Part shown: positions 1-64,000 of the stretch, piece by piece
Layout of the letters: every line of letters begins with the position of its first letter
Numbering within the stretch: position 1 is the first letter of the stretch
DNA from: Hyphomonas polymorpha PS728
Lineage (GTDB): Bacteria > Pseudomonadota > Alphaproteobacteria > Caulobacterales > Hyphomonadaceae
Assembly: GCF_000685315.1 (NCBI RefSeq)
Contig: NZ_ARYM01000005.1
Span: 124,001-188,000, forward strand
DNA: 64,000 nt
Direction of reading: 5' to 3'
The notes under the pieces: model-generated
The model's database searches: none
The model's input: the letters and a program-made list of their open reading frames with translations, nothing else
Told to the model about the DNA's origin: nothing
Position numbers and translations under genes: made by a program

Positions 1-2
1 TG

Positions 3-905
3 AATTATTCCGATTGGGACAACACCCTTGAGCCCATGGAAGACTGCAGCGGCGTTTTTGCTATGCGCCTCGGTTTCCGTCAGGTGGACGGGCTCACCCA
101 GGCTGATATGGAGCGCCTGATGATGGGCCGGGGGGCGGGCTATACAACGCCTGAGGAACTGATGCGGCGCGCCCGCCTGCCCAGATCAGTTGCAGAGCGG
201 CTGGCGGCAGCAGATACTTTTGGCTCAATGGGGCTCTCCCGCCGCGCGGCCTTATGGAAAGTGCGGGGTGAACCTTCCCAGCATGGCCTTCCCCTCTTCG
301 CCGCCGCGCATCTTGCCGAACAAGGTCCCGAAGTGGCGGCGGAACTCCCCCGAATGCCATCTTCAGTGCATGTTCTTCAGGATTATCAGACCACCCGGTT
401 GTCTCTGAAAAATCATCCAATGCACTTCTTGCGCCCTCTGCATCAGCAGCGGGGCCTCCTTAGCACAAAGGCCGCGACTTCTCTTCCCAGCGGGCGCCGG
501 GTGGAAACATCCGGTATCGTCCTGGTGCGTCAACGGCCGGGCACTGCCAGCGGCGTTGTGTTTGTTACCCTGGAGGACGAAACCGGAATTGCCAATCTGG
601 TTGTCTGGCCACGGGTGATGGAACGGTTTCGCGCAGTGGTCATGCGCTCACGGATTATCCATGTGAAAGGCCGGGTTCAGACAGCCGACAATGTAACCCA
701 TATTGTTGCCGAGCAGTTGATCGATTGCACAGGTGAACTGAATCTCCTCTCGGAAGATACCTTACGCGATCCGCTGAAGGGTGTGCTCGCGCGGTCGGAT
801 GAAGTCGTCCGCCCGATCGCGGAACGCAAAGGGCCGCTCCAAAGAACAGCAGGCGTTCATCCGCGCGATGTTCGTGTAATCCCGCGCAGCCGCGATTTTC
901 ATTGA
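3..905 (+). CDS. dnaE2: Error-prone DNA polymerase DnaE2, C-terminal part (5' end outside window)
   Basis: This is the C-terminal ~300 residues of the alpha-type polymerase of the ImuA/ImuB/DnaE2 damage-tolerance mutasome, which copies past lesions after SOS induction. The reading frame is open from base 3, and residues upstream of the first internal ATG (NYSDWDNTLEP) already match the family, so the gene starts before the window. The helix-hairpin-helix region (LGFRQVDGL, PEELMRRA) and the OB-fold nucleic-acid-binding domain (GIVLVRQRPGTASGVVFVTL) are visible, followed by a short Arg-rich tail. The next gene starts about 50 bp downstream or overlaps the stop. imuA and imuB would be expected upstream, outside the window. 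The family call is firm from the C-terminal signature. Confidence 0.93.
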   Translation, partial: NYSDWDNTLEPMEDCSGVFAMRLGFRQVDGLTQADMERLMMGRGAGYTTPEELMRRARLPRSVAERLAAADTFGSMGLSRRAALWKVRGEPSQHGLPLFAAAHLAEQGPEVAAELPRMPSSVHVLQDYQTTRLSLKNHPMHFLRPLHQQRGLLSTKAATSLPSGRRVETSGIVLVRQRPGTASGVVFVTLEDETGIANLVVWPRVMERFRAVVMRSRIIHVKGRVQTADNVTHIVAEQLIDCTGELNLLSEDTLRDPLKGVLARSDEVVRPIAERKGPLQRTAGVHPRDVRVIPRSRDFH

Positions 906-952
906 TGTTGAGAGGGCCGCCTGAAATTCAGCCGGTCCACGGGAAAAGCAGC

Positions 953-1540
953 ATGTCAGGCGCCTCATACTTTCACCCCCCGCCGGATGGCGTAGTTCCT
1001 GAGCATAATCTTTTCTTCGCGGTCATGGCGCCCACATGCGTACATCCGTTGCTGGCAGAGAAAAGCGCCCAATTCCGAGACCGGTATGCAATACAAGGCG
1101 CGCCGATCACGCCTGACCGCTGGCATATCTCGCTGTACCCTGTCTTCAGGGGACCGCACCTTCCGCCCGAGGTGATCGCGTCATCAACGATGATTGGCGA
1201 AGCGCTGCGCTTCGAACAATTCGAACTCAAACTCGACAGGGTCATGAGTTATCAGAACAAGAGACGAAAGAAACCGTTCGTCGTATGCGCGCAGCAACCG
1301 TCGATGCATATAGACCGTCTTGTCAGGCTCATGGTTGAAACTTTTGCCGTCCTTTCAGGAGGGCCTCCCCGCGCTGCCAGCAGGATCAGCCCTCACATTA
1401 CGCTGGTATGGGACAGGAAGATTATCCCCTCGCAGGCGATTGATCCCATCACAACACCGGTCACGGAAATCGCGCTTGTCCACAGCCATGTCGGTCAATC
1501 CCGATACGAATTTCTGGGGCGTTGGGCATTGGTTCCCTGA
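953..1540 (+). CDS. 2'-5' RNA ligase / 2H phosphoesterase family protein
   Basis: A protein of about 195 residues with the two signature H-x-(S/T)-h motifs of the 2H phosphoesterase superfamily: HISLYP in the N-terminal half and HITLVW near the C-terminus. Members act on 2',3'-cyclic phosphates or 2'-5' linkages in RNA; the substrate here is unknown. I prefer the ATG at 953, preceded by GGGAAAAGCAGC, because family similarity begins just after it (EHNLFFAV). The frame also contains a TTG at 902 and an ATG at 905 overlapping the dnaE2 stop, so translational coupling with a longer N-terminus is possible. It may be co-transcribed with dnaE2 and so induced by DNA damage (inference). Confidence 0.8.
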   Translation: MSGASYFHPPPDGVVPEHNLFFAVMAPTCVHPLLAEKSAQFRDRYAIQGAPITPDRWHISLYPVFRGPHLPPEVIASSTMIGEALRFEQFELKLDRVMSYQNKRRKKPFVVCAQQPSMHIDRLVRLMVETFAVLSGGPPRAASRISPHITLVWDRKIIPSQAIDPITTPVTEIALVHSHVGQSRYEFLGRWALVP

Positions 1541-1680
1541 CGGGTTCGCGGTCATCGCGAGCAAAGGACCTCCACGTCATCCCAAGACTGCCCCAACGGC
1601 ACCCCGCCCCGGAATCACGCCTGATTACGCCAAGCACACCGTTGGCGTATGAAGGTATTGAAACTTCGCCACGACCAGAA

Positions 1681-1694
1681 TACAAACGTTTGCG
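1681..1694. promoter_or_regulatory. LacI-family operator upstream of the first SGNH esterase
   Basis: TACAAACGTTTGCG, containing the perfect 10-bp palindrome CAAACGTTTG with the central CG typical of LacI-family sites. Near-identical sites occur at 7913, 12870 and 13162, with a related one at 4201, all in front of genes of this locus and around its lacI gene. It lies about 113 bp before the TTG start at 1807. Binding by the local LacI protein is inferred. Confidence 0.8.
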
Positions 1695-1806
1695 TAATAA
1701 TGAGGTCAGGCGGTTTTTTGGGGTGTCTCGGTTCGGCGCCCCCATCTTCCGGGCACTCTGAATAAAATAAGCTGCGCAACGCAGCGCATACCGGGAGGAA
1801 CTGGAA

Positions 1807-2736
1807 TTGGTTGCCAGACAAAAACACCTTTCGCCGTTCCGCAATCTGGATGCTGACCCACGCGCCTCAAAGGTCGCTGGACGCAGTCTTGCCCTCCTCG
1901 CCTCTTTCGCCGCCCTTACGGGGTTGGCTGGCATCTGCGAAAGTGCGCCGAACGCGCAGCCCCCAGAGGGTCAGCAGATATGTGCACAGCTGAATTCCGG
2001 TGCCCGCGCATTCCTGGATGAGCTGATCCTTGACATGCTCGATCCCGAAAGTGATTTCAGCCACCTTAATTATCTCGGCGAGCCTGAAATGAAGGAGATT
2101 CAGTCTCTGGACATGGACCGCCGGAAGAGTGACTGGGGTAATCTCTGTCAGTACAGAGATGATAATATGATCCTCATGACGGGGCCCGCACCGAAGGTCG
2201 TCTTCCTTGGGGATTCGATTACCGAATTCTGGAGCATCGGCGATCCGGATCTGTTTGAGCAAGGCTTCATCAATCGCGGCATTAGCGGCCAGACTTCCTC
2301 ACAGATGCTGGTACGGTTCTGGCAGGATGTCATCCGATTGCAGCCTGAAGTGGTCCACATCATGGCCGGCACCAATGATCTGGCAGAGAACACCGGATAT
2401 GTCAGCGATGAGGCTTTCAAGGGCAACATCGAGGCAATGGTCACTCTGGCGCGCAGCCATGGAATTGGCGTGATCCTGGCAAGCATTCCGCCCGCAGGAT
2501 CCTTCGGCTGGCGCCCGGACCTCAATCCACCCGAAAGAATTTCAGCTCTGAATCAATGGATTGAAGAGTACTCTGCACAAAACGGCCTGGTTTTTGTGGA
2601 TTACCATAGCCTGCTGACGGACGATGGCGCGAAAATGTCAGAAAACCTCACACACGATGGGGTCCACCCGCATCGGGAGGGATATGCCCGCATGCACGAA
2701 GCCGCCCTACAGGCGATTGCCAAAGCGCAGAAGTAA
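1807..2736 (+). CDS. Secreted SGNH/GDSL hydrolase (esterase)
   Basis: A 309-residue SGNH hydrolase. Block I is GDSIT (nucleophile Ser), block II GISGQ (Gly), block III AGTND (Asn), and block V DGVHP gives the catalytic Asp/His. These enzymes remove acyl groups, often acetyl, from carbohydrates. A hydrophobic stretch SLALLASFAALTGLAG near residues 27-42 looks like a signal peptide after a long n-region. The start is a TTG with GGGAGGA 8 bases upstream; no ATG gives a better N-terminus. It is the first gene of a + strand series (second esterase, MFS transporter, glycosidase) behind a LacI-type operator. Substrate is not determinable; de-acylation of an imported saccharide is inferred from context. 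Confidence 0.85.
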   Translation: MVARQKHLSPFRNLDADPRASKVAGRSLALLASFAALTGLAGICESAPNAQPPEGQQICAQLNSGARAFLDELILDMLDPESDFSHLNYLGEPEMKEIQSLDMDRRKSDWGNLCQYRDDNMILMTGPAPKVVFLGDSITEFWSIGDPDLFEQGFINRGISGQTSSQMLVRFWQDVIRLQPEVVHIMAGTNDLAENTGYVSDEAFKGNIEAMVTLARSHGIGVILASIPPAGSFGWRPDLNPPERISALNQWIEEYSAQNGLVFVDYHSLLTDDGAKMSENLTHDGVHPHREGYARMHEAALQAIAKAQK

Positions 2737-2797
2737 ACTCTGCCATCGCCTGGAAAGCCGATTACCCATCCGTTCACGTCCCATCTCGGAGAAGCAA

Positions 2798-4093
2798 ATG
2801 TCCGCCCTTGTTATACGCCCCGGAAGTGCTCCTCACTGGTTGTCAGGCCTGCTGGCGGGCGCCGCGCTTTTGCTGGCGGCATGCCAGACTGCGCCACACC
2901 CGCACATGACCACCGAGAACCAGCACTCAGAGCAAAACTGGGTGGCAACGTGGGCCAGCAGTCCCTCGCTTCCTCTCGCTGCTGAAGCTGCACCGCCCGG
3001 GATGACCCCGGTACTTCTGGAGGGAACCGTTCGCCAAGAAATGAGGGTTAGCGCTGGCGGCGAGCGTGTCCGTATCGTTCTGGATGGGGGCGCGAGTGTC
3101 TCCCGGGTGTCCATCGGCGCCGCGACCATTGCCCTGGTCAAAGAAGGCCGGATAGACACTGCAAGCCTGCAACACCTTACCTTCTCCGGAGCTCCGGATG
3201 GGCTTATCCTCGCCGCAGGCGCGCCACTCTGGAGCGATCCGGTGGCGCTTTCCATTCCGGATGGCGGCGTCGTCTCGGTCAGTTTGTATCTTCTGGAGCC
3301 TATTCAGGTTCCTCAGGCGGACCCGCAATTGATCGTTGAAGTGGCGCCGGGCGGCGACCAGACGGCCGCTGCCGAGTTGACAGACAGCAGACGCGTGGTG
3401 GCCCGGCCGCTGTTGACCACGATCCATGTGGATAATCCTGAGGTGGACCGCGTCATTGTCGCTTTCGGCGACTCGATCACCGATGGAACCGGAAGCCGGG
3501 ATCCTCTCATGCGCGGCTGGCCGGATTACCTGGCCGAGCGTACGCGGGCTGAGGGTATGAAGAACGTCGCCATCATCAACCACGGCATCGGCGGAAACCG
3601 CCTTCTCCAAGACAGCGTCGGCCAGAGCGCCCTTGCAAGACTTGATCGCGATGTTCTGGCGATGCCAGGCGTCACGGACCTGATTCTTCTGGAAGGCATC
3701 AACGATCTTGGACTGAGCGGCCTCACGCTGCCGGGAATGAGCGAGCCCTTTCCTGCGGTGGAAGCTAAAGACATCATCGCGGCTTACACGCAGATTATCC
3801 AGCGCGCCCACACCAGGGGAATTCGGGTAATCGGAGCCACCCTGACGCCGGACCTCGGCTCCCCCTTTCCCGGCTACGCAACAGAGGAAAAGGATGTGAT
3901 CCGTAATGAGATCAATGAATGGATCCGCAATAGCGGCGCTTTTGACGCCATTATCGACTTCGACACTGCGGTGCGCGATCCTGAGAACCCTGCTTATCTG
4001 TTGAAGGCCTATGACGCAGGAGACCGCATTCACCCCTCTGATGCAGGCTACAAAGCCATGGCGGCCGCAATAGACCTTGATCTCTTTCGTTAG
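2798..4093 (+). CDS. SGNH/GDSL hydrolase lipoprotein, XynE-like arylesterase/acylhydrolase
   Basis: 431 residues from ATG 2798 (GGAG upstream). The N-terminus is a lipoprotein signal with lipobox LLLAAC (Cys29), so the protein should be membrane-anchored in the periplasm or at the outer membrane. An N-terminal beta-rich domain starting with VATWASSPSLP is followed by the SGNH core: GDSITDG (Ser), GIGGNR, EGINDL (Asn) and DRIHPSDAGY (Asp-His). This architecture is that of XynE-like esterases. It follows the first SGNH gene by 61 bp and probably shares its transcript. Two different esterases in one regulon suggest a substrate with more than one acyl type or position (inference). An in-frame upstream ATG at 2624 overlaps the previous gene and is unlikely. 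Confidence 0.87.
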   Translation: MSALVIRPGSAPHWLSGLLAGAALLLAACQTAPHPHMTTENQHSEQNWVATWASSPSLPLAAEAAPPGMTPVLLEGTVRQEMRVSAGGERVRIVLDGGASVSRVSIGAATIALVKEGRIDTASLQHLTFSGAPDGLILAAGAPLWSDPVALSIPDGGVVSVSLYLLEPIQVPQADPQLIVEVAPGGDQTAAAELTDSRRVVARPLLTTIHVDNPEVDRVIVAFGDSITDGTGSRDPLMRGWPDYLAERTRAEGMKNVAIINHGIGGNRLLQDSVGQSALARLDRDVLAMPGVTDLILLEGINDLGLSGLTLPGMSEPFPAVEAKDIIAAYTQIIQRAHTRGIRVIGATLTPDLGSPFPGYATEEKDVIRNEINEWIRNSGAFDAIIDFDTAVRDPENPAYLLKAYDAGDRIHPSDAGYKAMAAAIDLDLFR

Positions 4094-4200
4094 AGCCTTG
4101 GGCCCAGGGGTATCAAAGCCCCTCCCCACGCCGCCGGGAAAAAGCGTAACTTTGAAGAATGGGGCTGCAGAATATGGACAGCCAAGTCCGGAAAAAAATT

Positions 4201-4214
4201 TGCAATCGATTGCA
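4201..4214. promoter_or_regulatory. LacI-family operator upstream of the MFS transporter
   Basis: TGCAATCGATTGCA is a perfect 14-bp palindrome that fits the general LacI-family consensus TGNAANCGNTTNCA. It sits 37 bp before the ATG of the transporter. It differs from the four other sites at the two bases flanking the central CG, so it may bind more weakly or be read by another LacI protein. Confidence 0.65.
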
Positions 4215-4250
4215 CTGCGTCTACCATCAGATGAAGGCGAGGATCCAAGA

Positions 4251-5510
4251 ATGACTGTCTCCAACAGCTCTGCAGCAGCCATAGACCGGCCGGCAAGCCG
4301 CTACGGGTTGGTCACTGGCCTGACCTACGCCATGTTCTTCATGTTCGCGATGACAACCGATGCAGTTGGCGAAATCATCAGCATAGCCAAAGTGGAACTA
4401 AGCCTGTCGAATACTGAGGCGAGCCTGTTTCATTGGGCGACGATGGTGGGCATTGCGCTCAGCGGCATTTTGCTGGGATTTCTCGCAGATTTTCTGGGCC
4501 GGAAGAATGCGATTGTTCTGGGGCTCGCCATCTACGGAATTTCGTCCGCCGTTTTTTTCAGCTCCAGCTCCTTCTCGTTCTATTTGGCGCTGCTGTTTGC
4601 AGGTGGCCTGGCGATCGGTATCTTCAAAACAGCCATCCTCGCCCTTATCGGCGACATATCCACCTCCACAAGCGACCACACCCGCCGCATGAATGCGTGC
4701 GAAGGTTTTTTTGCCATCGGCGCGATTGTTGGCCCACTGACCGTCGTTACGCTTGATTCTGCAGGCCTGTCCTGGCGTTGGCTCTATCTGCTCGCTGCCG
4801 CCATGTGCGGGGTCATGATCCTCGCCTCCCTGCGAACCCGCTTTCCCGCCCCTGTCCGCCAGGTGGAAACCCCAAAGGCGGATATGCTGAGCGCGGTTCG
4901 ATTGATGGGTAACCGCCACGCCATGGGCTTCTCCCTTGCTATCGCCTTGTATGTCGCGTGCGAGGTCGCCATCTTCGTCTGGGCACCAACATTGTTTTCC
5001 GGCTACACGGGCACGCCACTGGCGATGGCAGTTGCAGCCTATGCGGTCATGATTTTCTTTGTCCTACGGGCTGTGGGCCGCTTTCTCGCGCTGTGGATTC
5101 TTCGGATTTTTGACTGGAAAGTCGTCATGTCGACGTTCACCGGCGCCATCTTTATCTGCTTCCTGCTCAGCACACTGTTCGGAAGAGATGTGGCTGTTTT
5201 CGCTCTGCCGCTCTCGGGGCTTTTCATGTCGATGATCTACCCCACCTTCAATTCGAAAGGCATCAGCTGCCTGCCTAAAGCCAAGCATGGTGCGGCCGCC
5301 GGCCTCATCCTTTTCTTCACCGCCGTCTCCGCTGCCTTCGCCCCTCTTCTCATGGGATATGTGAGTGACGTTGCCGGAAATGGCGACATGGCGGTTGGCT
5401 TTCACCTGGCTACCGTATTCGCGGCGCTTCTCTTTGCCTTGGCGCTCTACAATTTGATCGCAGATCCAGCTGGCGGCGCATTGGCCAACGCTGACTCCAG
5501 CGACTACTGA
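4251..5510 (+). CDS. MFS transporter, probable sugar importer
   Basis: About 419 residues with some twelve hydrophobic segments and a major-facilitator fold. The loop-2/3 signature appears as GFLADFLGRKNA. The start chosen is ATG 4251 (MTVSNSSAAAID); the longer frame from 4077 overlaps the esterase gene and the operator and lacks a membrane start. Its position between secreted esterases and a cytoplasmic glycosidase, with a LacI operator just upstream, points to uptake of the saccharide released in the periplasm into the cytosol. The exact substrate class within MFS is not readable from sequence alone; a fructoside is suggested by neighbours. The stop is followed 8 bp later by the glycosidase gene. 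Confidence 0.85.
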   Translation: MTVSNSSAAAIDRPASRYGLVTGLTYAMFFMFAMTTDAVGEIISIAKVELSLSNTEASLFHWATMVGIALSGILLGFLADFLGRKNAIVLGLAIYGISSAVFFSSSSFSFYLALLFAGGLAIGIFKTAILALIGDISTSTSDHTRRMNACEGFFAIGAIVGPLTVVTLDSAGLSWRWLYLLAAAMCGVMILASLRTRFPAPVRQVETPKADMLSAVRLMGNRHAMGFSLAIALYVACEVAIFVWAPTLFSGYTGTPLAMAVAAYAVMIFFVLRAVGRFLALWILRIFDWKVVMSTFTGAIFICFLLSTLFGRDVAVFALPLSGLFMSMIYPTFNSKGISCLPKAKHGAAAGLILFFTAVSAAFAPLLMGYVSDVAGNGDMAVGFHLATVFAALLFALALYNLIADPAGGALANADSSDY

Positions 5511-5518
5511 GTATCAGA

Positions 5519-6643
5519 ATGACTCTTCAAAAGCCGGTTCCGGTTCCTCCGCCGTCCTCCCTTCTCTTTGAAAATGGTATTTCGCATCCAGACCTCTGGC
5601 TCTGGGACTCGTGGACAGCGGAAACGGGCGGCATAACTCATCTTTATTGCCTTGCCCTCAGCCGCAAAGACATTGAAGGAAGGCCGGTTCTTCACGAAGA
5701 CCGCAATGACTATCCCTTCCATATACGCCATTTTTCATCCACTGATGCAGGCCGCACCTGGCAGGATCACGGGGCCTATCTATCCCCACAGACAATCGGA
5801 GATGGCGCATTCGCCCGCAACGTCTGGAGCGGTGGAATGCTTGCGCGCGCAGAAGATGATTGGCTGTGCGGCTTCACCGGATTGCGGGAAGCGGGGAAGG
5901 ACAGACCCTTCCTGCAAACGATATGCCTTGGTCACTCACATAGCGGGTTCCGGCTGGATACACCGCCGACAACAGCCCTATCCTGCCCGGTGCGCGACTA
6001 TGACAGCATCCGGTCTGCAGGATATTATCTGCCTACGAAGGATATGTTGGGCCATAAGGATGGCGAAGAGGGCGGCCCCATTCTCGCCTGGCGCGATCCC
6101 TTCATTGTTGCTGGCCCCGCCGACACCCTGGAAGTTTTCTGGTCTGCAAAAGTGTCATCAGTCCAAGGCACTGTAGCCCACGCGACCGTGACACAGAAAG
6201 GTAACGGCTTTCAGATTGAGAAGCTTCACCCGCCGATCCTCCTGCCCGATGCAGACTCTTTCACGCAGGCCGAAGTGCCCAAACTTTATTACGATCAGAC
6301 GAGCTCAACCTGGTTCATGGTGATTTCTGCATGCGATCGGATCAATGAGAGCCAGCCCGCAGAAGAAGTTACAAAAGTTCTGCGCCTGTACAAGTCCACC
6401 TCGATGAGAGGCCCATGGGTCAGCGCGTTTGGCCGTGAAGACTCTCTCGTCCCTGGAACAGAACATCTCTTTGGCGCCAGCTTCCTGCCCAGCGCCTGTT
6501 CCAGCAATAGCATTACCCTGATTGCACCCTATACGGAATATGCTTCACCGGACCGGCAGCTGACCTTTGCCCCTCCGGTGTCGATCAATATCGGCGAAGC
6601 CCGCCAGACATCTCGGGAATCCTCAGAACAGGATTCGCACTGA
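5519..6643 (+). CDS. Cytoplasmic five-bladed beta-propeller glycosidase, GH68/GH32-like
   Basis: 374 residues without a signal peptide. Three motifs match the clan of fructan- and sucrose-active propellers: WDSW around Asp30 (as in the nucleophile region of levansucrases), WRDP around Asp193 (the RDP transition-state stabiliser) and an acidic residue in AEVPK, Glu252, at the place of the general acid. GH68 enzymes are usually secreted and longer (over 400 residues), so this is a divergent cytosolic relative; GH43 or another propeller family cannot be excluded. It starts 8 bp after the MFS gene and so is probably in the same operon. The linked fructokinase supports a fructosyl substrate (inference). 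Confidence 0.7.
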   Translation: MTLQKPVPVPPPSSLLFENGISHPDLWLWDSWTAETGGITHLYCLALSRKDIEGRPVLHEDRNDYPFHIRHFSSTDAGRTWQDHGAYLSPQTIGDGAFARNVWSGGMLARAEDDWLCGFTGLREAGKDRPFLQTICLGHSHSGFRLDTPPTTALSCPVRDYDSIRSAGYYLPTKDMLGHKDGEEGGPILAWRDPFIVAGPADTLEVFWSAKVSSVQGTVAHATVTQKGNGFQIEKLHPPILLPDADSFTQAEVPKLYYDQTSSTWFMVISACDRINESQPAEEVTKVLRLYKSTSMRGPWVSAFGREDSLVPGTEHLFGASFLPSACSSNSITLIAPYTEYASPDRQLTFAPPVSINIGEARQTSRESSEQDSH

Positions 6644-6652
6644 TATGCGCGA

Positions 6653-7657
6653 TCAGGTGGAATGACGAATGATCAGTTCTGTCTTGGTGAAGCAGGAATT
6701 GGCGGTTCCGCCCTCCAGCTTTGCCAGCAGGAGTTCCACCAACATACGCCCGCCCTCGGCAATGTTCTGAGAAACAGTCGTAAGAGGCGGTGTCATCATG
6801 GATGACTGCCCGATATTGTCATAGCCCACGACCTTCACATCCTCGGGAATGCTGAGCCCCTCAGCCACCAGAGCATGCATGGCGGAATTTGCGAGAATGT
6901 CCGAACTGGCAAAGATGCCGTCTATCCGGTTACCCGCACGCAGAAATTCCAGAACCTGATCATAGGTGGTGCGCCCGCCGAAGTTCATGCGCAGCAGATA
7001 GGAAAGGTCATGAGCCACCCCCGACTCCTGGTGCGCCTTCTTGAACCCATCATAGCGGAGCTTAACTTCAGGCAGCCCGGGATCGCCGAGAAAGAGAATG
7101 TTTCTGGCCCCCCGGCTGAAAAGATGAGCCGCTGCGATATACCCGCCTTTGGCGTTATCACTGCCGACCGTTGTGTACTTGGCGCCCTTCATCCGTGCGC
7201 CCCAGACAACAAAGTTGGCATTTCGCGCGGCGAGATCGTTGAGGTGGGCGGCTCTTGCTGCCTGGCCAATAACGATAATCCCGTCGGCCCGGCCAGTATT
7301 GAGCAGGCGCTGTTCGGCGGCGTGGCTCGCTTCGCGCGGAACACTCACCACCAGATCGTAATCGAGTTCCGCAGCGGCCTGCGAGACACCGCCCACCATT
7401 TCCAGAAAGAAGGGATCGGACATCGTCTGATCCGTTTCCGGATTTAGCGGGATAACCATTCCCAGGGCGCGAGCCGACTTGCGCCGCAGGCTGCTTGCCG
7501 GAGCGTTGACAGCATACCCGACTTCGCTGGCAATCCTCTGAATCCGCTTGCGAGTGCTTTCCTTGACCACCGGACTGTCGCTCAATGCGCGCGAAACGGT
7601 CGAAATATCGACGCGCGCAATCTTCGCGAGTTCTATCATTGTGATCTTTTTGTTCAT
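6653..7657 (-). CDS. LacI-family transcriptional regulator of the locus
   Basis: 334 residues from ATG 7657 (MNKKITMIELAK). The N-terminal helix-turn-helix has the typical recognition segment ISTVSRALSDSP and hinge region VNAPASSLRRKSARALG, followed by a periplasmic-binding-protein-like effector domain with AADHLF-like and DGIFASSD segments. It is convergent with the glycosidase gene and divergent from the alpha/beta hydrolase genes. The palindrome at 7913 in the divergent region suggests autoregulation. Five operators of the same type in 11 kb make a local regulon. The inducer is unknown, probably a sugar entering through the MFS transporter. The extra 33 residues of the longer frame precede the HTH and are unlikely to be translated. 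Confidence 0.93.
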   Translation of the reverse strand: MNKKITMIELAKIARVDISTVSRALSDSPVVKESTRKRIQRIASEVGYAVNAPASSLRRKSARALGMVIPLNPETDQTMSDPFFLEMVGGVSQAAAELDYDLVVSVPREASHAAEQRLLNTGRADGIIVIGQAARAAHLNDLAARNANFVVWGARMKGAKYTTVGSDNAKGGYIAAAHLFSRGARNILFLGDPGLPEVKLRYDGFKKAHQESGVAHDLSYLLRMNFGGRTTYDQVLEFLRAGNRIDGIFASSDILANSAMHALVAEGLSIPEDVKVVGYDNIGQSSMMTPPLTTVSQNIAEGGRMLVELLLAKLEGGTANSCFTKTELIIRHST

Positions 7658-7912
7658 TTCGGGTCCCTGAAAACCAAGATATGCAATGAACCTGCCATGT
7701 GCCACGGTGCCAAACCTCCCTGCATCCGCAACAGATGCATAAGCGGTTGATGCCATTTGCGTTAAACCCTGACGCCCGCCGTCCGCATAGGATATTCCGC
7801 TCAGTCCATTTCGAATTTAGACACGATCCCAGTGAATGGCCAAGGGTCGATAGGCTCAAGAACACTCCCGGCGGACCCCAAAAAGCAGGGGTGAACACTA
7901 TGAAATCACCAA

Positions 7913-7926
7913 TACAAACGTTTGCA
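7913..7926. promoter_or_regulatory. LacI-family operator in the lacI / alpha-beta hydrolase divergent region
   Basis: TACAAACGTTTGCA, the best copy of the locus operator, lies between lacI (start 7657, minus strand) and the hydrolase gene at 8062. It could control both directions. Confidence 0.82.
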
Positions 7927-8061
7927 CAAATGAAATTCTGATTGTAGTTTTTACCAGCATTTGAATGGGCGCCCCGGAAGACCTCACGTGGCAATCAACC
8001 GGACGCAGGCAAACAGAGACAAAACAACATAGGCTGGCAAACCGGCTGGGAGGGAGGAAAC

Positions 8062-9156
8062 ATGGCCGCACGTTTGACAAGAAGGCAGTTTGGAATCGCA
8101 GGTATTGGCGCCGCTGGTGCCCTCACTTTGGGGACAGCGTCCTGCGCAGCCCTCGACCCAAAACCTGCCGTCCCTTCCCCACTGCTGGCGCGAGATCCTC
8201 TCAGTCATGTGGATCCAGAATTACGCGGGATTGCTGCGCGCATGATGGAGAATGGGCCGCCGCCAAGCTACTCGGCTGAAAGTCTCAAATCGGCGCGCGA
8301 TTTCGGAGCAGCATTCGCGCCACCCCGCCTGCCGGACATTCCTGTCTCGGAAGTGTTTGCCCCCCTTCCGGGCGGCGAGCCGGATGTGAAGCTCTTCGTC
8401 GTCAATGCCAAGCCAGGAGCCGCTCGCCCCGCTATTTTGCACTCACATGGCGGCGGGTACATACTTGGAAAGGCCGCATGGGAGGTCGGGCATCTGCAGG
8501 CGCTCGCACGCGACCTCGACTGCGTGATCGTCAGCGTCGAATACAGGCTCGCCCCGGAAACACGCTATCAGGGCTCGATCGAGGACAACTATGCCGGCCT
8601 CCTGTGGCTCTACAAAAATGCGGAGCCAATCGGCGCCGATCCCACCCGCATCGCTCTGCTTGGCGAAAGCGCTGGAGGAGGCCATTCAGCCCTGCTGGCG
8701 ATCACTGCGCGCGACCGGGGAGAAGTTCCTGTTGCCTTCCAGGCGCTCGTCTACCCCATGCTGGATGATCGCACGGGCAGTACACGCATGCCGCCGCCAT
8801 TTATTGGCGCCTTCGGCTGGGATGCGCCCTCCAACCGGTTCGGATGGGAGGCGTTCCTGGGCCATCCACCCGGCGGCGGAAGTGTGCCGGCTGGGGGTGT
8901 TCCAGCCCGCATTGAAAACCTGACGGGACTTCCGCCCGCCTTTATCGGCGTAGGCGGGATTGACCTGTTTGTCAGCGAAGACATCGAGTATGGGCACAGG
9001 CTGATTGAGTCTGGTGTACCCGTTGAACTGGTCGTCGTTCCCGGCGCTTTCCATGGCTTTGACAGAATTGCCGCAGACACAACCATCGCCAAACGCTTCA
9101 CCAAGGCGAAGGTAAACGCTTTGCGCCGGGCATTTGGCCAGCCGCAAGAGATATAA
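8062..9156 (+). CDS. Exported alpha/beta hydrolase, HSL-type esterase (first)
   Basis: 364 residues, hormone-sensitive-lipase family. Visible are HGGGY (oxyanion hole), GESAGGG (nucleophile Ser), GGIDLF (acidic residue) and FHGFD (His). The N-terminus TRRQFGIAGIGAAGALTLG resembles a twin-arginine signal, and a Cys in GTASC could be lipidated. The start is well supported by GGGAGGAAAC before the ATG. The operator at 7913 precedes it. Such enzymes hydrolyse short- to medium-chain acyl esters; together with the SGNH pair this makes at least three exported esterases in one regulon. Confidence 0.87.
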   Translation: MAARLTRRQFGIAGIGAAGALTLGTASCAALDPKPAVPSPLLARDPLSHVDPELRGIAARMMENGPPPSYSAESLKSARDFGAAFAPPRLPDIPVSEVFAPLPGGEPDVKLFVVNAKPGAARPAILHSHGGGYILGKAAWEVGHLQALARDLDCVIVSVEYRLAPETRYQGSIEDNYAGLLWLYKNAEPIGADPTRIALLGESAGGGHSALLAITARDRGEVPVAFQALVYPMLDDRTGSTRMPPPFIGAFGWDAPSNRFGWEAFLGHPPGGGSVPAGGVPARIENLTGLPPAFIGVGGIDLFVSEDIEYGHRLIESGVPVELVVVPGAFHGFDRIAADTTIAKRFTKAKVNALRRAFGQPQEI

Positions 9157-9202
9157 ACTGAGCCTGTTTTCCATCCGCTCAAAGATAACATCGGAGGGTC
9201 GA

Positions 9203-10351
9203 ATGAAAGTCCTGTTCCTGGAACGCCACATGCCAGCGTGGCGCCTTCTGCGCCCACTTGTGGCATCATGCGCTGGCCTGCTCGCAGCGTGTACGCACCA
9301 GCCTCTCCCGCCGCCCCCGGAAACCAGCACTCAGGTAAGTGTGGATCCAGACGGGCTGGTGCATGTCCCGGCCATGTTGGTTCCGGTGTCCGAATATCTC
9401 AGTCCGGAGGGCAAGGCATATCTCATTGATCACCTGCTCACGATGAAGAATCCCGAACTGCTGAAGGAAGTTGAGGGCATCGGCGGCCCGGCATTCCTCA
9501 AGGGATATATTGACCGGCAGAGAGAGCTCTTCGCCGTCCAGAAGTCCGAAACCGAAATTGGCGGTGTTCAGGTTTACGATTACACGCCCTCAGAGGGCAT
9601 CAAGCCAGAAAATCAGAACCGTGTGCTGATCAATTTGCATGGGGGCGGGTTCATAACTTGCTGGCCCGCCTGCGCCGAGGTGGAATCGATGCCTGTCTCC
9701 GCGCTGGGAGGCTACAGGGTTGTCGCGGTCAACTACCGCCAGGCACCCGAATACAAGTTCCCTGCCGCCAGCGAAGATGTCGCGGCCGTCTACACAGAAC
9801 TCCTGAAAACCTATCCGGCAGAAAACATCGGTATCTTTGGCTGCTCGGCGGGCGGAATGCTGACCGGCATGTCGCTGGCCTGGTTTCAGAAGCATAACCT
9901 GCCGACGCCCGGCGCGGCCGGTATCTACTGCGCCGGATCGGCCGCGCCGGTCAACGGCTTTGGCGGCGACGCAAACTATACGGCCACGGCCATTGGCGAG
10001 GCACGCTTCATCGCCCCGCTGCGCCCAACCGCCAGCGCTTCGGATGCTCCAAAGCGTTCAATGATGCCCTATCTTTCAGAGGTTGACCCGTACGACCCGC
10101 TCGTTGCGCCCGCTCACCATGACGAGATTCTGGCGGCCTTCCCTCCAACACAGATCATCACCGGCACCCGGGGATTTGAACTCAGCTCAGCTGTCTACAC
10201 CCACAGCAGGCTGGTGAAGCTGGGCGTGAAGGCAGATCTGCATGTCTGGGAAGGCATGTTTCACGGCTTTTACAGCAATCCGGACGTTCCCGAATCCCAG
10301 GACGCCTACAAGGTGATGGTCGACTTCTTCGACGAGCACCTCGGAAATTAG
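9203..10351 (+). CDS. Alpha/beta hydrolase lipoprotein, HSL-type esterase (second)
   Basis: 382 residues from ATG 9203 with a strong CGGAGGG site. The signal peptide ends in LLAAC, a lipobox. The core shows HGGGF, GCSAGG (nucleophile Ser, with Cys in place of the more usual Glu/Asp), and a C-terminal MFHGFY (His). It is only distantly similar to the preceding hydrolase, so this is not a simple tandem duplication. It begins 46 bp after that gene and is probably co-transcribed. It is likely anchored to a membrane facing the periplasm. Confidence 0.86.
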   Translation: MKVLFLERHMPAWRLLRPLVASCAGLLAACTHQPLPPPPETSTQVSVDPDGLVHVPAMLVPVSEYLSPEGKAYLIDHLLTMKNPELLKEVEGIGGPAFLKGYIDRQRELFAVQKSETEIGGVQVYDYTPSEGIKPENQNRVLINLHGGGFITCWPACAEVESMPVSALGGYRVVAVNYRQAPEYKFPAASEDVAAVYTELLKTYPAENIGIFGCSAGGMLTGMSLAWFQKHNLPTPGAAGIYCAGSAAPVNGFGGDANYTATAIGEARFIAPLRPTASASDAPKRSMMPYLSEVDPYDPLVAPAHHDEILAAFPPTQIITGTRGFELSSAVYTHSRLVKLGVKADLHVWEGMFHGFYSNPDVPESQDAYKVMVDFFDEHLGN

Positions 10352-10462
10352 TTGCCGGGTCGAGTTTGAGAGAATCCCGCCGGCTTTATGGACCTGGGCC
10401 CCCTCAAACATCACCCTATGACATACACCACGAGCTCTCCACCTTGGACGGGATGATACAGC

Positions 10463-11359
10463 ATGGTCGCAGAAACACGCGTGGCCGCAATTGAACTTGG
10501 CGGAACAAAATCCATCGCGATTTTGGCGGAGGGTAACACCGTGGTCGATCAGGTATCGGTTCCCACTACCACTCCGGAAGAAACGCTGCCCCACCTGCGC
10601 GACCAACTGAAAAGCTGGCACGCCGAAAAGCCCTTCTCGGCAATTGGGATTGCATCCTTTGGCCCCGTCCAGCTTCGACGACAAGCGGAGAACTTCGGCA
10701 GCATACTGAAAACCCCCAAACCATTCTGGACAAATGCCGATGTCGCGGGGGAACTTACGAGCCCTTTCGACTGCCCCTGGGCCATCGATACCGACGTGAA
10801 CGGTGCGGCACTTGCCGAGTATCGCTGGGGCGCGGGACAAGGCTGCACCAGCATTTGTTACATCACAATTGGCACTGGCGTCGGCGGCGGTATGGTTATC
10901 AATGGGCAACCAGTACATGGCTTCATGCATCCGGAAGTCGGGCATGTCCGCACACGCCGATCTCCCAATGACGCGTTCGCGGGCGCCTGCCCCTTCCATG
11001 GAGATTGTATCGAAGGGCTCGTTTCCGGCCCTGCCCTGGCAGCGCGTTTTGGGCGGCCGATGAGCGAAGTGAACGACGCAGATCCGCTCTGGATGCTTGT
11101 CGCCAACGACATCGCAGAACTGGTTTCCCTGCTGCTGCTGACCACATCAGCAGAGCGCGTATTGTTTGGTGGCGGCGTCAGCACCTCCCGGCCCTTTCTG
11201 CTTCCCTTGGTACAGAAACGCGCCCATGAGCTCCTGGCTGGATATCTTCCCATTCCGCAAACGGAAGATTTGTTTCCAATCGTCCGGCAAGCAGGACTTG
11301 GCAGCCTGGCGGGACCTCTGGGCGCGGTTGCGCTGGCTCACTCCGCACTCGGTATATGA
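10463..11359 (+). CDS. ROK-family sugar kinase, probable fructokinase
   Basis: 298 residues. The N-terminal phosphate motif IELGGTKS, a central ATP-binding segment IGTGVGGGMVING, the HPEVGH motif and the zinc-binding segment GACPFHGDCIEG (about residues 172-184) match the fructokinase subgroup of ROK kinases. It phosphorylates a hexose, most likely fructose, using ATP in the cytosol. It follows the second hydrolase by 111 bp on the same strand, without an operator of its own. It is the metabolic exit point of the locus and the strongest hint that the sugar handled contains fructose; related ROK enzymes accept other hexoses, so substrate is not certain. Confidence 0.85.
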   Translation: MVAETRVAAIELGGTKSIAILAEGNTVVDQVSVPTTTPEETLPHLRDQLKSWHAEKPFSAIGIASFGPVQLRRQAENFGSILKTPKPFWTNADVAGELTSPFDCPWAIDTDVNGAALAEYRWGAGQGCTSICYITIGTGVGGGMVINGQPVHGFMHPEVGHVRTRRSPNDAFAGACPFHGDCIEGLVSGPALAARFGRPMSEVNDADPLWMLVANDIAELVSLLLLTTSAERVLFGGGVSTSRPFLLPLVQKRAHELLAGYLPIPQTEDLFPIVRQAGLGSLAGPLGAVALAHSALGI

Positions 11360-11459
11360 AGCAGAATGCTGGCAAGCTACCACATACTGCCAGTTTCCAG
11401 GCCCGCCGGACAGGATCAGGGCGTGACCCTATCCGGCTTCCTGAACAGAGTGATGTAGA

Positions 11460-12845
11460 TCAGTCGGCCGACGTCCCAGTATCTTCGATCAGGTCAAGGA
11501 ATCCATTGACGATTGCCGTTTCAGCACAGCCTGGTTTTACCCGGGAAGAAACAACCTCAAAGGTGTTCTGAGCGAATGCCGCATCATTGGGAATGTACCC
11601 CGAGCGGGACATGCCATTGGTCAATGTCGCAACGATTGAGTTCTTGATGGGGGACTCCGCTTTGAACCGCTGGGCAATCATTGTGAAGATTTCCGCATCG
11701 ATTCCCCCGATCACGGTGTCACCGATTCTCAGGAGGCTGAGCTTCATCGGTACGGAGTCGGCGTCCTCGTAAACACCCGCGTAACCGGCGCGCCCTTTAT
11801 CAAGCCGGTTCCGCCCAGGGCAACTGACCGTCATCTGCGCCCCGGAAATCGAAGCCTGCGTCACCGGCCGCGCCAACCCGGAACGCAGAACATGAAGCAC
11901 CTCTTCACCGAGCATCTGGCCCAGCGTGGCATTCATCTGCTTTTGTTGCTCCATCAGCATCGCCACTTTGGGATTTGACCTGTCCATCCCTTGCCCACCG
12001 GGAGGCATTGCGTTGCTGATATCCTCTCCGCGCGCGGCGAAGTCGGCAATTCGGATTTCCCTGAGATCATAAGTCTGCTGGAAAAAGATCGGGTTCTGGT
12101 CGCCAGCGGCACCATAGGAAAATACCGCAACCGCGTCTTCCCCAAGGGACTCCTCAATGTAACCGGATGCCGCGCCGGGAATATCACCGCTGATCAGATC
12201 AAGGTTGCCCGTGATCACCGGATGTACCGCGTAATTGTAGTATACCGCGATGGGGGCTCCATCGAGGGATTGGAAGCTCAGCACAGCGACAGTCTTGTCA
12301 GACGGTCCCTGATAGTTTGGCCCTTCCCACCAACGGCCGGTCGCCGGATCGATGATGTTTCTATTTACGTTGATGTAGGAGACACCCGTGCCCGAAGCCA
12401 TTTTTGCGGGCTGAAGCGCGGCCGCAGCCTCTTCAACAGCCTGATACAACTGCTCCTCATAGCCCACGCTCCAGCCGAAGGGGACGCTGTGTGTATGGGT
12501 CGCCGTCAGAATGACCTGATTTGCCGGAATACCCAATTCTGCTTCAGCCTTGGTGGTAAGCCTCTGCCAGATCTCATTCGGTATGGCGCCGGCATCCACT
12601 GTCACCAGCGCCGCTCTTTGCGCGCCGTTCTCCAGCACAATTGCCCGGACATGAATGGGATCCAGAATGCCTGTGAATATCCCGGGCAGCTTATCGCCTG
12701 ATGGCGTGATATCGACCTTGGACGCACCCGCTTTCAATACGGCTTCCTGCGCAAGAGACGCCGATAGTGGCGAGAATCCTGCAACGATAGATATTGCGGC
12801 AACTGCGCTGCGCAGCGCGAAAACGCTTGAAGATATTTTGGTCAA
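11460..12845 (-). CDS. Neutral/alkaline ceramidase-like secreted hydrolase
   Basis: 461 residues. The mature part resembles the N-terminal domain of neutral/alkaline non-lysosomal ceramidases: KVDITPSG, TATHTHSVPFGW (metal-binding His117/His119), HPVITGN and SGDIPG. I place the start at TTG 12845, with GGGAGG 5 bases upstream and a clean signal peptide (SAVAAISIVAGFSPLSASLA). The longer frame to 12998 runs through the operator at 12870 and adds a non-signal extension. The family hydrolyses N-acyl bonds in ceramides, but distant members act on other substrates; here it is regulated with sugar genes. It is shorter than full ceramidases (about 640-700 residues) and lacks their C-terminal domain. 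Confidence 0.8.
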   Translation of the reverse strand: MTKISSSVFALRSAVAAISIVAGFSPLSASLAQEAVLKAGASKVDITPSGDKLPGIFTGILDPIHVRAIVLENGAQRAALVTVDAGAIPNEIWQRLTTKAEAELGIPANQVILTATHTHSVPFGWSVGYEEQLYQAVEEAAAALQPAKMASGTGVSYINVNRNIIDPATGRWWEGPNYQGPSDKTVAVLSFQSLDGAPIAVYYNYAVHPVITGNLDLISGDIPGAASGYIEESLGEDAVAVFSYGAAGDQNPIFFQQTYDLREIRIADFAARGEDISNAMPPGGQGMDRSNPKVAMLMEQQKQMNATLGQMLGEEVLHVLRSGLARPVTQASISGAQMTVSCPGRNRLDKGRAGYAGVYEDADSVPMKLSLLRIGDTVIGGIDAEIFTMIAQRFKAESPIKNSIVATLTNGMSRSGYIPNDAAFAQNTFEVVSSRVKPGCAETAIVNGFLDLIEDTGTSAD

Positions 12846-12869
12846 GTGAGCCTCCCTGAGCGGATTTAT

Positions 12870-12883
12870 TACAACCGTTTGCA
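12870..12883. promoter_or_regulatory. LacI-family operator before the ceramidase-like gene
   Basis: TACAACCGTTTGCA differs by one base from the site at 7913. It lies 25 bp upstream of the proposed TTG start at 12845, so it would lie inside the longer reading frame; this supports the shorter gene. Confidence 0.72.
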
Positions 12884-13161
12884 AAACGCGTAAGGGCGTT
12901 ACACGGACAACGCAAGTCAGAGACGGTGCCGCAATCCGGTTTTGGCCCGTTGCCGGGAATGATCCGTCCCCTGATTCTGCGCCCGATGAGGCGCTCAATG
13001 CTGCGCTGCGCCATTATATCTGCAGCTAAGGCTTGGCTTGGGCATTCCTCGGGTACGCAGAAACCGGCGAGCACAGCCCGCCACCGAACAACAGTTGCAA
13101 ATGCAACACTCGGGTCAGTTTATTTGCTGTTCCATCTTGGAATAGCTTGACGAGCGCGCTA

Positions 13162-13175
13162 TGCAAACGTTTGTA
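13162..13175. promoter_or_regulatory. LacI-family operator before the TonB-dependent receptor
   Basis: TGCAAACGTTTGTA, a perfect palindromic core, 34 bp upstream of the receptor ATG at 13209. It overlaps the expected promoter, consistent with repression. Confidence 0.82.
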
Positions 13176-13208
13176 TAGTTCTGAGAAAATGACTTCTGGG
13201 AGGAAGTA

Positions 13209-15317
13209 ATGCATCGTTTCCGCAACGCTTCAGCGATCTCGCTGATTCTCGCTCTTTCCGTGGCCGCCGGCACTGCCAACGCACAAACGGACGAGTCCAC
13301 ATCCACAGACAAAGAATACGAACTGGGCACAGTTACCGTCACAGCCTCCAAAACCGGGGCACAGGAACTGCAATCCGTCCCCTTGGCCATCCAGGCATTC
13401 TCCGGGGAGGAGATGAAGGTACGCAACATCACCACGGTCGACGATCTTGTATCGACGGTTCCGGGTGCATCTGAAGGTTTCCGTCAGTCCGTCAGTTCCC
13501 GAATCTACAATCTCCGCGGCGCCGTGAGCAGCAACGGCGATTCGCCGATCGGCTATTATCTCGACGACGTTCCTTTTGTGGTGCCGAATTTCGGTATTGC
13601 CCCGCCGGTGCGCTTCCTGGACATGGAACGCGTTGAAGTTCTGCGTGGCCCGCAGGGCACGCTTTACGGCCAGGGTTCTTCCGGCGGCGTCTTCATTTTC
13701 CACACCCGCGATCCCAACCTCGAGAGGGTTGAGTATTCTGCCGAAGCAGAAACCTCGCGGACGAGAGGCGCCGAAGACTACAATTATGGCCTCGCCGGCG
13801 CGCTCTCCGTCCCGATCATCAAGGACAAGCTCGCCATCCGCGTCAGCGGCGGCCATTCACGCAATCCGGGTTGGGCGGACGCCTATTACGGCCCGTATGA
13901 TGGCACCCCGGACGAAGAAGACGTGAACGGCGCGAAGAACGACGATTATCGTATCGTTGCGATGTACAAGCCCGCCGACAACGTCACGCTTCGCGCACAA
14001 TACTGGAACTTCCAGCCGAGACAGGACTTCACCGGCTTTACGGCGTCAGTGAACCCTCCCTACTTCCAGAATACTGCCGGACAAAAAGGCTTCAGCAACG
14101 GGGATTTCACCCTGATGAGCTTTACCGGCACGGTGGATTTCGACAAATTCTCTGTCACCAGCGCAACCAGCCATCTGGAAGGCGATTTCGGGATCAACAT
14201 CCCGCTTTCACCGGCCGGATCATTCTCCAGCCAGTTCGGCCCGAAACTGTTCTCGCAGGAAGTTCGTGCAAACTCCAACGGTGACGGCCCCCTCCACTGG
14301 CTGGTGGGCGCCGCCTATCAGGATGGCGAAGGCCCGCAGTTCAACACGCTGACGCTGCCCGTTGTTGTGATCAATGCGGACAACAATACGCTGACGGAGA
14401 ACTTCGCCGTGTTCGGTGAGGTCAGCTATGAACTGTTCGGGGGCAAAGTTGTGCCTCTGGTGGGTCTGCGGCAATACTATGACACCCGTACGTTTGAAGA
14501 CGCCACCGCATCGCTTCCGACCGAAGAGGAAGTGACCACCTGGCGGGTCAATATTTCCTATCTTCCTACTGACGATCTGACGATGTTCGTATCGGCAGCA
14601 ACGGGCTTCCGTCCGGGTATCGTGCAATCGCGCGTACAGGTACAATCCCTCGAGGATGCAGGCATCCCGACGGATGTGGCTCTGGACCCGGAATCATCCA
14701 AGAACTACGAGTTCGGCCTCAAATGGCGTCACCGTGAACTTGGTCTCAATTTTGGTCTGAACCTGTATCAGCTGGAGTATACCAACCTCCAGACCAACAC
14801 GCCCGGCGCAATTGCCGATGTGAACGGCTTCACCAATTTCGGCGACGCCACCACGAAGGGTGTGGACCTGGAAATCCGTTGGGATACGCCGATCGAGGGT
14901 CTGAGCTTGGGTGCTGTGGGCAACTTCAACGACAGCAAATACGATACGGTAGACCCGGTGGTGCAGACAGCCCTGCCGATGTTCCGGCCTGGTTCGCGTC
15001 TCGTGAACACGCTGGATCAGAACTACCGCTTCGACATCAACTACAACCGCGACCTCGGCAACGATATTACCGGCTTTGGCAATATCGGGTTCAGCCATTC
15101 GGGCGATCGCCTGCAGGCGAACGGTTTGACCGCAAATCCCTATGACATCGTCAACATGACTCTGGGTCTGCGGTTTGAACGGTATGAATTTGCGATTGTT
15201 GGAAACAACCTTGGGGATGAACGTGGCCCGACATTTCTGGGCACCAATGGCCCCCTGTCCGGTTCCGGCCCAACGCCGCGCACGCTGGGCGTGAGGCTGC
15301 GGGTTCTTTCCGAATAA
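13209..15317 (+). CDS. TonB-dependent outer-membrane receptor
   Basis: 702 residues. A signal peptide (SLILALSVAAGTANA) is followed by the plug domain (ELGTVTVTASKTGAQ ... VRGPQGTLYGQGSSGGVF with the usual EVLRGPQGTLYG motif) and a 22-strand barrel ending in a C-terminal strand with terminal hydrophobic pattern. It would import the oligosaccharide or acyl-sugar across the outer membrane using TonB energy. The start is set by GGGAGGAAGTA before the ATG. It is monocistronic, divergent from the ceramidase-like gene, has an operator 34 bp upstream, and is closed by a hairpin terminator at 15378. Nothing in it specifies iron versus sugar; the regulon indicates sugar. Confidence 0.92.
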   Translation: MHRFRNASAISLILALSVAAGTANAQTDESTSTDKEYELGTVTVTASKTGAQELQSVPLAIQAFSGEEMKVRNITTVDDLVSTVPGASEGFRQSVSSRIYNLRGAVSSNGDSPIGYYLDDVPFVVPNFGIAPPVRFLDMERVEVLRGPQGTLYGQGSSGGVFIFHTRDPNLERVEYSAEAETSRTRGAEDYNYGLAGALSVPIIKDKLAIRVSGGHSRNPGWADAYYGPYDGTPDEEDVNGAKNDDYRIVAMYKPADNVTLRAQYWNFQPRQDFTGFTASVNPPYFQNTAGQKGFSNGDFTLMSFTGTVDFDKFSVTSATSHLEGDFGINIPLSPAGSFSSQFGPKLFSQEVRANSNGDGPLHWLVGAAYQDGEGPQFNTLTLPVVVINADNNTLTENFAVFGEVSYELFGGKVVPLVGLRQYYDTRTFEDATASLPTEEEVTTWRVNISYLPTDDLTMFVSAATGFRPGIVQSRVQVQSLEDAGIPTDVALDPESSKNYEFGLKWRHRELGLNFGLNLYQLEYTNLQTNTPGAIADVNGFTNFGDATTKGVDLEIRWDTPIEGLSLGAVGNFNDSKYDTVDPVVQTALPMFRPGSRLVNTLDQNYRFDINYNRDLGNDITGFGNIGFSHSGDRLQANGLTANPYDIVNMTLGLRFERYEFAIVGNNLGDERGPTFLGTNGPLSGSGPTPRTLGVRLRVLSE

Positions 15318-15327
15318 CCAGCCGCAA

Positions 15328-15363
15328 ATGGGTCTGCCTTCCTGAAATTGAAGGCAGACCCAT
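15328..15363. repeat. 14-bp perfect inverted repeat after the receptor gene
   Basis: The arms ATGGGTCTGCCTTC (15328-15341) and GAAGGCAGACCCAT (15350-15363) are separated by 8 bases. There is no T-run, so it is more likely an mRNA 3' stabilising hairpin than a terminator by itself; the true terminator follows at 15378. Confidence 0.7.
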
Positions 15364-15377
15364 GCGGACGGACACCT

Positions 15378-15410
15378 ATCCCGCCAGCCCCCGCTGGCGG
15401 GATTTCTTTT
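15378..15410 (+). terminator. Intrinsic terminator of the TonB receptor gene
   Basis: An 11-bp perfect stem (ATCCCGCCAGC / GCTGGCGGGAT) with a CCCC loop, followed by TTCTTTT. It separates the LacI regulon from the oppositely oriented oxidase operon. Confidence 0.88.
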
Positions 15411-15537
15411 GGTTCCCGGCATGGTCAGGCGATGGACAAATCCGGACAACTTCGGAAAAAGCCGGACAATTCCCTGTCAAAACAATGCTCCCAAATGGAC
15501 AACGCGCGCCGTCCGAAGGAGGCACCTCCAGAGCACA

Positions 15538-15858
15538 TCAGCAGCTGCTGGCGAACAAGACTGGCACGAGAGTGAACAGGCTTGCGAAGAGGCCGACCAG
15601 CGCTCCAGCACGGGGAAGCCATGTTTCACGGTCTTTGCCAGCGGGCAGACGTAACAGAAGCCAGCCTCCCGCCGCGATACCGGCCAGCCAGCCCAGCAGC
15701 ATCAGCAGGCGGTGAAGGCTGACGGGCCCGGCCTGGATGCCGCTCCAGCCTGAGGCGCACCCGGCGCCATGCAGGGCGTATACAAGGGTGAAGGTCGCCG
15801 CCCAGATTGCGGGGCCGAGCGCCACGAGACCAAGCCAGCGAAGCCCTCCTCCCTTCAT
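15538..15858 (-). CDS. Small membrane protein of the oxidase operon
   Basis: 106 residues with three or four hydrophobic segments (LGLVALGPAIWAATFTLVYAL, LLMLLGWLAGIAAGGWLLL, AGALVGLFASLFTLVPVLFA). Its ATG overlaps the stop of the oxidase I+III gene by four bases, so it is translationally coupled and probably an accessory subunit or assembly factor of the same complex. I do not recognise a named family. It is the last gene of the minus-strand operon; about 130 bp of unassigned sequence lies between it and the terminator at 15378. Confidence 0.75.
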   Translation of the reverse strand: MKGGGLRWLGLVALGPAIWAATFTLVYALHGAGCASGWSGIQAGPVSLHRLLMLLGWLAGIAAGGWLLLRLPAGKDRETWLPRAGALVGLFASLFTLVPVLFASSC

Positions 15859-18401
15859 TGGCTGAGCCCCTGCGCCCAGATCACGGCTGCGGAGATCGCT
15901 GCGACGGCGAGCGTATAGCTTTGCCAGAGGTTCCAGTTGCGGAGCGCGCCGAGAGGGCCTGCGGCAAGTTCTCCCCGCCGCGCCTGATCCAGGGCGAACG
16001 CGGCAAAGACGGCGGCAATGAAAATCTGGAGCGCCACGTAACCAAGCAGAGCGGCGCGAACTGCATGCTGGGCATGAGCCCGGGGATCACCAAGCTGCCA
16101 GATGGCGAGACAGGAGAGCGCGGCCAAAGTGGCCAGATTCGCGGCGAGCCCGAAGGCAATAAGCCGCAATGGGCTTTTCGCCCGCGAGACCTCTTTCACA
16201 GCGCGCCCGGGAACAAGGGTTGCCAGAGCCGAGGCCAGCAGACCGCCTGCGATCAACATCGCGGATACAGCCACCTCTCCCTCCACGGGCGGAGCCGGCG
16301 GCCCCGGCGACACGAGCGTGATGAAAGCGAGACCGAAGATCAACGAAGCAAAAAATGTTCCGTTAGCGAACAGAAAGCACGCCAGACCGCTGGCGGCAAG
16401 GGTGGAGGGGCTGTCGTAATGCGTTGGCAAATGTATACCCGGCGCTACTTCCACTGCCGGAGTATTGCCGGCAGGCACAAGGGCGCGCCCCCAGCGCCAC
16501 ACAAACCAGAGCACCGGAAGCAAGGCTGCCACCGCCGCATAGTAGAAGCTGAACAACATCATCAGCACAAAAACGCCAATGGAAGCCGCAAGCTTTATGG
16601 GCAAAGCCGTATTGGTGGGGAGGATGCCGACATGCTGCGGCGTCGCATGGCCTATGCCCGTCACCAGAACTTCCCGCTGTCCGCGCGGGGCACCCGGCAG
16701 CACGCCTTCCCCCCGCGCGAGCGCCAGGGCAACCGCCGGACCGCCCGCATATTCATTACCCGTCATATCCGGGCGCGGAAGGGAAGCGAAATTGTAGACC
16801 GGCGGCGGCAAGGCCATTGCCCAGTCAAGTGTCGGCGCCTTCCAGGGATCCCTGCGTGAGCGCTTTCCGAGCCATGCCTGAAAAATGCAATCCAGCGCGA
16901 AAAGCGCAAAACCGAACGTCATGATGAAGCCGAACACGGAGGAGATAAGGTTCAGCACCTCCCATTCCGGATGGTTCGGATAGATATCAATCCGGCGGGG
17001 CATACCGACCAGTCCCGTCAGGTGCATTATGAAGAAGGTGCCATGAAAGCCGACCAGAATGGTCCAGAATGCCAGTTCGCCGAGGCCCTTGATGCGGCGG
17101 CGTCCGGTGATCATGGGCAGCCAGTAGGTAAGCCCCGCCATCATCGGGAACACAAATCCGCCGATCAGAACATAGTGGAGATGCGCTGTGACAAATGCCG
17201 TGTCATGAGCCTGCCAGTTGAACGGCACGATGGCGAGCATCACCCCCGTCAGGCCGCCCATGACGAAGGTGAAGAAGAAGCCCAGAATATAAAGCATCGG
17301 CAGCTTGAGCTGAGGCCTGCCTTTCCACATGGTGCCGATCCAGGCAAAGATCTGCACTGCCGTCGGCACAGCCACCAACAATGAGGCGGCCGAGAAGAAG
17401 GCGAGCGCCATATGCGGAATTCCGACGGCAAACATATGGTGTACCCAGAGACCGAAGCTGAGGAATACCAGGCCCAGGATGGAGGCGACGATGGCGCCAT
17501 ATCCGAGTATCCGTGTACGGCTGAGGACCGGAATAACTGTGGACAATACGCCCGCGGCAGGAAGGAAAATGATGTAGACCTCGGGATGCCCGAACAGCCA
17601 GAACAGATGCTGCCAGAGCAAGGGATCTCCCCCTCGCTCGGGGTCAAAAAATGGCCAGCCGAACGCCCGCTCTATCTCCAGCAGGACCGAACCGAGGATC
17701 AGCGGCGGAAAACCCGCCAGCATCATGACGGCTGCGCCCAGTATGTACCAGGCAAACAGCGGCATCTGGGTGAGCTTCATGCCGGGCGCCCGCATGCGCA
17801 GGATGGTCACCGTGATTTCAACCGCAGCCGCGAGCGCCGAAATCTCGACAAAGGTTACGCCCAGCAGCCAGACATCGGCATTGATGCCGGGAGAATATGT
17901 GCTGCCCGAGAGTGGGGTGTACATGAACCATCCGTCGCGCGGCGCGACGCCAACCAGCAGCGCGCCGATAAGGATCATTCCACCGAACAGGTAACACCAG
18001 TAGCCGAAGGCAGACAGGCGCGGAAACGCCATGTCCCGGGTTCCCAGCATCTTGGGCAGGAGGTACATGGCCAGCCCTTCCAGCATCGGGATGGCGAACA
18101 GGAACATCATGATGCTGCCATGCATCGTGAATATCTGGTTATAGATTTCGGTGTCGAGGAACGCGCCCTTGCGGGTGGCAAGCTGTGTACGGATGAGCAT
18201 GGCGAGAATGCCGCCGATGCCGAAGAAGACAAGTGCCGTACACATGAAGCGCAGGCCGATGGTGGAATGGTTCACGGCTGTGAACACGCCGCGCATCCCC
18301 GGCGCGTTGCTCCAGACGCGGGTGAGCTCGCGGTGCAGGCGGAGGGCCGGCTGCGGAGGGTTTTCCAGACGCTCTGTGGAAGACGTTGGGTTTTCGATCA
18401 T
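15855..18401 (-). CDS. Heme-copper oxidase subunit I fused to subunit III
   Basis: 848 residues from ATG 18401 (GGAGGAGG upstream, ATGA overlap with the subunit II stop). The N-terminal two thirds is subunit I: TMHGSIMMF (heme a His), GHPEVY (CuB His, proton-channel Glu and cross-linked Tyr), HHMF (two CuB His), AHLHYV (heme His residues). The last ~200 residues are subunit III-like helices, a known I+III fusion type. The enzyme reduces oxygen to water and pumps protons at the inner membrane. Unusual: the lysine of the K channel (usual PTGVKIF) is Gln here (PTAVQIF), and the Asn pair after DMAFPR is Ser-Ala. It is therefore a divergent A-type enzyme. Electron donor uncertain because subunit II is also unusual. 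Confidence 0.9.
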   Translation of the reverse strand: MIENPTSSTERLENPPQPALRLHRELTRVWSNAPGMRGVFTAVNHSTIGLRFMCTALVFFGIGGILAMLIRTQLATRKGAFLDTEIYNQIFTMHGSIMMFLFAIPMLEGLAMYLLPKMLGTRDMAFPRLSAFGYWCYLFGGMILIGALLVGVAPRDGWFMYTPLSGSTYSPGINADVWLLGVTFVEISALAAAVEITVTILRMRAPGMKLTQMPLFAWYILGAAVMMLAGFPPLILGSVLLEIERAFGWPFFDPERGGDPLLWQHLFWLFGHPEVYIIFLPAAGVLSTVIPVLSRTRILGYGAIVASILGLVFLSFGLWVHHMFAVGIPHMALAFFSAASLLVAVPTAVQIFAWIGTMWKGRPQLKLPMLYILGFFFTFVMGGLTGVMLAIVPFNWQAHDTAFVTAHLHYVLIGGFVFPMMAGLTYWLPMITGRRRIKGLGELAFWTILVGFHGTFFIMHLTGLVGMPRRIDIYPNHPEWEVLNLISSVFGFIMTFGFALFALDCIFQAWLGKRSRRDPWKAPTLDWAMALPPPVYNFASLPRPDMTGNEYAGGPAVALALARGEGVLPGAPRGQREVLVTGIGHATPQHVGILPTNTALPIKLAASIGVFVLMMLFSFYYAAVAALLPVLWFVWRWGRALVPAGNTPAVEVAPGIHLPTHYDSPSTLAASGLACFLFANGTFFASLIFGLAFITLVSPGPPAPPVEGEVAVSAMLIAGGLLASALATLVPGRAVKEVSRAKSPLRLIAFGLAANLATLAALSCLAIWQLGDPRAHAQHAVRAALLGYVALQIFIAAVFAAFALDQARRGELAAGPLGALRNWNLWQSYTLAVAAISAAVIWAQGLSQ

Positions 18402-19084
18402 TCCGAAGCCTCCTCCGCCGGCGCAGGCACGTCTGCTGGCCACTCGGCCGGGTCGTGCGCGATAACGCGGAAGCGATGTGTCGCATAGCCGATCCCACAG
18501 AACTCCGCACACCGGCCTTCATAGATGCCGGGGCTTGCCGCCTGGATGCGCAAGACATTCTCCCGGCCGGGGATGGCGTCCATCTTTCCGGCAAGACGCG
18601 GCACCCAGAAGGAATGAATAACGTCTGCCGAGGTTATCCGTACATCGACGGGTTGGCCCGCAGGGATATGAAGATCACGCCCAGCCTCCACCATCGCCCC
18701 ATCCGGGCCCGGATGCGTGAAAGTCCAGCTCCATTGCTGAGCGTGGGCGTGAACTTCAATAGCCGCGTCTCGCGGCACAAGCCGCTCTCCAACAGCTACG
18801 CCGGCCACCAGCATGCCGCTGAGGATGGCAAGGGAGAACCAGACGCCGAGACCCCATGTCCAGCGGCGCTCTGACACGGCGCGGGGCCGCCCGAAGGATA
18901 GCGCCAGCAGCGCCATGACGAAGACTGTCAGGCCCGCCGCGCCGGCAAGAAACACCCACCACAACCAGGAGATCGCCTCTGCGGATGGACCGGCAGGATC
19001 CAGCGTCGAGAGAGGCGCTGTGCATGCCTGCGCCGCAAACAGGGGAACCGATAGCGCCCCTATGCGCTTGAGTATCGACATCAT
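18398..19084 (-). CDS. Heme-copper oxidase subunit II with altered CuA site
   Basis: About 228 residues: signal/anchor, a two-helix hairpin (AISWLWWVFLAGAAGLTVFVMALL and a second segment), then the cupredoxin domain (AQQWSWTF, DVIHSFWVPRLAGKMDAIPG, GRCAEFCG). The CuA cysteines, the Glu between them and the first His are present, but the usual C-x-x-x-H-x-x-M tail reads CGIGYATH: Tyr replaces the second His and His replaces Met. I checked this directly on the DNA. Starts at 19084 or 19081 (adjacent ATGs); the longer frame to 19582 has no homology. It is the first gene of the operon, divergent from the DUF2231 gene 21 bp away. Confidence 0.85.
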   Translation of the reverse strand: MMSILKRIGALSVPLFAAQACTAPLSTLDPAGPSAEAISWLWWVFLAGAAGLTVFVMALLALSFGRPRAVSERRWTWGLGVWFSLAILSGMLVAGVAVGERLVPRDAAIEVHAHAQQWSWTFTHPGPDGAMVEAGRDLHIPAGQPVDVRITSADVIHSFWVPRLAGKMDAIPGRENVLRIQAASPGIYEGRCAEFCGIGYATHRFRVIAHDPAEWPADVPAPAEEASE

Positions 19085-19105
19085 CCTATCCGACAGGGGC
19101 GCGCC

Positions 19106-19618
19106 ATGAACGATCTTGAAAAACAGCTCAGCGATCCAATTGAGGAGCATCGCGGACTGCACGAGACGGAAACGCGCATTGCTGTTTCGGGCCACCCTTT
19201 GCACGCCATGCTGGTGGCCTTTCCGATTGCCCTGACAATGTGTGTTCTTGGGGCCGACATTCTGTTCCTCTGGACGGGCGACGATTTCTGGGCCCGCGCC
19301 GCAGGATATGCCGCGTTCGGCGCGTTCTTCATGGGTGTCGCGGCGGGCATAACCGGCACCGCGGAGTTGCTGCTGGTGCGCGGCATCCGCAATCGCACCG
19401 CGAGTTGGAGCCATTTCATTCTGGCAGTGATGCTGCTTGCCATTCTCAGCGCGAACTGGATCATCCGCATTGGCGCGCCCGAAAGCGCAGTGCTCCCGGT
19501 CGGGCTTCTGGTGTCCATACTGGCTGCTGGGATGACAGCGGTGACGGGGTGGCATGGCGGCAAGCTCGTCTTTGACTATCATATCGGGACAAGATCAGGG
19601 GGCAGTTCGCGGTCCTGA
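19106..19618 (+). CDS. DUF2231 membrane protein
   Basis: 170 residues with four transmembrane segments and the family opening GHPLHAMLVAFPIAL. DUF2231 proteins are often found beside cytochrome or redox genes and may carry redox or heme functions, but no activity is established. It is transcribed divergently from subunit II, and its 3' end overlaps the 3' end of the following minus-strand gene by 40 bp. It is preceded by CAGGGGCGCGCC. Likely linked to biogenesis or function of the oxidase (inference). Confidence 0.8.
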   Translation: MNDLEKQLSDPIEEHRGLHETETRIAVSGHPLHAMLVAFPIALTMCVLGADILFLWTGDDFWARAAGYAAFGAFFMGVAAGITGTAELLLVRGIRNRTASWSHFILAVMLLAILSANWIIRIGAPESAVLPVGLLVSILAAGMTAVTGWHGGKLVFDYHIGTRSGGSSRS

Positions 19619-20085
19619 GGCTGCTGCAGAAACTCCGGCAATTGATAAAGCAGGGGTGTCAGATTGGGCTTGGCAAGCACAAGCAGCAGAACGCCCGCGA
19701 TCAGCGCAAGCCCGAACGGTACGGCCAGCACCGGCGATGGCATCTTATAGCTGCCCCTGCCCTCGGCGGTTTTGAGGATCAGGTGTCCAAGCCATACGTG
19801 CAGCAAAACCATGAGCGCCACGACAACGAGCTTTGCCATCATCCAGGCATCTCGCAGCTCCAGCAAAATGATCAGAGCCGCGCCGAAGGTGATGGTTAGA
19901 ACCGCTGCAGGGGTTGCCACGCGGGTATAACCGGCGTGAAGCAGGATACGGAATTCCGTGAACCCGGCCTGGGTGCTGATTTCCCGGCGGCGGCCGTAGA
20001 TCTGGAGGATTACCGGCAAGGCCAGAAGGCCCGCACACCACACCGACAAGGAGGCGATATGCCCGGCTTTCAACAGCGCAATCAT
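19579..20085 (-). CDS. CopD/HemJ-like four-helix membrane protein
   Basis: 168 residues from ATG 20085. The start LLKAGHIASLSVWCAGLLALPVIL resembles the N-terminal helix of HemJ-type protoporphyrinogen oxidases and CopD-like proteins (a His in the first helix and W-x-x-GL). Helices follow to the C-terminus. Its ATG overlaps the stop of the CtaG-like gene (ATGA), so the two are coupled. The neighbours suggest a role in heme supply or copper handling for the oxidase; exact function unknown. The first 26 residues of the longer frame lie inside ctaG and are excluded. Confidence 0.72.
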   Translation of the reverse strand: MIALLKAGHIASLSVWCAGLLALPVILQIYGRRREISTQAGFTEFRILLHAGYTRVATPAAVLTITFGAALIILLELRDAWMMAKLVVVALMVLLHVWLGHLILKTAEGRGSYKMPSPVLAVPFGLALIAGVLLLVLAKPNLTPLLYQLPEFLQQPQDRELPPDLVPI

Positions 20086-20837
20086 ACGGCCGAGACCTCC
20101 CGCCAGCCCCGGCGCAGTATCATGGCGGCTATCCATGCCAGCGGGATCATGCCCGGCACCCACATAACCAGTCCGGCGAGTTGCTGATCCCCGAGGGCGG
20201 AGAGGCCAAATGCATCGGTCAGCAATATATGTTCAGTATAAAGAATATTTTCGGAGAAGGTCAGGATCGCGCCAATCAGGCCCATCTGACCCGCCAAGGC
20301 GGCAAGCAGAAGCGCTGCGCGGACCTGGCCGGCGCCACATTCCGACCTGAAAATCGACACCCAGAATGCAAAGCCACTACCGATCAGCAGAAACTGCATG
20401 ATCCAGTAGATGAAGTTGCTGTTCCACGCCGCCGAATAGATCGCCGGGACATGCCAGCTCCAGAGAACGAGCGACACTGCTGCGAAAGCGGCGGCGCCAG
20501 CGCCGTCAGGAAGGCGAACCCGCCGGAAGGCCATTGCGAGCGCTGGGGCAACCATACAAAGCAATATCAGATGGTGCAGGCTGCGCGCGGAGAAAAGAGC
20601 AACCGTTAGCGCGCAAAGAGGTGAAATGAACGCAATCACCAGACCCAGTGAAGCTGTTGCTGCATAAGCTGGCTCGTGGCCGGTCATGCGGACGGACCCG
20701 CGGGCATAGAGCCCCCCAGCCAAGACGATCAGCACGAGGCTGATCGCGAACGGATCAAGATTCCAGTTGGCCAGTAGTGTGCTCGCCTCCGGCGGCGGGC
20801 CGCAATATGGAATGAATTCACTCATTCCAGTGACCAT
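20082..20837 (-). CDS. CtaG-type (caa3 family) cytochrome oxidase assembly protein
   Basis: About 251 residues with seven hydrophobic segments. It starts with FIPYCGPPPEAS, a common opening of the caa3-type CtaG family, and contains LHHLILLCMVAPALA and WSWHVPAIYSAAW. These proteins assist assembly of caa3/aa3-type oxidases, probably via copper insertion. Alternative start at 20825 (MSEFIPY). It is transcribed with the HemJ-like gene. The 285 bp upstream, up to the GH15 stop, hold no gene I can support. Confidence 0.82.
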   Translation of the reverse strand: MVTGMSEFIPYCGPPPEASTLLANWNLDPFAISLVLIVLAGGLYARGSVRMTGHEPAYAATASLGLVIAFISPLCALTVALFSARSLHHLILLCMVAPALAMAFRRVRLPDGAGAAAFAAVSLVLWSWHVPAIYSAAWNSNFIYWIMQFLLIGSGFAFWVSIFRSECGAGQVRAALLLAALAGQMGLIGAILTFSENILYTEHILLTDAFGLSALGDQQLAGLVMWVPGMIPLAWIAAMILRRGWREVSAV

Positions 20838-21124
20838 GTTCCTGAGGACGCGACAGGATCAGCTTCTTGCAGAGGCAAGCGGCAACGATTGATGCCCGCG
20901 CCTTTACCGATTGAACCAAGCTCATCAGAGTCCCCTCTTGCCGCCGGGCATTGGCCGAGACGTGCGCAGCAGGTCACCCCGGTTGGAGGTGCCTGCGTCT
21001 CGTGCTTCGATCTTAACGGCCCAAGCGCGCTTAGGTTCCGAATGCAGGGTGAAATACCTGCAGACCCCGCCCCCTTTCCTCTGTCTCCAGCTGTCTCAGC
21101 TGCCCGTTGGCGGCGACAAACCGC

Positions 21125-22894
21125 TCAGATCACATCGTCCCATTCCGGGCTGAGCCGTGCGGCGGCGTTGATGATTCCGACCATGGAATAGGTCTGAGGA
21201 AAGTTCCCCCACAGCTCACCTGTCGAAGGATCCACATCCTCTGACAGGAGCCCCAGCTGCGTACGGTGAGCAAGAACCGCCTCAAAGATTTCCTGCGCCT
21301 TTTCAAGTTCCCCGCTTCTGGCGAGCGCATCAATATGCCAGAAGGTGCAGGCGGTGAACGCCGTCTGCGGAAGGCCGAAATCGTCGGCAACCCGGTATCG
21401 GAAGACATGTGTGCCGACGCGAAGTTCCTCATCGATCCGGGCCACCGTGGCCCGGAACTTCGGATCCATAGGCGGCAAAAATCCGATCTCGGCCATCAGC
21501 AGGACCGAAGCATCCAGCGCCTCTCCTCCAAAAGCTCCGGTAAAAGCCTGGCGTTGCTCGTTCCAGGCCTGCTGCATGACGGCCGCGTGTATTTCCTTCG
21601 CGCGGGCTTTCCAGAATGCGCTGCGATCCATCAGGCCGAGCGCCCGGGCAATGCGAGCCAGCCTGTCACAGGCTGCCCAGCACATTATTGCAGATGAAGT
21701 GTGGACCGCCTCACGCCCCCTATACTCCCAGATACCGGCGTCCGGCGTGTTATAGACCTCATAGGCGCGCTGCCCAACGGCTTCAAAATGCTCGAACTCC
21801 ATCCGCCCCGCCTTTGTCAGGAGGCGCTCGTCGAGGAAGGCCTGCGCGGCGCCCAGAACCACATGTCCATAAACGTCGTGCTGAACATGCTCTGCCGCCT
21901 GGTTTCCGAATCGCACGGGACCCATACCGCGATAACCGGGCAGATGGCCGGGAATTTCCTCCGTCAGCGCCTCTTCGAGCGCAATGCCATACACGGGCTG
22001 GATATGCCCTCCGCGCGTCCGGGCAACGATGTTTCTTATATAGGCAAGGTAGCGCTCCAGCGTGCCCATCGCCGACAGGCGGTTGAGCGCGGTGACGGTG
22101 AAATAGGCGTCCCTGAGCCAACAATACCGGTAATCCCAGTTTCTTGATGATCCTGCATGCTCCGGGATGCTCGTCGTCAGAGCCGCGACGATGCCCCCGG
22201 TTTCTTCATATACGCAAAGTTTCAGGGTTATGGCCGCTCTGATTACAGCCGCCTGCCATTTGGGCGGCGTGGCAAGACGGCGGGACCAGTCCTGCCATTG
22301 TTCCCTCGTCCGGGCGAGCCAGTCGAGCGCAAGATTTCCCGGCGACTCAGATACCGGATCATCGGGCCCGAGCACGAGGCTTACTGTGCGATCCAGTACA
22401 AATTCCGTCTGCTGAGCGACATAGGCAAGCGGCGCATCAGTTGTAATGCGGAATGCGGCTGCATCGTCCAGGAATGAAATGTGGGACACGCCGCGGCGCG
22501 TCGGCATCAGAGACTTGCCGCGCCCCGTCTCTGCATCGATCCTTATACAGATGCGCGGCTGGCCACGCAAAGGCTCTATTCGGCGCACGATCGATGCCGG
22601 CCGAAACATGCGGCTCCGGTCGGTAAATCTCGGCGCAAAATCGGTTATCTTGATGACCGATCCATCTTCAGCCTCGATTATCGTTTCGAGAATCGCGGTG
22701 TTTCGCTCGTAGATCTGCCGGCATGACTTTTTTCCCGCCAGATCGACTGAGAACCGGCCGCGCCCCCCCAAAAGAGTATTGAAAACGGGCTCGCCATCCA
22801 GCCGGGGAAGACAAAACCATCCTATTTCGCCAGCGGCATTGATCAGGGCGGCAATTGTGCCGTTGCCGATAATTCCCAGTTCGAGATTGTTCAA
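21125..22894 (-). CDS. Glycoside hydrolase family 15 protein (glucoamylase/trehalase-like)
   Basis: 589 residues. It starts LELGIIGNGTIAALI, has the (alpha/alpha)6 barrel motifs SSRNWDYRYCWLRD, QHDVYGHV and the C-terminal LLSEDVDPSTGELWGNFPQTYS with the catalytic-base Glu. GH15 includes glucoamylases and bacterial trehalases. The best start is TTG 22894, six bases after GGGAGGG and overlapping the otsB stop (TTGA), so it is translationally coupled to otsB. The cytosolic location (no signal) and the trehalose neighbours make trehalose turnover or malto-oligosaccharide supply plausible, but the substrate is not determined. Confidence 0.88.
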   Translation of the reverse strand: MNNLELGIIGNGTIAALINAAGEIGWFCLPRLDGEPVFNTLLGGRGRFSVDLAGKKSCRQIYERNTAILETIIEAEDGSVIKITDFAPRFTDRSRMFRPASIVRRIEPLRGQPRICIRIDAETGRGKSLMPTRRGVSHISFLDDAAAFRITTDAPLAYVAQQTEFVLDRTVSLVLGPDDPVSESPGNLALDWLARTREQWQDWSRRLATPPKWQAAVIRAAITLKLCVYEETGGIVAALTTSIPEHAGSSRNWDYRYCWLRDAYFTVTALNRLSAMGTLERYLAYIRNIVARTRGGHIQPVYGIALEEALTEEIPGHLPGYRGMGPVRFGNQAAEHVQHDVYGHVVLGAAQAFLDERLLTKAGRMEFEHFEAVGQRAYEVYNTPDAGIWEYRGREAVHTSSAIMCWAACDRLARIARALGLMDRSAFWKARAKEIHAAVMQQAWNEQRQAFTGAFGGEALDASVLLMAEIGFLPPMDPKFRATVARIDEELRVGTHVFRYRVADDFGLPQTAFTACTFWHIDALARSGELEKAQEIFEAVLAHRTQLGLLSEDVDPSTGELWGNFPQTYSMVGIINAAARLSPEWDDVI

Positions 22895-23604
22895 TTCAGT
22901 CCCTCCCGGAGCCAATTCCAAACGTCCTCCGGACCATCGAGCCGGAAAGGAGCAACCGAAGCACCCGCACCCACCTTAATCGCCGCGCCGCCCGCCTGCA
23001 GGCAGGCCTGCATCGCCGCTTCATCAGTGGTGTCGTCGCCGATCATCAGAGGCACTCGCCCTGAAAACTCCCTGCGCCGCATGAAGGCAGCGACAGACTT
23101 GCCCTTATCGGCATGGTCCGGGCGCGCTTCGATGACCATCTTCCCGGTTTGCAGGGAATATCCTCTGAAACCGGCAACTGCAGCCGACATCTGCGCCTTC
23201 AGTTGCGGGCCGGCTTCGGCCGCGCCTCGATAATGCAGGGCCAGCACTTCGCCCTTTCTTTCCATAACCACGCCGGGGTATGGGCTGGCGATCTGCTGAA
23301 GCCGCTGCACCAGTTCTGGAGGCGCCGCTGTAAGAACATCGGAGGGGGCTGTGCCCGGCGCGCATATCTGTGCCCCATGCCCGCCCGCTCTCCAAAGTTC
23401 CTGTGGAACACGGCGCGTCAGATCGCGCACATCCCGTCCGCTGAGAATGACAAGCCGCTCCTCCAGCCGAGCAGAAACCGCCAGAAGGATCTCGGCGCCT
23501 TCCGGCGGCAGATAAACACAATCTGGCTCCTCACGGATGGGGGCCAGCGTGCCATCGAAATCCAGAAAAAGCGCCATGTCAGGTGATAAGCGTGGAAAGT
23601 GCAT
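22891..23604 (-). CDS. otsB: Trehalose-6-phosphate phosphatase
   Basis: 237 residues, HAD superfamily. Motif I FLDFDGTLAPI (nucleophile Asp), motif II ILSGRD, and motif IV IGDDTTDEAA. It converts trehalose-6-phosphate to trehalose in the cytosol, the second step of the OtsA/OtsB route. It is transcribed away from otsA and coupled to the GH15 gene. Trehalose protects against desiccation, osmotic and heat stress, which fits the surrounding genes. The length is normal for the family. Confidence 0.93.
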   Translation of the reverse strand: MHFPRLSPDMALFLDFDGTLAPIREEPDCVYLPPEGAEILLAVSARLEERLVILSGRDVRDLTRRVPQELWRAGGHGAQICAPGTAPSDVLTAAPPELVQRLQQIASPYPGVVMERKGEVLALHYRGAAEAGPQLKAQMSAAVAGFRGYSLQTGKMVIEARPDHADKGKSVAAFMRRREFSGRVPLMIGDDTTDEAAMQACLQAGGAAIKVGAGASVAPFRLDGPEDVWNWLREGLN

Positions 23605-23947
23605 TCGTTCCTGTCAATTCCTGAGCAAGTCTACTTCCAACTTTCCACCAGTTGCGAGGCAGCTGGCAAAGGGGGCGAGCGGATCGTGGGGCCGGTTTCA
23701 CATAAGCGCTTTGCTAAAAGGAAATAAAGCGTTTCACGCGCCGAGAGGTTCCCAAAGAAAATCACAGCGCAGGATTAGAAATGCGCCGCGTTTTGCCGCC
23801 GCGCTAAAGGCCACTCGCTTCGGAATGTGCCTCATTTTTCAGCACACTGAAATATTTTCCAAAAATTAAACCTGCGATCATGCAACCCCACCAGTGCTCA
23901 TCCGTAAAAAAGAACGGATCTGACAAGTTGGTCCGCCGGAGAACTTC
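23605..23947. other. otsB/otsA divergent intergenic region
   Basis: 343 bp without a supported gene. It is AT-richer than its surroundings towards otsA and carries the stress-type promoter at 23882. I found no equally good site for otsB; GTTGC at 23651 has no matching -10 at the right distance. Confidence 0.6.
23882..23906 (+). promoter_or_regulatory. EcfG-type stress promoter of otsA
   Basis: GCAAC (23882-23886), 16 bases, CGTA (23903-23906); 41 bp before the otsA ATG. The alphaproteobacterial general-stress consensus is GGAAC-N16/17-CGTT. The same architecture recurs in front of seven other genes in the next 18 kb. Confidence 0.7.
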
Positions 23948-25384
23948 ATGTCGAGACTTGTGATATTTTCAAACCGCGTTCCGGCAGATGGTCCTCCGAG
24001 CGGTGGCCTCGTCGTCGCTCTCCAATCCACCATGGACAATCGCGGCGGATTATGGATCGGCACGGAGCCGGGAGATGAAGAGCCGCCTGATACTCTAATT
24101 CCCAGACCGGGAGAAACGTTCGATCGATTGACGATGCCGCTTAGCCGGGCGGAACATGAGGACTATTATCTCGGTTACGCAAACTCCGTCCTTTGGCCCA
24201 TGCTGCATGGCCGGGTTGATCTTCTTGATGTCAGCTCCGGTCAACGAGCGACCTATGAAGCTGTCAACAGAAGGCTGGCCAAACTCGCCCGCCCCCATTT
24301 GCGGGATACTGACATTCTATGGATTCACGATTATCACCTGATACCCCTCGCTGCGGCTCTCCGCGAACTTGGGGTTACCAACCCCATTGGATTTTTTCTC
24401 CATACACCTTTTCCTGACGCGGGGAGTGTTCAGGCTCTTTCCCATAGCGATTCATTTCTCCGGTGGTTTGCGGCCTATGATCTGGTCGGCCTGCAGACCT
24501 CACGCGACGTGGCCCGCTTCCTGGACGCTTTCCGCAGCGCGGGCGCCGCGCAGCTGATCTCCGGACGCTGTATAAGATGGCAGGATGAGATCATCCGTGT
24601 CGGAAGCTTTCCAATAGGCATTGACGCAGATGGATTCCGCGACATGGCAGAAGATGCCATTCGCACGCAAACCCCTCCTCTGTCTTCACACCGGCTGATG
24701 ATCGGCGTGGACCGGCTTGACTACACCAAGGGCATACCTAACCGCCTGCGGGGGTTTCAGACCTACCTTCGGGATCACCCGGCGGAAGAGGATCGGATAG
24801 CATTTGTTCAGATTGCTCCGCCAACCCGGGAAGATGTCGGTGCCTATATGGATGTGCGCCGGGAACTCGAGCAACTTTCTGGCGAGGTAAATGGCGAGTT
24901 TTCAGACATTGGATACGTACCGGTTCAATATATACACCGGGCGGTGGCCCGATCAGCGATATCCGGCTTGCTCCGGCGGGCGGACATCGCGCTGATTACT
25001 CCGCTCAATGACGGTATGAACCTGGTGGCCAAGGAATTTGTCGCTGCTCAGGATCCAGAAGATCCCGGCGTGCTCGTGTTGTCGAAGTTCGCAGGAGCCG
25101 CAGAACAGTTAGAGGGCGGCGCGGTGTTGATCAATCCTCACGATCCAGCATCGGTGGCAGACGGTATCCGAAAGGCTGCCAGAATGCCTGTCGGGGAACG
25201 GAGGCAACGTCATGAACAGATGTATGACATCCTCCGTCAGAGCAATGGAGACTGGTGGGCCGATAGCTATCTCCGCGCTTTGGAGGCATCTGCAGTTATC
25301 CGGATCAGCAACCTGGCTTCGCTCGGCCAAGGTAGCCTTGGACCGATGACCAGTCCCCTGACTGCATTTCCAGGCAAGCTTTGA
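23948..25384 (+). CDS. otsA: Trehalose-6-phosphate synthase
   Basis: 478 residues, GT20. It makes trehalose-6-phosphate from a nucleotide-glucose and glucose-6-phosphate. Signatures: N-terminal SRLVIFSNRVPADGPPSGGLVVAL, WIHDYHLIPLAAALR, GFFLHTPFPD, GVDRLDYTKGIPNRL (donor-binding Arg/Lys) and NDGMNLVAKEFVAAQ. The start has GGAG six bases upstream. It is divergent from otsB-GH15 and preceded by a stress promoter-like site at 23882. A perfect hairpin follows its stop. Confidence 0.95.
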   Translation: MSRLVIFSNRVPADGPPSGGLVVALQSTMDNRGGLWIGTEPGDEEPPDTLIPRPGETFDRLTMPLSRAEHEDYYLGYANSVLWPMLHGRVDLLDVSSGQRATYEAVNRRLAKLARPHLRDTDILWIHDYHLIPLAAALRELGVTNPIGFFLHTPFPDAGSVQALSHSDSFLRWFAAYDLVGLQTSRDVARFLDAFRSAGAAQLISGRCIRWQDEIIRVGSFPIGIDADGFRDMAEDAIRTQTPPLSSHRLMIGVDRLDYTKGIPNRLRGFQTYLRDHPAEEDRIAFVQIAPPTREDVGAYMDVRRELEQLSGEVNGEFSDIGYVPVQYIHRAVARSAISGLLRRADIALITPLNDGMNLVAKEFVAAQDPEDPGVLVLSKFAGAAEQLEGGAVLINPHDPASVADGIRKAARMPVGERRQRHEQMYDILRQSNGDWWADSYLRALEASAVIRISNLASLGQGSLGPMTSPLTAFPGKL

Positions 25385-25410
25385 GCGCACATTGGAGCAG
25401 AGACACAGCC

Positions 25411-25448
25411 ACTGACCAGGAGCCCCACCCCCGGGGCTCCTGGTCAGT
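25411..25448. terminator. Bidirectional hairpin between otsA and the SDR gene
   Basis: A 16-bp perfect stem, ACTGACCAGGAGCCCC (25411-25426) with GGGGCTCCTGGTCAGT (25433-25448), and a 6-base loop. It lies between convergent genes and probably ends transcription in both directions, although T-runs are short. Confidence 0.75.
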
Positions 25449-25450
25449 TG

Positions 25451-26302
25451 TTACGATGCGACGATGATACCCCCGTTGGGGTGAAGAACCTGCCCACTCA
25501 TATAGCTGGAATCGGCGCAAGCGAGGAACAGGAAGCAGGGCGCCACCTCATTGGGCTGGCCGGGGCGGCCCATGGGCGTGCTCTCCCCGAAATCCTCAAG
25601 CTTTTCGGGCAACGCTCCTCCGCAGGGGTTAAGCGGGGTCCAGATCGGGCCCGGCGCCACCGCATTGACGCGAATACCGTCGCCCACCAGGCTCTCCGAC
25701 AATGACCGGGTAAAAGCGGTGATGGCACCTTTCGTGGCAGAGTAATCCAGAAGATCACTGCTGCCTGCGTAGCCGGTAACGGACGTGCAATTGATGATGC
25801 ACGCGCCTTCTCCCAAATGCGGTCGCGCCGCGCGGGTCAGATAAAACATGGAATAGATATTTGTCTGGAAAGTGCGGTGCAGCTGGTGATCCGAAATATC
25901 CGTTATATCCCTGTCAGGATGTTGTTCTCCGGCATTGTTCACGAGAATATCTAGCTGCCCGAACTCGGAAATCACTTCCGACACAATATCTGCGCAGAAT
26001 TCCGGGTCGCCCAGATCCCCCTCAAAAAGCCGGCAGCGGCGCCCTTCCGCTTCAACCAGTTGCTTCGTCTTCTCTGCGTCTTCTGTTTCACAAAGATAGG
26101 CAACGGCAACGTCTGCACCTTCCCGCGCGAAGAGCACGGCCACCGCCCGCCCAATTCCGCTATCGGCGCCAGTTATCAGAGCGACCTTGTTCTGCAGCCG
26201 CTCAGATCCACGATACCGGGGTTCCCAGTCCGGTTTCGGATCAAGCGAACGTTCATTTCCGGGGAGCTTTCCTTCTTTCATCTTTTCATGTTGCAGTGCC
26301 AT
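25451..26302 (-). CDS. Stress-type short-chain dehydrogenase/reductase
   Basis: 283 residues from ATG 26302 with an AAGGAGG site. Rossmann motif TGADSGIGRAVA, NNAGEQH after strand 4, catalytic Ser/Tyr/Lys as in S-x12-YSATKGA, and VNAVAPGPIWTPL. The N-terminal leader LPGNERSLDPKPDWEPRYRGSERLQNK-type extension belongs to the YdaD/YhdF-like group of general stress SDRs. Substrate unknown; probably NAD(P)-dependent. It lies between otsA and the Ku gene, and a stress promoter-like site is at 26340. Convergent with otsA. Confidence 0.88.
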   Translation of the reverse strand: MALQHEKMKEGKLPGNERSLDPKPDWEPRYRGSERLQNKVALITGADSGIGRAVAVLFAREGADVAVAYLCETEDAEKTKQLVEAEGRRCRLFEGDLGDPEFCADIVSEVISEFGQLDILVNNAGEQHPDRDITDISDHQLHRTFQTNIYSMFYLTRAARPHLGEGACIINCTSVTGYAGSSDLLDYSATKGAITAFTRSLSESLVGDGIRVNAVAPGPIWTPLNPCGGALPEKLEDFGESTPMGRPGQPNEVAPCFLFLACADSSYMSGQVLHPNGGIIVAS

Positions 26303-26339
26303 CGGGACCTCCTTCAGTGTTGAAACCAACTAGGGTGCC

Positions 26340-26364
26340 AATGCGTGCAGCCCGCGAGGGTTGC
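26340..26364 (-). promoter_or_regulatory. Possible EcfG-type promoter of the SDR gene
   Basis: On the minus strand GCAAC (26364-26360), 16 bases, CATT (26343-26340). The -10 differs from CGTT by one base, so it is weaker evidence than the sites at 23882 or 31758. It is 37 bp upstream of the SDR ATG. Confidence 0.4.
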
Positions 26365-26443
26365 GCGCTACGAAGTGAAGTTTTCGTCATCAAGGAACTT
26401 CCTGCCAGCTGCTGGCTTGTGAGCATGGAAGGACAGATACCTC

Positions 26444-27280
26444 ATGGCAGCCAGACGACCTTATTGGAAAGGCTATCTCAAGCTTTCGCTCGTCAACATT
26501 GCTGTTGAACTCTACTCCGCCACATCATCAGGCCACCACATCCGCCTGAACATGATCCACCAACCTTCTGGAAAGCGAATCCGATATCAGAAAGTGGCCG
26601 AAGGCGTGGGGCCAGTGGATACCGATGATATCGTGAAGGGGTATGAAATAGAAGACAATGAATATGTTCTGCTCTCTGACGAAGAACTCGATAAGATAAA
26701 GCTAGAGAGCAAGCGCACGATCAATTTGATCCAGTTCGTAGATCAGGGAGAGATAGATCCCCGATATTTCGAGAAGCCCTATTATGTGGTGCCCGCCGGA
26801 AACGAGATTGCTCAGGAGGGGTATGCCGTTATCGCAGACGCCCTGCGCAAGACAGGGAAAACCGCGCTGGGGCAATTGTCCGTGCGGGGCCGCGATCACA
26901 TCATTGCCATACGGCCCTGTGGCCGGGGTCTTTTGGGAGAGACACTGCGGTATGCCGACGAAGTACGCGCCTCCGAAGAGGTTTTCGATGTGATAGAAAA
27001 AATCAAGATAGACCCGGACATGGCTGCACTGGCAGGCGAACTTATAGAGCGGCGGTCAGAGCCATTCAGACCAGAAGATTTCAAGTCTGGATACCGCGCT
27101 GCCCTGCTCGACCTCATCAAGGAAAAGCAATCGAAGGGCACCATATCCGCACCATCCGATGATGATCGCGATTCCGACGCCAAGATTGTTGACCTGATGG
27201 AAACGCTGCGGCGCAGTCTTGACGCCGAAAAACAGAAATCTGGCAAGAAAAAACCGCGCCGGAGCAAAAAGGCAGCCTGA
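26444..27280 (+). CDS. ku: Ku DNA end-binding protein (NHEJ)
   Basis: 278 residues. The bacterial Ku core: RPYWKGYLKLSLVNIAVELYSA at the start, then IRYQKVAEGVGPV and GYEIEDNEYVLLSDEEL, and a Lys/Arg-rich C-terminal tail (KKKPRRSKKAA) that in the family contacts DNA and LigD. A homodimeric ring binds broken DNA ends and recruits LigD. The LigD ATG begins one base after its stop, so the two make a coupled operon. End joining is typical of desiccation-tolerant alphaproteobacteria. Confidence 0.95.
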   Translation: MAARRPYWKGYLKLSLVNIAVELYSATSSGHHIRLNMIHQPSGKRIRYQKVAEGVGPVDTDDIVKGYEIEDNEYVLLSDEELDKIKLESKRTINLIQFVDQGEIDPRYFEKPYYVVPAGNEIAQEGYAVIADALRKTGKTALGQLSVRGRDHIIAIRPCGRGLLGETLRYADEVRASEEVFDVIEKIKIDPDMAALAGELIERRSEPFRPEDFKSGYRAALLDLIKEKQSKGTISAPSDDDRDSDAKIVDLMETLRRSLDAEKQKSGKKKPRRSKKAA

Positions 27281-27281
27281 C

Positions 27282-29708
27282 ATGGCCGGGCAGCGATCTC
27301 TTGAAGAATATATCAGTAAACGGAATTTTTCCGAAACTCCGGAGCCTGCGGGCGCAGAGCAGCCAGCGTCTCCGGGACGACGATATGTCGTGCAAAAGCA
27401 TGCCGCGCGGAGGCTGCATTTCGATTTCAGGCTGGAGCATGAAGGGGTGCTCCTGAGTTGGGCCGTCACCCGCGGTCCAAGCCTTGATCCTGCGGACAAA
27501 CGCCTTGCGGTGCGAACCGAGGACCACCCGGTGGCCTATGGCACTTTTGAAGGTGTAATTCCGTCAGGATACGGCGCGGGAACCGTCCTGCTCTGGGATG
27601 AAGGAAGCTGGATCCCGGATGGCGATGTAGATGAAGCGGTAAAAAAGGGTGTGCTGAAGTTTCAGATTCAGGGCCAGCGCCTTCGCGGCGGATGGGCTCT
27701 GGTGCGGATGAAACCCAAGCGCCGGTCTGATCGTGAGAACTGGCTGCTGATCAAGGAAAAAGACGCTGAAGCCAGCACCGACAAAGATCCGGTGGCCATC
27801 TGGTCCGAGAGTGTTGCCAGCGGCCTCGACCTTGAAGGAATTGCGAAAGGAAAATCCCATGCGCTACCGGAGTTCATTCCGCCGCAGCTCGCAGTGGCCG
27901 TCGATACGCCCCCTGAAGGTCCAGACTGGGTTCACGAAATCAAACACGACGGATACCGGATCCAGGCTCTCATTCAGGGCAAAACCGTTCGGTTGATGAC
28001 CCGCAATGGCCACGACTGGACCCAGCGCTACCCACCGGTTGCCCGCGCTCTGAGCGCGCTCGGACTTCCCTCCGCGGTTCTGGATGGCGAACTGGTGGCC
28101 TTGAACGATGCAGGGCGCAGCGATTTCTCGCAGCTCTCGAACGGCGCCGCAGAACGCCTGACCTATTTCGTTTTTGATCTACTAGAGTTTGACGGCGCGT
28201 CTCTGAGGGAGAAGCCCCTTCACGTCCGAAAGAAAAAACTTCGCGCCATCCTGCCATCTGACGGCGTCACCGTCCGCTTCAGCGAGGACCTGCAGGGCGA
28301 CGGCGCACAGATTGCCCGCGCCGCGTGCCGCATGGACCTGGAGGGTATTGTCTCTAAACGCCGCGGCGCGCTCTACCGGCCGGGACGTCATTCCAGCTGG
28401 CAGAAGTCCAAATGCATTGGCCGCGACGAATTCGTGATTGGGGGCTATCGGCGATCAGACAAGAAGGGCCGGCCCTTTGCCTCCCTTCTTCTGGGAGAAT
28501 ACGAGGGCGATCAACTGATCTATCGCGGACGGGTCGGCACCGGTTTTACAGACACGGCTATGGAACAGCTCGCCGGGCGAATGGAAGGTTTGAGACGGAC
28601 GAAATCTCCCTTCAGCAACATCCCCAGCGAAGCGCGCCGCGATGCTGTGTGGCTTGAACCTCGTCTTGTCGCCGAGGTAACATATCCGGAGCAGACCGCT
28701 GCTGGCCTGTTGCGACACTCATCTTTCATGGGGCTGCGAGAAGACAAGATGGCGAAGGAAGTTGGACGTCAGCCTGCGCCCAGAAGCAAGAAGGCCCCTC
28801 TTCCCGGCGCCACGGCAAAGGATACCCTGGAGATAGAAGGTGTCTCCGTCACACATGCCACTCGCATCGTTTTTCCCAATGCCGGACTTACAAAGGGTGA
28901 GGTGGCCCGCTGGTACGATCTCGCCGCGCCGCGTATTATCCCTTGGCTGAGCAATCGCCCCGTCAGCCTGTTCCGCTGTCCCGACGGAATTTCAGGGGAG
29001 TGTTTTTTCCAGAAACATGCCGGCCATCTTCCCGATAAAATCCGCCGGGTGTCAATCCGCGAAAAATCGGGGAGCAAGGCAGACTATCTTCTGATCAATG
29101 ACAAAGCCGGACTGCTTCAGGCGGCACAGATGGGAATGATCGAACTTCACGGCTGGGCGGCTCGCGCAGATCGCCTGGACAGGCCTGACCGAATGATCTT
29201 CGATCTGGATCCCGACCCATCCGTATCCTTCGATCAGGTCAAGGGGGCCGCAGAGGATATCCGGCAACTTCTGGATCAGGTGGGGCTCGCCTCTTTTCCG
29301 ATGGTAACAGGCGGAAAGGGCGTACATGTTATGGTCCCGCTGATGCGCCGCCATGGCTGGGACGATGTAGGCTCTGTATCGAGGGGTATTGCGCGCAGCC
29401 TCGCTCAAGCGGCGCCGGAACGCTTCATTGCCACCGCTTCGCTTGAAAAGCGCAAAGGACGCATTTTTATCGACTGGCTGCGCAATCGCCGCGGAGCAAC
29501 GGCCATCGTGCCCTATTCGCTCCGGGCCCGAACCAGCGCAGCGATTGCCGCGCCGGTAACCTGGAAGGAACTGGCCACTCTGCCGGCGTCAGATGTTTTC
29601 ACACCTGAACTGGCGCCCTCGAGGCTTAAAGAAGATCCGTGGAAGGATATCGCCGGTCATCGACAGGCGTTGACCAGTTCGATGATTACCGTCTTTTCGG
29701 AGTTCTAA
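27282..29708 (+). CDS. ligD: ATP-dependent DNA ligase D (phosphoesterase-ligase-polymerase)
   Basis: 808 residues from ATG 27282, one base after the ku stop. Domain order: 3'-phosphoesterase (HFDFRLEHEG around His46), ATP ligase (adenylated Lys221 in EIKHDGYR, then the OB fold), and the primase-like polymerase domain (FDLDPDPS with Asp641/Asp643, TGGKGVHVMVPL, IDWLRNRRGATAIVPYSLRAR). It trims, fills and seals ends held by Ku. All catalytic motifs look intact. The domain order PE-LIG-POL is the common proteobacterial arrangement. Confidence 0.95.
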   Translation: MAGQRSLEEYISKRNFSETPEPAGAEQPASPGRRYVVQKHAARRLHFDFRLEHEGVLLSWAVTRGPSLDPADKRLAVRTEDHPVAYGTFEGVIPSGYGAGTVLLWDEGSWIPDGDVDEAVKKGVLKFQIQGQRLRGGWALVRMKPKRRSDRENWLLIKEKDAEASTDKDPVAIWSESVASGLDLEGIAKGKSHALPEFIPPQLAVAVDTPPEGPDWVHEIKHDGYRIQALIQGKTVRLMTRNGHDWTQRYPPVARALSALGLPSAVLDGELVALNDAGRSDFSQLSNGAAERLTYFVFDLLEFDGASLREKPLHVRKKKLRAILPSDGVTVRFSEDLQGDGAQIARAACRMDLEGIVSKRRGALYRPGRHSSWQKSKCIGRDEFVIGGYRRSDKKGRPFASLLLGEYEGDQLIYRGRVGTGFTDTAMEQLAGRMEGLRRTKSPFSNIPSEARRDAVWLEPRLVAEVTYPEQTAAGLLRHSSFMGLREDKMAKEVGRQPAPRSKKAPLPGATAKDTLEIEGVSVTHATRIVFPNAGLTKGEVARWYDLAAPRIIPWLSNRPVSLFRCPDGISGECFFQKHAGHLPDKIRRVSIREKSGSKADYLLINDKAGLLQAAQMGMIELHGWAARADRLDRPDRMIFDLDPDPSVSFDQVKGAAEDIRQLLDQVGLASFPMVTGGKGVHVMVPLMRRHGWDDVGSVSRGIARSLAQAAPERFIATASLEKRKGRIFIDWLRNRRGATAIVPYSLRARTSAAIAAPVTWKELATLPASDVFTPELAPSRLKEDPWKDIAGHRQALTSSMITVFSEF

Positions 29709-29735
29709 CGTACCTGCGGACCTGCCTGTCCGGTC

Positions 29736-30728
29736 TCAGCCCGAAATCAGAGCGTAGCAAAGCCGCTCGTCTGCACGCAGACGCACAGGGCCGCCCTTGG
29801 CAGTTGGGGTTATATTCCGCGCAGCCGCCTCAAGGATCGCCGGGTGGATATATGCACTTCGCGCAACCGCCGGCGTGTTGCCCAGCCAATCCGCCGCCGC
29901 CCGCGCCACTTCAGGAATGGAAGGAGGCGGAGCGGCGAGCAAAGCTCTGGTCGCCGCTACGCTACCGCCCCAGGTTCGGAAGTCCTTGGACGTGAAGCCC
30001 GCGCCCATCAGTTCAGCGATAAACTGGTTCACCATGCTGGCGGTTATCCGTCCCTCTTCCAGAACGAACAGATCCGGTCCCGGCATCCTGGTAAGATCAA
30101 TCAGGGCGGCTGCAATCTCTGGATCTTCTACGTTTACCGTCTGCTTCTGGCCACTCTTCCCGGGAAAAGTCAGCAACAACCCATCGGGCTTTTTCCTGAG
30201 ATGCCGCGACTGCAGAGTCGTCGCGCCGACAGCCCCTGTTCGTTGCCGGTGACGCCGGTGGCCGATCCTGAGGCCCGCACAATCCAGAAGACCGACAATG
30301 ACGGCAAGAGCAAACTCACGATCGTCAGCGGGCGATCTCAGCTGTCTGCGCAATGCTGCCCTGAGCCTTGGCAGTCGTCGTGCAAACTCCGGCAGGTCCT
30401 CAAACTTCGCCGTGGCCATCGCTTTCTGCCAAAGCGGGTGGTAGAGGTATTGACGGCGCCCAGCCGCATCCGTTCCAGCCGCCTGAATATGCCCGCGCAG
30501 ATCGGGGTTGATCCACACATCTGTCCAGGCAGGCGGAATGATCAGGCTCCGGCATCTTTCCCGGCTTCGTCCGAGAAGCGGCTTTGCGTGAGTGCCGAGA
30601 TAGCGCCACCCCTTGCCGCATCGAATGCGCCGCCAGCCTGGCGCGGAAAGATCGGAGGCATTCAGACCAGCCATCTCTGCCGAGACTTGATGCCGGGAAA
30701 GCGGCGGTTCAGGTTCAGAACTAGACAT
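29736..30728 (-). CDS. Type IB DNA topoisomerase
   Basis: 330 residues from ATG 30728 (GAGGGG upstream). Motifs: IPPAWTDVWI, GHIQAAGTDAAGRRQYLYHP, catalytic Arg in GLRIG, Lys in FPGKSG, Arg in KDFRTWGGS and the nucleophile Tyr in ARSAYIHP. It relaxes supercoils through a 3'-phosphotyrosine. The segment after GLRIG reads HRRHRQRTG instead of the usual N-x-x-Y-x-x-x-N-G, three substitutions at normally conserved positions, with the length preserved. Convergent with ligD, 27 bp away, and typical of Ku/LigD stress islands. Confidence 0.88.
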   Translation of the reverse strand: MSSSEPEPPLSRHQVSAEMAGLNASDLSAPGWRRIRCGKGWRYLGTHAKPLLGRSRERCRSLIIPPAWTDVWINPDLRGHIQAAGTDAAGRRQYLYHPLWQKAMATAKFEDLPEFARRLPRLRAALRRQLRSPADDREFALAVIVGLLDCAGLRIGHRRHRQRTGAVGATTLQSRHLRKKPDGLLLTFPGKSGQKQTVNVEDPEIAAALIDLTRMPGPDLFVLEEGRITASMVNQFIAELMGAGFTSKDFRTWGGSVAATRALLAAPPPSIPEVARAAADWLGNTPAVARSAYIHPAILEAAARNITPTAKGGPVRLRADERLCYALISG

Positions 30729-30951
30729 AAGACCCCTCAATACAGGCGGTTACCCATCGCTTCTCTTAAATGCCTGACTTCCAATCCAGTTCCGATCAGG
30801 CTCACGCTGCGCGCAAATAACCATCCGATACCGGATGGTATTTCTGACATCGAAAAGGGAAAGCCGATAATATTTAAGCCCCGCCCCGGACCGCCGGAGC
30901 CTCTGGCTAAAGGGGCAACGCAGGCGAGGCCTCCAACTCGGACAGCACCTC

Positions 30952-31590
30952 TCAAGGCGGCCATCTCCGGTCGTCCACAAGCCCTATCGAGGAACGGCGT
31001 TTGATCTGCGCCCTTAGCCAGGTCCCATAATCGATATTGGGAAGTAGTGGGCTGCCTTGCGCGAGAAGATAGTCCGCCACCGGCGAAAGCTTTCTACACT
31101 CCAGAGCGACCGTCATGGTTTCTTTTCCAAGGGCTTCGATCTCCGTAATCTCGGCCTTGCAGGCGCCCTTCCGGAGAGACAGGCGTGTTTTGCGCACTCT
31201 ACAGAAAAAGGCGTGCGGCATCAGCATCCGGACTAGCCGCCCAGGGGTGTCCAGCGCGCCTTCGGTAAGCGTGGCACTCGGATAAACTGCTTCAAGTACA
31301 GGCTGAACATTCAGGTTGAGCGGGAATTTTTCGCTGAAGATCCGCCGCCAGATTTCGACGGCGGCGTCGGTTCGGATCCTTTGCTTTATCTCGAATTTCT
31401 TCCCCGCCCGGATTTTTGGAAGAAAGGTCAAAGCTGAAAGCCCTACCGGCAATAGATAGTCATCCGTTCTATCTTCCATTTGCTGAGACTGGAAATCCCG
31501 CCGGATAGTTGCCGCCAGAGTATCCTCCGGGCCCGGCCAGGCACGATACTCATAGGTCTTGTCCCATTTCAGTATCCGCGCCATCCTCAT
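30952..31590 (-). CDS. Conserved hypothetical protein, possible CYTH-like fold
   Basis: 212 residues with AGGA six bases before the ATG. I do not recognise a named family. It begins KWDKTYEYRAWPG and shows alternating charged beta-type stretches (FEIKQRI, RKTRLSLRKG, CKAEITEI, TMTVALEC), reminiscent of the triphosphate-tunnel (CYTH/CHAD-linked) fold, whose members bind inorganic polyphosphate or triphosphates. That is only pattern-level evidence. It stands alone between topoisomerase IB and the small stress proteins. No signal peptide or membrane segment. Confidence 0.6.
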   Translation of the reverse strand: MRMARILKWDKTYEYRAWPGPEDTLAATIRRDFQSQQMEDRTDDYLLPVGLSALTFLPKIRAGKKFEIKQRIRTDAAVEIWRRIFSEKFPLNLNVQPVLEAVYPSATLTEGALDTPGRLVRMLMPHAFFCRVRKTRLSLRKGACKAEITEIEALGKETMTVALECRKLSPVADYLLAQGSPLLPNIDYGTWLRAQIKRRSSIGLVDDRRWPP

Positions 31591-31757
31591 GGCCCTTCCT
31601 GCGAAAATGAACGCCCTCAGAAGAGTTACCTGGTCGCCCCGATAAACGATGAAACAAGAGCCTTGTTCCCCAAGGCCTACAAATTCTTTCCAACGCGGGC
31701 GCTTCAGCCTACGGGTTTGGGCTAAAGGGCTGCATCCACCTACTACAGATATTTAAC

Positions 31758-31782
31758 GCAACAAAACGGCGGCGCATCCGTT
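31758..31782 (+). promoter_or_regulatory. EcfG-type stress promoter of a small-protein operon
   Basis: GCAAC (31758-31762), 16 bases, CGTT (31779-31782), ending 26 bp before the ATG at 31809. This is the best match in the window to the general-stress consensus -10. Confidence 0.75.
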
Positions 31783-31808
31783 CCGGCCACACAGCTCAGG
31801 AGCATGAT

Positions 31809-32018
31809 ATGTCCTATACACCGCCCCCAGAGGATCCCCACCGGCCATCTTCTTCCACCTCGCCGCCTGATCGCCAGGAAGGTTCAGCCGAGACAACCGA
31901 GCGGAAACCCGTCCGCCCACCACCGATGCTTACACTTCTGGTGTTTCTGGTCGGCTTTGGTTTGATCATCGCCTTCGTCCTTTTCCGGTATATTCTGCCG
32001 GGCCATGCAGACTACTGA
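31809..32018 (+). CDS. Small single-pass membrane protein
   Basis: 69 residues: a Pro/Ser/Glu-rich N-terminal half and one transmembrane helix near the C-terminus (LTLLVFLVGFGLIIAFVLF). AGGAG lies just upstream of the ATG. No family recognised. It directly follows the stress-type promoter and is followed 25 bp later by another small gene, so the two probably form a stress-induced operon. Confidence 0.7.
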   Translation: MSYTPPPEDPHRPSSSTSPPDRQEGSAETTERKPVRPPPMLTLLVFLVGFGLIIAFVLFRYILPGHADY

Positions 32019-32043
32019 CCACCTCACTCTGGAGGATAAGACC

Positions 32044-32235
32044 ATGCTCTTGCGTCTACACTCTGCTTTATCTGGATTCAGACAAACAAATCGTACAGAG
32101 AACAAAACAGCAGGGCCGCAGCCTGTTCGGGATGCTGGCCCCGAAGCCATGAAAGATCCGCCTGCCGAATGGGATGAAATTGACGAAGCAATGGACGAAT
32201 CCTTTCCGGCGAGCGATCCACCGGGCGGCTATTGA
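32044..32235 (+). CDS. Small stress-associated protein with C-terminal SFPASDPP motif
   Basis: 63 residues from ATG 32044, with GGAGG eight bases upstream; the in-frame ATG at 32005 has no such site. The C-terminus EWDEIDEAMDESFPASDPP is a motif I know from many short alphaproteobacterial proteins of unknown function that are often stress-related. Soluble and acidic. Its stop overlaps the 3' end of the minus-strand gene that follows by seven bases. Confidence 0.72.
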   Translation: MLLRLHSALSGFRQTNRTENKTAGPQPVRDAGPEAMKDPPAEWDEIDEAMDESFPASDPPGGY

Positions 32236-32477
32236 GACGGCTTCTTCTTGGCGATCAGCCACCGGTAAATGCCAGCGACATTAATAAGTGTCAGCACTGC
32301 ATTCTGCAGGATCAACGGCGTTTCGCCATCCTGAAATGCATACGTGATCCAAGTTATAGAAGAGATCGTGAAGATCACGAATCCATAACCCGTTAGCCTG
32401 CGCCCAACATTGGCAGACACCATGATCGCGGCGACCGTTCCTGTCAGCATGGCCGCATATCCGAGAAACTCCTTCAT
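32229..32477 (-). CDS. Small membrane protein, three helices
   Basis: 82 residues from ATG 32477 (MKEFLGYAAMLTGT); a TTG at 32522 would add 15 residues. Three hydrophobic stretches (FLGYAAMLTGTVAAIMVSA, GYGFVIFTISSITWITYAF, LILQNAVLTLINVAGIYRWL). The overall pattern, ending in NVAGIYRW, resembles small PnuC-like or YgjV-like membrane proteins, but I cannot assign it. A GGAAC-N16-CATT promoter-like site is upstream at 32546. Confidence 0.65.
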   Translation of the reverse strand: MKEFLGYAAMLTGTVAAIMVSANVGRRLTGYGFVIFTISSITWITYAFQDGETPLILQNAVLTLINVAGIYRWLIAKKKPSQ

Positions 32478-32545
32478 CGGAATACCGGCTGGAAATATTG
32501 CAGGATCATGATTGCTCTTCAAACTTTATATTAATGTCCCCTCAC

Positions 32546-32570
32546 AATGCGTCAGCTTTTCGCCGGTTCC
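32546..32570 (-). promoter_or_regulatory. Possible EcfG-type promoter of the three-helix membrane protein
   Basis: Minus strand: GGAAC (32570-32566), 16 bases, CATT (32549-32546). The -35 is the exact consensus; the -10 has one mismatch. Confidence 0.45.
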
Positions 32571-32657
32571 ACGCTGGCCCCATCATTTAAGCTGACGTTT
32601 GAACTGAGCGTCTGCCCCTAACGCCAGGATGCCCAATGTGCCTGTACTTTCTGAAGG

Positions 32658-32882
32658 TTATTTGTCCGATATCTTTCCGACTGGGCTCTCCGGGCCGCCG
32701 CCGAGAACCGCATCTTCCGGCCGGCCACTGTAATGACTGACTTCTTCTCCGGGAGGCCCGACTGGCTCAGCGCCAGGGATCATCTGCCGCCAGCGCCGCC
32801 GCGCCGAAGCCAGTGACTGGAGCGCAAAACTGAGAGAAGTGCGCGGCATGGCCAGCCGATCGAGGGGAGTCTTTTTCATCAC
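32658..32882 (-). CDS. Small hypothetical protein coupled to MgtC-like gene
   Basis: 74 residues, basic N-terminal half (SLASARRRWRQM) and Gly/Pro-rich C-terminal half (PVGPPGEEVSHYSGRPEDAV). Its ATG overlaps the stop of the MgtC-like gene, the reason for accepting it. No family recognised, no membrane segment. Confidence 0.5.
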   Translation of the reverse strand: MMKKTPLDRLAMPRTSLSFALQSLASARRRWRQMIPGAEPVGPPGEEVSHYSGRPEDAVLGGGPESPVGKISDK

Positions 32883-33424
32883 GTATCCTCCTGTCTTCCT
32901 TCAACGCCTGGAGGGACGGATGGTTTCTGGTCTCTGTGGTCATGTTTGTGCCTGTCTGCCAAATCAAGCATGCGTTCAACGCGGCGCATCGGCCTGAGAA
33001 TGAGCAGTACCAGGAAGGTAGCCGCCAATGCGAGGGTGAGCATGCCAGCGCCGCAGGCCAGACCGATAGCGCCCGCAAGCCACATACCGGCCCCGGTGGT
33101 CAGCCCGATCACCTTCCCGCGTGCCTGGATGATCATTCCCGCCGCAAGGAAAGCGACGCCGGAGGTGATGGCCTCCACAACCCGCAGCGGATCAATCTGG
33201 ACGCCTTCCAGCGTCCCGAACAGTGCGGTGATCTCTATCGCCGTGAGCGTGAAGGTGGCAGCGGCGAGGGAAACCAACATATGGGTCCGGAGACCGGCCG
33301 GCCTCCCGCGTATTTCGCGGTCGATCCCTATGAGAAATCCGAGGAGACAGGCACATCCCAGCCGGAGGAGAATGCTCCAGCCCGGGGTCCGGGTTGCAAA
33401 CAGCTCTGCCAACTCATCAGCCAT
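32879..33424 (-). CDS. MgtC/SapB-family membrane protein
   Basis: 181 residues. MgtC signatures: RLGCACLLGFLIGIDREIRGRPAGLRTHMLVSLAAA-type first half (GIDRE, AGLRTH) and AITSGVAFLAAGMI, then GLTTGAGMWLAGAIGLACGAG. Members occur in low-magnesium and acid adaptation and inhibit ATP synthase in some pathogens; the role here is unknown. It precedes the small coupled gene at 32658 and follows the MscS-like gene by 68 bp on the same strand, so a three-gene operon is likely. Confidence 0.87.
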   Translation of the reverse strand: MADELAELFATRTPGWSILLRLGCACLLGFLIGIDREIRGRPAGLRTHMLVSLAAATFTLTAIEITALFGTLEGVQIDPLRVVEAITSGVAFLAAGMIIQARGKVIGLTTGAGMWLAGAIGLACGAGMLTLALAATFLVLLILRPMRRVERMLDLADRHKHDHRDQKPSVPPGVEGRQEDT

Positions 33425-33492
33425 CGTATACTCCGGCGTATTTGCGTCTTCCCCGGAGAAGGCACCGATGCTGAGCGTGCGCGGCGAGCAGG

Positions 33493-34521
33493 TCAGGTAG
33501 CTGAGCGCGGGGCGGCATCGTCAGTGTCCGGGGGATCGGTCCTCTCGTGGGTTTCGTCGTGATCGCTGCGATTGGCACCCTCATCCCCTTCCCTGTAGAA
33601 GCGCCCTTCCAGCCGCTGAACCGGCAACGCATAAGGAGCCTGGGCCCGCAACCATACAATCATCTTTTCCCGCAGGTCACAGCGCAGATCCCAGGCGTCG
33701 GGCGACGAGCGGGCGCTCGTCAGAGCCCTCAGCTCAATCCGGTCCTGCCGGGCTTCGGTGACCTGCAGCACACAAACTCTGCCGTCCCACAGCGGATGGT
33801 CCTCGCAGCACTGCTTCAGGTGCGCCCGCATCTCTTCCAGAGGGGCTCTGTAATCGAGAGACCAGAAGATCGACCCGATGATGGACGCGTTTTGCTTGGT
33901 CCAGTTCTGAAAGGGATTCTGGTTGAAATAGGTCAGAGGGGTGACGAGGCGGCGTTCATCCCATAGCCTGATAATGACGTGGAACAGCCCGATTTCCTCA
34001 ATCCAGCCCCACTCGCCCTCAACGACCACGGCGTCATCGATGCGGATGGGTTGGGTGATGGCAATCTGCAACCCGGCAATAAGATTTGCGAGGACCGGCT
34101 GAGCCGCAATCCCGACCACAATCCCCGCTACTCCGGCGGAAGCAAACAGGGACAAGCCGACTTCCCGGGCTACCGGAATCGACATCAGCGCCACAGAAAG
34201 GGTAATAACGCCCAGGAGTACACCGGCAACCCGCCTGAGGACGAGCATTCGTGTACGGAATTTTCTGGCTGATAAATTATCCGCCACACTGATATCGGCG
34301 CGGTCAATTGCAGCTGCAAGCCGCCAGTCGGTCAGAAGCGCAACGGCCCATCCAACGGCGCACACCATCAATACACGACCCGCGTATTCCGCCCATCCAT
34401 GAAGCCCGCGGGAATCTGCCTCCGGCACCAAGGTCGACAAACCGATCAGACCGGCTCCGGACAATGCCAACAAGACCGGCCAGGACATTGGCCAGAGCCG
34501 CCGCTTTTTTCCAGAGATCAT
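33493..34521 (-). CDS. MscS-family mechanosensitive channel
   Basis: 342 residues from ATG 34521. Transmembrane helices up to about residue 150, then the pore-lining TM3 and beta domain typical of MscS: GLSLFASAGVAGIVVGIAAQPVLANLIAGLQIAITQPIRIDD-type segment (AGVAG, QPVLANL, QPIRI), EGEWGWIEEIGLFHVIIRLWDERRLVTPL. Opens under membrane tension after osmotic downshift. It heads an operon with the MgtC-like gene, with a GGAAC-N16-CGTC promoter at 34578. Confidence 0.9.
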   Translation of the reverse strand: MISGKKRRLWPMSWPVLLALSGAGLIGLSTLVPEADSRGLHGWAEYAGRVLMVCAVGWAVALLTDWRLAAAIDRADISVADNLSARKFRTRMLVLRRVAGVLLGVITLSVALMSIPVAREVGLSLFASAGVAGIVVGIAAQPVLANLIAGLQIAITQPIRIDDAVVVEGEWGWIEEIGLFHVIIRLWDERRLVTPLTYFNQNPFQNWTKQNASIIGSIFWSLDYRAPLEEMRAHLKQCCEDHPLWDGRVCVLQVTEARQDRIELRALTSARSSPDAWDLRCDLREKMIVWLRAQAPYALPVQRLEGRFYREGDEGANRSDHDETHERTDPPDTDDAAPRSAT

Positions 34522-34577
34522 GCGCGCATCTTCCTCCTGTCCGGCGAGACAAGGCCTTTTGCACAAAGGCCATCATC

Positions 34578-34602
34578 GACGCGTATGAGACCAGAGAGTT
34601 CC
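34578..34602 (-). promoter_or_regulatory. EcfG-type stress promoter of the MscS operon
   Basis: Minus strand: GGAAC (34602-34598), 16 bases, CGTC (34581-34578). It is back-to-back with the plus-strand site at 34643, giving a divergent stress-promoter pair. Confidence 0.65.
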
Positions 34603-34642
34603 ATACTGCGAGCGCGAAACATCCTTGTTGCGCATGTGTAAT

Positions 34643-34667
34643 GCAACCTTGGCGAACCGCAGGCGTA
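34643..34667 (+). promoter_or_regulatory. EcfG-type stress promoter of a small membrane protein gene
   Basis: GCAAC (34643-34647), 16 bases, CGTA (34664-34667), preceded by TAAT as at 41075 and 37223. It ends 28 bp before the ATG at 34696. Confidence 0.7.
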
Positions 34668-34695
34668 AGTCACCGTGTTGAACAGGAGCAACTGC

Positions 34696-35016
34696 ATGCC
34701 AGACAAGCAGCCCCCTCCCAGCCCGACATCGGCAGCAACACGCTTGAAGCATGCCATCGACTCCGGAAACACTGGAGAAAAGGCCAACTATCCCGATCTG
34801 GCCGCAGCGCCTCTCGGGACAGATGATGAAGCGGCCGGAACCACACCTGCACTGACCAACAAGGAAATGGACATGGTCGGCGCCAGCCCTGCTTACAACC
34901 AGCGGAACTGGATCCGGGAAAACTTGGGGGAAAGGTCGGCAAAGGTCGTCGTCCTGGCGTTTCTGCTGGTACTCGCGATTGTGACGGGTCTTATCGTGCG
35001 CGGCCACAATGCCTGA
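34696..35016 (+). CDS. Small tail-anchored-type membrane protein
   Basis: 106 residues from ATG 34696 (AGGAG seven bases upstream). The soluble, Pro/Ala-rich N-terminal part is followed by one C-terminal helix (VVVLAFLLVLAIVTGLIV) and a short RGHNA tail. No family recognised. It has its own stress promoter and overlaps the next gene by eight bases. Confidence 0.72.
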   Translation: MPDKQPPPSPTSAATRLKHAIDSGNTGEKANYPDLAAAPLGTDDEAAGTTPALTNKEMDMVGASPAYNQRNWIRENLGERSAKVVVLAFLLVLAIVTGLIVRGHNA

Positions 35017-35344
35017 CCACGGCGCGCTGCGACACCTGGTTTTCCTCGACCCTGATCCCGATTTATCAGCTTTCGCAGAGCAGTGCATCGCTCTCGGCGG
35101 CGGGCTTTACATCTATTATACCGGCCTCTCCCGATCGCGCCTTTATCATAGACTTAAAGCGGCGCATCATCCTGAAAGACTTCTCGTGGCGCCTCTTGCG
35201 GACGATCCAAAATTCAAGGGCATGGCCGCTGGCGCGCTCAAGACTTTGCGTCTGCAAACAAAAACACATCCGACCAATACCTTGCAGGCAAAGCAATCCG
35301 TCCATACTGGGAACTCGTCATTGGTAGCGGACGGTTCCCATTAA
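35009..35344 (+). CDS. Hypothetical protein, 111 residues
   Basis: The start overlaps the previous stop, so translation is probably coupled. Contains LYIYYTGLSRSRLYHRLKAAHHPERLLVAPLADDPKFKGMAAG-type sequence (only the pieces YYTGLSRSRLYHRL and DDPKFKGMAAG are distinctive), with no recognised domain, signal or membrane helix. Probably a soluble stress-operon protein. Downstream 71 bp are non-coding before the convergent SRAP-like gene. Confidence 0.6.
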   Translation: MPDHGALRHLVFLDPDPDLSAFAEQCIALGGGLYIYYTGLSRSRLYHRLKAAHHPERLLVAPLADDPKFKGMAAGALKTLRLQTKTHPTNTLQAKQSVHTGNSSLVADGSH

Positions 35345-35415
35345 TCCTCAACTACGACAAGAGCGCCGAAGTCAGGTTAGAGCGCGAGGCCTAGATTTTC
35401 GGCAGTTTCGAACAC

Positions 35416-36078
35416 CTAAACCAAATCACCTGCCTTAACGGTATTTCTTTCCCTGTCCGGATTATTCAACAGGCTTTCTTCGCCCCCCGCCATCCAGTCG
35501 GCTATATCGGCAGGATCGGTAAGAACAGAGGGTAAGGCATCTGAGCGAAGTCGGCCTCCCTCCACTGGCTGGACAGCGAGAATAACGAACAGCTTCAGCC
35601 GACTGTATACCCGGCGCCGTTCTGTCTCGCCCGGAAGGGATACAAGCCGCGTGTCACCCTCCCAGGAACGCCAGAAACCCGCCAAAAATCCCAGACCACC
35701 CTCCGGGAAAAACCACCTCTGGCGCCTGCCCTGCGTGATAGCAAATGCAGAAACCGGAACCAGGCAGCGATGACGCGCCTCAAGCAGATAGGACCGGTTC
35801 AACTCCTGCCACCACCGATCCTCGAGATCATGCACCTGGGAGATCGGAGGATTCCAGCCGTTCCGGTTGGTCAGGCTGCGCGGCGGAAAGCCCCAGCGCA
35901 TAAACTCCATCCCGGTCCCCTCTGCTCCCTTGCGGATAACGAGCGCATCTTCATCAATCCCCACAGGGGTTTCCGACGGCACACCCGCGCCGCGCGGGAG
36001 TTTCACTGCCTCCGCAAGAGATTTGTTGATGGCGCTGACGGCAAGTACCGGCGAGCCGGATAAAAAGCTGACTAACAT
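35416..36078 (-). CDS. SRAP (YedK/HMCES)-like protein lacking the catalytic Cys2
   Basis: 220 residues. The central part matches SRAP proteins (RWGFPP, RCLVPVSAFA, WFFPEGGLGFLAGFW, LFVILAVQP, LPSVLTDP). Normal members start MCGR, and Cys2 forms the covalent link to abasic sites; here the protein starts MLVSFLSGSP and no MCGR is present in the upstream sequence. The usual H-x-RMP near the end is RSDALP. So the abasic-site crosslinking residues appear lost. It may be an inactive or altered paralogue. Located within the DNA-repair/stress island beside DUF4142 and small stress proteins. Confidence 0.72.
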   Translation of the reverse strand: MLVSFLSGSPVLAVSAINKSLAEAVKLPRGAGVPSETPVGIDEDALVIRKGAEGTGMEFMRWGFPPRSLTNRNGWNPPISQVHDLEDRWWQELNRSYLLEARHRCLVPVSAFAITQGRRQRWFFPEGGLGFLAGFWRSWEGDTRLVSLPGETERRRVYSRLKLFVILAVQPVEGGRLRSDALPSVLTDPADIADWMAGGEESLLNNPDRERNTVKAGDLV

Positions 36079-36313
36079 TCCTGCATGAGGCGCTCATCTG
36101 CCTGTCAGGTCAACCCCAAAGCGAACACTAGATAAACGTAAATACTTCAGATGTTGCATAGCGGGACACCAGAACGTTCTTCCCATCCAAACTCATCCGT
36201 ACACAACTCGGGTCCGCAAGAACCACGCTGCGCATGCCTGCTGGCGGACTCGGACAATCGCCCGGCGGAAGCAAGAAGAACGGGGATCTGGCGCCAAATG
36301 CCTGCCAGGAGGA

Positions 36314-36841
36314 TCAGGCCAGCTGCGCCATCTGATCAAGCCGCCGCTCCAGGAACGGCAAGGTAATACGGGCAAAAGCCCTCAACGCCTCGTTCTCGCC
36401 ATACACCGCATAATAACAAAAGATGCTTACCGCCTCTTCATGCGACGCTCTCTGCTGATTAATAAACAAGGCACCGAAGTCATCTTTATCGCTTGTTCCT
36501 CTCAACCGCCCAAAAAGATGTTCGCGCCGTGGATCAAGCTGGTAGGGTACGAAATGATCAACGTCCCCCAGCGATGCAATTTTGAGGGTAGACCGCAGGC
36601 GCTGGGCCTGCTGGCGGCGTTCCTGCAGAAGCGACCGGGCGAGTGTCCGAACCTTCTCTCCGCCCTGCGCAAGCGCCAGTTCGGCGACCCTCATCTCGAA
36701 AAGATCCGCCATGGAAGCAGCCGCGACAAAAGCCCTCGAAATTTTCTCCGGCGGCTCACCTTCAATCCAGGTCGCATTGCGTGACCGCAGCTCAGCATTG
36801 AGCCGCATTACGTATTCATGAGGGAGACGGAATTTTGTCAT
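36314..36841 (-). CDS. DUF4142-like protein
   Basis: 175 residues, mostly helical. The pattern FVAAASMADLFEMRVAELAL ... VRTLARSLLQERRQQAQRLR ... FINQQRASHEEAVSIFCYYA ... FARITLPFLERRLDQM follows the ferritin-like DUF4142 family of stress-associated proteins, which usually have a signal peptide; none is seen here. Several of the usual helix His residues are absent (ERRQQ instead of x-H-x-x). Function unknown. Upstream 470 bp contain no clear stress-type promoter for it. Confidence 0.7.
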   Translation of the reverse strand: MTKFRLPHEYVMRLNAELRSRNATWIEGEPPEKISRAFVAAASMADLFEMRVAELALAQGGEKVRTLARSLLQERRQQAQRLRSTLKIASLGDVDHFVPYQLDPRREHLFGRLRGTSDKDDFGALFINQQRASHEEAVSIFCYYAVYGENEALRAFARITLPFLERRLDQMAQLA

Positions 36842-36984
36842 CGCCGGACTCTTTTCTGTTACCGGTCGCGATCACTGACCTGATATCAAAAAAAATATTA
36901 GCATAAACTACATTCACTGTTTCTTACGATCCAGTAATATTCTGTTCAAACAACGGCTGTTCCTTCGAATAAAGGATCTCGGTC

Positions 36985-37152
36985 ATGCCAATCCCAGCTC
37001 CATCTGATCGGGTTACACTGCCAGGACGAGCGATTCCGATGAAGTCTCAAAAGGGCAAACAGACTGCAGGCCATCTGACTGCCTGTTCCAGCGACCATGT
37101 CTCCGACGCATTTTGGGCTTTCTGCGGCGTTTTCCTAAACCGCCTCGCCTGA
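36985..37152 (+). CDS. Possible small ORF (55 codons)
   Basis: ATG with AAGGA eight bases upstream. The product starts MPIPAPSDRVTLPGRAIPMK and has no recognised features; it could be chance. The rest of the 36842-37318 stretch holds an AT-rich segment around 36885-36950 and the promoter of the BON gene at 37223. Confidence 0.3.
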   Translation: MPIPAPSDRVTLPGRAIPMKSQKGKQTAGHLTACSSDHVSDAFWAFCGVFLNRLA

Positions 37153-37222
37153 GATTTTATCCGTATAGAGATTATTAGTTGACAAGGCGCAGGGAAAGAT
37201 AGCGTCCCTAATATTATTTAAT

Positions 37223-37247
37223 GCAACCAGGCAGCGGTCGTCTGGTT
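37223..37247 (+). promoter_or_regulatory. EcfG-like promoter / inverted repeat before the BON-domain gene
   Basis: GCAAC (37223-37227), 16 bases, GGTT (37244-37247), preceded by TTTAAT. The same bases form an inverted repeat GCAACCAG (37223-37230) / CTGGTTGC (37242-37249), so it could instead be an operator. A second hairpin (CCACCTT / AAGGTGG) follows near 37257-37276. Confidence 0.45.
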
Positions 37248-37318
37248 GCTTGGGACCACCTTCCAAGAAGGTGGTGGCGGCACAGACCGTCACCCAAGAA
37301 GTCAAGGAGGACCTTCTC

Positions 37319-38050
37319 ATGTCAAAACATAGCAGACACGCCCCTTATCAGGAACGGCGCCGGGACCATGGCTCATATGAGTCGAGGCAGGCACATGAGT
37401 CCCGTAACCCCGACACCAATGAAAGATACGAAGACAGTGATCTGTGGGAAGAAAATGAAGCCAGCGGCCGCTTCGAGGACGCCCAGTCTAACTACTTTGA
37501 CCGCTCCGGAAGAGACCGCCCCCGGTCCTACCGCGAGAACGGTCGCAACCGGGACCGCGCAGACCGGCCCGACATGACCTATGACGATACCTACCAGGGG
37601 CGGCCCGCACCGGGCAGGTTTGACCAGGAAAGCCGCGGAAGTGACTGGGATGGCCGCGGCAGCGATGGCGTTGTCCTGCCTACAGGTCCTTCGGCCTATC
37701 TGCACGAACGCAGCAACGGGGACCAGCGCCATAGAGGAAAGGGCCCCAAAGACTATCAGCGATCGGATGACCGAATTCGCGAAGACGTCTGCGACCGGCT
37801 TGCGGACGATGGGGCCCTCGATGCGTCGGACATCACAGTCCGTGTCGAAAAAGGTGAAGTGACCTTGGCTGGACATGTTGATTCCAGAAGATCCAAACGG
37901 GCCGCAGAAGATTGCGTCGAAAGCGTCTCGGGCGTGCGTCATTGCCAGAATAATCTTCGTGTTGCTCGGAATGAAAATTTCCAGAGCAGCGAACGACAGA
38001 GCGCCGAAAATAAAAATGACGGCTCGTCCCGGAAGCAGAAGCAGAACTAG
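37319..38050 (+). CDS. BON-domain protein with long charged N-terminal region
   Basis: 243 residues from ATG 37319 with AAGGAGG eight bases upstream. Residues 1-150 are very hydrophilic, rich in Arg, Asp, Gly, Tyr and Ser, and probably disordered. Residues about 155-215 are a BON domain (IREDVCDRLADDGALDASDI, VEKGEVTLAGHVDSRRSKR, VSGVRHCQNNL). BON proteins such as OsmY are induced by osmotic stress and bind phospholipids, but those are exported, whereas no signal is seen here. Similar large cytosolic BON proteins occur in alphaproteobacterial stress regulons. Terminator at 38073. Confidence 0.83.
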   Translation: MSKHSRHAPYQERRRDHGSYESRQAHESRNPDTNERYEDSDLWEENEASGRFEDAQSNYFDRSGRDRPRSYRENGRNRDRADRPDMTYDDTYQGRPAPGRFDQESRGSDWDGRGSDGVVLPTGPSAYLHERSNGDQRHRGKGPKDYQRSDDRIREDVCDRLADDGALDASDITVRVEKGEVTLAGHVDSRRSKRAAEDCVESVSGVRHCQNNLRVARNENFQSSERQSAENKNDGSSRKQKQN

Positions 38051-38072
38051 TACCTGATAGAGCTGCAAATTG

Positions 38073-38105
38073 AACGCCGCCCGGGAAGCCGGGCAGCGTT
38101 TCTCT
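38073..38105 (+). terminator. Intrinsic terminator of the BON gene
   Basis: Stem AACGCCGCCCGG / CCGGGCAGCGTT with one mismatch and a GAAG loop, followed by TCTCT. Confidence 0.7.
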
Positions 38106-38140
38106 GCATGGTGCTCGGGCGGACAGGTTGATGGGGGCCC

Positions 38141-38332
38141 TTAGCGCTGAGGCGGGTTCTTCCGGTACCGTCCGACTGATCGCCGGCCTTTCAGATAACT
38201 CAAGGCGATCAGGCCGGTCAGGCCGGCTGCCACAACCAGAAACACTCCGATACCTGCCAGAACGAAAATCTGGCTCCCCGCCAGATTCGCCCCCTCCAGA
38301 GAGACTTGCACATTGTTGATATCTGCGCGCAC
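38141..38332 (-). CDS. Small single-pass membrane protein
   Basis: 63 residues starting at GTG 38332, six bases after GGAGG. One transmembrane helix (IFVLAGIGVFLVVAAGLTGLIAL) with a basic C-terminal tail (KGRRSVGRYRKN). No family recognised; the upstream in-frame GTG at 38359 has no comparable ribosome site. Located between the BON gene and katE in the stress island; convergent with the BON gene. Confidence 0.62.
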   Translation of the reverse strand: MRADINNVQVSLEGANLAGSQIFVLAGIGVFLVVAAGLTGLIALSYLKGRRSVGRYRKNPPQR

Positions 38333-38497
38333 TTCCTTCCTCCAAACCCCGCTTTCCACACCCTTCCCGCCAACGCATAAGCCGCTTCAAAGTGCCATGC
38401 GGAGACCGGTTTCCTACCCCCCCCATTCCTGTTAGCCGGGCCCATGGCGATGATACTGTCCGTGCCCGGATGTCCAAATCCTATCTGGCGAAAAGAA

Positions 38498-38534
38498 TCT
38501 GCGGGCAGCTCAGGGGTCAGAAGCTGCCCGCAGA
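38498..38534 (-). terminator. Intrinsic terminator of katE
   Basis: 13-bp perfect stem TCTGCGGGCAGCT / AGCTGCCCGCAGA with an 11-base loop. On the minus strand it is followed by TTCTTTTC, so it fits termination of katE about 95 bp after its stop. The remaining sequence from 38333 to 38497 shows no gene. Confidence 0.82.
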
Positions 38535-38630
38535 CATAGGCTGTTCTTCAGGTCAGGACGGCTCTGCAGCTTCGACGGCCTGAAGAGTGCCCATGCACGT
38601 AATCGAGATGTCTTGCCGACGTGCCGGCGA

Positions 38631-40694
38631 TCAGGGGCGCTCCCAGTATCGAAGTTTGGGAAGCTGAGAGACAAATTGATCAATGTCGTCCGTCCCATTG
38701 AGTTGAACGCAACCTGAATCCAAGTCCGCGGGCAAACCTGCCGCCTGCCACAGAACCGAGGCGTCTGGCGAAAACGCGATAAATTTCTTGTGCGAATGGG
38801 CGTCCGCAAGGAAATCTCTCATGGCCGGATTGCCGGCAAGTTCTTCCGCTCCTTCCTTGGATGCCAGGATGGCGACCGCATCGAACAGTACGGAGGGCGC
38901 GCCTTCCAGAGCCTCATCTGCAGGGCGCAGGGTGCCATCTGAGTCCGTCACCCCGCCCACCCGCGGGCAGATCAATACCGGGACGCCGCCTGCATCCATG
39001 ACCGCGTCCAGAATGCCTGAAACCATCCCGGCATCAGCGCCCTCAGTAAGCACCAGGCCCAGCTTGCGGCCGGAAAAACTCTCCGGCCCGTTCGAAAGGA
39101 TGCTCAAGGCCGGTGAAGCCGGCAGGTCAGTAATCGGTTCCCGCGCGCAGGGCGCCGGCTCGGGCAGACCGAGATTCAGCCCATCGGCCACCTGCCGGGC
39201 AAGATCCTGATCAATGTTCAGGAGATGAGACACCATCCTGCTACGGATTTCCTCCCGCTCGCACTTCCCCAACTCGAACACCAGCGCCGAAGCTATATGA
39301 GCCTGTTCAATCGGTGTCTGGCTGCGGTAGAATTGGGCAGCCTGACTGTAATGATCGGCAAAAGTCTCGGAGCGTTCCCGCCCGCGCTCTCCGGACGCTG
39401 CCGCCGGCCAGGAACGGAACCCACGCGCCGGATCCTCTCGCGGCCCGCCCTTCTCCGCCCCCCAGCTATTGGGCTCATAATTGACCCGCCCTTTGGGGTT
39501 GCGCATGGCCATATGTCCATCCTGATGGAAATGGCTGACGGGGCAATGCGGCTGATTGATTGGGATATGGGTGAAGTTGGGACTACCGAGGCGTTTAAGC
39601 TGGGTATCGAGATAGGAAAAGTTTCGCCCCTGCAACAAGGGGTCATCGGTAAAGTCGATACCGGGCACAATGTTTGCGGTATGAAAGGCGACCTGTTCGG
39701 TCTCGGCGAAAAAATTGTCGACGACGCGGTCGAGCACAAGCCTACCGACAATCCGCACCGGGACCAGCTCCTCGGGAATAATCTTGGTCGCATCAAGAAT
39801 GTCGAACTCGAATTCATCCGCGAAGGCTTCATCAAACAACTGTACGCCCAGATGCCATTCCGGAAAATCTCCAGCGCCGATAGCATCCCACAGATCGCGG
39901 CGGTGATAATCGGGATCCGCTCCGTTTATCTTGACGGCTTCATTCCAGAGGACGGATTGAAGCCCGCCCGCGGGCTTCCAGTGAAACTTGACAAAGGTCG
40001 ACTGGCCCGCCCGGTTAACGAACCTGAATGTGTGAACGCCAAACCCCTCCATGAACCTGTAGGAGCGCGGAATGGTTCTGTCGGACATGATCCACATAAC
40101 CATGTGCATGCTTTCCGGTGTCAGGGAAATGAAGTCCCAGAAATTGTCGTGCGCTGTCTGCGCCTGAGGGAACCCGCGGTCCGGCTCAGCTTTCGCCGCA
40201 TGGATCAGATCAGGAAATTTGATGGCGTCCTGGATGAAGAACACAGGAATATTGTTACCCACAAGATCCCAGTTGCCTTCCTTGGTATAAAATTTCACGG
40301 CAAATCCGCGGACATCCCGCGCGAGATCCATTGAGCCCTTATTCCCGGCCACCGTCGAGAACCGGACAAAGACCGGGGTCTTCTCACCCGCCTTGCGGAA
40401 TATTTCTGCAGAGGTCACATCCGTCAGCGGATCAAGCGTCTCGAAGAATCCATGGGCCCCGTAACCCCTCGCGTGCACCACACGCTCGGGGATACGCTCG
40501 TGATCGAAATGAAACAATTTCTCACGGAACACGAAGTCATCCATGAGCATGGGCCCGCGGGCGCCGGCCTTGAGATGATTCTGATTGTCCGAGACCGGAA
40601 CCCCCTGCCGGGTCGTCAATTTTTCCCCGCTTTCGTCTGCTGTCTGATGAAGAACACCAGCAGCATCGAGGCCGGATTGATCTTTGTCTTTCAT
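38631..40694 (-). CDS. katE: Catalase HPII, large-subunit clade
   Basis: 687 residues. Heme catalase core: catalytic His74 in [14 protein letters not shown], the distal Asn in [16 protein letters not shown], and the proximal Tyr in [14 protein letters not shown]. The last ~170 residues form the flavodoxin/DJ-1-like domain ([35 protein letters not shown]) that marks the large clade of catalases. It degrades hydrogen peroxide in stationary phase or under general stress. It sits among other stress genes, but I find no G(C/G)AAC-N16 site in the correct orientation upstream, so its promoter is unidentified. Confidence 0.95.
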
Positions 40695-41074
40695 AACGAA
40701 ACCTTTTTTGCTGTTTGTTTTGGCAGGCGTCTTATACCGCCACGAACGGCGTCAAACGGAATTGTAAAGACAGCCTTTCTTTGATCTGTATACGTTCTTT
40801 ACTCGAAGACTTTTGCGTTGCCCTCAACGCATGCGCCATCCCTGCGGCGCGTCCTCCAGGCTGCTTCTCGGTTGAAAGAAACGCTCACCAAGATCACAGG
40901 CCTTGACGCGTTTAATAGAAACGAATTCATGAAAGGGCCTCGCGAAATGAGCGGCATAATGCCTGTCTGTCCTCCCGCTGCCCCAACGCAGCTTCGCGGG
41001 CAGAGTTCCCGGTGGATTTCCCTTTTTTACGATTGTCTCAGCGTCGCCTTCCGCCCCGCTTAACTTAGTTTAAT
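40695..41074. other. Intergenic region upstream of katE
   Basis: About 380 bp with no supported gene on either strand; short open frames (e.g. at 40818) have no ribosome site and no recognisable product. It must contain the katE promoter. Confidence 0.5.
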
Positions 41075-41099
41075 GCAACCTTGGAGAATGTCAGACGTC
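41075..41099 (+). promoter_or_regulatory. EcfG-type stress promoter before a 59-codon gene and GT2 operon
   Basis: GCAAC (41075-41079), 16 bases, CGTC (41096-41099), preceded by TTTAAT. It ends 28 bp before the ATG at 41128, as in the 34643 case. Confidence 0.65.
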
Positions 41100-41127
41100 G
41101 TTCGGCACACTTCACAGGAGCGCGCGC

Positions 41128-41307
41128 ATGGTAGACAGGCCAGCCCTTAAAAGACCGCTATCCTCGGCGGCTGGTCTCAGCCCCGAAATCGATTCGGGGG
41201 AGATCCCTTTCCCCGATCCGGACCCGGGACGGGCTGATGGATCTCCTTATACAGATTATTGGCCGCTGCCGCGGGTTGCCGTCCTTCATTTTTTCCTAAT
41301 TTGGTAA
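41128..41307 (+). CDS. Small protein, 59 residues, first gene of the GT2 transcript
   Basis: ATG with AGGAG about eight bases upstream. The product (MVDRPALKRPLSSAAGLSPE at the start, ending LPRVAVLHFFLIW) is Pro/Asp-rich with a short hydrophobic end. No homologue recognised. It is supported by the stress-type promoter 28 bp upstream and by the GT2 gene starting nine bases after its stop. It could also be a leader peptide for the glycosyltransferase gene. Confidence 0.5.
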   Translation: MVDRPALKRPLSSAAGLSPEIDSGEIPFPDPDPGRADGSPYTDYWPLPRVAVLHFFLIW

Positions 41308-41316
41308 CGAGCTTCC

Positions 41317-42336
41317 ATGCACGCTCCAGGCGTTGTCATCTCCATCCCTGTCCGAAACGAAGCAGAACTGCTTCCCCGCCTGATCGACGCGCTGGCCGGT
41401 CAGGACATCTGCCCGTCCGTATTTGCAGTCCTGTTTCTTTTCGATAGCTGTCATGACGAAAGCGTCTCCGTGGCCAGCGCTGCTCAGGAAACATGCGGCT
41501 TCCGGATGATGCAGGCGCACCTGCCCGACGGTCCTCCAAATGCCGGAGGGGCTCGCCGCGCGGCCTGCCGGCACGCGCTCCAATCAGTTCCTGAAGCGCA
41601 GTTTCTTTTGACCACCGACGCTGACACGGCCCCGTCTCCCGACTGGATACGCAGAAATCTGGCAGCGCTGGAAGAGACCGATGTCGTGGCAGGACGGATC
41701 TGCCGCGAGAATGCCGCCGACCTGCCGCTGCGTTGCCGCCAGGAAACCTATCTGGAGCGCCTGCACGGCCTGCGCAGGTTTCTGGACCCGGTCGCACATG
41801 ACCCTTATCCCTCTCACCCCTCCCTCGGCGGCGCCAGCCTGGCCTTCCGGCGGAAAACATACGAGGCCCTGGGCGGATTTCCCGCAATCTCGACAGGCGA
41901 GGATACGGCACTTGTGGCCGAGGCACGCCTCCAGGGCTGGCGGGTTCGCCATGACCGGAGCGTCCATGTTCTCACTTCCGCCCGGACGCTCGGCCGGGCC
42001 CAAGCCGGCCTTTCCTGTGAACTGGCAGCCTTTCCTGCCACCGCCGAAGCAATCCTGGTCCCCGATCCGGACGCGGCCGTCATTCACTACCAGTGGCACA
42101 ACTGGCTCAGGCGTCAGGTTATGGGTGTGGGCCCGCTCACGCTGCCAGCAGAATTTAATCTCGCCATCAGCCCTGCCCGGCTTTCAGAACTCAGAAAGGC
42201 CGCCCCGAACTCTGATGCCTTTGTCGAAGCCGTCATCTTTGAAACTTACAAACTGCCCGAGCTTTCCCTTGATCGGGCCGAACAGCGGCTCGCCCAACTG
42301 GAAGCCGCGCTCTTGCCGAAAGCGGAAGCCGCATGA
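41317..42336 (+). CDS. Family 2 glycosyltransferase
   Basis: 339 residues with a GT-A fold: ISIPVRNEAELLPRLIDAL, the metal-binding TTDADTAPSPDW, GGASLAFRRKTYEALGGF and a GEDTAL motif at the acceptor/catalytic region. It transfers a sugar from a nucleotide donor to an unknown acceptor. No membrane helices, so cytosolic or peripheral. Its stop overlaps the ATG of the acyl-CoA dehydrogenase-like gene. From memory, related islands carry GT2, acyl-CoA dehydrogenase, PIG-L deacetylase and methyltransferase genes together; the last two are missing here. Confidence 0.85.
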   Translation: MHAPGVVISIPVRNEAELLPRLIDALAGQDICPSVFAVLFLFDSCHDESVSVASAAQETCGFRMMQAHLPDGPPNAGGARRAACRHALQSVPEAQFLLTTDADTAPSPDWIRRNLAALEETDVVAGRICRENAADLPLRCRQETYLERLHGLRRFLDPVAHDPYPSHPSLGGASLAFRRKTYEALGGFPAISTGEDTALVAEARLQGWRVRHDRSVHVLTSARTLGRAQAGLSCELAAFPATAEAILVPDPDAAVIHYQWHNWLRRQVMGVGPLTLPAEFNLAISPARLSELRKAAPNSDAFVEAVIFETYKLPELSLDRAEQRLAQLEAALLPKAEAA

Positions 42337-43256
42337 GCCCGCTCACCGTCCAGTTCTCCGCATCCTCCGTCCCCGCGGGCCTCCCGGAACACGGGATATC
42401 CTGTACCGATCCTCAGACGCCGAAGGAGATGAAATGCCTGCTGAGCCAGCTTCACGCGGCAGGCCGCCAGGATCTTCCCTATGCGCGGCTTCTTGAAGGA
42501 CACGTCGATGCTATCCAGATCATCCGGCGATATTCCGGAATGCCGGGTCTGGCTGACACCCTTGCAAAAGCCAGCTGGTGTGGCGTGTGGAATGCTGATC
42601 TTCCCGGCGCCCCGCTGCGGATCGAGAGCGGCGTCGTGCGCGGTGGAAAATCCTTTGCCAGTGGCGCAGGCAGTCTGACGCACGCGCTGGTGACGACGGC
42701 CGCGAATGATCCGGCCCGCGTCCAGCTCTGGCTCGTGGATCTCCAGAAAACGCCGCCGCATATTGATCGGGACTGGTGGCAGGTCGTTGGTATGCAGGCT
42801 TCCCAGACGCACAGGGTCAGCTGGTCTGCCGTTCCGGCACATGCACTGACGAGGATTGGCGCGCCCGGCGATTACGCGCGTGAGCCCTGGTTCAGCGGAG
42901 GCGCGCTGCGATATGTGGCCATCCATGCAGGGGGCATTGCCGCCCTCTTTGATACCGTCCGCACTCACCTTGTCGTCAGGGAGCGGGAGCGAGACCCGCA
43001 TCAGCTTGTCCGCCTCGCCCGGCTGTTCACCGCCGCTGAAACCGCGGCTGACCCCGGGCAGCCCCTGCGCTGCCCTCACATCAACAACGGAGCGCTATCT
43101 TTCTTCATCGGAAAAACATCGCAGGCTCGCATCCTGACGAACCGTCTGCTTACGGATTACCCTTACCCGCCTGCAGGAACGATCCGGATTTCTGCGTCTG
43201 CGCGCTCAGCCCTGACCGGGAGGAACACTTCCATCGCCGCAGCGAAGCCTTCCTGA
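42333..43256 (+). CDS. Acyl-CoA dehydrogenase-like protein, probably truncated at its 3' end
   Basis: 307 residues, starting within the GT2 stop (ATGA). The middle region WCGVWNADLPGAPLRIESGVVRGGKSFASGAGSL resembles the beta-domain of a small acyl-CoA dehydrogenase group, and the helical segment GGIAALFDTVRTHLVVRERERDPHQLVRLARLF the start of its C-terminal domain. The family normally continues with a helix bundle and is longer. Here the sequence after about residue 265 loses any resemblance and runs 94 bp into the antisense of the FecR gene. I infer a deletion or recombination junction near 43100-43165. Flavin-dependent activity is doubtful. Confidence 0.6.
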   Translation: MSPLTVQFSASSVPAGLPEHGISCTDPQTPKEMKCLLSQLHAAGRQDLPYARLLEGHVDAIQIIRRYSGMPGLADTLAKASWCGVWNADLPGAPLRIESGVVRGGKSFASGAGSLTHALVTTAANDPARVQLWLVDLQKTPPHIDRDWWQVVGMQASQTHRVSWSAVPAHALTRIGAPGDYAREPWFSGGALRYVAIHAGGIAALFDTVRTHLVVRERERDPHQLVRLARLFTAAETAADPGQPLRCPHINNGALSFFIGKTSQARILTNRLLTDYPYPPAGTIRISASARSALTGRNTSIAAAKPS

Positions 43257-44089
43257 TCTCCGGCCCGGAAAGACCCGCTGAGGCGTTCGCCTGCCAGGCG
43301 TTCATCAATCCGCAACTTGATTTCGGAGTAGCGGTTCATTTCGGCAGCCGCCTCTTCGAGTGTTACATCGGTGAACGAGATCATGCCGCCCTGCCAGGCG
43401 GTCACCTGCCTGGCGTCTACCCGGGCCACGGTCACAGCACCGCCCTGCATCGAGAGCTGCTCGCCGGGTGACAACAATACGGGCCCGGCTCCGCCAGCGG
43501 CGACCTGCACCAGCCCCTCCACCAGGGTCACCCGCACACCCTCTCCTGGCAGGTAGACTTCAAACGATGTCCCGAGCGCTTTCGTCTCCGACCCGCCAGC
43601 TGACACGACGAAAGGCCTTGGGCCCCGCGCCACGTCAAACAAAGCCTGCCCTTCAGACACGGTCACCTGCCGCACGCTTTCAGAATACAGTACTTCAATC
43701 CGGCTGGCCGTATTGAGTCGCACCTTGCTGCCATCTGCGAGCGCCACCGTCCGCTGCTCGCCCACGACCGTGGCATGGACATCCGGCGCTATAGCTGCCG
43801 GAACGCCCGGCACATCGCCAGACCGCGGAAAGATTAGAACCGCGCCCAGCAATACTGCCGCGGCGATCCCCGCCGCACCCCACCAACGGGAAGGTCGCCG
43901 CGTTTCAAAGCGTGAGCGGTCCAGCGTCTCCATGGCGCGCTCGACCTCTCGAAACGCGTCGGCGTTTTGCGGTTGGCGCTCCCAGACCAGGAAACGCCGC
44001 CAGAGCTCAGGACCGGCGGACTCGTCGGAGAGCTCGGCATACCAACGTGCTGCCTGCTGGAGCGGGCTCTGAGGCGTCTCCTTGGACAT
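43163..44089 (-). CDS. FecR-family anti-sigma / signal-transducing membrane protein
   Basis: 308 residues: a cytosolic N-terminal DUF4880-type domain (AARWYAELSDESAGPELWRRFLVWERQ), one transmembrane helix (WGAAGIAAAVLLGAVLIF) and a periplasmic FecR domain (VVGEQRTVALADGSKVRLNTAS, FVVSAGGSETKALGTSFEV). It relays the state of a TonB receptor to the partner ECF sigma factor. It follows that sigma gene by 24 bp on the same strand. No receptor gene with an N-terminal signalling domain is found in the window. Confidence 0.9.
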   Translation of the reverse strand: MSKETPQSPLQQAARWYAELSDESAGPELWRRFLVWERQPQNADAFREVERAMETLDRSRFETRRPSRWWGAAGIAAAVLLGAVLIFPRSGDVPGVPAAIAPDVHATVVGEQRTVALADGSKVRLNTASRIEVLYSESVRQVTVSEGQALFDVARGPRPFVVSAGGSETKALGTSFEVYLPGEGVRVTLVEGLVQVAAGGAGPVLLSPGEQLSMQGGAVTVARVDARQVTAWQGGMISFTDVTLEEAAAEMNRYSEIKLRIDERLAGERLSGSFRAGDQEGFAAAMEVFLPVRAERADAEIRIVPAGG

Positions 44090-44113
44090 CCGGTTTCTCT
44101 TATGTCCTGCCGG

Positions 44114-44737
44114 TTACCGGCCGGGCGGAATGCGCCGGCCTTCTGCGCGCGCGAGTCCCTCGGCCAGTTCGGCCACGGCTTCGGCAATCGCGACAATGAC
44201 TCCCGTCCGGGACATAGACAAGCGCTTTTCAATCTCGGCGTAAGTCAGTCCCTCGATGCGGTGGAGCAGCAGGGCGTCGCGCCGGTGCAGGGCCATGCCA
44301 TCGATAATCTTCTGCGCGGCCTTCAGCCTGTCAGCATCCATGAGCTGTTGCTCCGGTGTGGGAGACCGGTCGCAGGCAATGAGGTGAGCCGCCTCTCCGA
44401 TCTCCACCGAGGCCTGCCGCCTCCGATGGTCCGCTGACCTCAGGAAATCCAGCGCTCCGTTGCGCACCAGCGTAAACAACAAGGGCCTCAGTTCCTCGAT
44501 CCCCTTGTCCGGATAAGCCCGCCGCGCATTCAGGAACGCCGCCTGCACAATGTCCTCGGCATCGGCCTGGTCACGCACCCTGATCCTGCAAAACCGCACC
44601 AACTGCCGGTACTGGCTTCGGAAGAGCAGTGTGAGGGGAGAGATCGATATGTCCAACCGAACTGCGGCCAGGCTCGCTGCTGCGGATAGCTCCGGCGGTC
44701 CGGGTACGGTCTGTTTCAGCGCTCCTGGTGACTCCAT
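44114..44737 (-). CDS. FecI-like ECF sigma factor
   Basis: 207 residues. Sigma region 2 (LFRSQYRQLVRFCRIRVRDQADAEDIVQAAFL) and region 4 (MALHRRDALLLHRIEGLTYAEIEKRLSMSRTGVIVAIAEAVAEL) are complete. Part of the FecI group by sequence and by the adjacent FecR. It directs RNA polymerase to promoters of an uptake system not present here. The N-terminal 25 residues are of unclear start; later ATGs are not available. Confidence 0.88.
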   Translation of the reverse strand: MESPGALKQTVPGPPELSAAASLAAVRLDISISPLTLLFRSQYRQLVRFCRIRVRDQADAEDIVQAAFLNARRAYPDKGIEELRPLLFTLVRNGALDFLRSADHRRRQASVEIGEAAHLIACDRSPTPEQQLMDADRLKAAQKIIDGMALHRRDALLLHRIEGLTYAEIEKRLSMSRTGVIVAIAEAVAELAEGLARAEGRRIPPGR

Positions 44738-45441
44738 GACCTGTCCTCATTGCCTGCTCCAACGCCGGACCTGCGGACAAACAGAGGGAGAAGGCGCGCA
44801 AAGGGGCTCGCCAGAAAATCTCATGCTTCTCCAGGGTTTCCGACGCCCTGCGCATCCTGTTCCGAAGAAAGGACCGCAGCGTCAGATATCAGCCATAGCG
44901 TTGCCATTCGCGAAAACCAGTGCGCGTAGGGCTGATTTCATGCTCTGACGGGATTTCCGACGCCCCGAGCCCCTCCGGAGAGATGCTGAAGAGATTTTGA
45001 CAAAAGTTGATCGCAAGCGCAACCCTGAAAGGAAAGGTATGGGCCGTCGGAAAACCGCGAAGCATGAGCAACGGGGCGCAGGTTTTGACCGGGGTCTTAT
45101 CGCTGCGCCGACCCAGCCGACAATTATGCCTGTCAATTGGACGTTAGACAACTTGCGCCCGGAAAGATGCTGAAAGCCCAACTGGGCTATTCGCTGGCAA
45201 CTCGCTCGCGAAGGCGCAGCTGTTCATAGAGCCGAATATTGGCTTCGTGGCGAAGCATTACGGCTACTGAGAAGTTTTGCGCCTCAATCAGTTCGCGTGC
45301 CCAACCTCAGATGCACCAGACGACAAGTTAGTAGGGATTGTCATACCTCGAAATGTCCAGCTGCATCTGAAAATGACCAATCTGCAGGCTTCCTTCCTGA
45401 AGCTGCAACGCGCCTCAGACCCTGTTCCAACCGCTGCATCC
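44738..45441. other. Degenerate intergenic region between fecI-like gene and ABC exporter
   Basis: About 700 bp without an intact gene. On the minus strand a 40-codon open stretch ending at 45187 (reading LIEAQNFSVAVMLRHEANI) looks like real protein end, but it has a stop directly upstream, so it may be a gene remnant. Other open frames here (e.g. 44882-45181 minus) have no ribosome site and unconvincing composition. Confidence 0.4.
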
Positions 45442-47163
45442 TTACTCCTCCTGTGCCTTCCACATCCCGGCATATAACCCGTTTTTTTCCATCAGGCTTA
45501 CATGGGTGCCTGTCTCCGCCACCTGTCCACGATCAAGCACCACGATCAAATCCATACCTCTCACTGCCGTCAGCCGGTGCGAGGCAAGGATCAGGGTCGC
45601 CTCGCCGATCCCCCTGAACAATTCTGCCAGGATGGCAGATTCGGTCATTGGATCGAGGGCGGATGTCGGCTCATCCGCCAGGACCAACCGGCAGGGCCGC
45701 AGCAGGGCCCGCCCAATCGCCAACCTCTGCCGTTCGCCTCCAGAAAGTCCCGCTGCGGGCGCCCCCGCGACCAAGGTGCCAAGGCGCATCCGCTCCAGCA
45801 TCTCCCTTGCCACGTCGTCTGGAACATCCGTATCCGGAAAACCGAGATTAAAGGCGAGACTTTCCTGGAACAATCCCGCCTGCTGGGGGATAAAGGCAAC
45901 CTGCTTACGCAGGGACGACAGAGAAAGCTCTCCGACCGGCACTCCATCGATCCGCACTCCGCCGCCGGAGGGTGTCAGCAATCCTGGTACGAGCCGCAGC
46001 AGCGTCGACTTTCCGCTGCCCGACGCGCCAACGAGACCTACCCGCATCCCCGGCCGGATGTCGAGCGAGATGTCCTGCAGGACGGCGTCGCTCGTCCCCG
46101 GGCGATAGCTGACAGATACCAACGATACAGCCATGCCCCCGCTTGCGGGCAGGCAGACGCCGGGACCCGCCGTGCCTTCTTCGGGCAGCTCACGGAGAAT
46201 ATCTCCGAGACGTTCGATAAAGGCTGCGCCCTGCCCGATATCGCGGGCCGCATAACCGAGCATCTCGATGGGCCGGACGATTTGGATCATGTAGGCGCTG
46301 ATGAGCAGGAAAGCGCCGGGCGTCATCTCACCGGTCCCGACCCGGTCTATGCCCATCCAGAGGACTGTGAGCATCCCCGCAGAGAAGATCAGGGTCACCA
46401 GTATTCCGTTGCGGAGCCGTACCGAATAGAAGTGCCGCCAGCTCTGTCGCGCCTCCTCGAGGGCGTGATCCATCCGGGCCAGGATCGTTCGCTCACCTGA
46501 AAGCGCCTTGACGGTCTCGATGTTGAGAAAGCTGTCTGCCAGACGGGCAGTCACCTCGATCCGCGCAGCCGACACCTCCCGGCTCGCCAGGAGCACCCGT
46601 GCCGCCCCGCCACCGAAAACCACAGCGTAGAGGAGCCCGCAAAGCATAAAGACCGCCAGGAAGTCAAGATCCAGTTGGGTGGCAATAATGACGCCAATCA
46701 GGGTGATTTCCAGGATGCCCGGTAGCAGTGTGAACACGCCGTGCTGCAGCAACAAACGGTAGCCTTGCAGGCCATTCTCGAGGATCTGCACCATCGCGCC
46801 GGGAGATCGCGCCTGTACAAAAGCCAGCGGCAGCAACAGTGTGTGACGGGCGACCGAAAGGCTGAACGTCCGCACAATATCCTGCTCTGCCCGGCCAAAG
46901 AAGAATGCGCGCCCCTCAGCAGCAATACGCACAAGCCCCTGAGTGCCGGCATAGAGGCAAACCAGCACCGCAGCGGACGTTGCCCCTTCCGGCAGGAGAT
47001 CGACCAGGCGCGCCAGCAGCAGCGGCGCGGCAGCTGACAGGCCAGCGCCCACAATGATGCACAGAATTGCCAGAATCAGCGCCCCGAGGCTCCGCCGATC
47101 GAGCGAGCCAACGAGCGGCCTTAAAGGCAGCCTCACACCCTCGATCCGCCGCCGTCTCACCAT
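45442..47163 (-). CDS. ABC exporter with fused membrane and ATPase domains
   Basis: 573 residues. Six transmembrane segments in the first ~300 residues, then a nucleotide-binding domain with Walker A GASGSGKST, Q-loop QQAGLF, signature LSGGERQR, Walker B LVLADEPTSALD and the His switch ASHRLTAV. Half-transporter of the ABCB/MsbA type, acting as a homodimer in the inner membrane. Substrate not evident; metal-siderophore or peptide export is possible given the FecIR neighbour, but they are separated by a 700-bp degenerate gap. Monocistronic as far as can be seen. Confidence 0.9.
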   Translation of the reverse strand: MVRRRRIEGVRLPLRPLVGSLDRRSLGALILAILCIIVGAGLSAAAPLLLARLVDLLPEGATSAAVLVCLYAGTQGLVRIAAEGRAFFFGRAEQDIVRTFSLSVARHTLLLPLAFVQARSPGAMVQILENGLQGYRLLLQHGVFTLLPGILEITLIGVIIATQLDLDFLAVFMLCGLLYAVVFGGGAARVLLASREVSAARIEVTARLADSFLNIETVKALSGERTILARMDHALEEARQSWRHFYSVRLRNGILVTLIFSAGMLTVLWMGIDRVGTGEMTPGAFLLISAYMIQIVRPIEMLGYAARDIGQGAAFIERLGDILRELPEEGTAGPGVCLPASGGMAVSLVSVSYRPGTSDAVLQDISLDIRPGMRVGLVGASGSGKSTLLRLVPGLLTPSGGGVRIDGVPVGELSLSSLRKQVAFIPQQAGLFQESLAFNLGFPDTDVPDDVAREMLERMRLGTLVAGAPAAGLSGGERQRLAIGRALLRPCRLVLADEPTSALDPMTESAILAELFRGIGEATLILASHRLTAVRGMDLIVVLDRGQVAETGTHVSLMEKNGLYAGMWKAQEE

Positions 47164-47467
47164 GCAGGCACGTTATCTTAAATAGCAGAGAAATTCTACC
47201 TTAAGATTTTGTGTCTGCTGGCGCTCCCGGCAGCCGTTCAGATATTCGCTTCTCTGGCGGGGCCCTAAAGCCTGGCGTTGCGGTTCAGGCCGGCGGCCGG
47301 GCGATCCCCGGACCTGCAGATTGAGCCGCCCTTTGAGCGTCGCGCCAGAATCTAATCCAGCAATCAGAAGTTATTCCTTGTGCGGATTATAAAAAGCGGG
47401 TGAAGGTTTCTATTGGCCTGAAGTGAGCAAACGTGCGGTCAGCAAGTGCTTTCCTGATTGCTTATGC
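47164..47467. other. Non-coding stretch between ABC exporter and hip region
   Basis: About 300 bp; the ABC exporter promoter must lie here. I see no gene, repeat or convincing regulatory motif. Confidence 0.5.
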
Positions 47468-47744
47468 TCAAACCCCTTCGCTGCCTGCGAACGCCAGCGT
47501 CAGTCTTGTGAACAAGACATTTCCCCGTGTCAGCTTCCGGGCAACCTGCTCAATGAAATACTCAAATCGCCTCCGCCCCAAAGCATGCGCGATCTCGCGC
47601 TCCCCCTCCGGGATCGGGGGCGAGCGTCTCCAATAACAGGGCCACATCCCGTTCGATCTCACCCTGCCATCGGCTGCCTCGTCTTAGGAGAAACCTGTCA
47701 GGATCGCGGGAGCTCAGCGATCGTTCCTTGTATCCATTCTGCAT
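47468..47744 (-). pseudogene. Small gene after hipA, interrupted by a one-base frameshift
   Basis: Two overlapping minus-strand frames join into one plausible protein of about 91 residues. Frame one runs from ATG 47744 (MQNGYKERSLSSRDPDRFLL ... ALLLETLAPDP); frame two continues EGEREIAHALGRRRFEYFIEQ and ends at 47468. The join requires removal of one base near 47609-47612, in a CCC/GG run. Frame one alone continues as Gly/Ala-rich nonsense. No family recognised. It lies 93 bp downstream of hipA on the same strand and may once have been its operon partner. A sequencing error could also explain it. Confidence 0.5.
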
Positions 47745-47837
47745 ATCAATTTCCACCCTTAATTGCCAAGGGCGCATTTTCCGGGCGCTCGCCCGAAGAA
47801 TGCGTAAGGACGTCAGGCAGCTTGCCAGATCGCAGGT

Positions 47838-49130
47838 CTATCTGTCGTAGCGTGCTCCAGGACCTGGCAACTCATCAGCCGGATCAGGCCCATCCTCCTG
47901 TCGGAGGTTAAGGGCGACAGTACGGGCAAGCGCAGCTATCTGCGCTTCAAACTCAGCAAGAAGAACGCCATCTCCGGCAGGCATCGCAGCCACTTCGGCG
48001 CGCGCCAGAGGAAGCGCTTCCAGAATTTGCGCCGTTATCATTTCCACGCGGCGGAGTGTGGCTGTCTCGGAAATACCAGCGGCCTGCGCCATACGCCGCC
48101 AATGGCGGCCAAAGATGTACTGCCCCCGCCGCTGTCCACCGATATCCTGGGCCTGATTTTCAGTAATGCCCGCCCAGGCCAGTCCCGACATGAGGTCATA
48201 GAGGGGCGCAAGCGAAGGACCTTCCGGACGCAGCAGGATCGAATAATTCTTGGCATGTGCATCGACATTGCCAATGGCGGTGTTGAAGATCACGGCCTCT
48301 AGAAACCGGTTGGTATCGCGCGCTGTCATCTGCTCACGGATCAGCGTGAACATGTCGGCCAGTGTCACCCCCTGCCGGCCTGTTCCATTATGCTGGTACT
48401 TGGCCACAGGCGGGCGCCCCAGAGCCTGGCAGAAGTCTTCCTGGTGAAGTCGCCCGACATTTCGGCGAACGACACGGTCATAGCGGGTCACCAGCAGATA
48501 GCTGCGCGCCCCCGCCTGCCCTGTCGTGACCTCTGCTGTCGGCAAGCCGCAATGGCGGGCCAGAACCATGCAGAGCGCCTCGTTCTGAACGCTGCCCGGC
48601 AGGCGGGGATTGTCAGGTTTGAGAATATGGGTCGAAGCCGCCCCGTTGACCGGAATAAAGAAGCTTCCATCGACAAATCTCAGCGGCAGCTTGTCCTGCG
48701 CGCCGGCAAGGCTCATGGCGACCCCCTCATCCCCAACCAGAAAAGGCCGGGCGGGCAGTTCCTCTATGATCCGCTCAAGGGCTTCGCCATCCTCTATCGG
48801 AATGTAACCCGCGTCCGGTCCCACCTCCTGGAAGGACAGCGCACCAGCCAGATCCCGCCCGGACGCAGACACAAGCCCTGGAATATCTTCCGTCCCAAGA
48901 CCAAGCGCGCGGGTCATCGCCCGCAGCGGTTCGCCCTCCGGCAGGAGATTCATGAGCCAGGGCGCGGCGATGTCAGGACCTGCGGTCTCATGGCTGAGCG
49001 GCATGGCAAGGGAGACCGGAAACGCGTCCGCTCGATCCTGCCATGCAGCAGCATACCGGAAGGAAGGCCCCTCTTCACCAGTCAGAAATTCGCCGACCCG
49101 AGCGCCATCTGCAAGAACGGATAATTTCAT
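47838..49130 (-). CDS. hipA: HipA-family serine/threonine kinase toxin
   Basis: 430 residues, normal length. HipA N-terminal domain (MKLSVLADGARVGEFLTGEEGPSFRY), SLAGAQDKLPL (ATP loop), THILKP (Lys), catalytic GNVDAHAKNYSIL (Asp and Asn) and the metal-binding Asp in APLYDLMSG. HipA kinases phosphorylate aminoacyl-tRNA synthetases or translation factors and cause growth arrest. Its ATG overlaps the hipB stop, so antitoxin is made first. All catalytic residues appear intact. Confidence 0.93.
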   Translation of the reverse strand: MKLSVLADGARVGEFLTGEEGPSFRYAAAWQDRADAFPVSLAMPLSHETAGPDIAAPWLMNLLPEGEPLRAMTRALGLGTEDIPGLVSASGRDLAGALSFQEVGPDAGYIPIEDGEALERIIEELPARPFLVGDEGVAMSLAGAQDKLPLRFVDGSFFIPVNGAASTHILKPDNPRLPGSVQNEALCMVLARHCGLPTAEVTTGQAGARSYLLVTRYDRVVRRNVGRLHQEDFCQALGRPPVAKYQHNGTGRQGVTLADMFTLIREQMTARDTNRFLEAVIFNTAIGNVDAHAKNYSILLRPEGPSLAPLYDLMSGLAWAGITENQAQDIGGQRRGQYIFGRHWRRMAQAAGISETATLRRVEMITAQILEALPLARAEVAAMPAGDGVLLAEFEAQIAALARTVALNLRQEDGPDPADELPGPGARYDR

Positions 49131-49357
49131 TTCCGGGGCGTCTCAGTGCTGTTCCCGGAGGCGTCTTCAAGGCGCACACCGACCGCCCGCGCGGCGGCGA
49201 GCGCCTTTCCCAGCTGGGTCGTTGGCTTGCCGGCTTCCAGGTCGACGATGAAGCGCTCTCCGGCATTGATGGCGAGCGCCAGTTCGCGCTGTGTTATGCC
49301 CAGCGCCTTGCGGGCCCGGGCGACCATCTGACCGAAATCTCTGGCATTGCTGATCAT
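49127..49357 (-). CDS. hipB: HipB-type antitoxin, Xre-family repressor
   Basis: 76 residues from ATG 49357. Helix-turn-helix ARDFGQMVARARKALGITQRELALAINAGERFIVDLEAG with a short C-terminal tail. It binds HipA and the operators at 49363, 49413 and 49463. The upstream-extended frame to 49435 runs through the first two operators and is not credible. Confidence 0.92.
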   Translation of the reverse strand: MISNARDFGQMVARARKALGITQRELALAINAGERFIVDLEAGKPTTQLGKALAAARAVGVRLEDASGNSTETPRK

Positions 49358-49362
49358 ATCAA

Positions 49363-49382
49363 ATCTTCCCGATCGGGAAGAT
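49363..49382. promoter_or_regulatory. hipBA operator 1
   Basis: ATCTTCCCGATCGGGAAGAT, a perfect 20-bp palindrome, 5 bp upstream of the hipB start codon. Confidence 0.85.
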
Positions 49383-49412
49383 ACTAGGACCAAAGTCCTC
49401 AGACAACACTGA

Positions 49413-49432
49413 ATCTTACCGATCGGGAAGAT
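49413..49432. promoter_or_regulatory. hipBA operator 2
   Basis: ATCTTACCGATCGGGAAGAT, one mismatch to operator 1 and exactly 50 bp from it. Confidence 0.83.
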
Positions 49433-49462
49433 CACGCCGATTTCGCATGTAAATCCTATGAA

Positions 49463-49482
49463 TTCTTACTGATCGGGAAGTT
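49463..49482. promoter_or_regulatory. hipBA operator 3
   Basis: TTCTTACTGATCGGGAAGTT, four mismatches to operator 1, again exactly 50 bp further. The conserved half GATCGGGAAG is identical in all three. Confidence 0.75.
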
Positions 49483-49529
49483 CTTGGGCACACACTTGGA
49501 TTGTGATCCACGAGACGTCAGACAGCGCC

Positions 49530-49743
49530 TTTGTATCCCAGTTTGTATCGCAGTTCTGGGGGGGACAATGGAAATCGAACCGAAAGATCGGCCCAAGTCA
49601 TCGATTTTATTGGAGTTCATTTCGTGAGAAATGGCGCGAGTGACGCGCTTCGGAGCACTCTATTAATTCTTTATATATCAACGCACTAGACTTTGCTGGT
49701 TGGCAAATTGTATCCCCACTAGGTATCCAGTTTGTATCCCACT
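49530..49743. repeat. Cluster of GTATCCC repeats flanking an att-like site
   Basis: GTATCC/GTATCG cores at about 49533, 49545, 49710, 49723 and 49734. The 12-mer CCAGTTTGTATC is repeated exactly at 49538-49549 and 49727-49738. They bracket the tRNA-derived repeat at 49629. This resembles arm-type binding sites of a tyrosine integrase, but no integrase gene is present. Confidence 0.5.
49629..49645. repeat. Direct repeat of the tRNA-Asp 3' end (att-like, left)
   Basis: AAATGGCGCGAGTGACG, identical to 51273-51289, which covers the CCA end and acceptor stem of tRNA-Asp plus three flanking bases. It marks the left end of a 1.6-kb segment holding the fic gene. Confidence 0.75.
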
Positions 49744-49913
49744 CATTTGTGCGATACTGCAAAAACGGCCCAAGCAAACCTTTGCGCACACCAGAGTCGG
49801 TTCTTCCTATCTTCCGATCAAATTTTTGGGACCACTGAGGTTCATGCGAGGACGGCCTATAGGCGCCATGATCGATAAAATACCCTTTTATTAATCACTT
49901 TTTCCGCATAATG

Positions 49914-49942
49914 TGATCGAAATAACAGGATTTTTTCGATCA
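49914..49942. promoter_or_regulatory. Inverted repeat overlapping the fic start
   Basis: Arms TGATCGAAA (49914-49922) and TTTCGATCA (49934-49942) separated by 11 bases; the right arm ends on the A of the fic start codon. Probably an operator or an mRNA hairpin masking the ribosome site. A partial copy (TGATCGATAAAA) lies near 49869. Confidence 0.5.
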
Positions 49943-51045
49943 TGGCTTGGAACTGGGAACTTCGCGACTGGCCGGATTTCATCCGGGACCGGCAGAAACT
50001 CGCCACTCGCGAGGCTCGTTTTCTGGAGCAGGCCGGCGTCCTGATCGGCACGTCGCGTCATATTTCTGATGAAGACAGGATCGAGCTCAGCATATCGGTC
50101 ATGAGCCTGGAAGCGATCGATACATCTCAGATTGAAGGGGAAACACTGGACCGGGCAAGTGTGCAGTCCTCTATCCAACGCGCCCTCGGTCTGAAGGCCG
50201 CCCGGACATCGGCGCGCCCCGCCGAAAGCGGGATCGCGGACATGTTGGTCGACCTTCTGCAGACATCAGGTGATCCGCTTTCGGACGCGATGCTTCATCG
50301 CTGGCACAGGAAAATGTTGAGCGGTCGCACCGACCTAAAAAGCCTCGGCGGCTACCGAGAGCATGAGGAACCGATGCAGATCATATCGGGCGCTTCCTAT
50401 GCCCCGAAAGTCCACTATGAAGCGCCGCCTTCACGTGACGTTCCCAGCCATATGGCGGCGTTCATTGCCTGGTTTAACCAGACCGCGCCAACCGGCGAGG
50501 CACCACTGCTTCCAATCGAGCGGGCCGGACTTGCGCATCTCTGGTTTGAGTGCATCCATCCGTATGAAGATGGTAATGGCCGCATCGGCCGCGCCATCTC
50601 GGAAAAGGCGCTTGCTCAAGGTCGGCAGCGGCCGGTCTTCACCTCACTGGCTGGCGCCCTGCTGCGCCACCGCAAGGACTACTACTGTGAACTGGAGTTC
50701 GCGAGCGCAACCCTGAATGCAGACAGGTGGCTCAACTGGTTTGCGGATATTGCGCTCGAGGCACAGGGCAGGAGCCTGAGGCAGGTAGAATTCATGCTGT
50801 CCAAGACCCGCCTCTTCGACCGGCTCGCAGGGCAGCTGAATCCACGGCAGGAGAAAGCGTTGCTGCGTATGTTCGCCGAAGGCATTGACGGCTTCAAGGG
50901 CGGGCTAAGCGCGAAGAATTACATGACGATCACAGGCGCCCCGACAGCAACCGCAACCCGCGACCTTGCCGACATGGTCGCCAAAGGCGCGCTCGTCCGC
51001 GAGGGGGAACTTAAATCCACCCGGTACTTCCTGAAGCTGGACTGA
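49942..51045 (+). CDS. Fic-domain AMP-transferase with inhibitory helix
   Basis: 367 residues. An N-terminal DUF4172-type domain (WNWELRDWPDF), the inhibitory helix motif TSQIEGE (Thr61-Glu65-Gly66, class II arrangement), and the catalytic loop HPYEDGNGRIGR with His206. The C-terminus has a winged-helix-like region (LSAKNYMTITGAPTATATRDL) often seen in Fic proteins. It transfers AMP, or another nucleotide part, to a target protein; the inhibitory helix is in the same chain, so no separate antitoxin is needed. It is the only intact gene between the two tRNA-Asp repeats. Confidence 0.92.
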   Translation: MAWNWELRDWPDFIRDRQKLATREARFLEQAGVLIGTSRHISDEDRIELSISVMSLEAIDTSQIEGETLDRASVQSSIQRALGLKAARTSARPAESGIADMLVDLLQTSGDPLSDAMLHRWHRKMLSGRTDLKSLGGYREHEEPMQIISGASYAPKVHYEAPPSRDVPSHMAAFIAWFNQTAPTGEAPLLPIERAGLAHLWFECIHPYEDGNGRIGRAISEKALAQGRQRPVFTSLAGALLRHRKDYYCELEFASATLNADRWLNWFADIALEAQGRSLRQVEFMLSKTRLFDRLAGQLNPRQEKALLRMFAEGIDGFKGGLSAKNYMTITGAPTATATRDLADMVAKGALVREGELKSTRYFLKLD

Positions 51046-51272
51046 AACGCTTGCGCAAAGAACCTGCAACACCCGGGTCTCGAAAAACGGAGAACATGCG
51101 AACCTTTAATAGCGAATGCCCGTTGTTAAAGGCTCGCGCTCAGCGACTTCGTTACCGCTGTGTCTCCGGAGGGACCCGCGTGCTGGGGGGATCTTAAAAA
51201 TGAGAGAGCGGGATGGTTCGGGCCATTTGAAAGCAAGGCGAGTAAGGATATACCGCCTTGTAATCATTGAAT

Positions 51273-51289
51273 AAATGGCGCGAGTGACG
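51273..51289. repeat. Direct repeat at the tRNA-Asp 3' end (att-like, right)
   Basis: AAATGGCGCGAGTGACG, the partner of 49629-49645. It lies at the CCA end of the tRNA gene, the usual target of tyrosine integrases. Confidence 0.75.
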
Positions 51290-51352
51290 GGGCTCGAACC
51301 CGCGACCTCCGGCGTGACAGGCCGGCACTCTAACCGACTGAGCTACACCCGC
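51276..51352 (-). tRNA. tRNA-Asp (anticodon GTC)
   Basis: 77 bases on the minus strand. Acceptor stem GCGGGTG pairs with CACTCGC (one G-U pair), TA-GCTC D-arm start, anticodon stem CCGGC/GCCGG with loop CTGTCAC, T-arm with GGTTCGAGCC, discriminator G and an encoded CCA. It reads Asp codons GAC/GAT. Its 3' end faces the Fic segment and serves as the apparent integration site. Confidence 0.97.
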
Positions 51353-51560
51353 GCATTTTTCTGGCGCCCCTTTCCGGAAGCGAAGCGCCTCTCTAATCAA
51401 GCATGGCGGATGGGTCAAGCACACTTCTTCACGCAATTCACAAGCATGTGTTGGGCCCCTGCGCAGGTGCCTTTCCCCCCTTTTATGCCCGCTTTGCCAT
51501 TCACACGACACATTCCGAACCCATGTGATACAGAATTACGCAAAAGTCGGGATTCGCCCC

Positions 51561-54395
51561 ATGAATATCAAACGCATCGGCCTGATTGCTGGCGGCGTTA
51601 TCGCCCTGCTCCTGATCGCCCTCGTGACGGTGCCCTTCCTTGTGCCCAAGGAGGTTTACCGGGCCCAGATCGAACGCGCGGCCACACAGGCGCTGCAACG
51701 CCAGATCTCCCTGACCGGTGATGTAAAAATTTCGATATTTCCGTCGATTGCCGCCAGCGTGGGCGGGGTAACGGTGGCCAATCCGCCTGGATTTGATGGC
51801 CCCTACATGGTCGAAGCCGGTGAACTTCGCGGCTCGGTGCGGTTGATGCCGCTACTCTCCCGCCGGGTTGAGGTAAAGGAACTGGCCTTTGTAGACGCGA
51901 AGGTGTCCCTGCAGAAACTTGCAGATGGACAGACCAACTGGGTCTTCACCCCGGCTGAACAGCCCCAGCCCGCCCCAACGCGGCCGCCGGCAGAGCAGAA
52001 GGGATTCAATGGCGGGGTAGAACAGGCCCGACTGCAGAATGCGTCACTGACTTACCGGGACGCGGGCACCGGCGAATATTATGAGCTGCGCGACCTTGAT
52101 CTGCTGGCCTCGATGGCGTCGACGGACGAGCCCTTCCGGCTGAAAGCGAAGGGGTTCTTTCAGGCCCATCCCTTCGAGATCAATTCGACGATTGATACCA
52201 TCGACGCCCTGACCAAGGAAAGGCCGGCAGATATCAAGGCCGACCTGGAGACGCCGTTCGGCAAGGTCCATTACACAGGATCGGTCAAGCTTGGGACAAT
52301 ACCGGACATCGAGGGACAATTCCGGGCGTCTTCGGACGCGCTTCCGGCCCTTGCCGCGCTCACCGGGGCAGAGGTTCCCTTCGACCTTTCCAAGCTGGGC
52401 AAAATCAATCTGGAAGGCCGCCTGAAAGGCCCTGCCGACGCCCTGGTAGTCGATATCGACAAACTCACCCAGACATCAAACCTCGCCAAGACGAGCTTCT
52501 CCGGACAGCTCAATCTCTCCGAAGCGCTGACCATCTCCGGTGAGTTGAGCCTCGACGCGCCAAGCCTGGCGGAGCTTGCCCGGTTTGCTGCTGTGGAGAT
52601 GCCTCTCAACCTCGCCCCGCTGGGCGGGGCCGATATCAAGGGCAATGTCAGCGGGTCCCTGCTGCAGCCTGATCTCAGCTTCGAGAAGCTGGGCATCAAG
52701 GGCGCCCTCATCAACGCCAACTATACCGGCACCATTCAGCTGGGCGAAGTGCCGTCGCTGAATGGCAGGCTGGACCTTCGCTCTTCCAATGCGGGAGAGC
52801 TGGCGCGCCAGTTGGAGTTTGATCTTCCGGCCTCGACCGCGCTTGGCAAAGTGGAGCTGTCCTCTGCGATCAGCGGGCCCGTGGACGAGCTTGTCCTGAC
52901 CGGGCTGGAACTCACCCAGCAGAGCGACATCCTGACCGCTTCCTATAAGGGGGATGTGGGCCTGGGCGGCGATGGCAGCCTGAAGGGCCAGCTTTCGGCG
53001 GAAAGCGAGCGCTTGCGAGACCTGCTGGCAGCCGCCGAGGTGGAGATGGTGCCAGGCTCTACCCTTCGCAGCTTCAGCGCCAAGGGACTGGCCAGCGGAA
53101 CATTTACGAAAATTGCGCTGACGGGCCTCGACCTCAAACTTGATGACATTACTGCCAATGGCACCGCGGGCATCGACCTCACGGGCGAACGCCCCCGCCT
53201 GACCGGCAATCTCGACATGGGCGCGCTTGACCTGTCCCCCTTCCTCGCGCCCGCCGACCAGAAGCCGCAGCGACAACAGCCGCTGGAAGCCTGGAGCAAG
53301 GACAAGCTTGACCTTGCCGGATTGCAGGCCGCCGATGCGGATCTGAACATCAAGACAAGCAAGCTGACCCTGGGAAGTGTCGTTCTGACTGATGCGGCGC
53401 TGGCCGCCAATCTGAACGCCGGCAAGCTGACAACCGATCTTTCCCAGTTCAAGGCCTTTGGCGGAAACTGGAAAGGTCAGATGGTGGTAGATGCGGGCGG
53501 CCAGATCCCGGCGGTGAACCTTGCAATGGAAGGCAACAGCGTCGCCATTTCCAGCCTGCTGGGAACCCTGGCAGGGTTTGACAAACTAACCGGCACAGGC
53601 GCGTTCAAGGTCAATGCTTCTGCACGCGGCACCTCGATCGACGAGATCATGCGCGGGCTGAACGGAGAGCTCTCGACAAATCTGAATGAAGGCGCGCTCA
53701 AGGGTCTGAACGTCACCCAGATCGTGCGCAGCGCACAGTCGCTGCAACAGGCGTTCACTACCGGCAGCTTGAACAATCTGGACTTCCGCGGCGTTCTTTC
53801 GCCAGCCGCCGAAACCGAGTTCACCACATTTAACACAGTGCTCAGTGTGCAGAATGGCGTCGCCACTGTGGATGTCCTTAAACTGCTGAGCCCGGTGCTC
53901 GGCATCGACGGCAGCGGCAAGATCGACATTGGCGGGCAGTCCTTGGACGTGCGCCTGGCAACGGCCATCGACAAAAGCGGTCAAGGCCAGGGGGCGGTAG
54001 TGCAACTCAACGGCATTCCGGTGCCCGTGCGCCTGTCAGGCAGCTGGGACGCGCTGAAGGTAACGCCGGACTTCTCAGGCGTTCAATCGGCCCTGCAGGC
54101 AGAATTGACCGGGCGCCTGCAACAGGAAGTGAACGACCGGGCGGGCGACGTTGCCGGATCGATCATCGGCAATATCATTGGCGGAAAGCAGCCTGCCGGA
54201 ACGCCGCAGACGACACCCCCTGCTGGCCAGGCAGATGACGAAACACCTGCGGCCCAGGCCCCTGCTCCTACCGTTGAACAACAGCTGGAAGACGCAGCGG
54301 AGAAAGCGGCGCGTGACGCGATCGGTAACCTCTTCGGCCGCCGCGCCGCGCCCAAACCCGCAGAAGACCCCAAGCAGGACGAGAACGGAGAATAA
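51561..54395 (+). CDS. AsmA-family protein
   Basis: 944 residues from ATG 51561. One N-terminal helix (IGLIAGGVIALLLIALVTVPFLV) and a very long beta-rich periplasmic region with repeating SGQLNLSEAL/LSLDAPSLAELARF-type units, ending in the AsmA-C-like segment (LNGELSTNLNEGALKGLNVTQIVR) and a Gln/Ala/Pro-rich tail. AsmA-like proteins bridge inner and outer membranes and help lipid transport or outer-membrane assembly. Monocistronic; a tRNA gene lies divergently upstream and a convergent GGDEF/EAL gene downstream. A longer in-frame start at 51525 exists but has no better ribosome site. Confidence 0.88.
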   Translation: MNIKRIGLIAGGVIALLLIALVTVPFLVPKEVYRAQIERAATQALQRQISLTGDVKISIFPSIAASVGGVTVANPPGFDGPYMVEAGELRGSVRLMPLLSRRVEVKELAFVDAKVSLQKLADGQTNWVFTPAEQPQPAPTRPPAEQKGFNGGVEQARLQNASLTYRDAGTGEYYELRDLDLLASMASTDEPFRLKAKGFFQAHPFEINSTIDTIDALTKERPADIKADLETPFGKVHYTGSVKLGTIPDIEGQFRASSDALPALAALTGAEVPFDLSKLGKINLEGRLKGPADALVVDIDKLTQTSNLAKTSFSGQLNLSEALTISGELSLDAPSLAELARFAAVEMPLNLAPLGGADIKGNVSGSLLQPDLSFEKLGIKGALINANYTGTIQLGEVPSLNGRLDLRSSNAGELARQLEFDLPASTALGKVELSSAISGPVDELVLTGLELTQQSDILTASYKGDVGLGGDGSLKGQLSAESERLRDLLAAAEVEMVPGSTLRSFSAKGLASGTFTKIALTGLDLKLDDITANGTAGIDLTGERPRLTGNLDMGALDLSPFLAPADQKPQRQQPLEAWSKDKLDLAGLQAADADLNIKTSKLTLGSVVLTDAALAANLNAGKLTTDLSQFKAFGGNWKGQMVVDAGGQIPAVNLAMEGNSVAISSLLGTLAGFDKLTGTGAFKVNASARGTSIDEIMRGLNGELSTNLNEGALKGLNVTQIVRSAQSLQQAFTTGSLNNLDFRGVLSPAAETEFTTFNTVLSVQNGVATVDVLKLLSPVLGIDGSGKIDIGGQSLDVRLATAIDKSGQGQGAVVQLNGIPVPVRLSGSWDALKVTPDFSGVQSALQAELTGRLQQEVNDRAGDVAGSIIGNIIGGKQPAGTPQTTPPAGQADDETPAAQAPAPTVEQQLEDAAEKAARDAIGNLFGRRAAPKPAEDPKQDENGE

Positions 54396-54425
54396 GGCGT
54401 GCTGGCTGAGCCCCCAAAAGGGCGC

Positions 54426-56807
54426 TCAGCTGGCCCGGCTTTGCACGGCCGCTTCCAGCGCGTGCGGCGGTGACGTGACCTCGACCGCCTGTCGCAGCGG
54501 CACGATATGAGCGAGCTGCTCCAGCGGGTGGGCACGGCTGAAGAAGAAGCCCTGCAATTCCTCACAACCGAGTTCGCGCAGATATTCCGCCTGAAGCGTG
54601 GTCTCCACCCCTTCTGCGGTACACTGCATACCCAGCGACCGCGCAAGGCTTACCATGGACTGGGTGATCGCCTGGCTGTCGGAGCGGGTTTCGATGTCCC
54701 TGACGAATGTGCGGTCAATCTTGATCCGGTCAAACGGGAACGACCGCAGATAGCTCAGGGACGAGAACCCGGTCCCGAAATCGTCCAGCGCGATGCGTAC
54801 ACCCAGCGAGCGAAGCTGGTGCAGGCGGCGCAGCGTGAACTCGGTATTGCTCATCAGGGCCGTCTCGGTGATCTCGAGTTCCAGCCGGCTGGGGTCCAGC
54901 TTGCTGGCGGCAATTGCGCTGACAATTGTGGTGGTGAGCGAGGCGGAGTGAACCTGCAGGGGTGAGATGTTTACGCAGATGCGGACATGCTCCGGCAGGC
55001 GGGCGGCCTCAGTCAGCGCAGCCCGGATCACCCATTCTCCCATACGGGTTATCAGGCCGTTTTCTTCTGCATGCTCGATGAACTCGCCGGGATAGACCAG
55101 CCCGCGTTCAGGATGCTCCCAACGGAGAAGCGTTTCACAGGCAACCGTTTCGTGCGTCTGCGCGTCAACGATGGGCTGGAAGTGGATCCGCAGCTCGTTG
55201 CGCTCCATGGCGCGCTGCAACTCTTCCTGAATATCCAGCCTGGCCTGAGCCCGTTGCTCGAGTTCGTCCTCGAACATGCACCACTTGGCCTTGCCCAGAT
55301 GCTTGGCCTGATAGAGCGCAAGGTCTGCCTGGCGAAACATGGCCCGGCTGTCGCGGATCGACGGATCAAACAACCGTACACCAATCGAGGCGGAGGAATT
55401 AGCGGTTGATCCCCAGACATCATAAAGCGCGCTCATTTCGGAGGCGAACTGGTCAAGGAAGCTGCGGAGCGCGTCAATGCTTGGCCGCTCTACGACCATT
55501 GCAAATTCATCGCCGCCAAGCCGCGCAACGAGGTCTCCGGGCTCCGACAGCGCGCGGATACGCGAGGCAACCTGGCGCAGCAGCTCGTCTCCTGCCGGGT
55601 GGCCGAGCGTGTCGTTTACCCATTTGAAGCTGTCGAGGTCCATCATCATCAGTGCCCGGCAGGCCGGCGCGACAGGTGGGCGGCGCAGCAGGTTTTCCAG
55701 CTGATCCTGCATCGTGATGCGATTGGGCAGACCGGTAAGGCCATCGAAATGCGCCATGTGCGCAATGCGGTCTTCGATCTTCTTGGATTGAGTCACGTCT
55801 GCCGCAACGCCGCGATAGCCAATGAATTGTCCGTGTTCGACGACAGGCTTGCCGGTCACCGACCACCAACGCAGGTCTCCGTCCGCACCTTTGATCGGAA
55901 CGACCCTATCGCGGAACGGCTGGCGGGCATTGACTGCCTTTTCCAGCGCCCTGCGGGCGTCACCCGAATGAAAGACTTCCGTAAACACCGCGCCGCGGCG
56001 CAACATGTCACTCTTGCTCCAGGCCGCATCGCCTGCCTCGCTGACAATCGGAATTTCCTGCAGCACACCATTCGCATCCGTCTGCCAGAGCGTATCGGAC
56101 GTGCTTTCCTCAAAATCGCGCAGGAGAAGGCCAATCAGCTGTGACTGGTCCTGAATGGCTGCCCGGCCGAGGAACTGTTCCACGAACTGCCGGTGGGTCC
56201 ATGCCACGGCGACCAGCAGAACGATCAGATAATACACCATCAAAATGGAAAGGATGGCATATTTCGGCCCGGTCTGAAGCATCAGCGCCGTCGCCAGGCC
56301 GAGGCCCGTGGGAACGATATAGTAGATCGCTGCAACGGGGATGCGGGACAGCAGGAAACCGCCCGCGAACATCATGCCGGCCGTGATGATGCCCATCACC
56401 ATCTGGCCCTGAACATCAGCCGTTCCAAGCACAACGATGGGCGCCAGCCCCCAGAGCACCCCGTTGCAAATGGCAACACGGGTGAAGTCAGCGATGGCGC
56501 GGCGGTTGCTGCGCTGTTGCGGATCGATCCGGAGGAAATGGCGATATTTGAACCAGGCGCCGATGTTAATGATCAGTCCACAGACAGACCACGCCGCCAG
56601 GAAGTGGATCTGGCCATAGTTCAGGAAAATGCCAAGAATGGCGATGATGTTCAGAACATTCGACAGGATGATCACATTGGTGATCCGGCTCATCGAATTC
56701 ATCTGCTGAGCACGCAACGCGGGCACGTGCTTTTCCGGCACCTCCACACCCTGCAAAAGTTTCCTCAGCGACCAAAGCGTCGCCGAGCCATCCTGGCCAT
56801 GTGGCAT
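54426..56807 (-). CDS. Membrane GGDEF/EAL cyclic-di-GMP protein with PAS domain
   Basis: 793 residues: five or six transmembrane segments (about residues 40-215), a PAS domain (about 235-345), GGDEF (ARLGGDEFAMV intact), then EAL. In the EAL domain the signature is ETLLRW, i.e. EAL is ETL, but the downstream residues ITETAL, DDFGTGFSSL, KIDR and AEGVET are kept, so phosphodiesterase activity is possible. It would make and/or degrade cyclic-di-GMP and so control motility or biofilm. The convergent AsmA gene ends 30 bp away; a GC-rich hairpin around 54405-54430 may end both transcripts. Confidence 0.92.
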   Translation of the reverse strand: MPHGQDGSATLWSLRKLLQGVEVPEKHVPALRAQQMNSMSRITNVIILSNVLNIIAILGIFLNYGQIHFLAAWSVCGLIINIGAWFKYRHFLRIDPQQRSNRRAIADFTRVAICNGVLWGLAPIVVLGTADVQGQMVMGIITAGMMFAGGFLLSRIPVAAIYYIVPTGLGLATALMLQTGPKYAILSILMVYYLIVLLVAVAWTHRQFVEQFLGRAAIQDQSQLIGLLLRDFEESTSDTLWQTDANGVLQEIPIVSEAGDAAWSKSDMLRRGAVFTEVFHSGDARRALEKAVNARQPFRDRVVPIKGADGDLRWWSVTGKPVVEHGQFIGYRGVAADVTQSKKIEDRIAHMAHFDGLTGLPNRITMQDQLENLLRRPPVAPACRALMMMDLDSFKWVNDTLGHPAGDELLRQVASRIRALSEPGDLVARLGGDEFAMVVERPSIDALRSFLDQFASEMSALYDVWGSTANSSASIGVRLFDPSIRDSRAMFRQADLALYQAKHLGKAKWCMFEDELEQRAQARLDIQEELQRAMERNELRIHFQPIVDAQTHETVACETLLRWEHPERGLVYPGEFIEHAEENGLITRMGEWVIRAALTEAARLPEHVRICVNISPLQVHSASLTTTIVSAIAASKLDPSRLELEITETALMSNTEFTLRRLHQLRSLGVRIALDDFGTGFSSLSYLRSFPFDRIKIDRTFVRDIETRSDSQAITQSMVSLARSLGMQCTAEGVETTLQAEYLRELGCEELQGFFFSRAHPLEQLAHIVPLRQAVEVTSPPHALEAAVQSRAS

Positions 56808-56930
56808 TACCCCATCTCCCGCACGCTTTAAGTGTCCCGCCTTCTACTGAACATTGTTACCGCAAGCGGGTTAGCCACTGCCGACCGGGATCGATGAAAT
56901 TTGATCTATCTCCCTGTGGAAATGCGATTG

Positions 56931-58469
56931 TTACGGGGAATTCAGGCCGATCTCACGAAGGAAACCAGCCGCTTCGGAGCGTATCTCAGCGCGTTCCGAA
57001 ACGCTCATCCTGTTTAAGGATTTACAGATCACGGCCATCCGTGGGTTGTTTTTGAAGCGCGCTTCATGGCGGTCGACAAAATCCCAATAGAGAAAATTAA
57101 AAGGGCACGCTTTTTCGCCGGTCCGGCGCTTCACATCGTAGGAGCACCCTTCGCAATAGTCCGACATCTTCGAAATATAGTTGCCGCTGGCCGCATAGGG
57201 CTTGGACGCCATAAGGCCGCCATCGGCGTGCAGCGCCATGCCATGCGTGTTGGGCAGTTCCACCCATTCATAGGCGTCTGCATAGACCAGCAGATACCAT
57301 TCATTAACCTGCGCCGGCGACAGCCCGGCAAGCAGGGCGAAATTGCCGGTAATCATCAGCCGCTGGATATGATGGGCATAGGCATAGCGCCTGGTCTGGC
57401 CGATGGCCTCGGCCATGCAGCGCATGGGGGTCTTTCCGGTCCAATAGAATTCCGGCAGCGGATGATGCGCGTCCAGAGCGTTCATCTCCGCATAGCCAGG
57501 CATCTTGAGCCAGTAGATGCCGCGCACATATTCCCGCCAGCCGATAATCTGCCGGATGAAACCCTCAACAGCGTTGAGCGGCGCCCTGCCCGCTTTCCAT
57601 TCCGCTTCTGCGCGGCGGCAGACATCCAGCGGGTCCAGCAGGCCGCAATTGATGTAGACCGAAAGCAGCGAGTGCCACATCCACGGCTCGCCGCGCGCCA
57701 TGGCGTCCTGCCAGTCGCCAAAACCCGGCAGGATTTCGGCGATGAAATGGTCCCGCGCCGCCTCGGCTCCCGCGCGCGTCGTCGCAAACACCCAGGGCTC
57801 GAGATCGCCGAAATGGTCCGGAACGCGCTCGGCAACCAGCGCCATGACCTCGCGCGTCAGCGCATCGGCCTCGGGCAAGAAACGCGGGGGCGTCACCATG
57901 GATTTGGGAAGGCGCTTGCGGTTTTCGGCGTCGTAATTCCACTGGCCGCCTTCAGGTTGGTCTCCCTCCATCAGCAGACCCGTCTTGCGGCGAACCTCGC
58001 GGTAGAAATACTCCATCCGCAACTGTTTGCGCCCCTTTGCCCAGGCTTCAAACTCCGTCAGCGGCATGATGAAGCGGGTGTCGTCCCGCAGCTCCACAGG
58101 CACAGGCAACAGCGTGCCCCATTGCTCCATATCCTGCAGCAGACGCCACTCTCCGGGCTTTGTGATCACCAGCCTGTCGAGACCTTGCACCTCTTCCAGC
58201 GCGCGGGCGGCTTCAGCCCTGAGCGAGCCCTGATTGTCAGGATCATCCAGGCGGATGTACCGCACCGTGTATCCCGAGGCCGTCAATTCCTTCGCAAAAT
58301 GGCGCATTGCCGCGAAAAGGAAGGCAATCTTCTTCTTGTGATGGCGCACATAGGTCGCCTCCTCCCTCACTTCCGCGATGAGGATAACGTCACATGATTT
58401 GTCGGCATCCCTCAGGGACGAGAGGTCCGGCGACAGCTGGTCGCCGAGCACGAGCCTTAATGTCCCCAC
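56931..58469 (-). CDS. FeS-containing photolyase/cryptochrome (PhrB-like, 6-4 type)
   Basis: 512 residues. It starts GTLRLVLGDQLSPDLSSL and belongs to the iron-sulfur bacterial cryptochrome/photolyase group. The FAD-binding C-terminal half carries NTHGMALHADGG and the Cys ligands of the 4Fe-4S cluster (CGLLDPLDVC region and CEGCSYDVKRRTGEKACPFN). Members repair 6-4 UV photoproducts using light. All four cluster cysteines seem present. Alone on the minus strand between the GGDEF/EAL and DUF6134 genes, 18 bp from the latter. Confidence 0.92.
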   Translation of the reverse strand: MGTLRLVLGDQLSPDLSSLRDADKSCDVILIAEVREEATYVRHHKKKIAFLFAAMRHFAKELTASGYTVRYIRLDDPDNQGSLRAEAARALEEVQGLDRLVITKPGEWRLLQDMEQWGTLLPVPVELRDDTRFIMPLTEFEAWAKGRKQLRMEYFYREVRRKTGLLMEGDQPEGGQWNYDAENRKRLPKSMVTPPRFLPEADALTREVMALVAERVPDHFGDLEPWVFATTRAGAEAARDHFIAEILPGFGDWQDAMARGEPWMWHSLLSVYINCGLLDPLDVCRRAEAEWKAGRAPLNAVEGFIRQIIGWREYVRGIYWLKMPGYAEMNALDAHHPLPEFYWTGKTPMRCMAEAIGQTRRYAYAHHIQRLMITGNFALLAGLSPAQVNEWYLLVYADAYEWVELPNTHGMALHADGGLMASKPYAASGNYISKMSDYCEGCSYDVKRRTGEKACPFNFLYWDFVDRHEARFKNNPRMAVICKSLNRMSVSERAEIRSEAAGFLREIGLNSP

Positions 58470-58487
58470 CCCCAGGCTCCCGGCGCA

Positions 58488-59186
58488 TCAATACATCTGG
58501 TTGAGGACGTACTCGATCTGCTGGCCGCGCGCCTCGAAGGCGAGCTTCACCCACCGGCCCTGATCATCATACCAGAGATCAACGTCCAGATCGGACTCCA
58601 GAAGGTAGCGATTGGCCTCGATCTCGCGCCCGGCGGCGGTAATCGTTTCGCGGCCTTTCGGCGTGACCTTGATGTCGTAGATTTCGCCATCTTCGGTCGA
58701 GAGCAGGTTCCGCGTCTGTGTCTGGGCAAAATTCCAGTGGCTGGCCGGGATCACATTGGTGGGCACCTCGCCGGAAAACAGCGTGCCTTGCACGGCCAAT
58801 GCGTTGCCATTCCGGACAGCTTCCATCGAAGCCCTCTTGCCATCGTCATTGACCTCGCCGGCCACCTCGACGAGTTGGCCTTCCCGCCAGACTTCGCTGG
58901 CGGTGTGATCATAACGGAACACCGTAATCGGGCCGAGGCCGGCCTTCAGGTTGATCTTCGTCTTTGCCACAAGGGCGCCATCGGGGCCCTCATCGAAGGT
59001 AACGAGGTGGGACCCGAACGGGCTGCCCTTGCGCAGAACATCGAAGCGGATCACGTCACCCGGCGCGGGTTGCCAAGCCTGCGTGATGCCTGCGGGCTGC
59101 GGAACGGGGGCGTTATCCGCCGTCGCCGCGCCGCTGAACGGAAAAATCAGGACAGATGCGGACAAAACCAGTCGCTTGACGAGCAT
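58488..59186 (-). CDS. Periplasmic DUF6134-like protein
   Basis: 232 residues with a signal peptide (LVLSASVLIFPFSGAATA). The mature part is beta-rich (GDVIRFDVLRKGSPFGSHLVTF, DVDLWYDDQGRWVKLAFEARG) and fits the DUF6134 family of alphaproteobacterial periplasmic proteins with unknown function. It lies 18 bp upstream of the photolyase gene on the same strand, so the two are probably co-transcribed. Confidence 0.75.
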   Translation of the reverse strand: MLVKRLVLSASVLIFPFSGAATADNAPVPQPAGITQAWQPAPGDVIRFDVLRKGSPFGSHLVTFDEGPDGALVAKTKINLKAGLGPITVFRYDHTASEVWREGQLVEVAGEVNDDGKRASMEAVRNGNALAVQGTLFSGEVPTNVIPASHWNFAQTQTRNLLSTEDGEIYDIKVTPKGRETITAAGREIEANRYLLESDLDVDLWYDDQGRWVKLAFEARGQQIEYVLNQMY

Positions 59187-59496
59187 GTGAGTTATCCTTT
59201 CGCTTGTTTGACCTCTGTACGGCCAGCCAGGCGAAATAGATCAATCTGAGCTGTCTGACCGGAAATGCAGGGGCGGCCAACCTGCGGCCGCGTTCAGGGA
59301 ATTAACCCCGCTGCGGCGAGATGGTTCCACGCCCGCTTAAGGGACATGTGAGTTGACGGCGGGTACCACCAGCCCCTTTTCACCCGCAAACCGGGCATAC
59401 GCCGCGGCAGTTTCGCAGCCCTTGCGGATTGAACGCGCTGACGGCGGCGCGTAGCCTGCATTCAAGCAACCCAGTGTCAGAATCGAGTAACGCCCC
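59187..59496. other. Divergent region between DUF6134 and cysK
   Basis: 310 bp with promoters for both directions. No open reading frame with a ribosome site and no clear operator or riboswitch structure recognised. Confidence 0.5.
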
Positions 59497-60504
59497 ATGA
59501 CCATCCACAGGTCTGTCATCGACCTCATAGGCAACACGCCGCTGCTCCGGCTCAACCGTGTATCGGATGAGACGGGCTGTGAAATTCTCGGCAAGTGCGA
59601 ATTCCTCAATCCCGGCCAATCCGTGAAGGATCGCCCTGCCCTGGGCATCGTCCGGGAAGCGGAAGCTTCCGGCGCGCTGAAGCCTGGCGGGACGATCGTG
59701 GAAGGCACCGCCGGCAATACCGGCATCGGGCTTGCGCTGGTGGGCAAGGCGCTCGGTTACCGGGTGGTGATCGTGATGCCGCGCACACAGAGCCAGGAGA
59801 AGAAGGACGCCATCCGCCTGCTCGGCGCCGAGCTGATCGAGGTGGACGCGGTGCCCTATGCCAACCCGAACAATTATGTGCGCTATTCCGGGCGCCTTGC
59901 CGAGGAGCTGGCCGCGAGCGAACCGAACGGCGCGATCTGGGCCAACCAGTTCGACAACCAGGCCAACCGCCGCGCCCATTACAACACCACAGCGCGGGAA
60001 ATCTGGGATCAGACGCAGGGTCAGGTGAACGGCTTCATCTGCGCAGTCGGTTCCGGCGGGACGCTGGGCGGCATTGCCCTTGGCCTGAAGGAGCGCAATC
60101 CGAAGATCACCATCGGCCTGGCCGATCCCGGCGGCGCAGCGCTCTTTTCCTATTACACCACCGGCGAACTGAAAGCCGAGGGCACCTCCATCACCGAGGG
60201 CATCGGCCAGGGGCGCATCACGGCAAACCTCGAGGGCATCCCAGTCGACAAGGCCTGGCGCATCCATGACGATGAGGCGCTACGCTATCTGTTCGATCTG
60301 GTGGAATATGAAGGGCTGTGCCTTGGCGGCTCAAGCGGCGTCAACGTAGCCGGGGCGGCCCGCCTGGCAAGGGAGCTGGGGCCGGGGCACACCATCGTCA
60401 CGATCCTGTGTGACTACGGCAACCGTTACCAGACCAAGCTCTACAATCCGGAATTCCTGCGCTCCAAGGGCCTGCCGGTTCCGCCATGGATGGAGACGAA
60501 ATGA
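59497..60504 (+). CDS. cysK: Cysteine synthase A
   Basis: 335 residues, PLP-dependent fold type II. PLP-lysine in GQSVKDRPAL, substrate loop EGTAGNTGIGLA (usual TSGNTG is TAGNTG), phosphate loop VGSGGTLGG, and ending GGSSGVNVAGA. It makes cysteine from O-acetylserine and sulfide. Ala in place of Ser in the TSGNT loop is seen in some CysK-like enzymes and may shift substrate preference (cystathionine beta-synthase-like). First gene of a three-gene sulfur operon with ATGA overlaps. Confidence 0.9.
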   Translation: MTIHRSVIDLIGNTPLLRLNRVSDETGCEILGKCEFLNPGQSVKDRPALGIVREAEASGALKPGGTIVEGTAGNTGIGLALVGKALGYRVVIVMPRTQSQEKKDAIRLLGAELIEVDAVPYANPNNYVRYSGRLAEELAASEPNGAIWANQFDNQANRRAHYNTTAREIWDQTQGQVNGFICAVGSGGTLGGIALGLKERNPKITIGLADPGGAALFSYYTTGELKAEGTSITEGIGQGRITANLEGIPVDKAWRIHDDEALRYLFDLVEYEGLCLGGSSGVNVAGAARLARELGPGHTIVTILCDYGNRYQTKLYNPEFLRSKGLPVPPWMETK

Positions 60505-61352
60505 TGAGCGAGCAAGGCGACCCGCTGGTCAGCGCAGACTGGCTGATGACCAACATAACGGCGCCGGATGTGCGCATCGTGGACGCAACCTGGTTTGCCT
60601 CCTGGACCAATCCGGTGGAAACCGGGCGCGAGGCCTGGAAGCGCGGACATATTCCGAAGGCGGTCTATTTCGACATTGACGAGATCGCCGACACCGCCTC
60701 CCCCTACCCGCATATGATGCCCGATGCCGTGAAGTTTTCCTCGCGGGCGCGCAAGCTGGGCCTCGGCGATGGCAGCCGCATTGTGGTGTACGATCAGAAC
60801 CGGTTCTTTGCCTCCGCCCGCGCCTGGTGGATGCTGCGCGTGATGGGGCACAAGGATGTGTATGTGCTCGATGGCGGGCTGCACGCCTGGGTGTCCGAAG
60901 GCGGCGCGCTGGACGACCTGCCCACCCCGCCGGGCGAGCGCCACTTCACCCCGCGCGTACGCAGCGACCTGATCATGGATGCGCGGGATATGGAGCAGCT
61001 CGTCGGCTCTGCCCGCGTCAAGATCATCGATGCCCGCCCGGATGGACGCTTCTTCGGGCGAGATCCCGAGCCGCGCGCCGAGCTGCCCTCGGGCCATATC
61101 CCCGGCAGCATCAATGTGCCGGGCAGCCTGCTCGTCTCCGAAGATGGCCGCATGAAATCGGCCGAAGAGTTGCGCCGCCTGATGCCCGATCCGGGCGCGC
61201 CGACCGTGGCCACCTGTGGCTCCGGCGTAACGGCGGCGATCACGGCGCTGGCACTCGCCCGCCTCGGAAACTGGGATGTGGCTGTCTACGATGGTTCGTG
61301 GACGGAATGGGCGTCTGATCCCTCCCGGCCGATCGTGCGGGGCGCGCCATGA
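60501..61352 (+). CDS. sseA: 3-mercaptopyruvate/thiosulfate sulfurtransferase
   Basis: 283 residues with two rhodanese domains; the second holds the active loop ATCGSGVTA, the CG[S/T]G-type loop characteristic of mercaptopyruvate sulfurtransferases. It transfers sulfur from mercaptopyruvate to thiophilic acceptors. The start overlaps the cysK stop (ATGATG at 60501/60504). Linkage to cysK and metC indicates cysteine/sulfur balance. Confidence 0.92.
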   Translation: MMSEQGDPLVSADWLMTNITAPDVRIVDATWFASWTNPVETGREAWKRGHIPKAVYFDIDEIADTASPYPHMMPDAVKFSSRARKLGLGDGSRIVVYDQNRFFASARAWWMLRVMGHKDVYVLDGGLHAWVSEGGALDDLPTPPGERHFTPRVRSDLIMDARDMEQLVGSARVKIIDARPDGRFFGRDPEPRAELPSGHIPGSINVPGSLLVSEDGRMKSAEELRRLMPDPGAPTVATCGSGVTAAITALALARLGNWDVAVYDGSWTEWASDPSRPIVRGAP

Positions 61353-62518
61353 GCGCAAACGATGACGCAGCCCCCGAAACACGCCTGATCCATACGCGCG
61401 CCGAGCGCCTTGGCCGCGTGACGGTGAACCCGCCAGTCGAGCGGGCGTCGACCGTTCTTTTCCGCACCGAGGCAGCGCTCTATGGGCCCAAGCCGACCTA
61501 TGGCCGGATGGGGCTGACGGTTCACCGTGAACTGGAAGCGGCCCTGTGCATTCTTGAGGGCGCCAGGCATACGCGGCTGGCCTCGAATGGCCTGCAGGCC
61601 TGCGCGCTGGGGATTGCCAGCGTGGTGGAAGCCGGTGGGCATCTTCTGTTCACCGACAGCGCCTATGGGCCGACGGCGCGCTTCTGCGAAAAGCGCCTGA
61701 AAACGATGGGCGTGGAGGCGGAGCGCTTTAATCCGCGCATCGGCGCGGGCATTGAACGCCTGTTCCGGGAGAACACGCAGGCGATCCTGCTGGAATCCCC
61801 CGGCTCCCTGACCTTCGAGATTTCCGATCTGCCGGCCATTGCCGAGGTGGCGAAGAAGCGCGGCATACGGATCGTCTGCGACAATACCTGGGGCGCGGGC
61901 CTGCACTATCAGCCGCTGGCTCTGGGCGCCGATATTTCCGTGCAGGCGCTGACCAAATATGTGGTGGGCCATTCGGATGCGTTTGGCGGCGCGGTGATGA
62001 CGAATGAGCTCAGCCTTGCCAACAAGGTGGCCAATTGTTCGGAAGACTGGGGCATCGGCCTTGCTCCGGATGATGCCTATCTGGCCATTCGCGGCATTCG
62101 CAGCCTGAAGACGCGCCTGAAAGCCCATGAGGCTGCCGGGCTGGAACTGGCCAGATGGCTGGAGACACGGCCGGAAGTGGCCAGCGTCATCCATCCGGCC
62201 CTGCCCTCCCACCCCGATCACGCCCTGTGGAAACGGGATTTCACGGGCGCCAATGGCCTCTTCGCATTCGTGCTGAAGGACTATCCGGCAGAGGCGAAGA
62301 AGCGTTTCTTCGAGGCCCTCAGCCTGTTCGGCATGGGCTTTTCATGGGGCGGTTTCGAGAGCCTGATCATTCCATGCGATGACCAGCTGACACGCAGCGG
62401 CACATGCTGGACGAGGCAGAAGCCCGGCGAGTTGATGCGGGTGCATGTGGGGCTGGAAGCGGTGAGCGATCTCAAGGCAGATCTTGAGGCGGGTTTTGCG
62501 GCGCTGAACGCGGCCTAG
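61349..62518 (+). CDS. metC: Cystathionine beta-lyase
   Basis: 389 residues, fold type I PLP enzyme. The PLP-lysine is in SVQALTKYVVGHSDAFGG, with TRLASNGLQACALG and DNTWGAGLHYQPLALGADI around the cofactor site. It cleaves cystathionine to homocysteine in methionine synthesis. Start overlaps the sseA stop; the stop overlaps the convergent C13 peptidase gene by four bases. Confidence 0.92.
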   Translation: MSANDDAAPETRLIHTRAERLGRVTVNPPVERASTVLFRTEAALYGPKPTYGRMGLTVHRELEAALCILEGARHTRLASNGLQACALGIASVVEAGGHLLFTDSAYGPTARFCEKRLKTMGVEAERFNPRIGAGIERLFRENTQAILLESPGSLTFEISDLPAIAEVAKKRGIRIVCDNTWGAGLHYQPLALGADISVQALTKYVVGHSDAFGGAVMTNELSLANKVANCSEDWGIGLAPDDAYLAIRGIRSLKTRLKAHEAAGLELARWLETRPEVASVIHPALPSHPDHALWKRDFTGANGLFAFVLKDYPAEAKKRFFEALSLFGMGFSWGGFESLIIPCDDQLTRSGTCWTRQKPGELMRVHVGLEAVSDLKADLEAGFAALNAA

Positions 62519-63288
62519 GGCGCGGACCGTTCAAAATCCAGGAAGACGAGCAGGTCTTCCACATCGGCGCCCAGATCGGACTGCGGCTCGGACGGAGGCC
62601 AGAGGCGCTGCTGGCGCTCCTCCATCGCAACACAGCGGCGCGTCATGTTTGAAAGGTGGACGAAATCGTCCGCGCCCGGCAGGGAATCCAGAACGCACTG
62701 GTCAAACACCGGATAGATCATCCCCGCGCCGCAGCCGAAGGAGGAGCGGTCCGGCCGGGCCGCTGTCATCACCAGCCGGTTTGGCGCGGCCAGTTCCGGC
62801 ACGAAGACGCCGGAGAAGCAGGCCGAGACGACCACCACCGTCGGGCGCTGCCCGCACCACTGGCTGATCAGGCCGTTGAGTTTCCTGGGGCTGATCAGCC
62901 CTTCCGTGCCCAGCACCATGCCTTCGGGAACACCATGCGAGGTGAAATAGAAGAGGCAGCCCGCTGGCGCCTTGGCTGCCAGCTCTCCGAAGGCAGAAAA
63001 CACCTCCTCCGAACGCAGCGAAAAGCCGCCCAGCTCTCTTGGGCGCAGCGACATGTGGCTGATGTTATCCGGGTTGAACCCCACATCGGCAAAGCCGCGG
63101 GCAAGATCGCGCCGCGCATTCTCGAAAGCATCGATGGGGGCGCCTTCACTGTCGCGCCAGTCAGCCGCCAGGATACCGACGGCCCAGTCCTTGAGCGGAG
63201 CATCTTCGACGCCGGGTTTGGCAAAAGCAGGCCCCGCCCAGCACGCAGCCAGGAACAGAGCCACAGCAAACAGACGGCGCAACTTCAA
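62515..63288 (-). CDS. Secreted C13-family (legumain-like) cysteine peptidase
   Basis: 257 residues from TTG 63288 (GGAGA eight bases upstream), with signal peptide LRRLFAVALFLAACWAGPAFA. Clan CD dyad: His in LFYFTSHGVPEG and Cys in VVVVSACFSGVFV. Substrates of the bacterial C13 proteins are mostly unknown. It probably acts in the periplasm. The frame to 63339 would precede the signal peptide with 17 non-signal residues and is unlikely. Confidence 0.83.
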   Translation of the reverse strand: MKLRRLFAVALFLAACWAGPAFAKPGVEDAPLKDWAVGILAADWRDSEGAPIDAFENARRDLARGFADVGFNPDNISHMSLRPRELGGFSLRSEEVFSAFGELAAKAPAGCLFYFTSHGVPEGMVLGTEGLISPRKLNGLISQWCGQRPTVVVVSACFSGVFVPELAAPNRLVMTAARPDRSSFGCGAGMIYPVFDQCVLDSLPGADDFVHLSNMTRRCVAMEERQQRLWPPSEPQSDLGADVEDLLVFLDFERSAP

Positions 63289-63408
63289 CCGCGTTTCTCC
63301 CCACGGTGAGTGTGTTCTCCGGCCATATGAGCAGCGCACAGGGCGAAGCGCAAGCGCGCAGGCAGCCGCCTTTGTTTCCTTCCGCTCCTGCGCCCGGAAT
63401 TGCGGCGG

Positions 63409-63777
63409 CTATTTGGGATAGGTGTCGAGCGATGGCTCGCGATGCCAGCAGTCGCAGCTGGCATTGTACTGGAAGGCTTCGCCATAATCGTTGATGCGGG
63501 TGGCGGGGGTGACATAGTAGCCGGGCACATAATCCCAGGCCGGATCTGCGTAGCGGTCGGCAAAGCCATCGCCAGTGTCGTCGCACACGGCATACCCCTG
63601 AGCATTGTAATCGCATCCATAGCGAGGGGTCTGGGTCAGCGTGACGGCCATTTCGTCAGCCGCAATATTGAGGCCCATGGCAACCGCCTCCCAGTCAGAA
63701 TGGCTGCAGCCAGCAACGCCGATCAGCGCTGCGGCTGCCATCCATCCCCGTGTCCCCAGTCCCGCATGCCGTCCCAT
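63409..63777 (-). CDS. Small lipoprotein
   Basis: 122 residues. Signal with lipobox LIGVAGC; the mature part contains Cys and Tyr-rich segments (CDYNAQGYAVCDDTGDGFADRYADP) and ends near LDTYPK. No family recognised. About 120 bp upstream of the C13 peptidase gene on the same strand, so co-transcription is possible. Confidence 0.72.
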   Translation of the reverse strand: MGRHAGLGTRGWMAAAALIGVAGCSHSDWEAVAMGLNIAADEMAVTLTQTPRYGCDYNAQGYAVCDDTGDGFADRYADPAWDYVPGYYVTPATRINDYGEAFQYNASCDCWHREPSLDTYPK

Positions 63778-63846
63778 TTCCCACTCCCAGACTTCATGAA
63801 TGACATTCTGGTAATGGGGCGCATGAACGCAAGCTGAACCTGAGCC

Positions 63847-64000
63847 TCAAACCGGCTCCGGACTGACCTGAACTACGAGTTTTCCGAGATTTTTGCCTTC
63901 AAACAGGCGCGAGAGGCTTGCCGGCGCCTTCTCGAAGCCCTCGACGATATCGGTCTCGAATTTGAGCTTCCCCTCCATCAGCCACTGCGCCATCTGCTGC
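63847..64000 (-). CDS. C-terminal end of an NADP-dependent zinc-type oxidoreductase (partial)
   Basis: 51 codons to the stop at 63847; the 5' part is outside the window. The reading QQMAQWLMEGKLKFETDIVE ... LFEGKNLGKLVVQV matches the C-terminus of medium-chain reductases of the CurA/quinone-oxidoreductase group (LKFETDIVEG, GKNLGKLVV). Enzymes of this group reduce alpha,beta-unsaturated carbonyls with NADPH. Family assigned from a short fragment. Confidence 0.72.
   Translation of the reverse strand, partial: QQMAQWLMEGKLKFETDIVEGFEKAPASLSRLFEGKNLGKLVVQVSPEPV

Follow-up and report, generated by a model that had tools for sequence, protein, structure and literature searches.

Which sugar is taken up by a bacterium whose sucrose-type genes are accompanied by a set of esterases? 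The question is raised by a ten-gene locus of Hyphomonas polymorpha PS728, found in a window of 64,000 nucleotides (the whole stretch of DNA that was analysed), where one repressor gene is accompanied by five palindromes at five promoters. The locus encodes a LacI regulator, a TonB receptor, an MFS importer, a predicted cytosolic fructosidase, a ROK fructokinase, four putatively exported esterases, and a ceramidase-like hydrolase. The answer proposed here, to which we give a probability of about 0.6, is that these genes form a LacI-controlled regulon for the utilisation of acylated sucrose or a closely related beta-fructoside.

Gene content of the locus

The gene content listed in the initial annotation is supported by Pfam for nine genes out of ten. 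The exception, the GH68-like one, has no Pfam match on its own, and its assignment is backed by profile and fold comparisons. The genes are as follows, with coordinates of the window.

1807..2736, forward strand: GDSL1, predicted exported SGNH/GDSL hydrolase (TTG start after GGGAGG; Pfam Lipase_GDSL_2, 1.5e-30)
2798..4093, forward strand: GDSL2, predicted lipoprotein SGNH hydrolase with an N-terminal domain, related to carbohydrate acetyl esterases of the FjoAcXE type (Pfam)
4251..5510, forward strand: MFS importer, weakly FucP-like (Pfam MFS_1, 2.9e-31)
5519..6643, forward strand: GH68-like fructosidase, divergent clan GH-J relative (374 aa, no visible signal peptide)
6653..7657, reverse strand: LacI-family regulator (Pfam LacI and Peripla_BP_3)
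8062..9156, forward strand: Est3, predicted Tat-type lipoprotein, HSL-family esterase with GESAG (Abhydrolase_3, 1e-49)
9203..10351, forward strand: Est4, predicted lipoprotein, HSL-family esterase with GCSAG, relative of PMGL2
10463..11359, forward strand: ROK fructokinase, ScrK-like (Pfam ROK, 3.4e-51)
11460..12845, reverse strand: ceramidase-like hydrolase, predicted exported (TTG start; Ceramidase_alk, 1.7e-16)
13209..15317, forward strand: TonB-dependent receptor (Pfam)

A predicted fructoside-specific core

Is the glycosidase an enzyme of fructosides? The window protein matches no Pfam family at E 0.001 and none at E 10, so the Glyco_hydro_68 model is not reached. That model is weakly matched by 17 of the 19 members of the ortholog alignment (best 2.7e-6), and the ortholog profile finds levansucrases at E 2.7e-6. 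A single-sequence AlphaFold model was discarded (pLDDT 36) and replaced by an alignment-based AF2 model with a pLDDT of 90.2, which predicts the five-bladed propeller of GH68. In a Foldseek search with this model, the best 15 solved matches were levansucrases, inulosucrases, and one fructosyltransferase (E 5.7e-14 to 9.8e-12; TM 0.55-0.63 but rmsd 5-10 A), followed by GH32 and GH43 enzymes; identity to the 50 solved matches listed is at most 18%. With the GH68 levansucrases and inulosucrases of clan GH-J, the protein thus shares a predicted fold, the WDSW and RDP motifs with their invariant Asp residues, and a WSGS motif. Unlike them, it misses the Pfam model, is 374 aa long, and has no visible signal peptide.

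D30, R192-D193-P194, and E252 are invariant, with D30, D193, and E252 present in 19/19 alignment rows. Both Asp residues (WDxW and RDP) align with GH68, while E252, which stands in EVP, is placed by the alignments two residues before the acid of SacB. The comparable acid motifs are ECP in GH32 and ERP in GH68. E252 may be the catalytic acid, although this assignment is not secure. In a class-wide search of 385 genomes, the fructosidase found two weak matches besides its own genome.

The ROK kinase is nearest to ROK proteins named fructokinase: phmmer gives 210 bits to the fructokinase 1xc3 vs 73 bits for the best glucokinase, and NCBIfam ScrK is the top model, yet below its cut-off (197 vs 400 bits). 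FucP models match the MFS importer at 7.7e-17 and 3.7e-15, far under their cut-offs. The GH68-like predicted fold, the invariant carboxylates, and a kinase nearest to 1xc3 together make up a fructoside-specific core that counts in favour of acyl-sucrose. As for the sugar, the choice narrows to fructosides of the sucrose type.

One palindrome at five promoters

The suggestion that five palindromes of one type mark the locus is borne out; the starts first given (1681, 4201, 7913, 12870, and 13162) are the second base of each of these 16-mers.

1680..1695: putative operator 1, ATACAAACGTTTGCGT, upstream of GDSL1-GDSL2; same place in L005, L006, and L007
4200..4215: putative operator 2, TTGCAATCGATTGCAC, roughly 35 nt upstream of the MFS start
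7912..7927: putative operator 3, ATACAAACGTTTGCAC, between the divergent lacI and Est3
12869..12884: putative operator 4, TTACAACCGTTTGCAA, roughly 23 nt upstream of the ceramidase-like gene
13161..13176: putative operator 5, ATGCAAACGTTTGTAT, before the TonB receptor gene

Three of the five fit RYRCAAACGTTTGYRY exactly, and those at 4200 and 12869 need three mismatches, a threshold at which the whole window is only mildly enriched (11 matches vs 5.1 expected; 2/100 shuffles as high). The decisive evidence comes from genome-wide counts and not from window enrichment. With up to two mismatches, TGCAAACGTTTGCA occurs at 11 places in the 4.05-Mb genome (reversed-pattern control, 4), and with at most one mismatch WYRCAAWCGWTTGYRW occurs at eight (control, 3); the five locus palindromes are among them in each case, both patterns having been composed after the sites had been seen. 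That five of the eight matches in 4.05 Mb fall in the locus agrees with the operator set first described, as does the presence of a site before the same five genes in the syntenic loci L005, L006, and L007, of which L006 belongs to H. beringensis. Between this locus and L006/L007 the sites are 69-94% identical and their 30-base flanks 25-45%; the site identity arises partly by construction, the sites having been found by pattern. The genes that lack a palindrome of their own follow one that has it: GDSL2 after GDSL1, the fructosidase gene after MFS, and Est4 and ROK after Est3.

LacI relatives beside the fructosidase are 53-97% identical in 17 of 18 named loci and 37% in L021. The palindrome matrix has at least one match in 12 of the 13 esterase-free loci with the same fructosidase and LacI, and none in L021. 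We infer that LacI would hold the five promoters off via this one palindrome until a sugar ligand arrives.

Predicted exported esterases and a proposed pathway

GDSL1 and GDSL2 carry the Ser, Gly, Asn, and His blocks of SGNH hydrolases, as indicated by Pfam and by conservation in six alignment rows: GDSITEFW, GISGQTS, AGTNDL, and DGVHP in GDSL1, whose best solved relatives are 3p94 and 4iyj, and GDSITDG, GIGGN, EGIND, and IHPSD in GDSL2. By phmmer, GDSL2 matches 9kr0 at 2.6e-62 and 7tog at 9e-59, nearly over its whole length. The 7tog match likens it to FjoAcXE-type carbohydrate esterases, in which, according to the excerpt of PMC9105624, GNSI surrounds the serine in place of GDSI. Est3 and Est4 have the HGGG and GxSAG motifs of the HSL family together with Abhydrolase_3. 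In Est3, HGGG and GESAGG are kept in seven rows; in Est4, Gly stands at the place of the usual Asp in PMGL2, so its triad assignment is tentative. The signal peptide of GDSL1, the lipobox LLAAC of GDSL2, and the RRQF motif and lipoprotein cysteine of Est3 were called by eye.

How might these proteins act together? The TonB receptor would bring an acylated sugar into the periplasm, where, or at the membrane, the two SGNH esterases, the two HSL-type esterases, and the ceramidase-fold hydrolase would strip its acyl groups. Once the MFS protein had carried the freed sucrose into the cytosol, the GH68-like enzyme would cleave it there, leaving the fructose to be phosphorylated by the ROK kinase.

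Acylated sucrose or plain sucrose?

Alternatively, the locus might be a plain sucrose regulon, its esterases and ceramidase-like hydrolase being co-regulated scavengers of unrelated esters that arrive with sucrose in plant or algal debris. Among 18 named loci, five have the esterases. In the other 13, the fructosidase and LacI are present (a fructokinase was seen in 11 of them and an MFS ortholog in 10) but no relatives of these esterases, which counts in favour of plain sucrose; L015 of H. atlantica is one such esterase-free locus. Moreover, esterase families are promiscuous, and Est3 relatives are known from other contexts such as aromatic degradation, which counts against acyl-sucrose. Est3 alone was rejected as a locus marker because three of the four plasmid-match regions opened were unrelated contexts: two lay among aromatic-ring dioxygenase or oxidoreductase genes and one amid acyl-CoA and inositol genes, while one adjoined a GH68.

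The receptor, however, differs between the esterase-bearing and esterase-free types. The window receptor has no match in the 13 esterase-free loci and no significant match to the receptor of one of them, L008 (best E 0.06). Receptor orthologs of at least 70% identity occur in 7/7 Est4-bearing genomes, that in G005 being partial. Est4 and the ceramidase-like gene are found in the identical 7 of 42 Hyphomonas genomes, and in 7/11 fructosidase carriers vs 0/26 non-carriers (Fisher 3e-5, relatedness ignored). Two observations count against acyl-sucrose: G030 has, at the end of a contig, part of a receptor (68%) but no match for the fructosidase, Est4, or ceramidase-like gene, and G859 and G977 have the receptor and the ceramidase-like gene with no GH68 within the fetched stretches. 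A sodium/solute symporter beside L011/L012, considered as an uptake system for released acids, was rejected as incidental, being present in 39/42 Hyphomonas genomes.

The set also recurs with GH68 outside the genus. In four genomes of another family, a GH68 gene is accompanied by Est3, MFS, ROK, and the ceramidase-like gene; two of the four additionally have a 71% receptor, Est4, GDSL1, and GDSL2. The GH68 loci analysed on sphingomonad plasmids number nine, five with esterases, two with alpha-galactosidase, and two with neither; Novosphingobium humi has the esterase type and Novosphingobium sp. EMRT-2 the plain one; plasmid hits H49 and H52 and a Nonomuraea GH68 region were left out of the analysed set. 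These three types are as expected for a sucrose-derivative module; judging by the alpha-galactosidase loci, the accessory enzymes seem to follow the kind of sucrose derivative. We regard plain sucrose as unlikely. Some sphingomonad carriers are isolates from tomato roots or the algal phycosphere; the RC1 paper (PMC10653915) contains no occurrence of sucrose, acyl, esterase, fructokinase, or pTomRC1a.

The idea first put forward, uptake of an acylated fructoside with de-acylation outside the cytoplasm and phosphorylation of fructose inside, is strengthened at its core by these comparisons, because 13/18 loci contain this fructosidase/LacI module but no relatives of these esterases, because Est4 and the ceramidase-like gene are inherited together and, in the genomes where both were looked for, accompany the fructosidase only, and because GH68 is combined with esterases in further loci, in several of them with tannase/feruloyl esterases. 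The acyl-sucrose reading is weakened by the fructokinase, which was seen in only two of the five esterase-type plasmid loci.

Could the substrate be an acylated oligo- or polyfructan, such as a piece of levan or inulin bearing acetyl groups? Such a substrate could be handled by the same enzymes, and the fructosidase fold also matches endo-levanase and beta-fructofuranosidases. However, no exported fructanase was found in the locus by Pfam, the sole fructosidase has no visible signal peptide, and of the nine GH68 plasmid loci four belong to the galactoside or the plain type, which makes a fructan improbable.

A ceramidase-like protein without the ceramidase serine

The initial annotation had also allowed for a glycolipid. 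The profile of the ceramidase-like protein aligns with the neutral ceramidase 2zws at 4.2e-13 over the N-terminal part only, HTH motif included. At the position of GNLSP in 2zws, whose catalytic residue is Ser274, 5/5 rows have GDQNP with Asn252. The zinc ligands of neutral/alkaline ceramidases are His, His, Glu, and Tyr; H118, H120, H209, E386, and Y418 are invariant in the five rows, of which only the N-terminal part with the His motif aligns with 2zws. The protein has about 460 aa, against 646-688 aa in 2zws and 4wgk. Among 289 genomes of the class, its profile found one distant match outside its own genome, and among 398 of the phylum one strong match. As the label Ceramidase_alk would suggest, this enzyme might open an amide-linked acyl chain on a glycolipid containing fructose or sucrose. 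That reading is very improbable and was set aside, given the partial alignment, the Asn at the Ser position, a protein some 200 residues shorter than solved ceramidases, and the proximity of this gene to tannase or carboxylesterases in other loci.

Relation to known sucrose systems

Acylated sucroses are plant products: the excerpts of PMC7599763 and PMC11397724 describe Solanum acylsugars as protective plant compounds and phenylpropanoid sucrose esters as a large natural-product group. Among the literature matches listed, there is no bacterial uptake-and-degradation locus for acylated sucroses. The odds are about even that the loci represent a class of bacterial regulons for acyl-sucrose catabolism not described before. 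In this class a single sucrose module, made up of LacI and its palindrome, a GH68 or GH68-like enzyme, fructokinase, and MFS, would accept interchangeable front ends, either esterases and tannases or alpha-galactosidase, along with a receptor to match; exchange between Hyphomonas and sphingomonads would seem to have taken place. If so, the Hyphomonas fructosidase would found a new family of clan GH-J. As candidates, the locus and its sphingomonad counterparts supply a receptor, an operator, several esterases, and a family of divergent fructosidases, and they suggest that a sucrose regulon may be retargeted by exchanging the receptor and de-acylating enzymes under one repressor.

The Shewanella Scr pathway, as set out in the excerpt of PMC2996990, consists of the LacI regulator ScrR-II, the GGP-family transporter ScrT-II, the TonB receptor OmpScr, the fructokinase ScrK, and the sucrose phosphorylase ScrP. 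Compared by gene roles and not by homology, it shares with the Hyphomonas locus a LacI regulator, a TonB receptor, an MFS importer with weak FucP similarity, and a fructokinase; Hyphomonas has a GH68-like fructosidase in place of the phosphorylase, and five putatively exported hydrolases in addition. The Xanthomonas sux CUT locus comprises SuxA, the amylosucrase SuxB, SuxC, and SuxR. Compared likewise by roles, it also unites a TonB receptor, an inner-membrane transporter, a repressor, and an intracellular sucrose hydrolase, but the hydrolase belongs to another family and the four genes described in the excerpt of PMC1790865 include no fructokinase or esterases. The receptor, importer, LacI, and shared palindrome of such systems are all present in Hyphomonas, together with a candidate intracellular enzyme predicted to split sucrose. 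The best reading of the sequence is that the locus would be a sucrose regulon akin to the known Scr and Sux loci, to which a de-acylating front end for acyl-sucrose has probably been added.

Gene Content and Export Signals

The genes of the locus were assigned with Pfam, supplemented by NCBIfam. Pfam supports most of the set named in the initial annotation: two GDSL hydrolases (GDSL1 and GDSL2), an MFS transporter, a LacI regulator, two Abhydrolase_3 esterases (Est3 and Est4), a ROK kinase, a ceramidase-like protein and a TonB receptor. The reading of the ROK protein as a fructokinase is also supported, as its best solved relative, 1xc3, is named fructokinase and scores 210 bits, against 73 for the best glucokinase. 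Among the solved relatives of GDSL2 is 7tog, which is cited in the excerpted text of a paper on FjoAcXE-type carbohydrate acetyl esterases (PMC9105624). Visual inspection points to a signal peptide on GDSL1 and on the ceramidase-like protein, a lipobox on GDSL2 and on Est4, and a Tat-type lipoprotein signal on Est3; no export signal is visible on the glycosidase (GH) or ROK.

Does the GH belong to family GH68? The proposed likeness stands for the family of orthologs: a 19-ortholog profile reaches levansucrases at 2.7e-6, but as a single query the window protein has no match in Pfam or PDB sequences. Pfam GH68 is weakly matched by 17 of the 19 orthologs. The best solved fold matches of an alignment-based AlphaFold model (pLDDT 90.2) are GH68 enzymes (E 5.7e-14, TM ~0.6, rmsd 5-10 A); GH32 and GH43 follow, and identity is at most 18% among the 50 matches listed. 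All 19 orthologs share D30 (in WDSW), W103-S104-G105, R192-D193-P194 and E252, and both Asp residues (D30, D193) align with Asp of three canonical GH68 proteins. The assignment of E252 as the acid is less sure: in MAFFT and HMMER alignments it falls two residues before the SacB acid, whereas its E-V-P motif resembles ERP/ECP. One Hyphomonas ortholog (G020:C1:2670836-2671924) has an internal TGA.

Operator Palindromes

The five same-type palindromes described as LacI operators are present, with 16-mers starting at:
1680, putative operator 1, before GDSL1
4200, putative operator 2, before MFS
7912, putative operator 3, before lacI/Est3
12869, putative operator 4, before the ceramidase-like gene
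13161, putative operator 5, before the receptor gene

A loose palindrome pattern, for which two of the five require three mismatches, is mildly enriched in the window alone (11 observed, 5.1 expected). The genome-wide search that had been suggested gave a sharper picture. With up to two mismatches, TGCAAACGTTTGCA occurs at 11 places in the 4.05-Mb genome, five of them inside the locus's 11.5 kb (reversed-pattern control, whole genome: 4 places); a degenerate form with at most one mismatch occurs at eight, five within the same 11.5 kb (control 3). Syntenic loci agree: L005 (Hyphomonas sp. DS1.007), L006 (H. beringensis) and L007 have a palindrome before the same five genes, and the flanking DNA is 25-45% identical between the window and L006 and L007. 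L005 and L006 are held by same-genus genomes (G008 and G013). A 39-nt pair, 74% alike, at 10233-10271 and 15598-15636, the latter past the receptor gene end, is probably due to chance.

Esterase-Type and Esterase-Free Loci

Eighteen named loci holding the GH were compared. Relatives (E 1e-8) of the window's esterases, the only esterases searched for, are absent from the fetched flanks of 13 (L008-L010, L013-L022), termed esterase-free; contig ends shorten six of these stretches (L013, L014, L016, L017, L019, L021). The 13 loci hold LacI (13/13), ROK (11/13) and the MFS ortholog (10/13; L009 has an MFS_2 transporter in its place). No ORF in their fetched stretches matches the window receptor. 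L008-L010 have receptors of their own (773-798 aa), and that of L008, the one compared directly, showed no significant match to the window receptor (best E 0.06). A 20-site palindrome matrix hits 12 of the 13 one or more times, with a single match each in L018 and L019 and none in L021; in L008, L009 and L010 matches lie before ROK/MFS and are doubled or tripled before the receptor. Esterases are found in the other five loci: L005, L006, L007 and the rearranged L011 and L012, with BD-FAE and a carboxylesterase as extra enzymes in L011. Esterase-type loci fall into two separate, strongly supported groups of the GH tree.

Of 42 Hyphomonas genomes, seven have an Est4 ortholog (E 1e-80), and exactly these seven also have the ceramidase-like gene (E 1e-20). 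Among 37 genus genomes searched for both Est4 and the GH, Est4 is present in 7/11 GH carriers versus 0/26 non-carriers (Fisher 3e-5, uncorrected for relatedness); these counts and those of the named loci are not independent because their genomes overlap. The receptor is found in all seven Est4-bearing genomes, partial in G005. G030 has a partial receptor at a contig end, and the rest of the set was not found there.

The Ceramidase-Like Gene Outside Hyphomonas

The ceramidase-like enzyme keeps possible zinc-ligand residues and has Asn at the ceramidase's Ser; that it might hydrolyse esters is therefore a guess from its neighbours. Among 199 genomes from a different family within the class, presumably Sphingomonadaceae, seven match its profile. 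In G578, G889, G901 and G827 the gene lies near Est3, MFS, ROK and a GH68; all three of the four GH68 proteins that were scanned pass Pfam GH68 at 179-215 bits. G578 and G889 additionally have Est4, GDSL1, GDSL2 and a receptor 71% identical, with no LacI seen in their fetched stretches; G901 and G827 have a LacI (37%). Tannase/feruloyl esterases occur in G889, G901 and G827, and candidate CAATCGATTG-type palindromes in the fetched stretches of these other-family genomes. The receptor occurs together with the ceramidase-like gene in G859 and G977, the latter having GDSL2 and Est4 as well; no GH68 was found within reach in either.

The ceramidase-like gene of G955, a distant copy, shares a region (L083 3551-17057) with tannase, carboxylesterase, rhamnosidase (GH78) and GH3 genes, possibly for degradation of acylated phenolic glycosides. 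Ceramidase-like matches were found in 34 plasmid records, 21 of which are from Agrobacterium; on Agrobacterium vitis pAt (L089 6089-9320) the gene is paired with a carboxylesterase, some kb from dioxygenase and maleylacetate reductase genes.

Plasmid GH68 Loci

GH68 was found at E 1e-40 in 12 plasmid records; ten of the regions were retrieved, and nine of these, all sphingomonad, were analysed. Esterases occur in five, an alpha-galactosidase in two, and neither stands next to GH68 in two.

Table. Analysed plasmid GH68 loci.
Sphingobium RAC03: esterase type; ROK, tannase, SGNH
Novosphingobium KACC 22771 and N. humi: esterase type; Est3, BD-FAE, tannase
THN1: esterase type; Est3, BD-FAE, carboxylesterase
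Sphingobium RC1: esterase type; fructokinase, Abhydrolase_3, beta-lactamase-family esterase
Sphingobium V4: alpha-galactosidase type
Sphingomonas R1: alpha-galactosidase type; an MBOAT gene with two GDSL genes beside it lies several kb away
EMRT-2: neither next to GH68; short alpha/beta hydrolase beyond its LacI
S. parapaucimobilis: neither next to GH68; S9 peptidase upstream

Where an alpha-galactosidase accompanies the same GH68/LacI module (L091:16016-18265; L094, with the alpha-galactosidase at locus 9860-11968), the combination suggests that these loci serve raffinose-family sugars. The receptors of EMRT-2 (36%) and R1 (32%) resemble that of L008.

RC1 comes from tomato-root work, according to the extracts of PMC10653915. 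Genes for a GH68, a fructokinase, a LacI and two esterases are present on its plasmid pTomRC1a (L095, AP027307.1 64551-89609; L087, AP027307.1 34567-53541). The GH68 locus adjoins acyl-CoA dehydrogenase and AMP-binding genes; elsewhere lie genes for isovaleryl-CoA dehydrogenase, methylcrotonyl-CoA carboxylase and inositol catabolism. pTomRC1a is a candidate acylsugar-catabolism plasmid.

Proposed Mechanism and Known Systems

Judged from sequence, the simplest account of the Hyphomonas polymorpha locus is that of a sucrose module redirected to acyl-sucrose. A different receptor together with exported de-acylating enzymes would bring about this switch. The literature matches listed, with preprints and most subscription-journal papers outside their scope, include no bacterial acyl-sucrose system of this kind. 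In layout, the locus would work like the Scr loci of Shewanella (PMC2996990) and the sux loci of Xanthomonas (PMC1790865), as the extracts of both papers present them.
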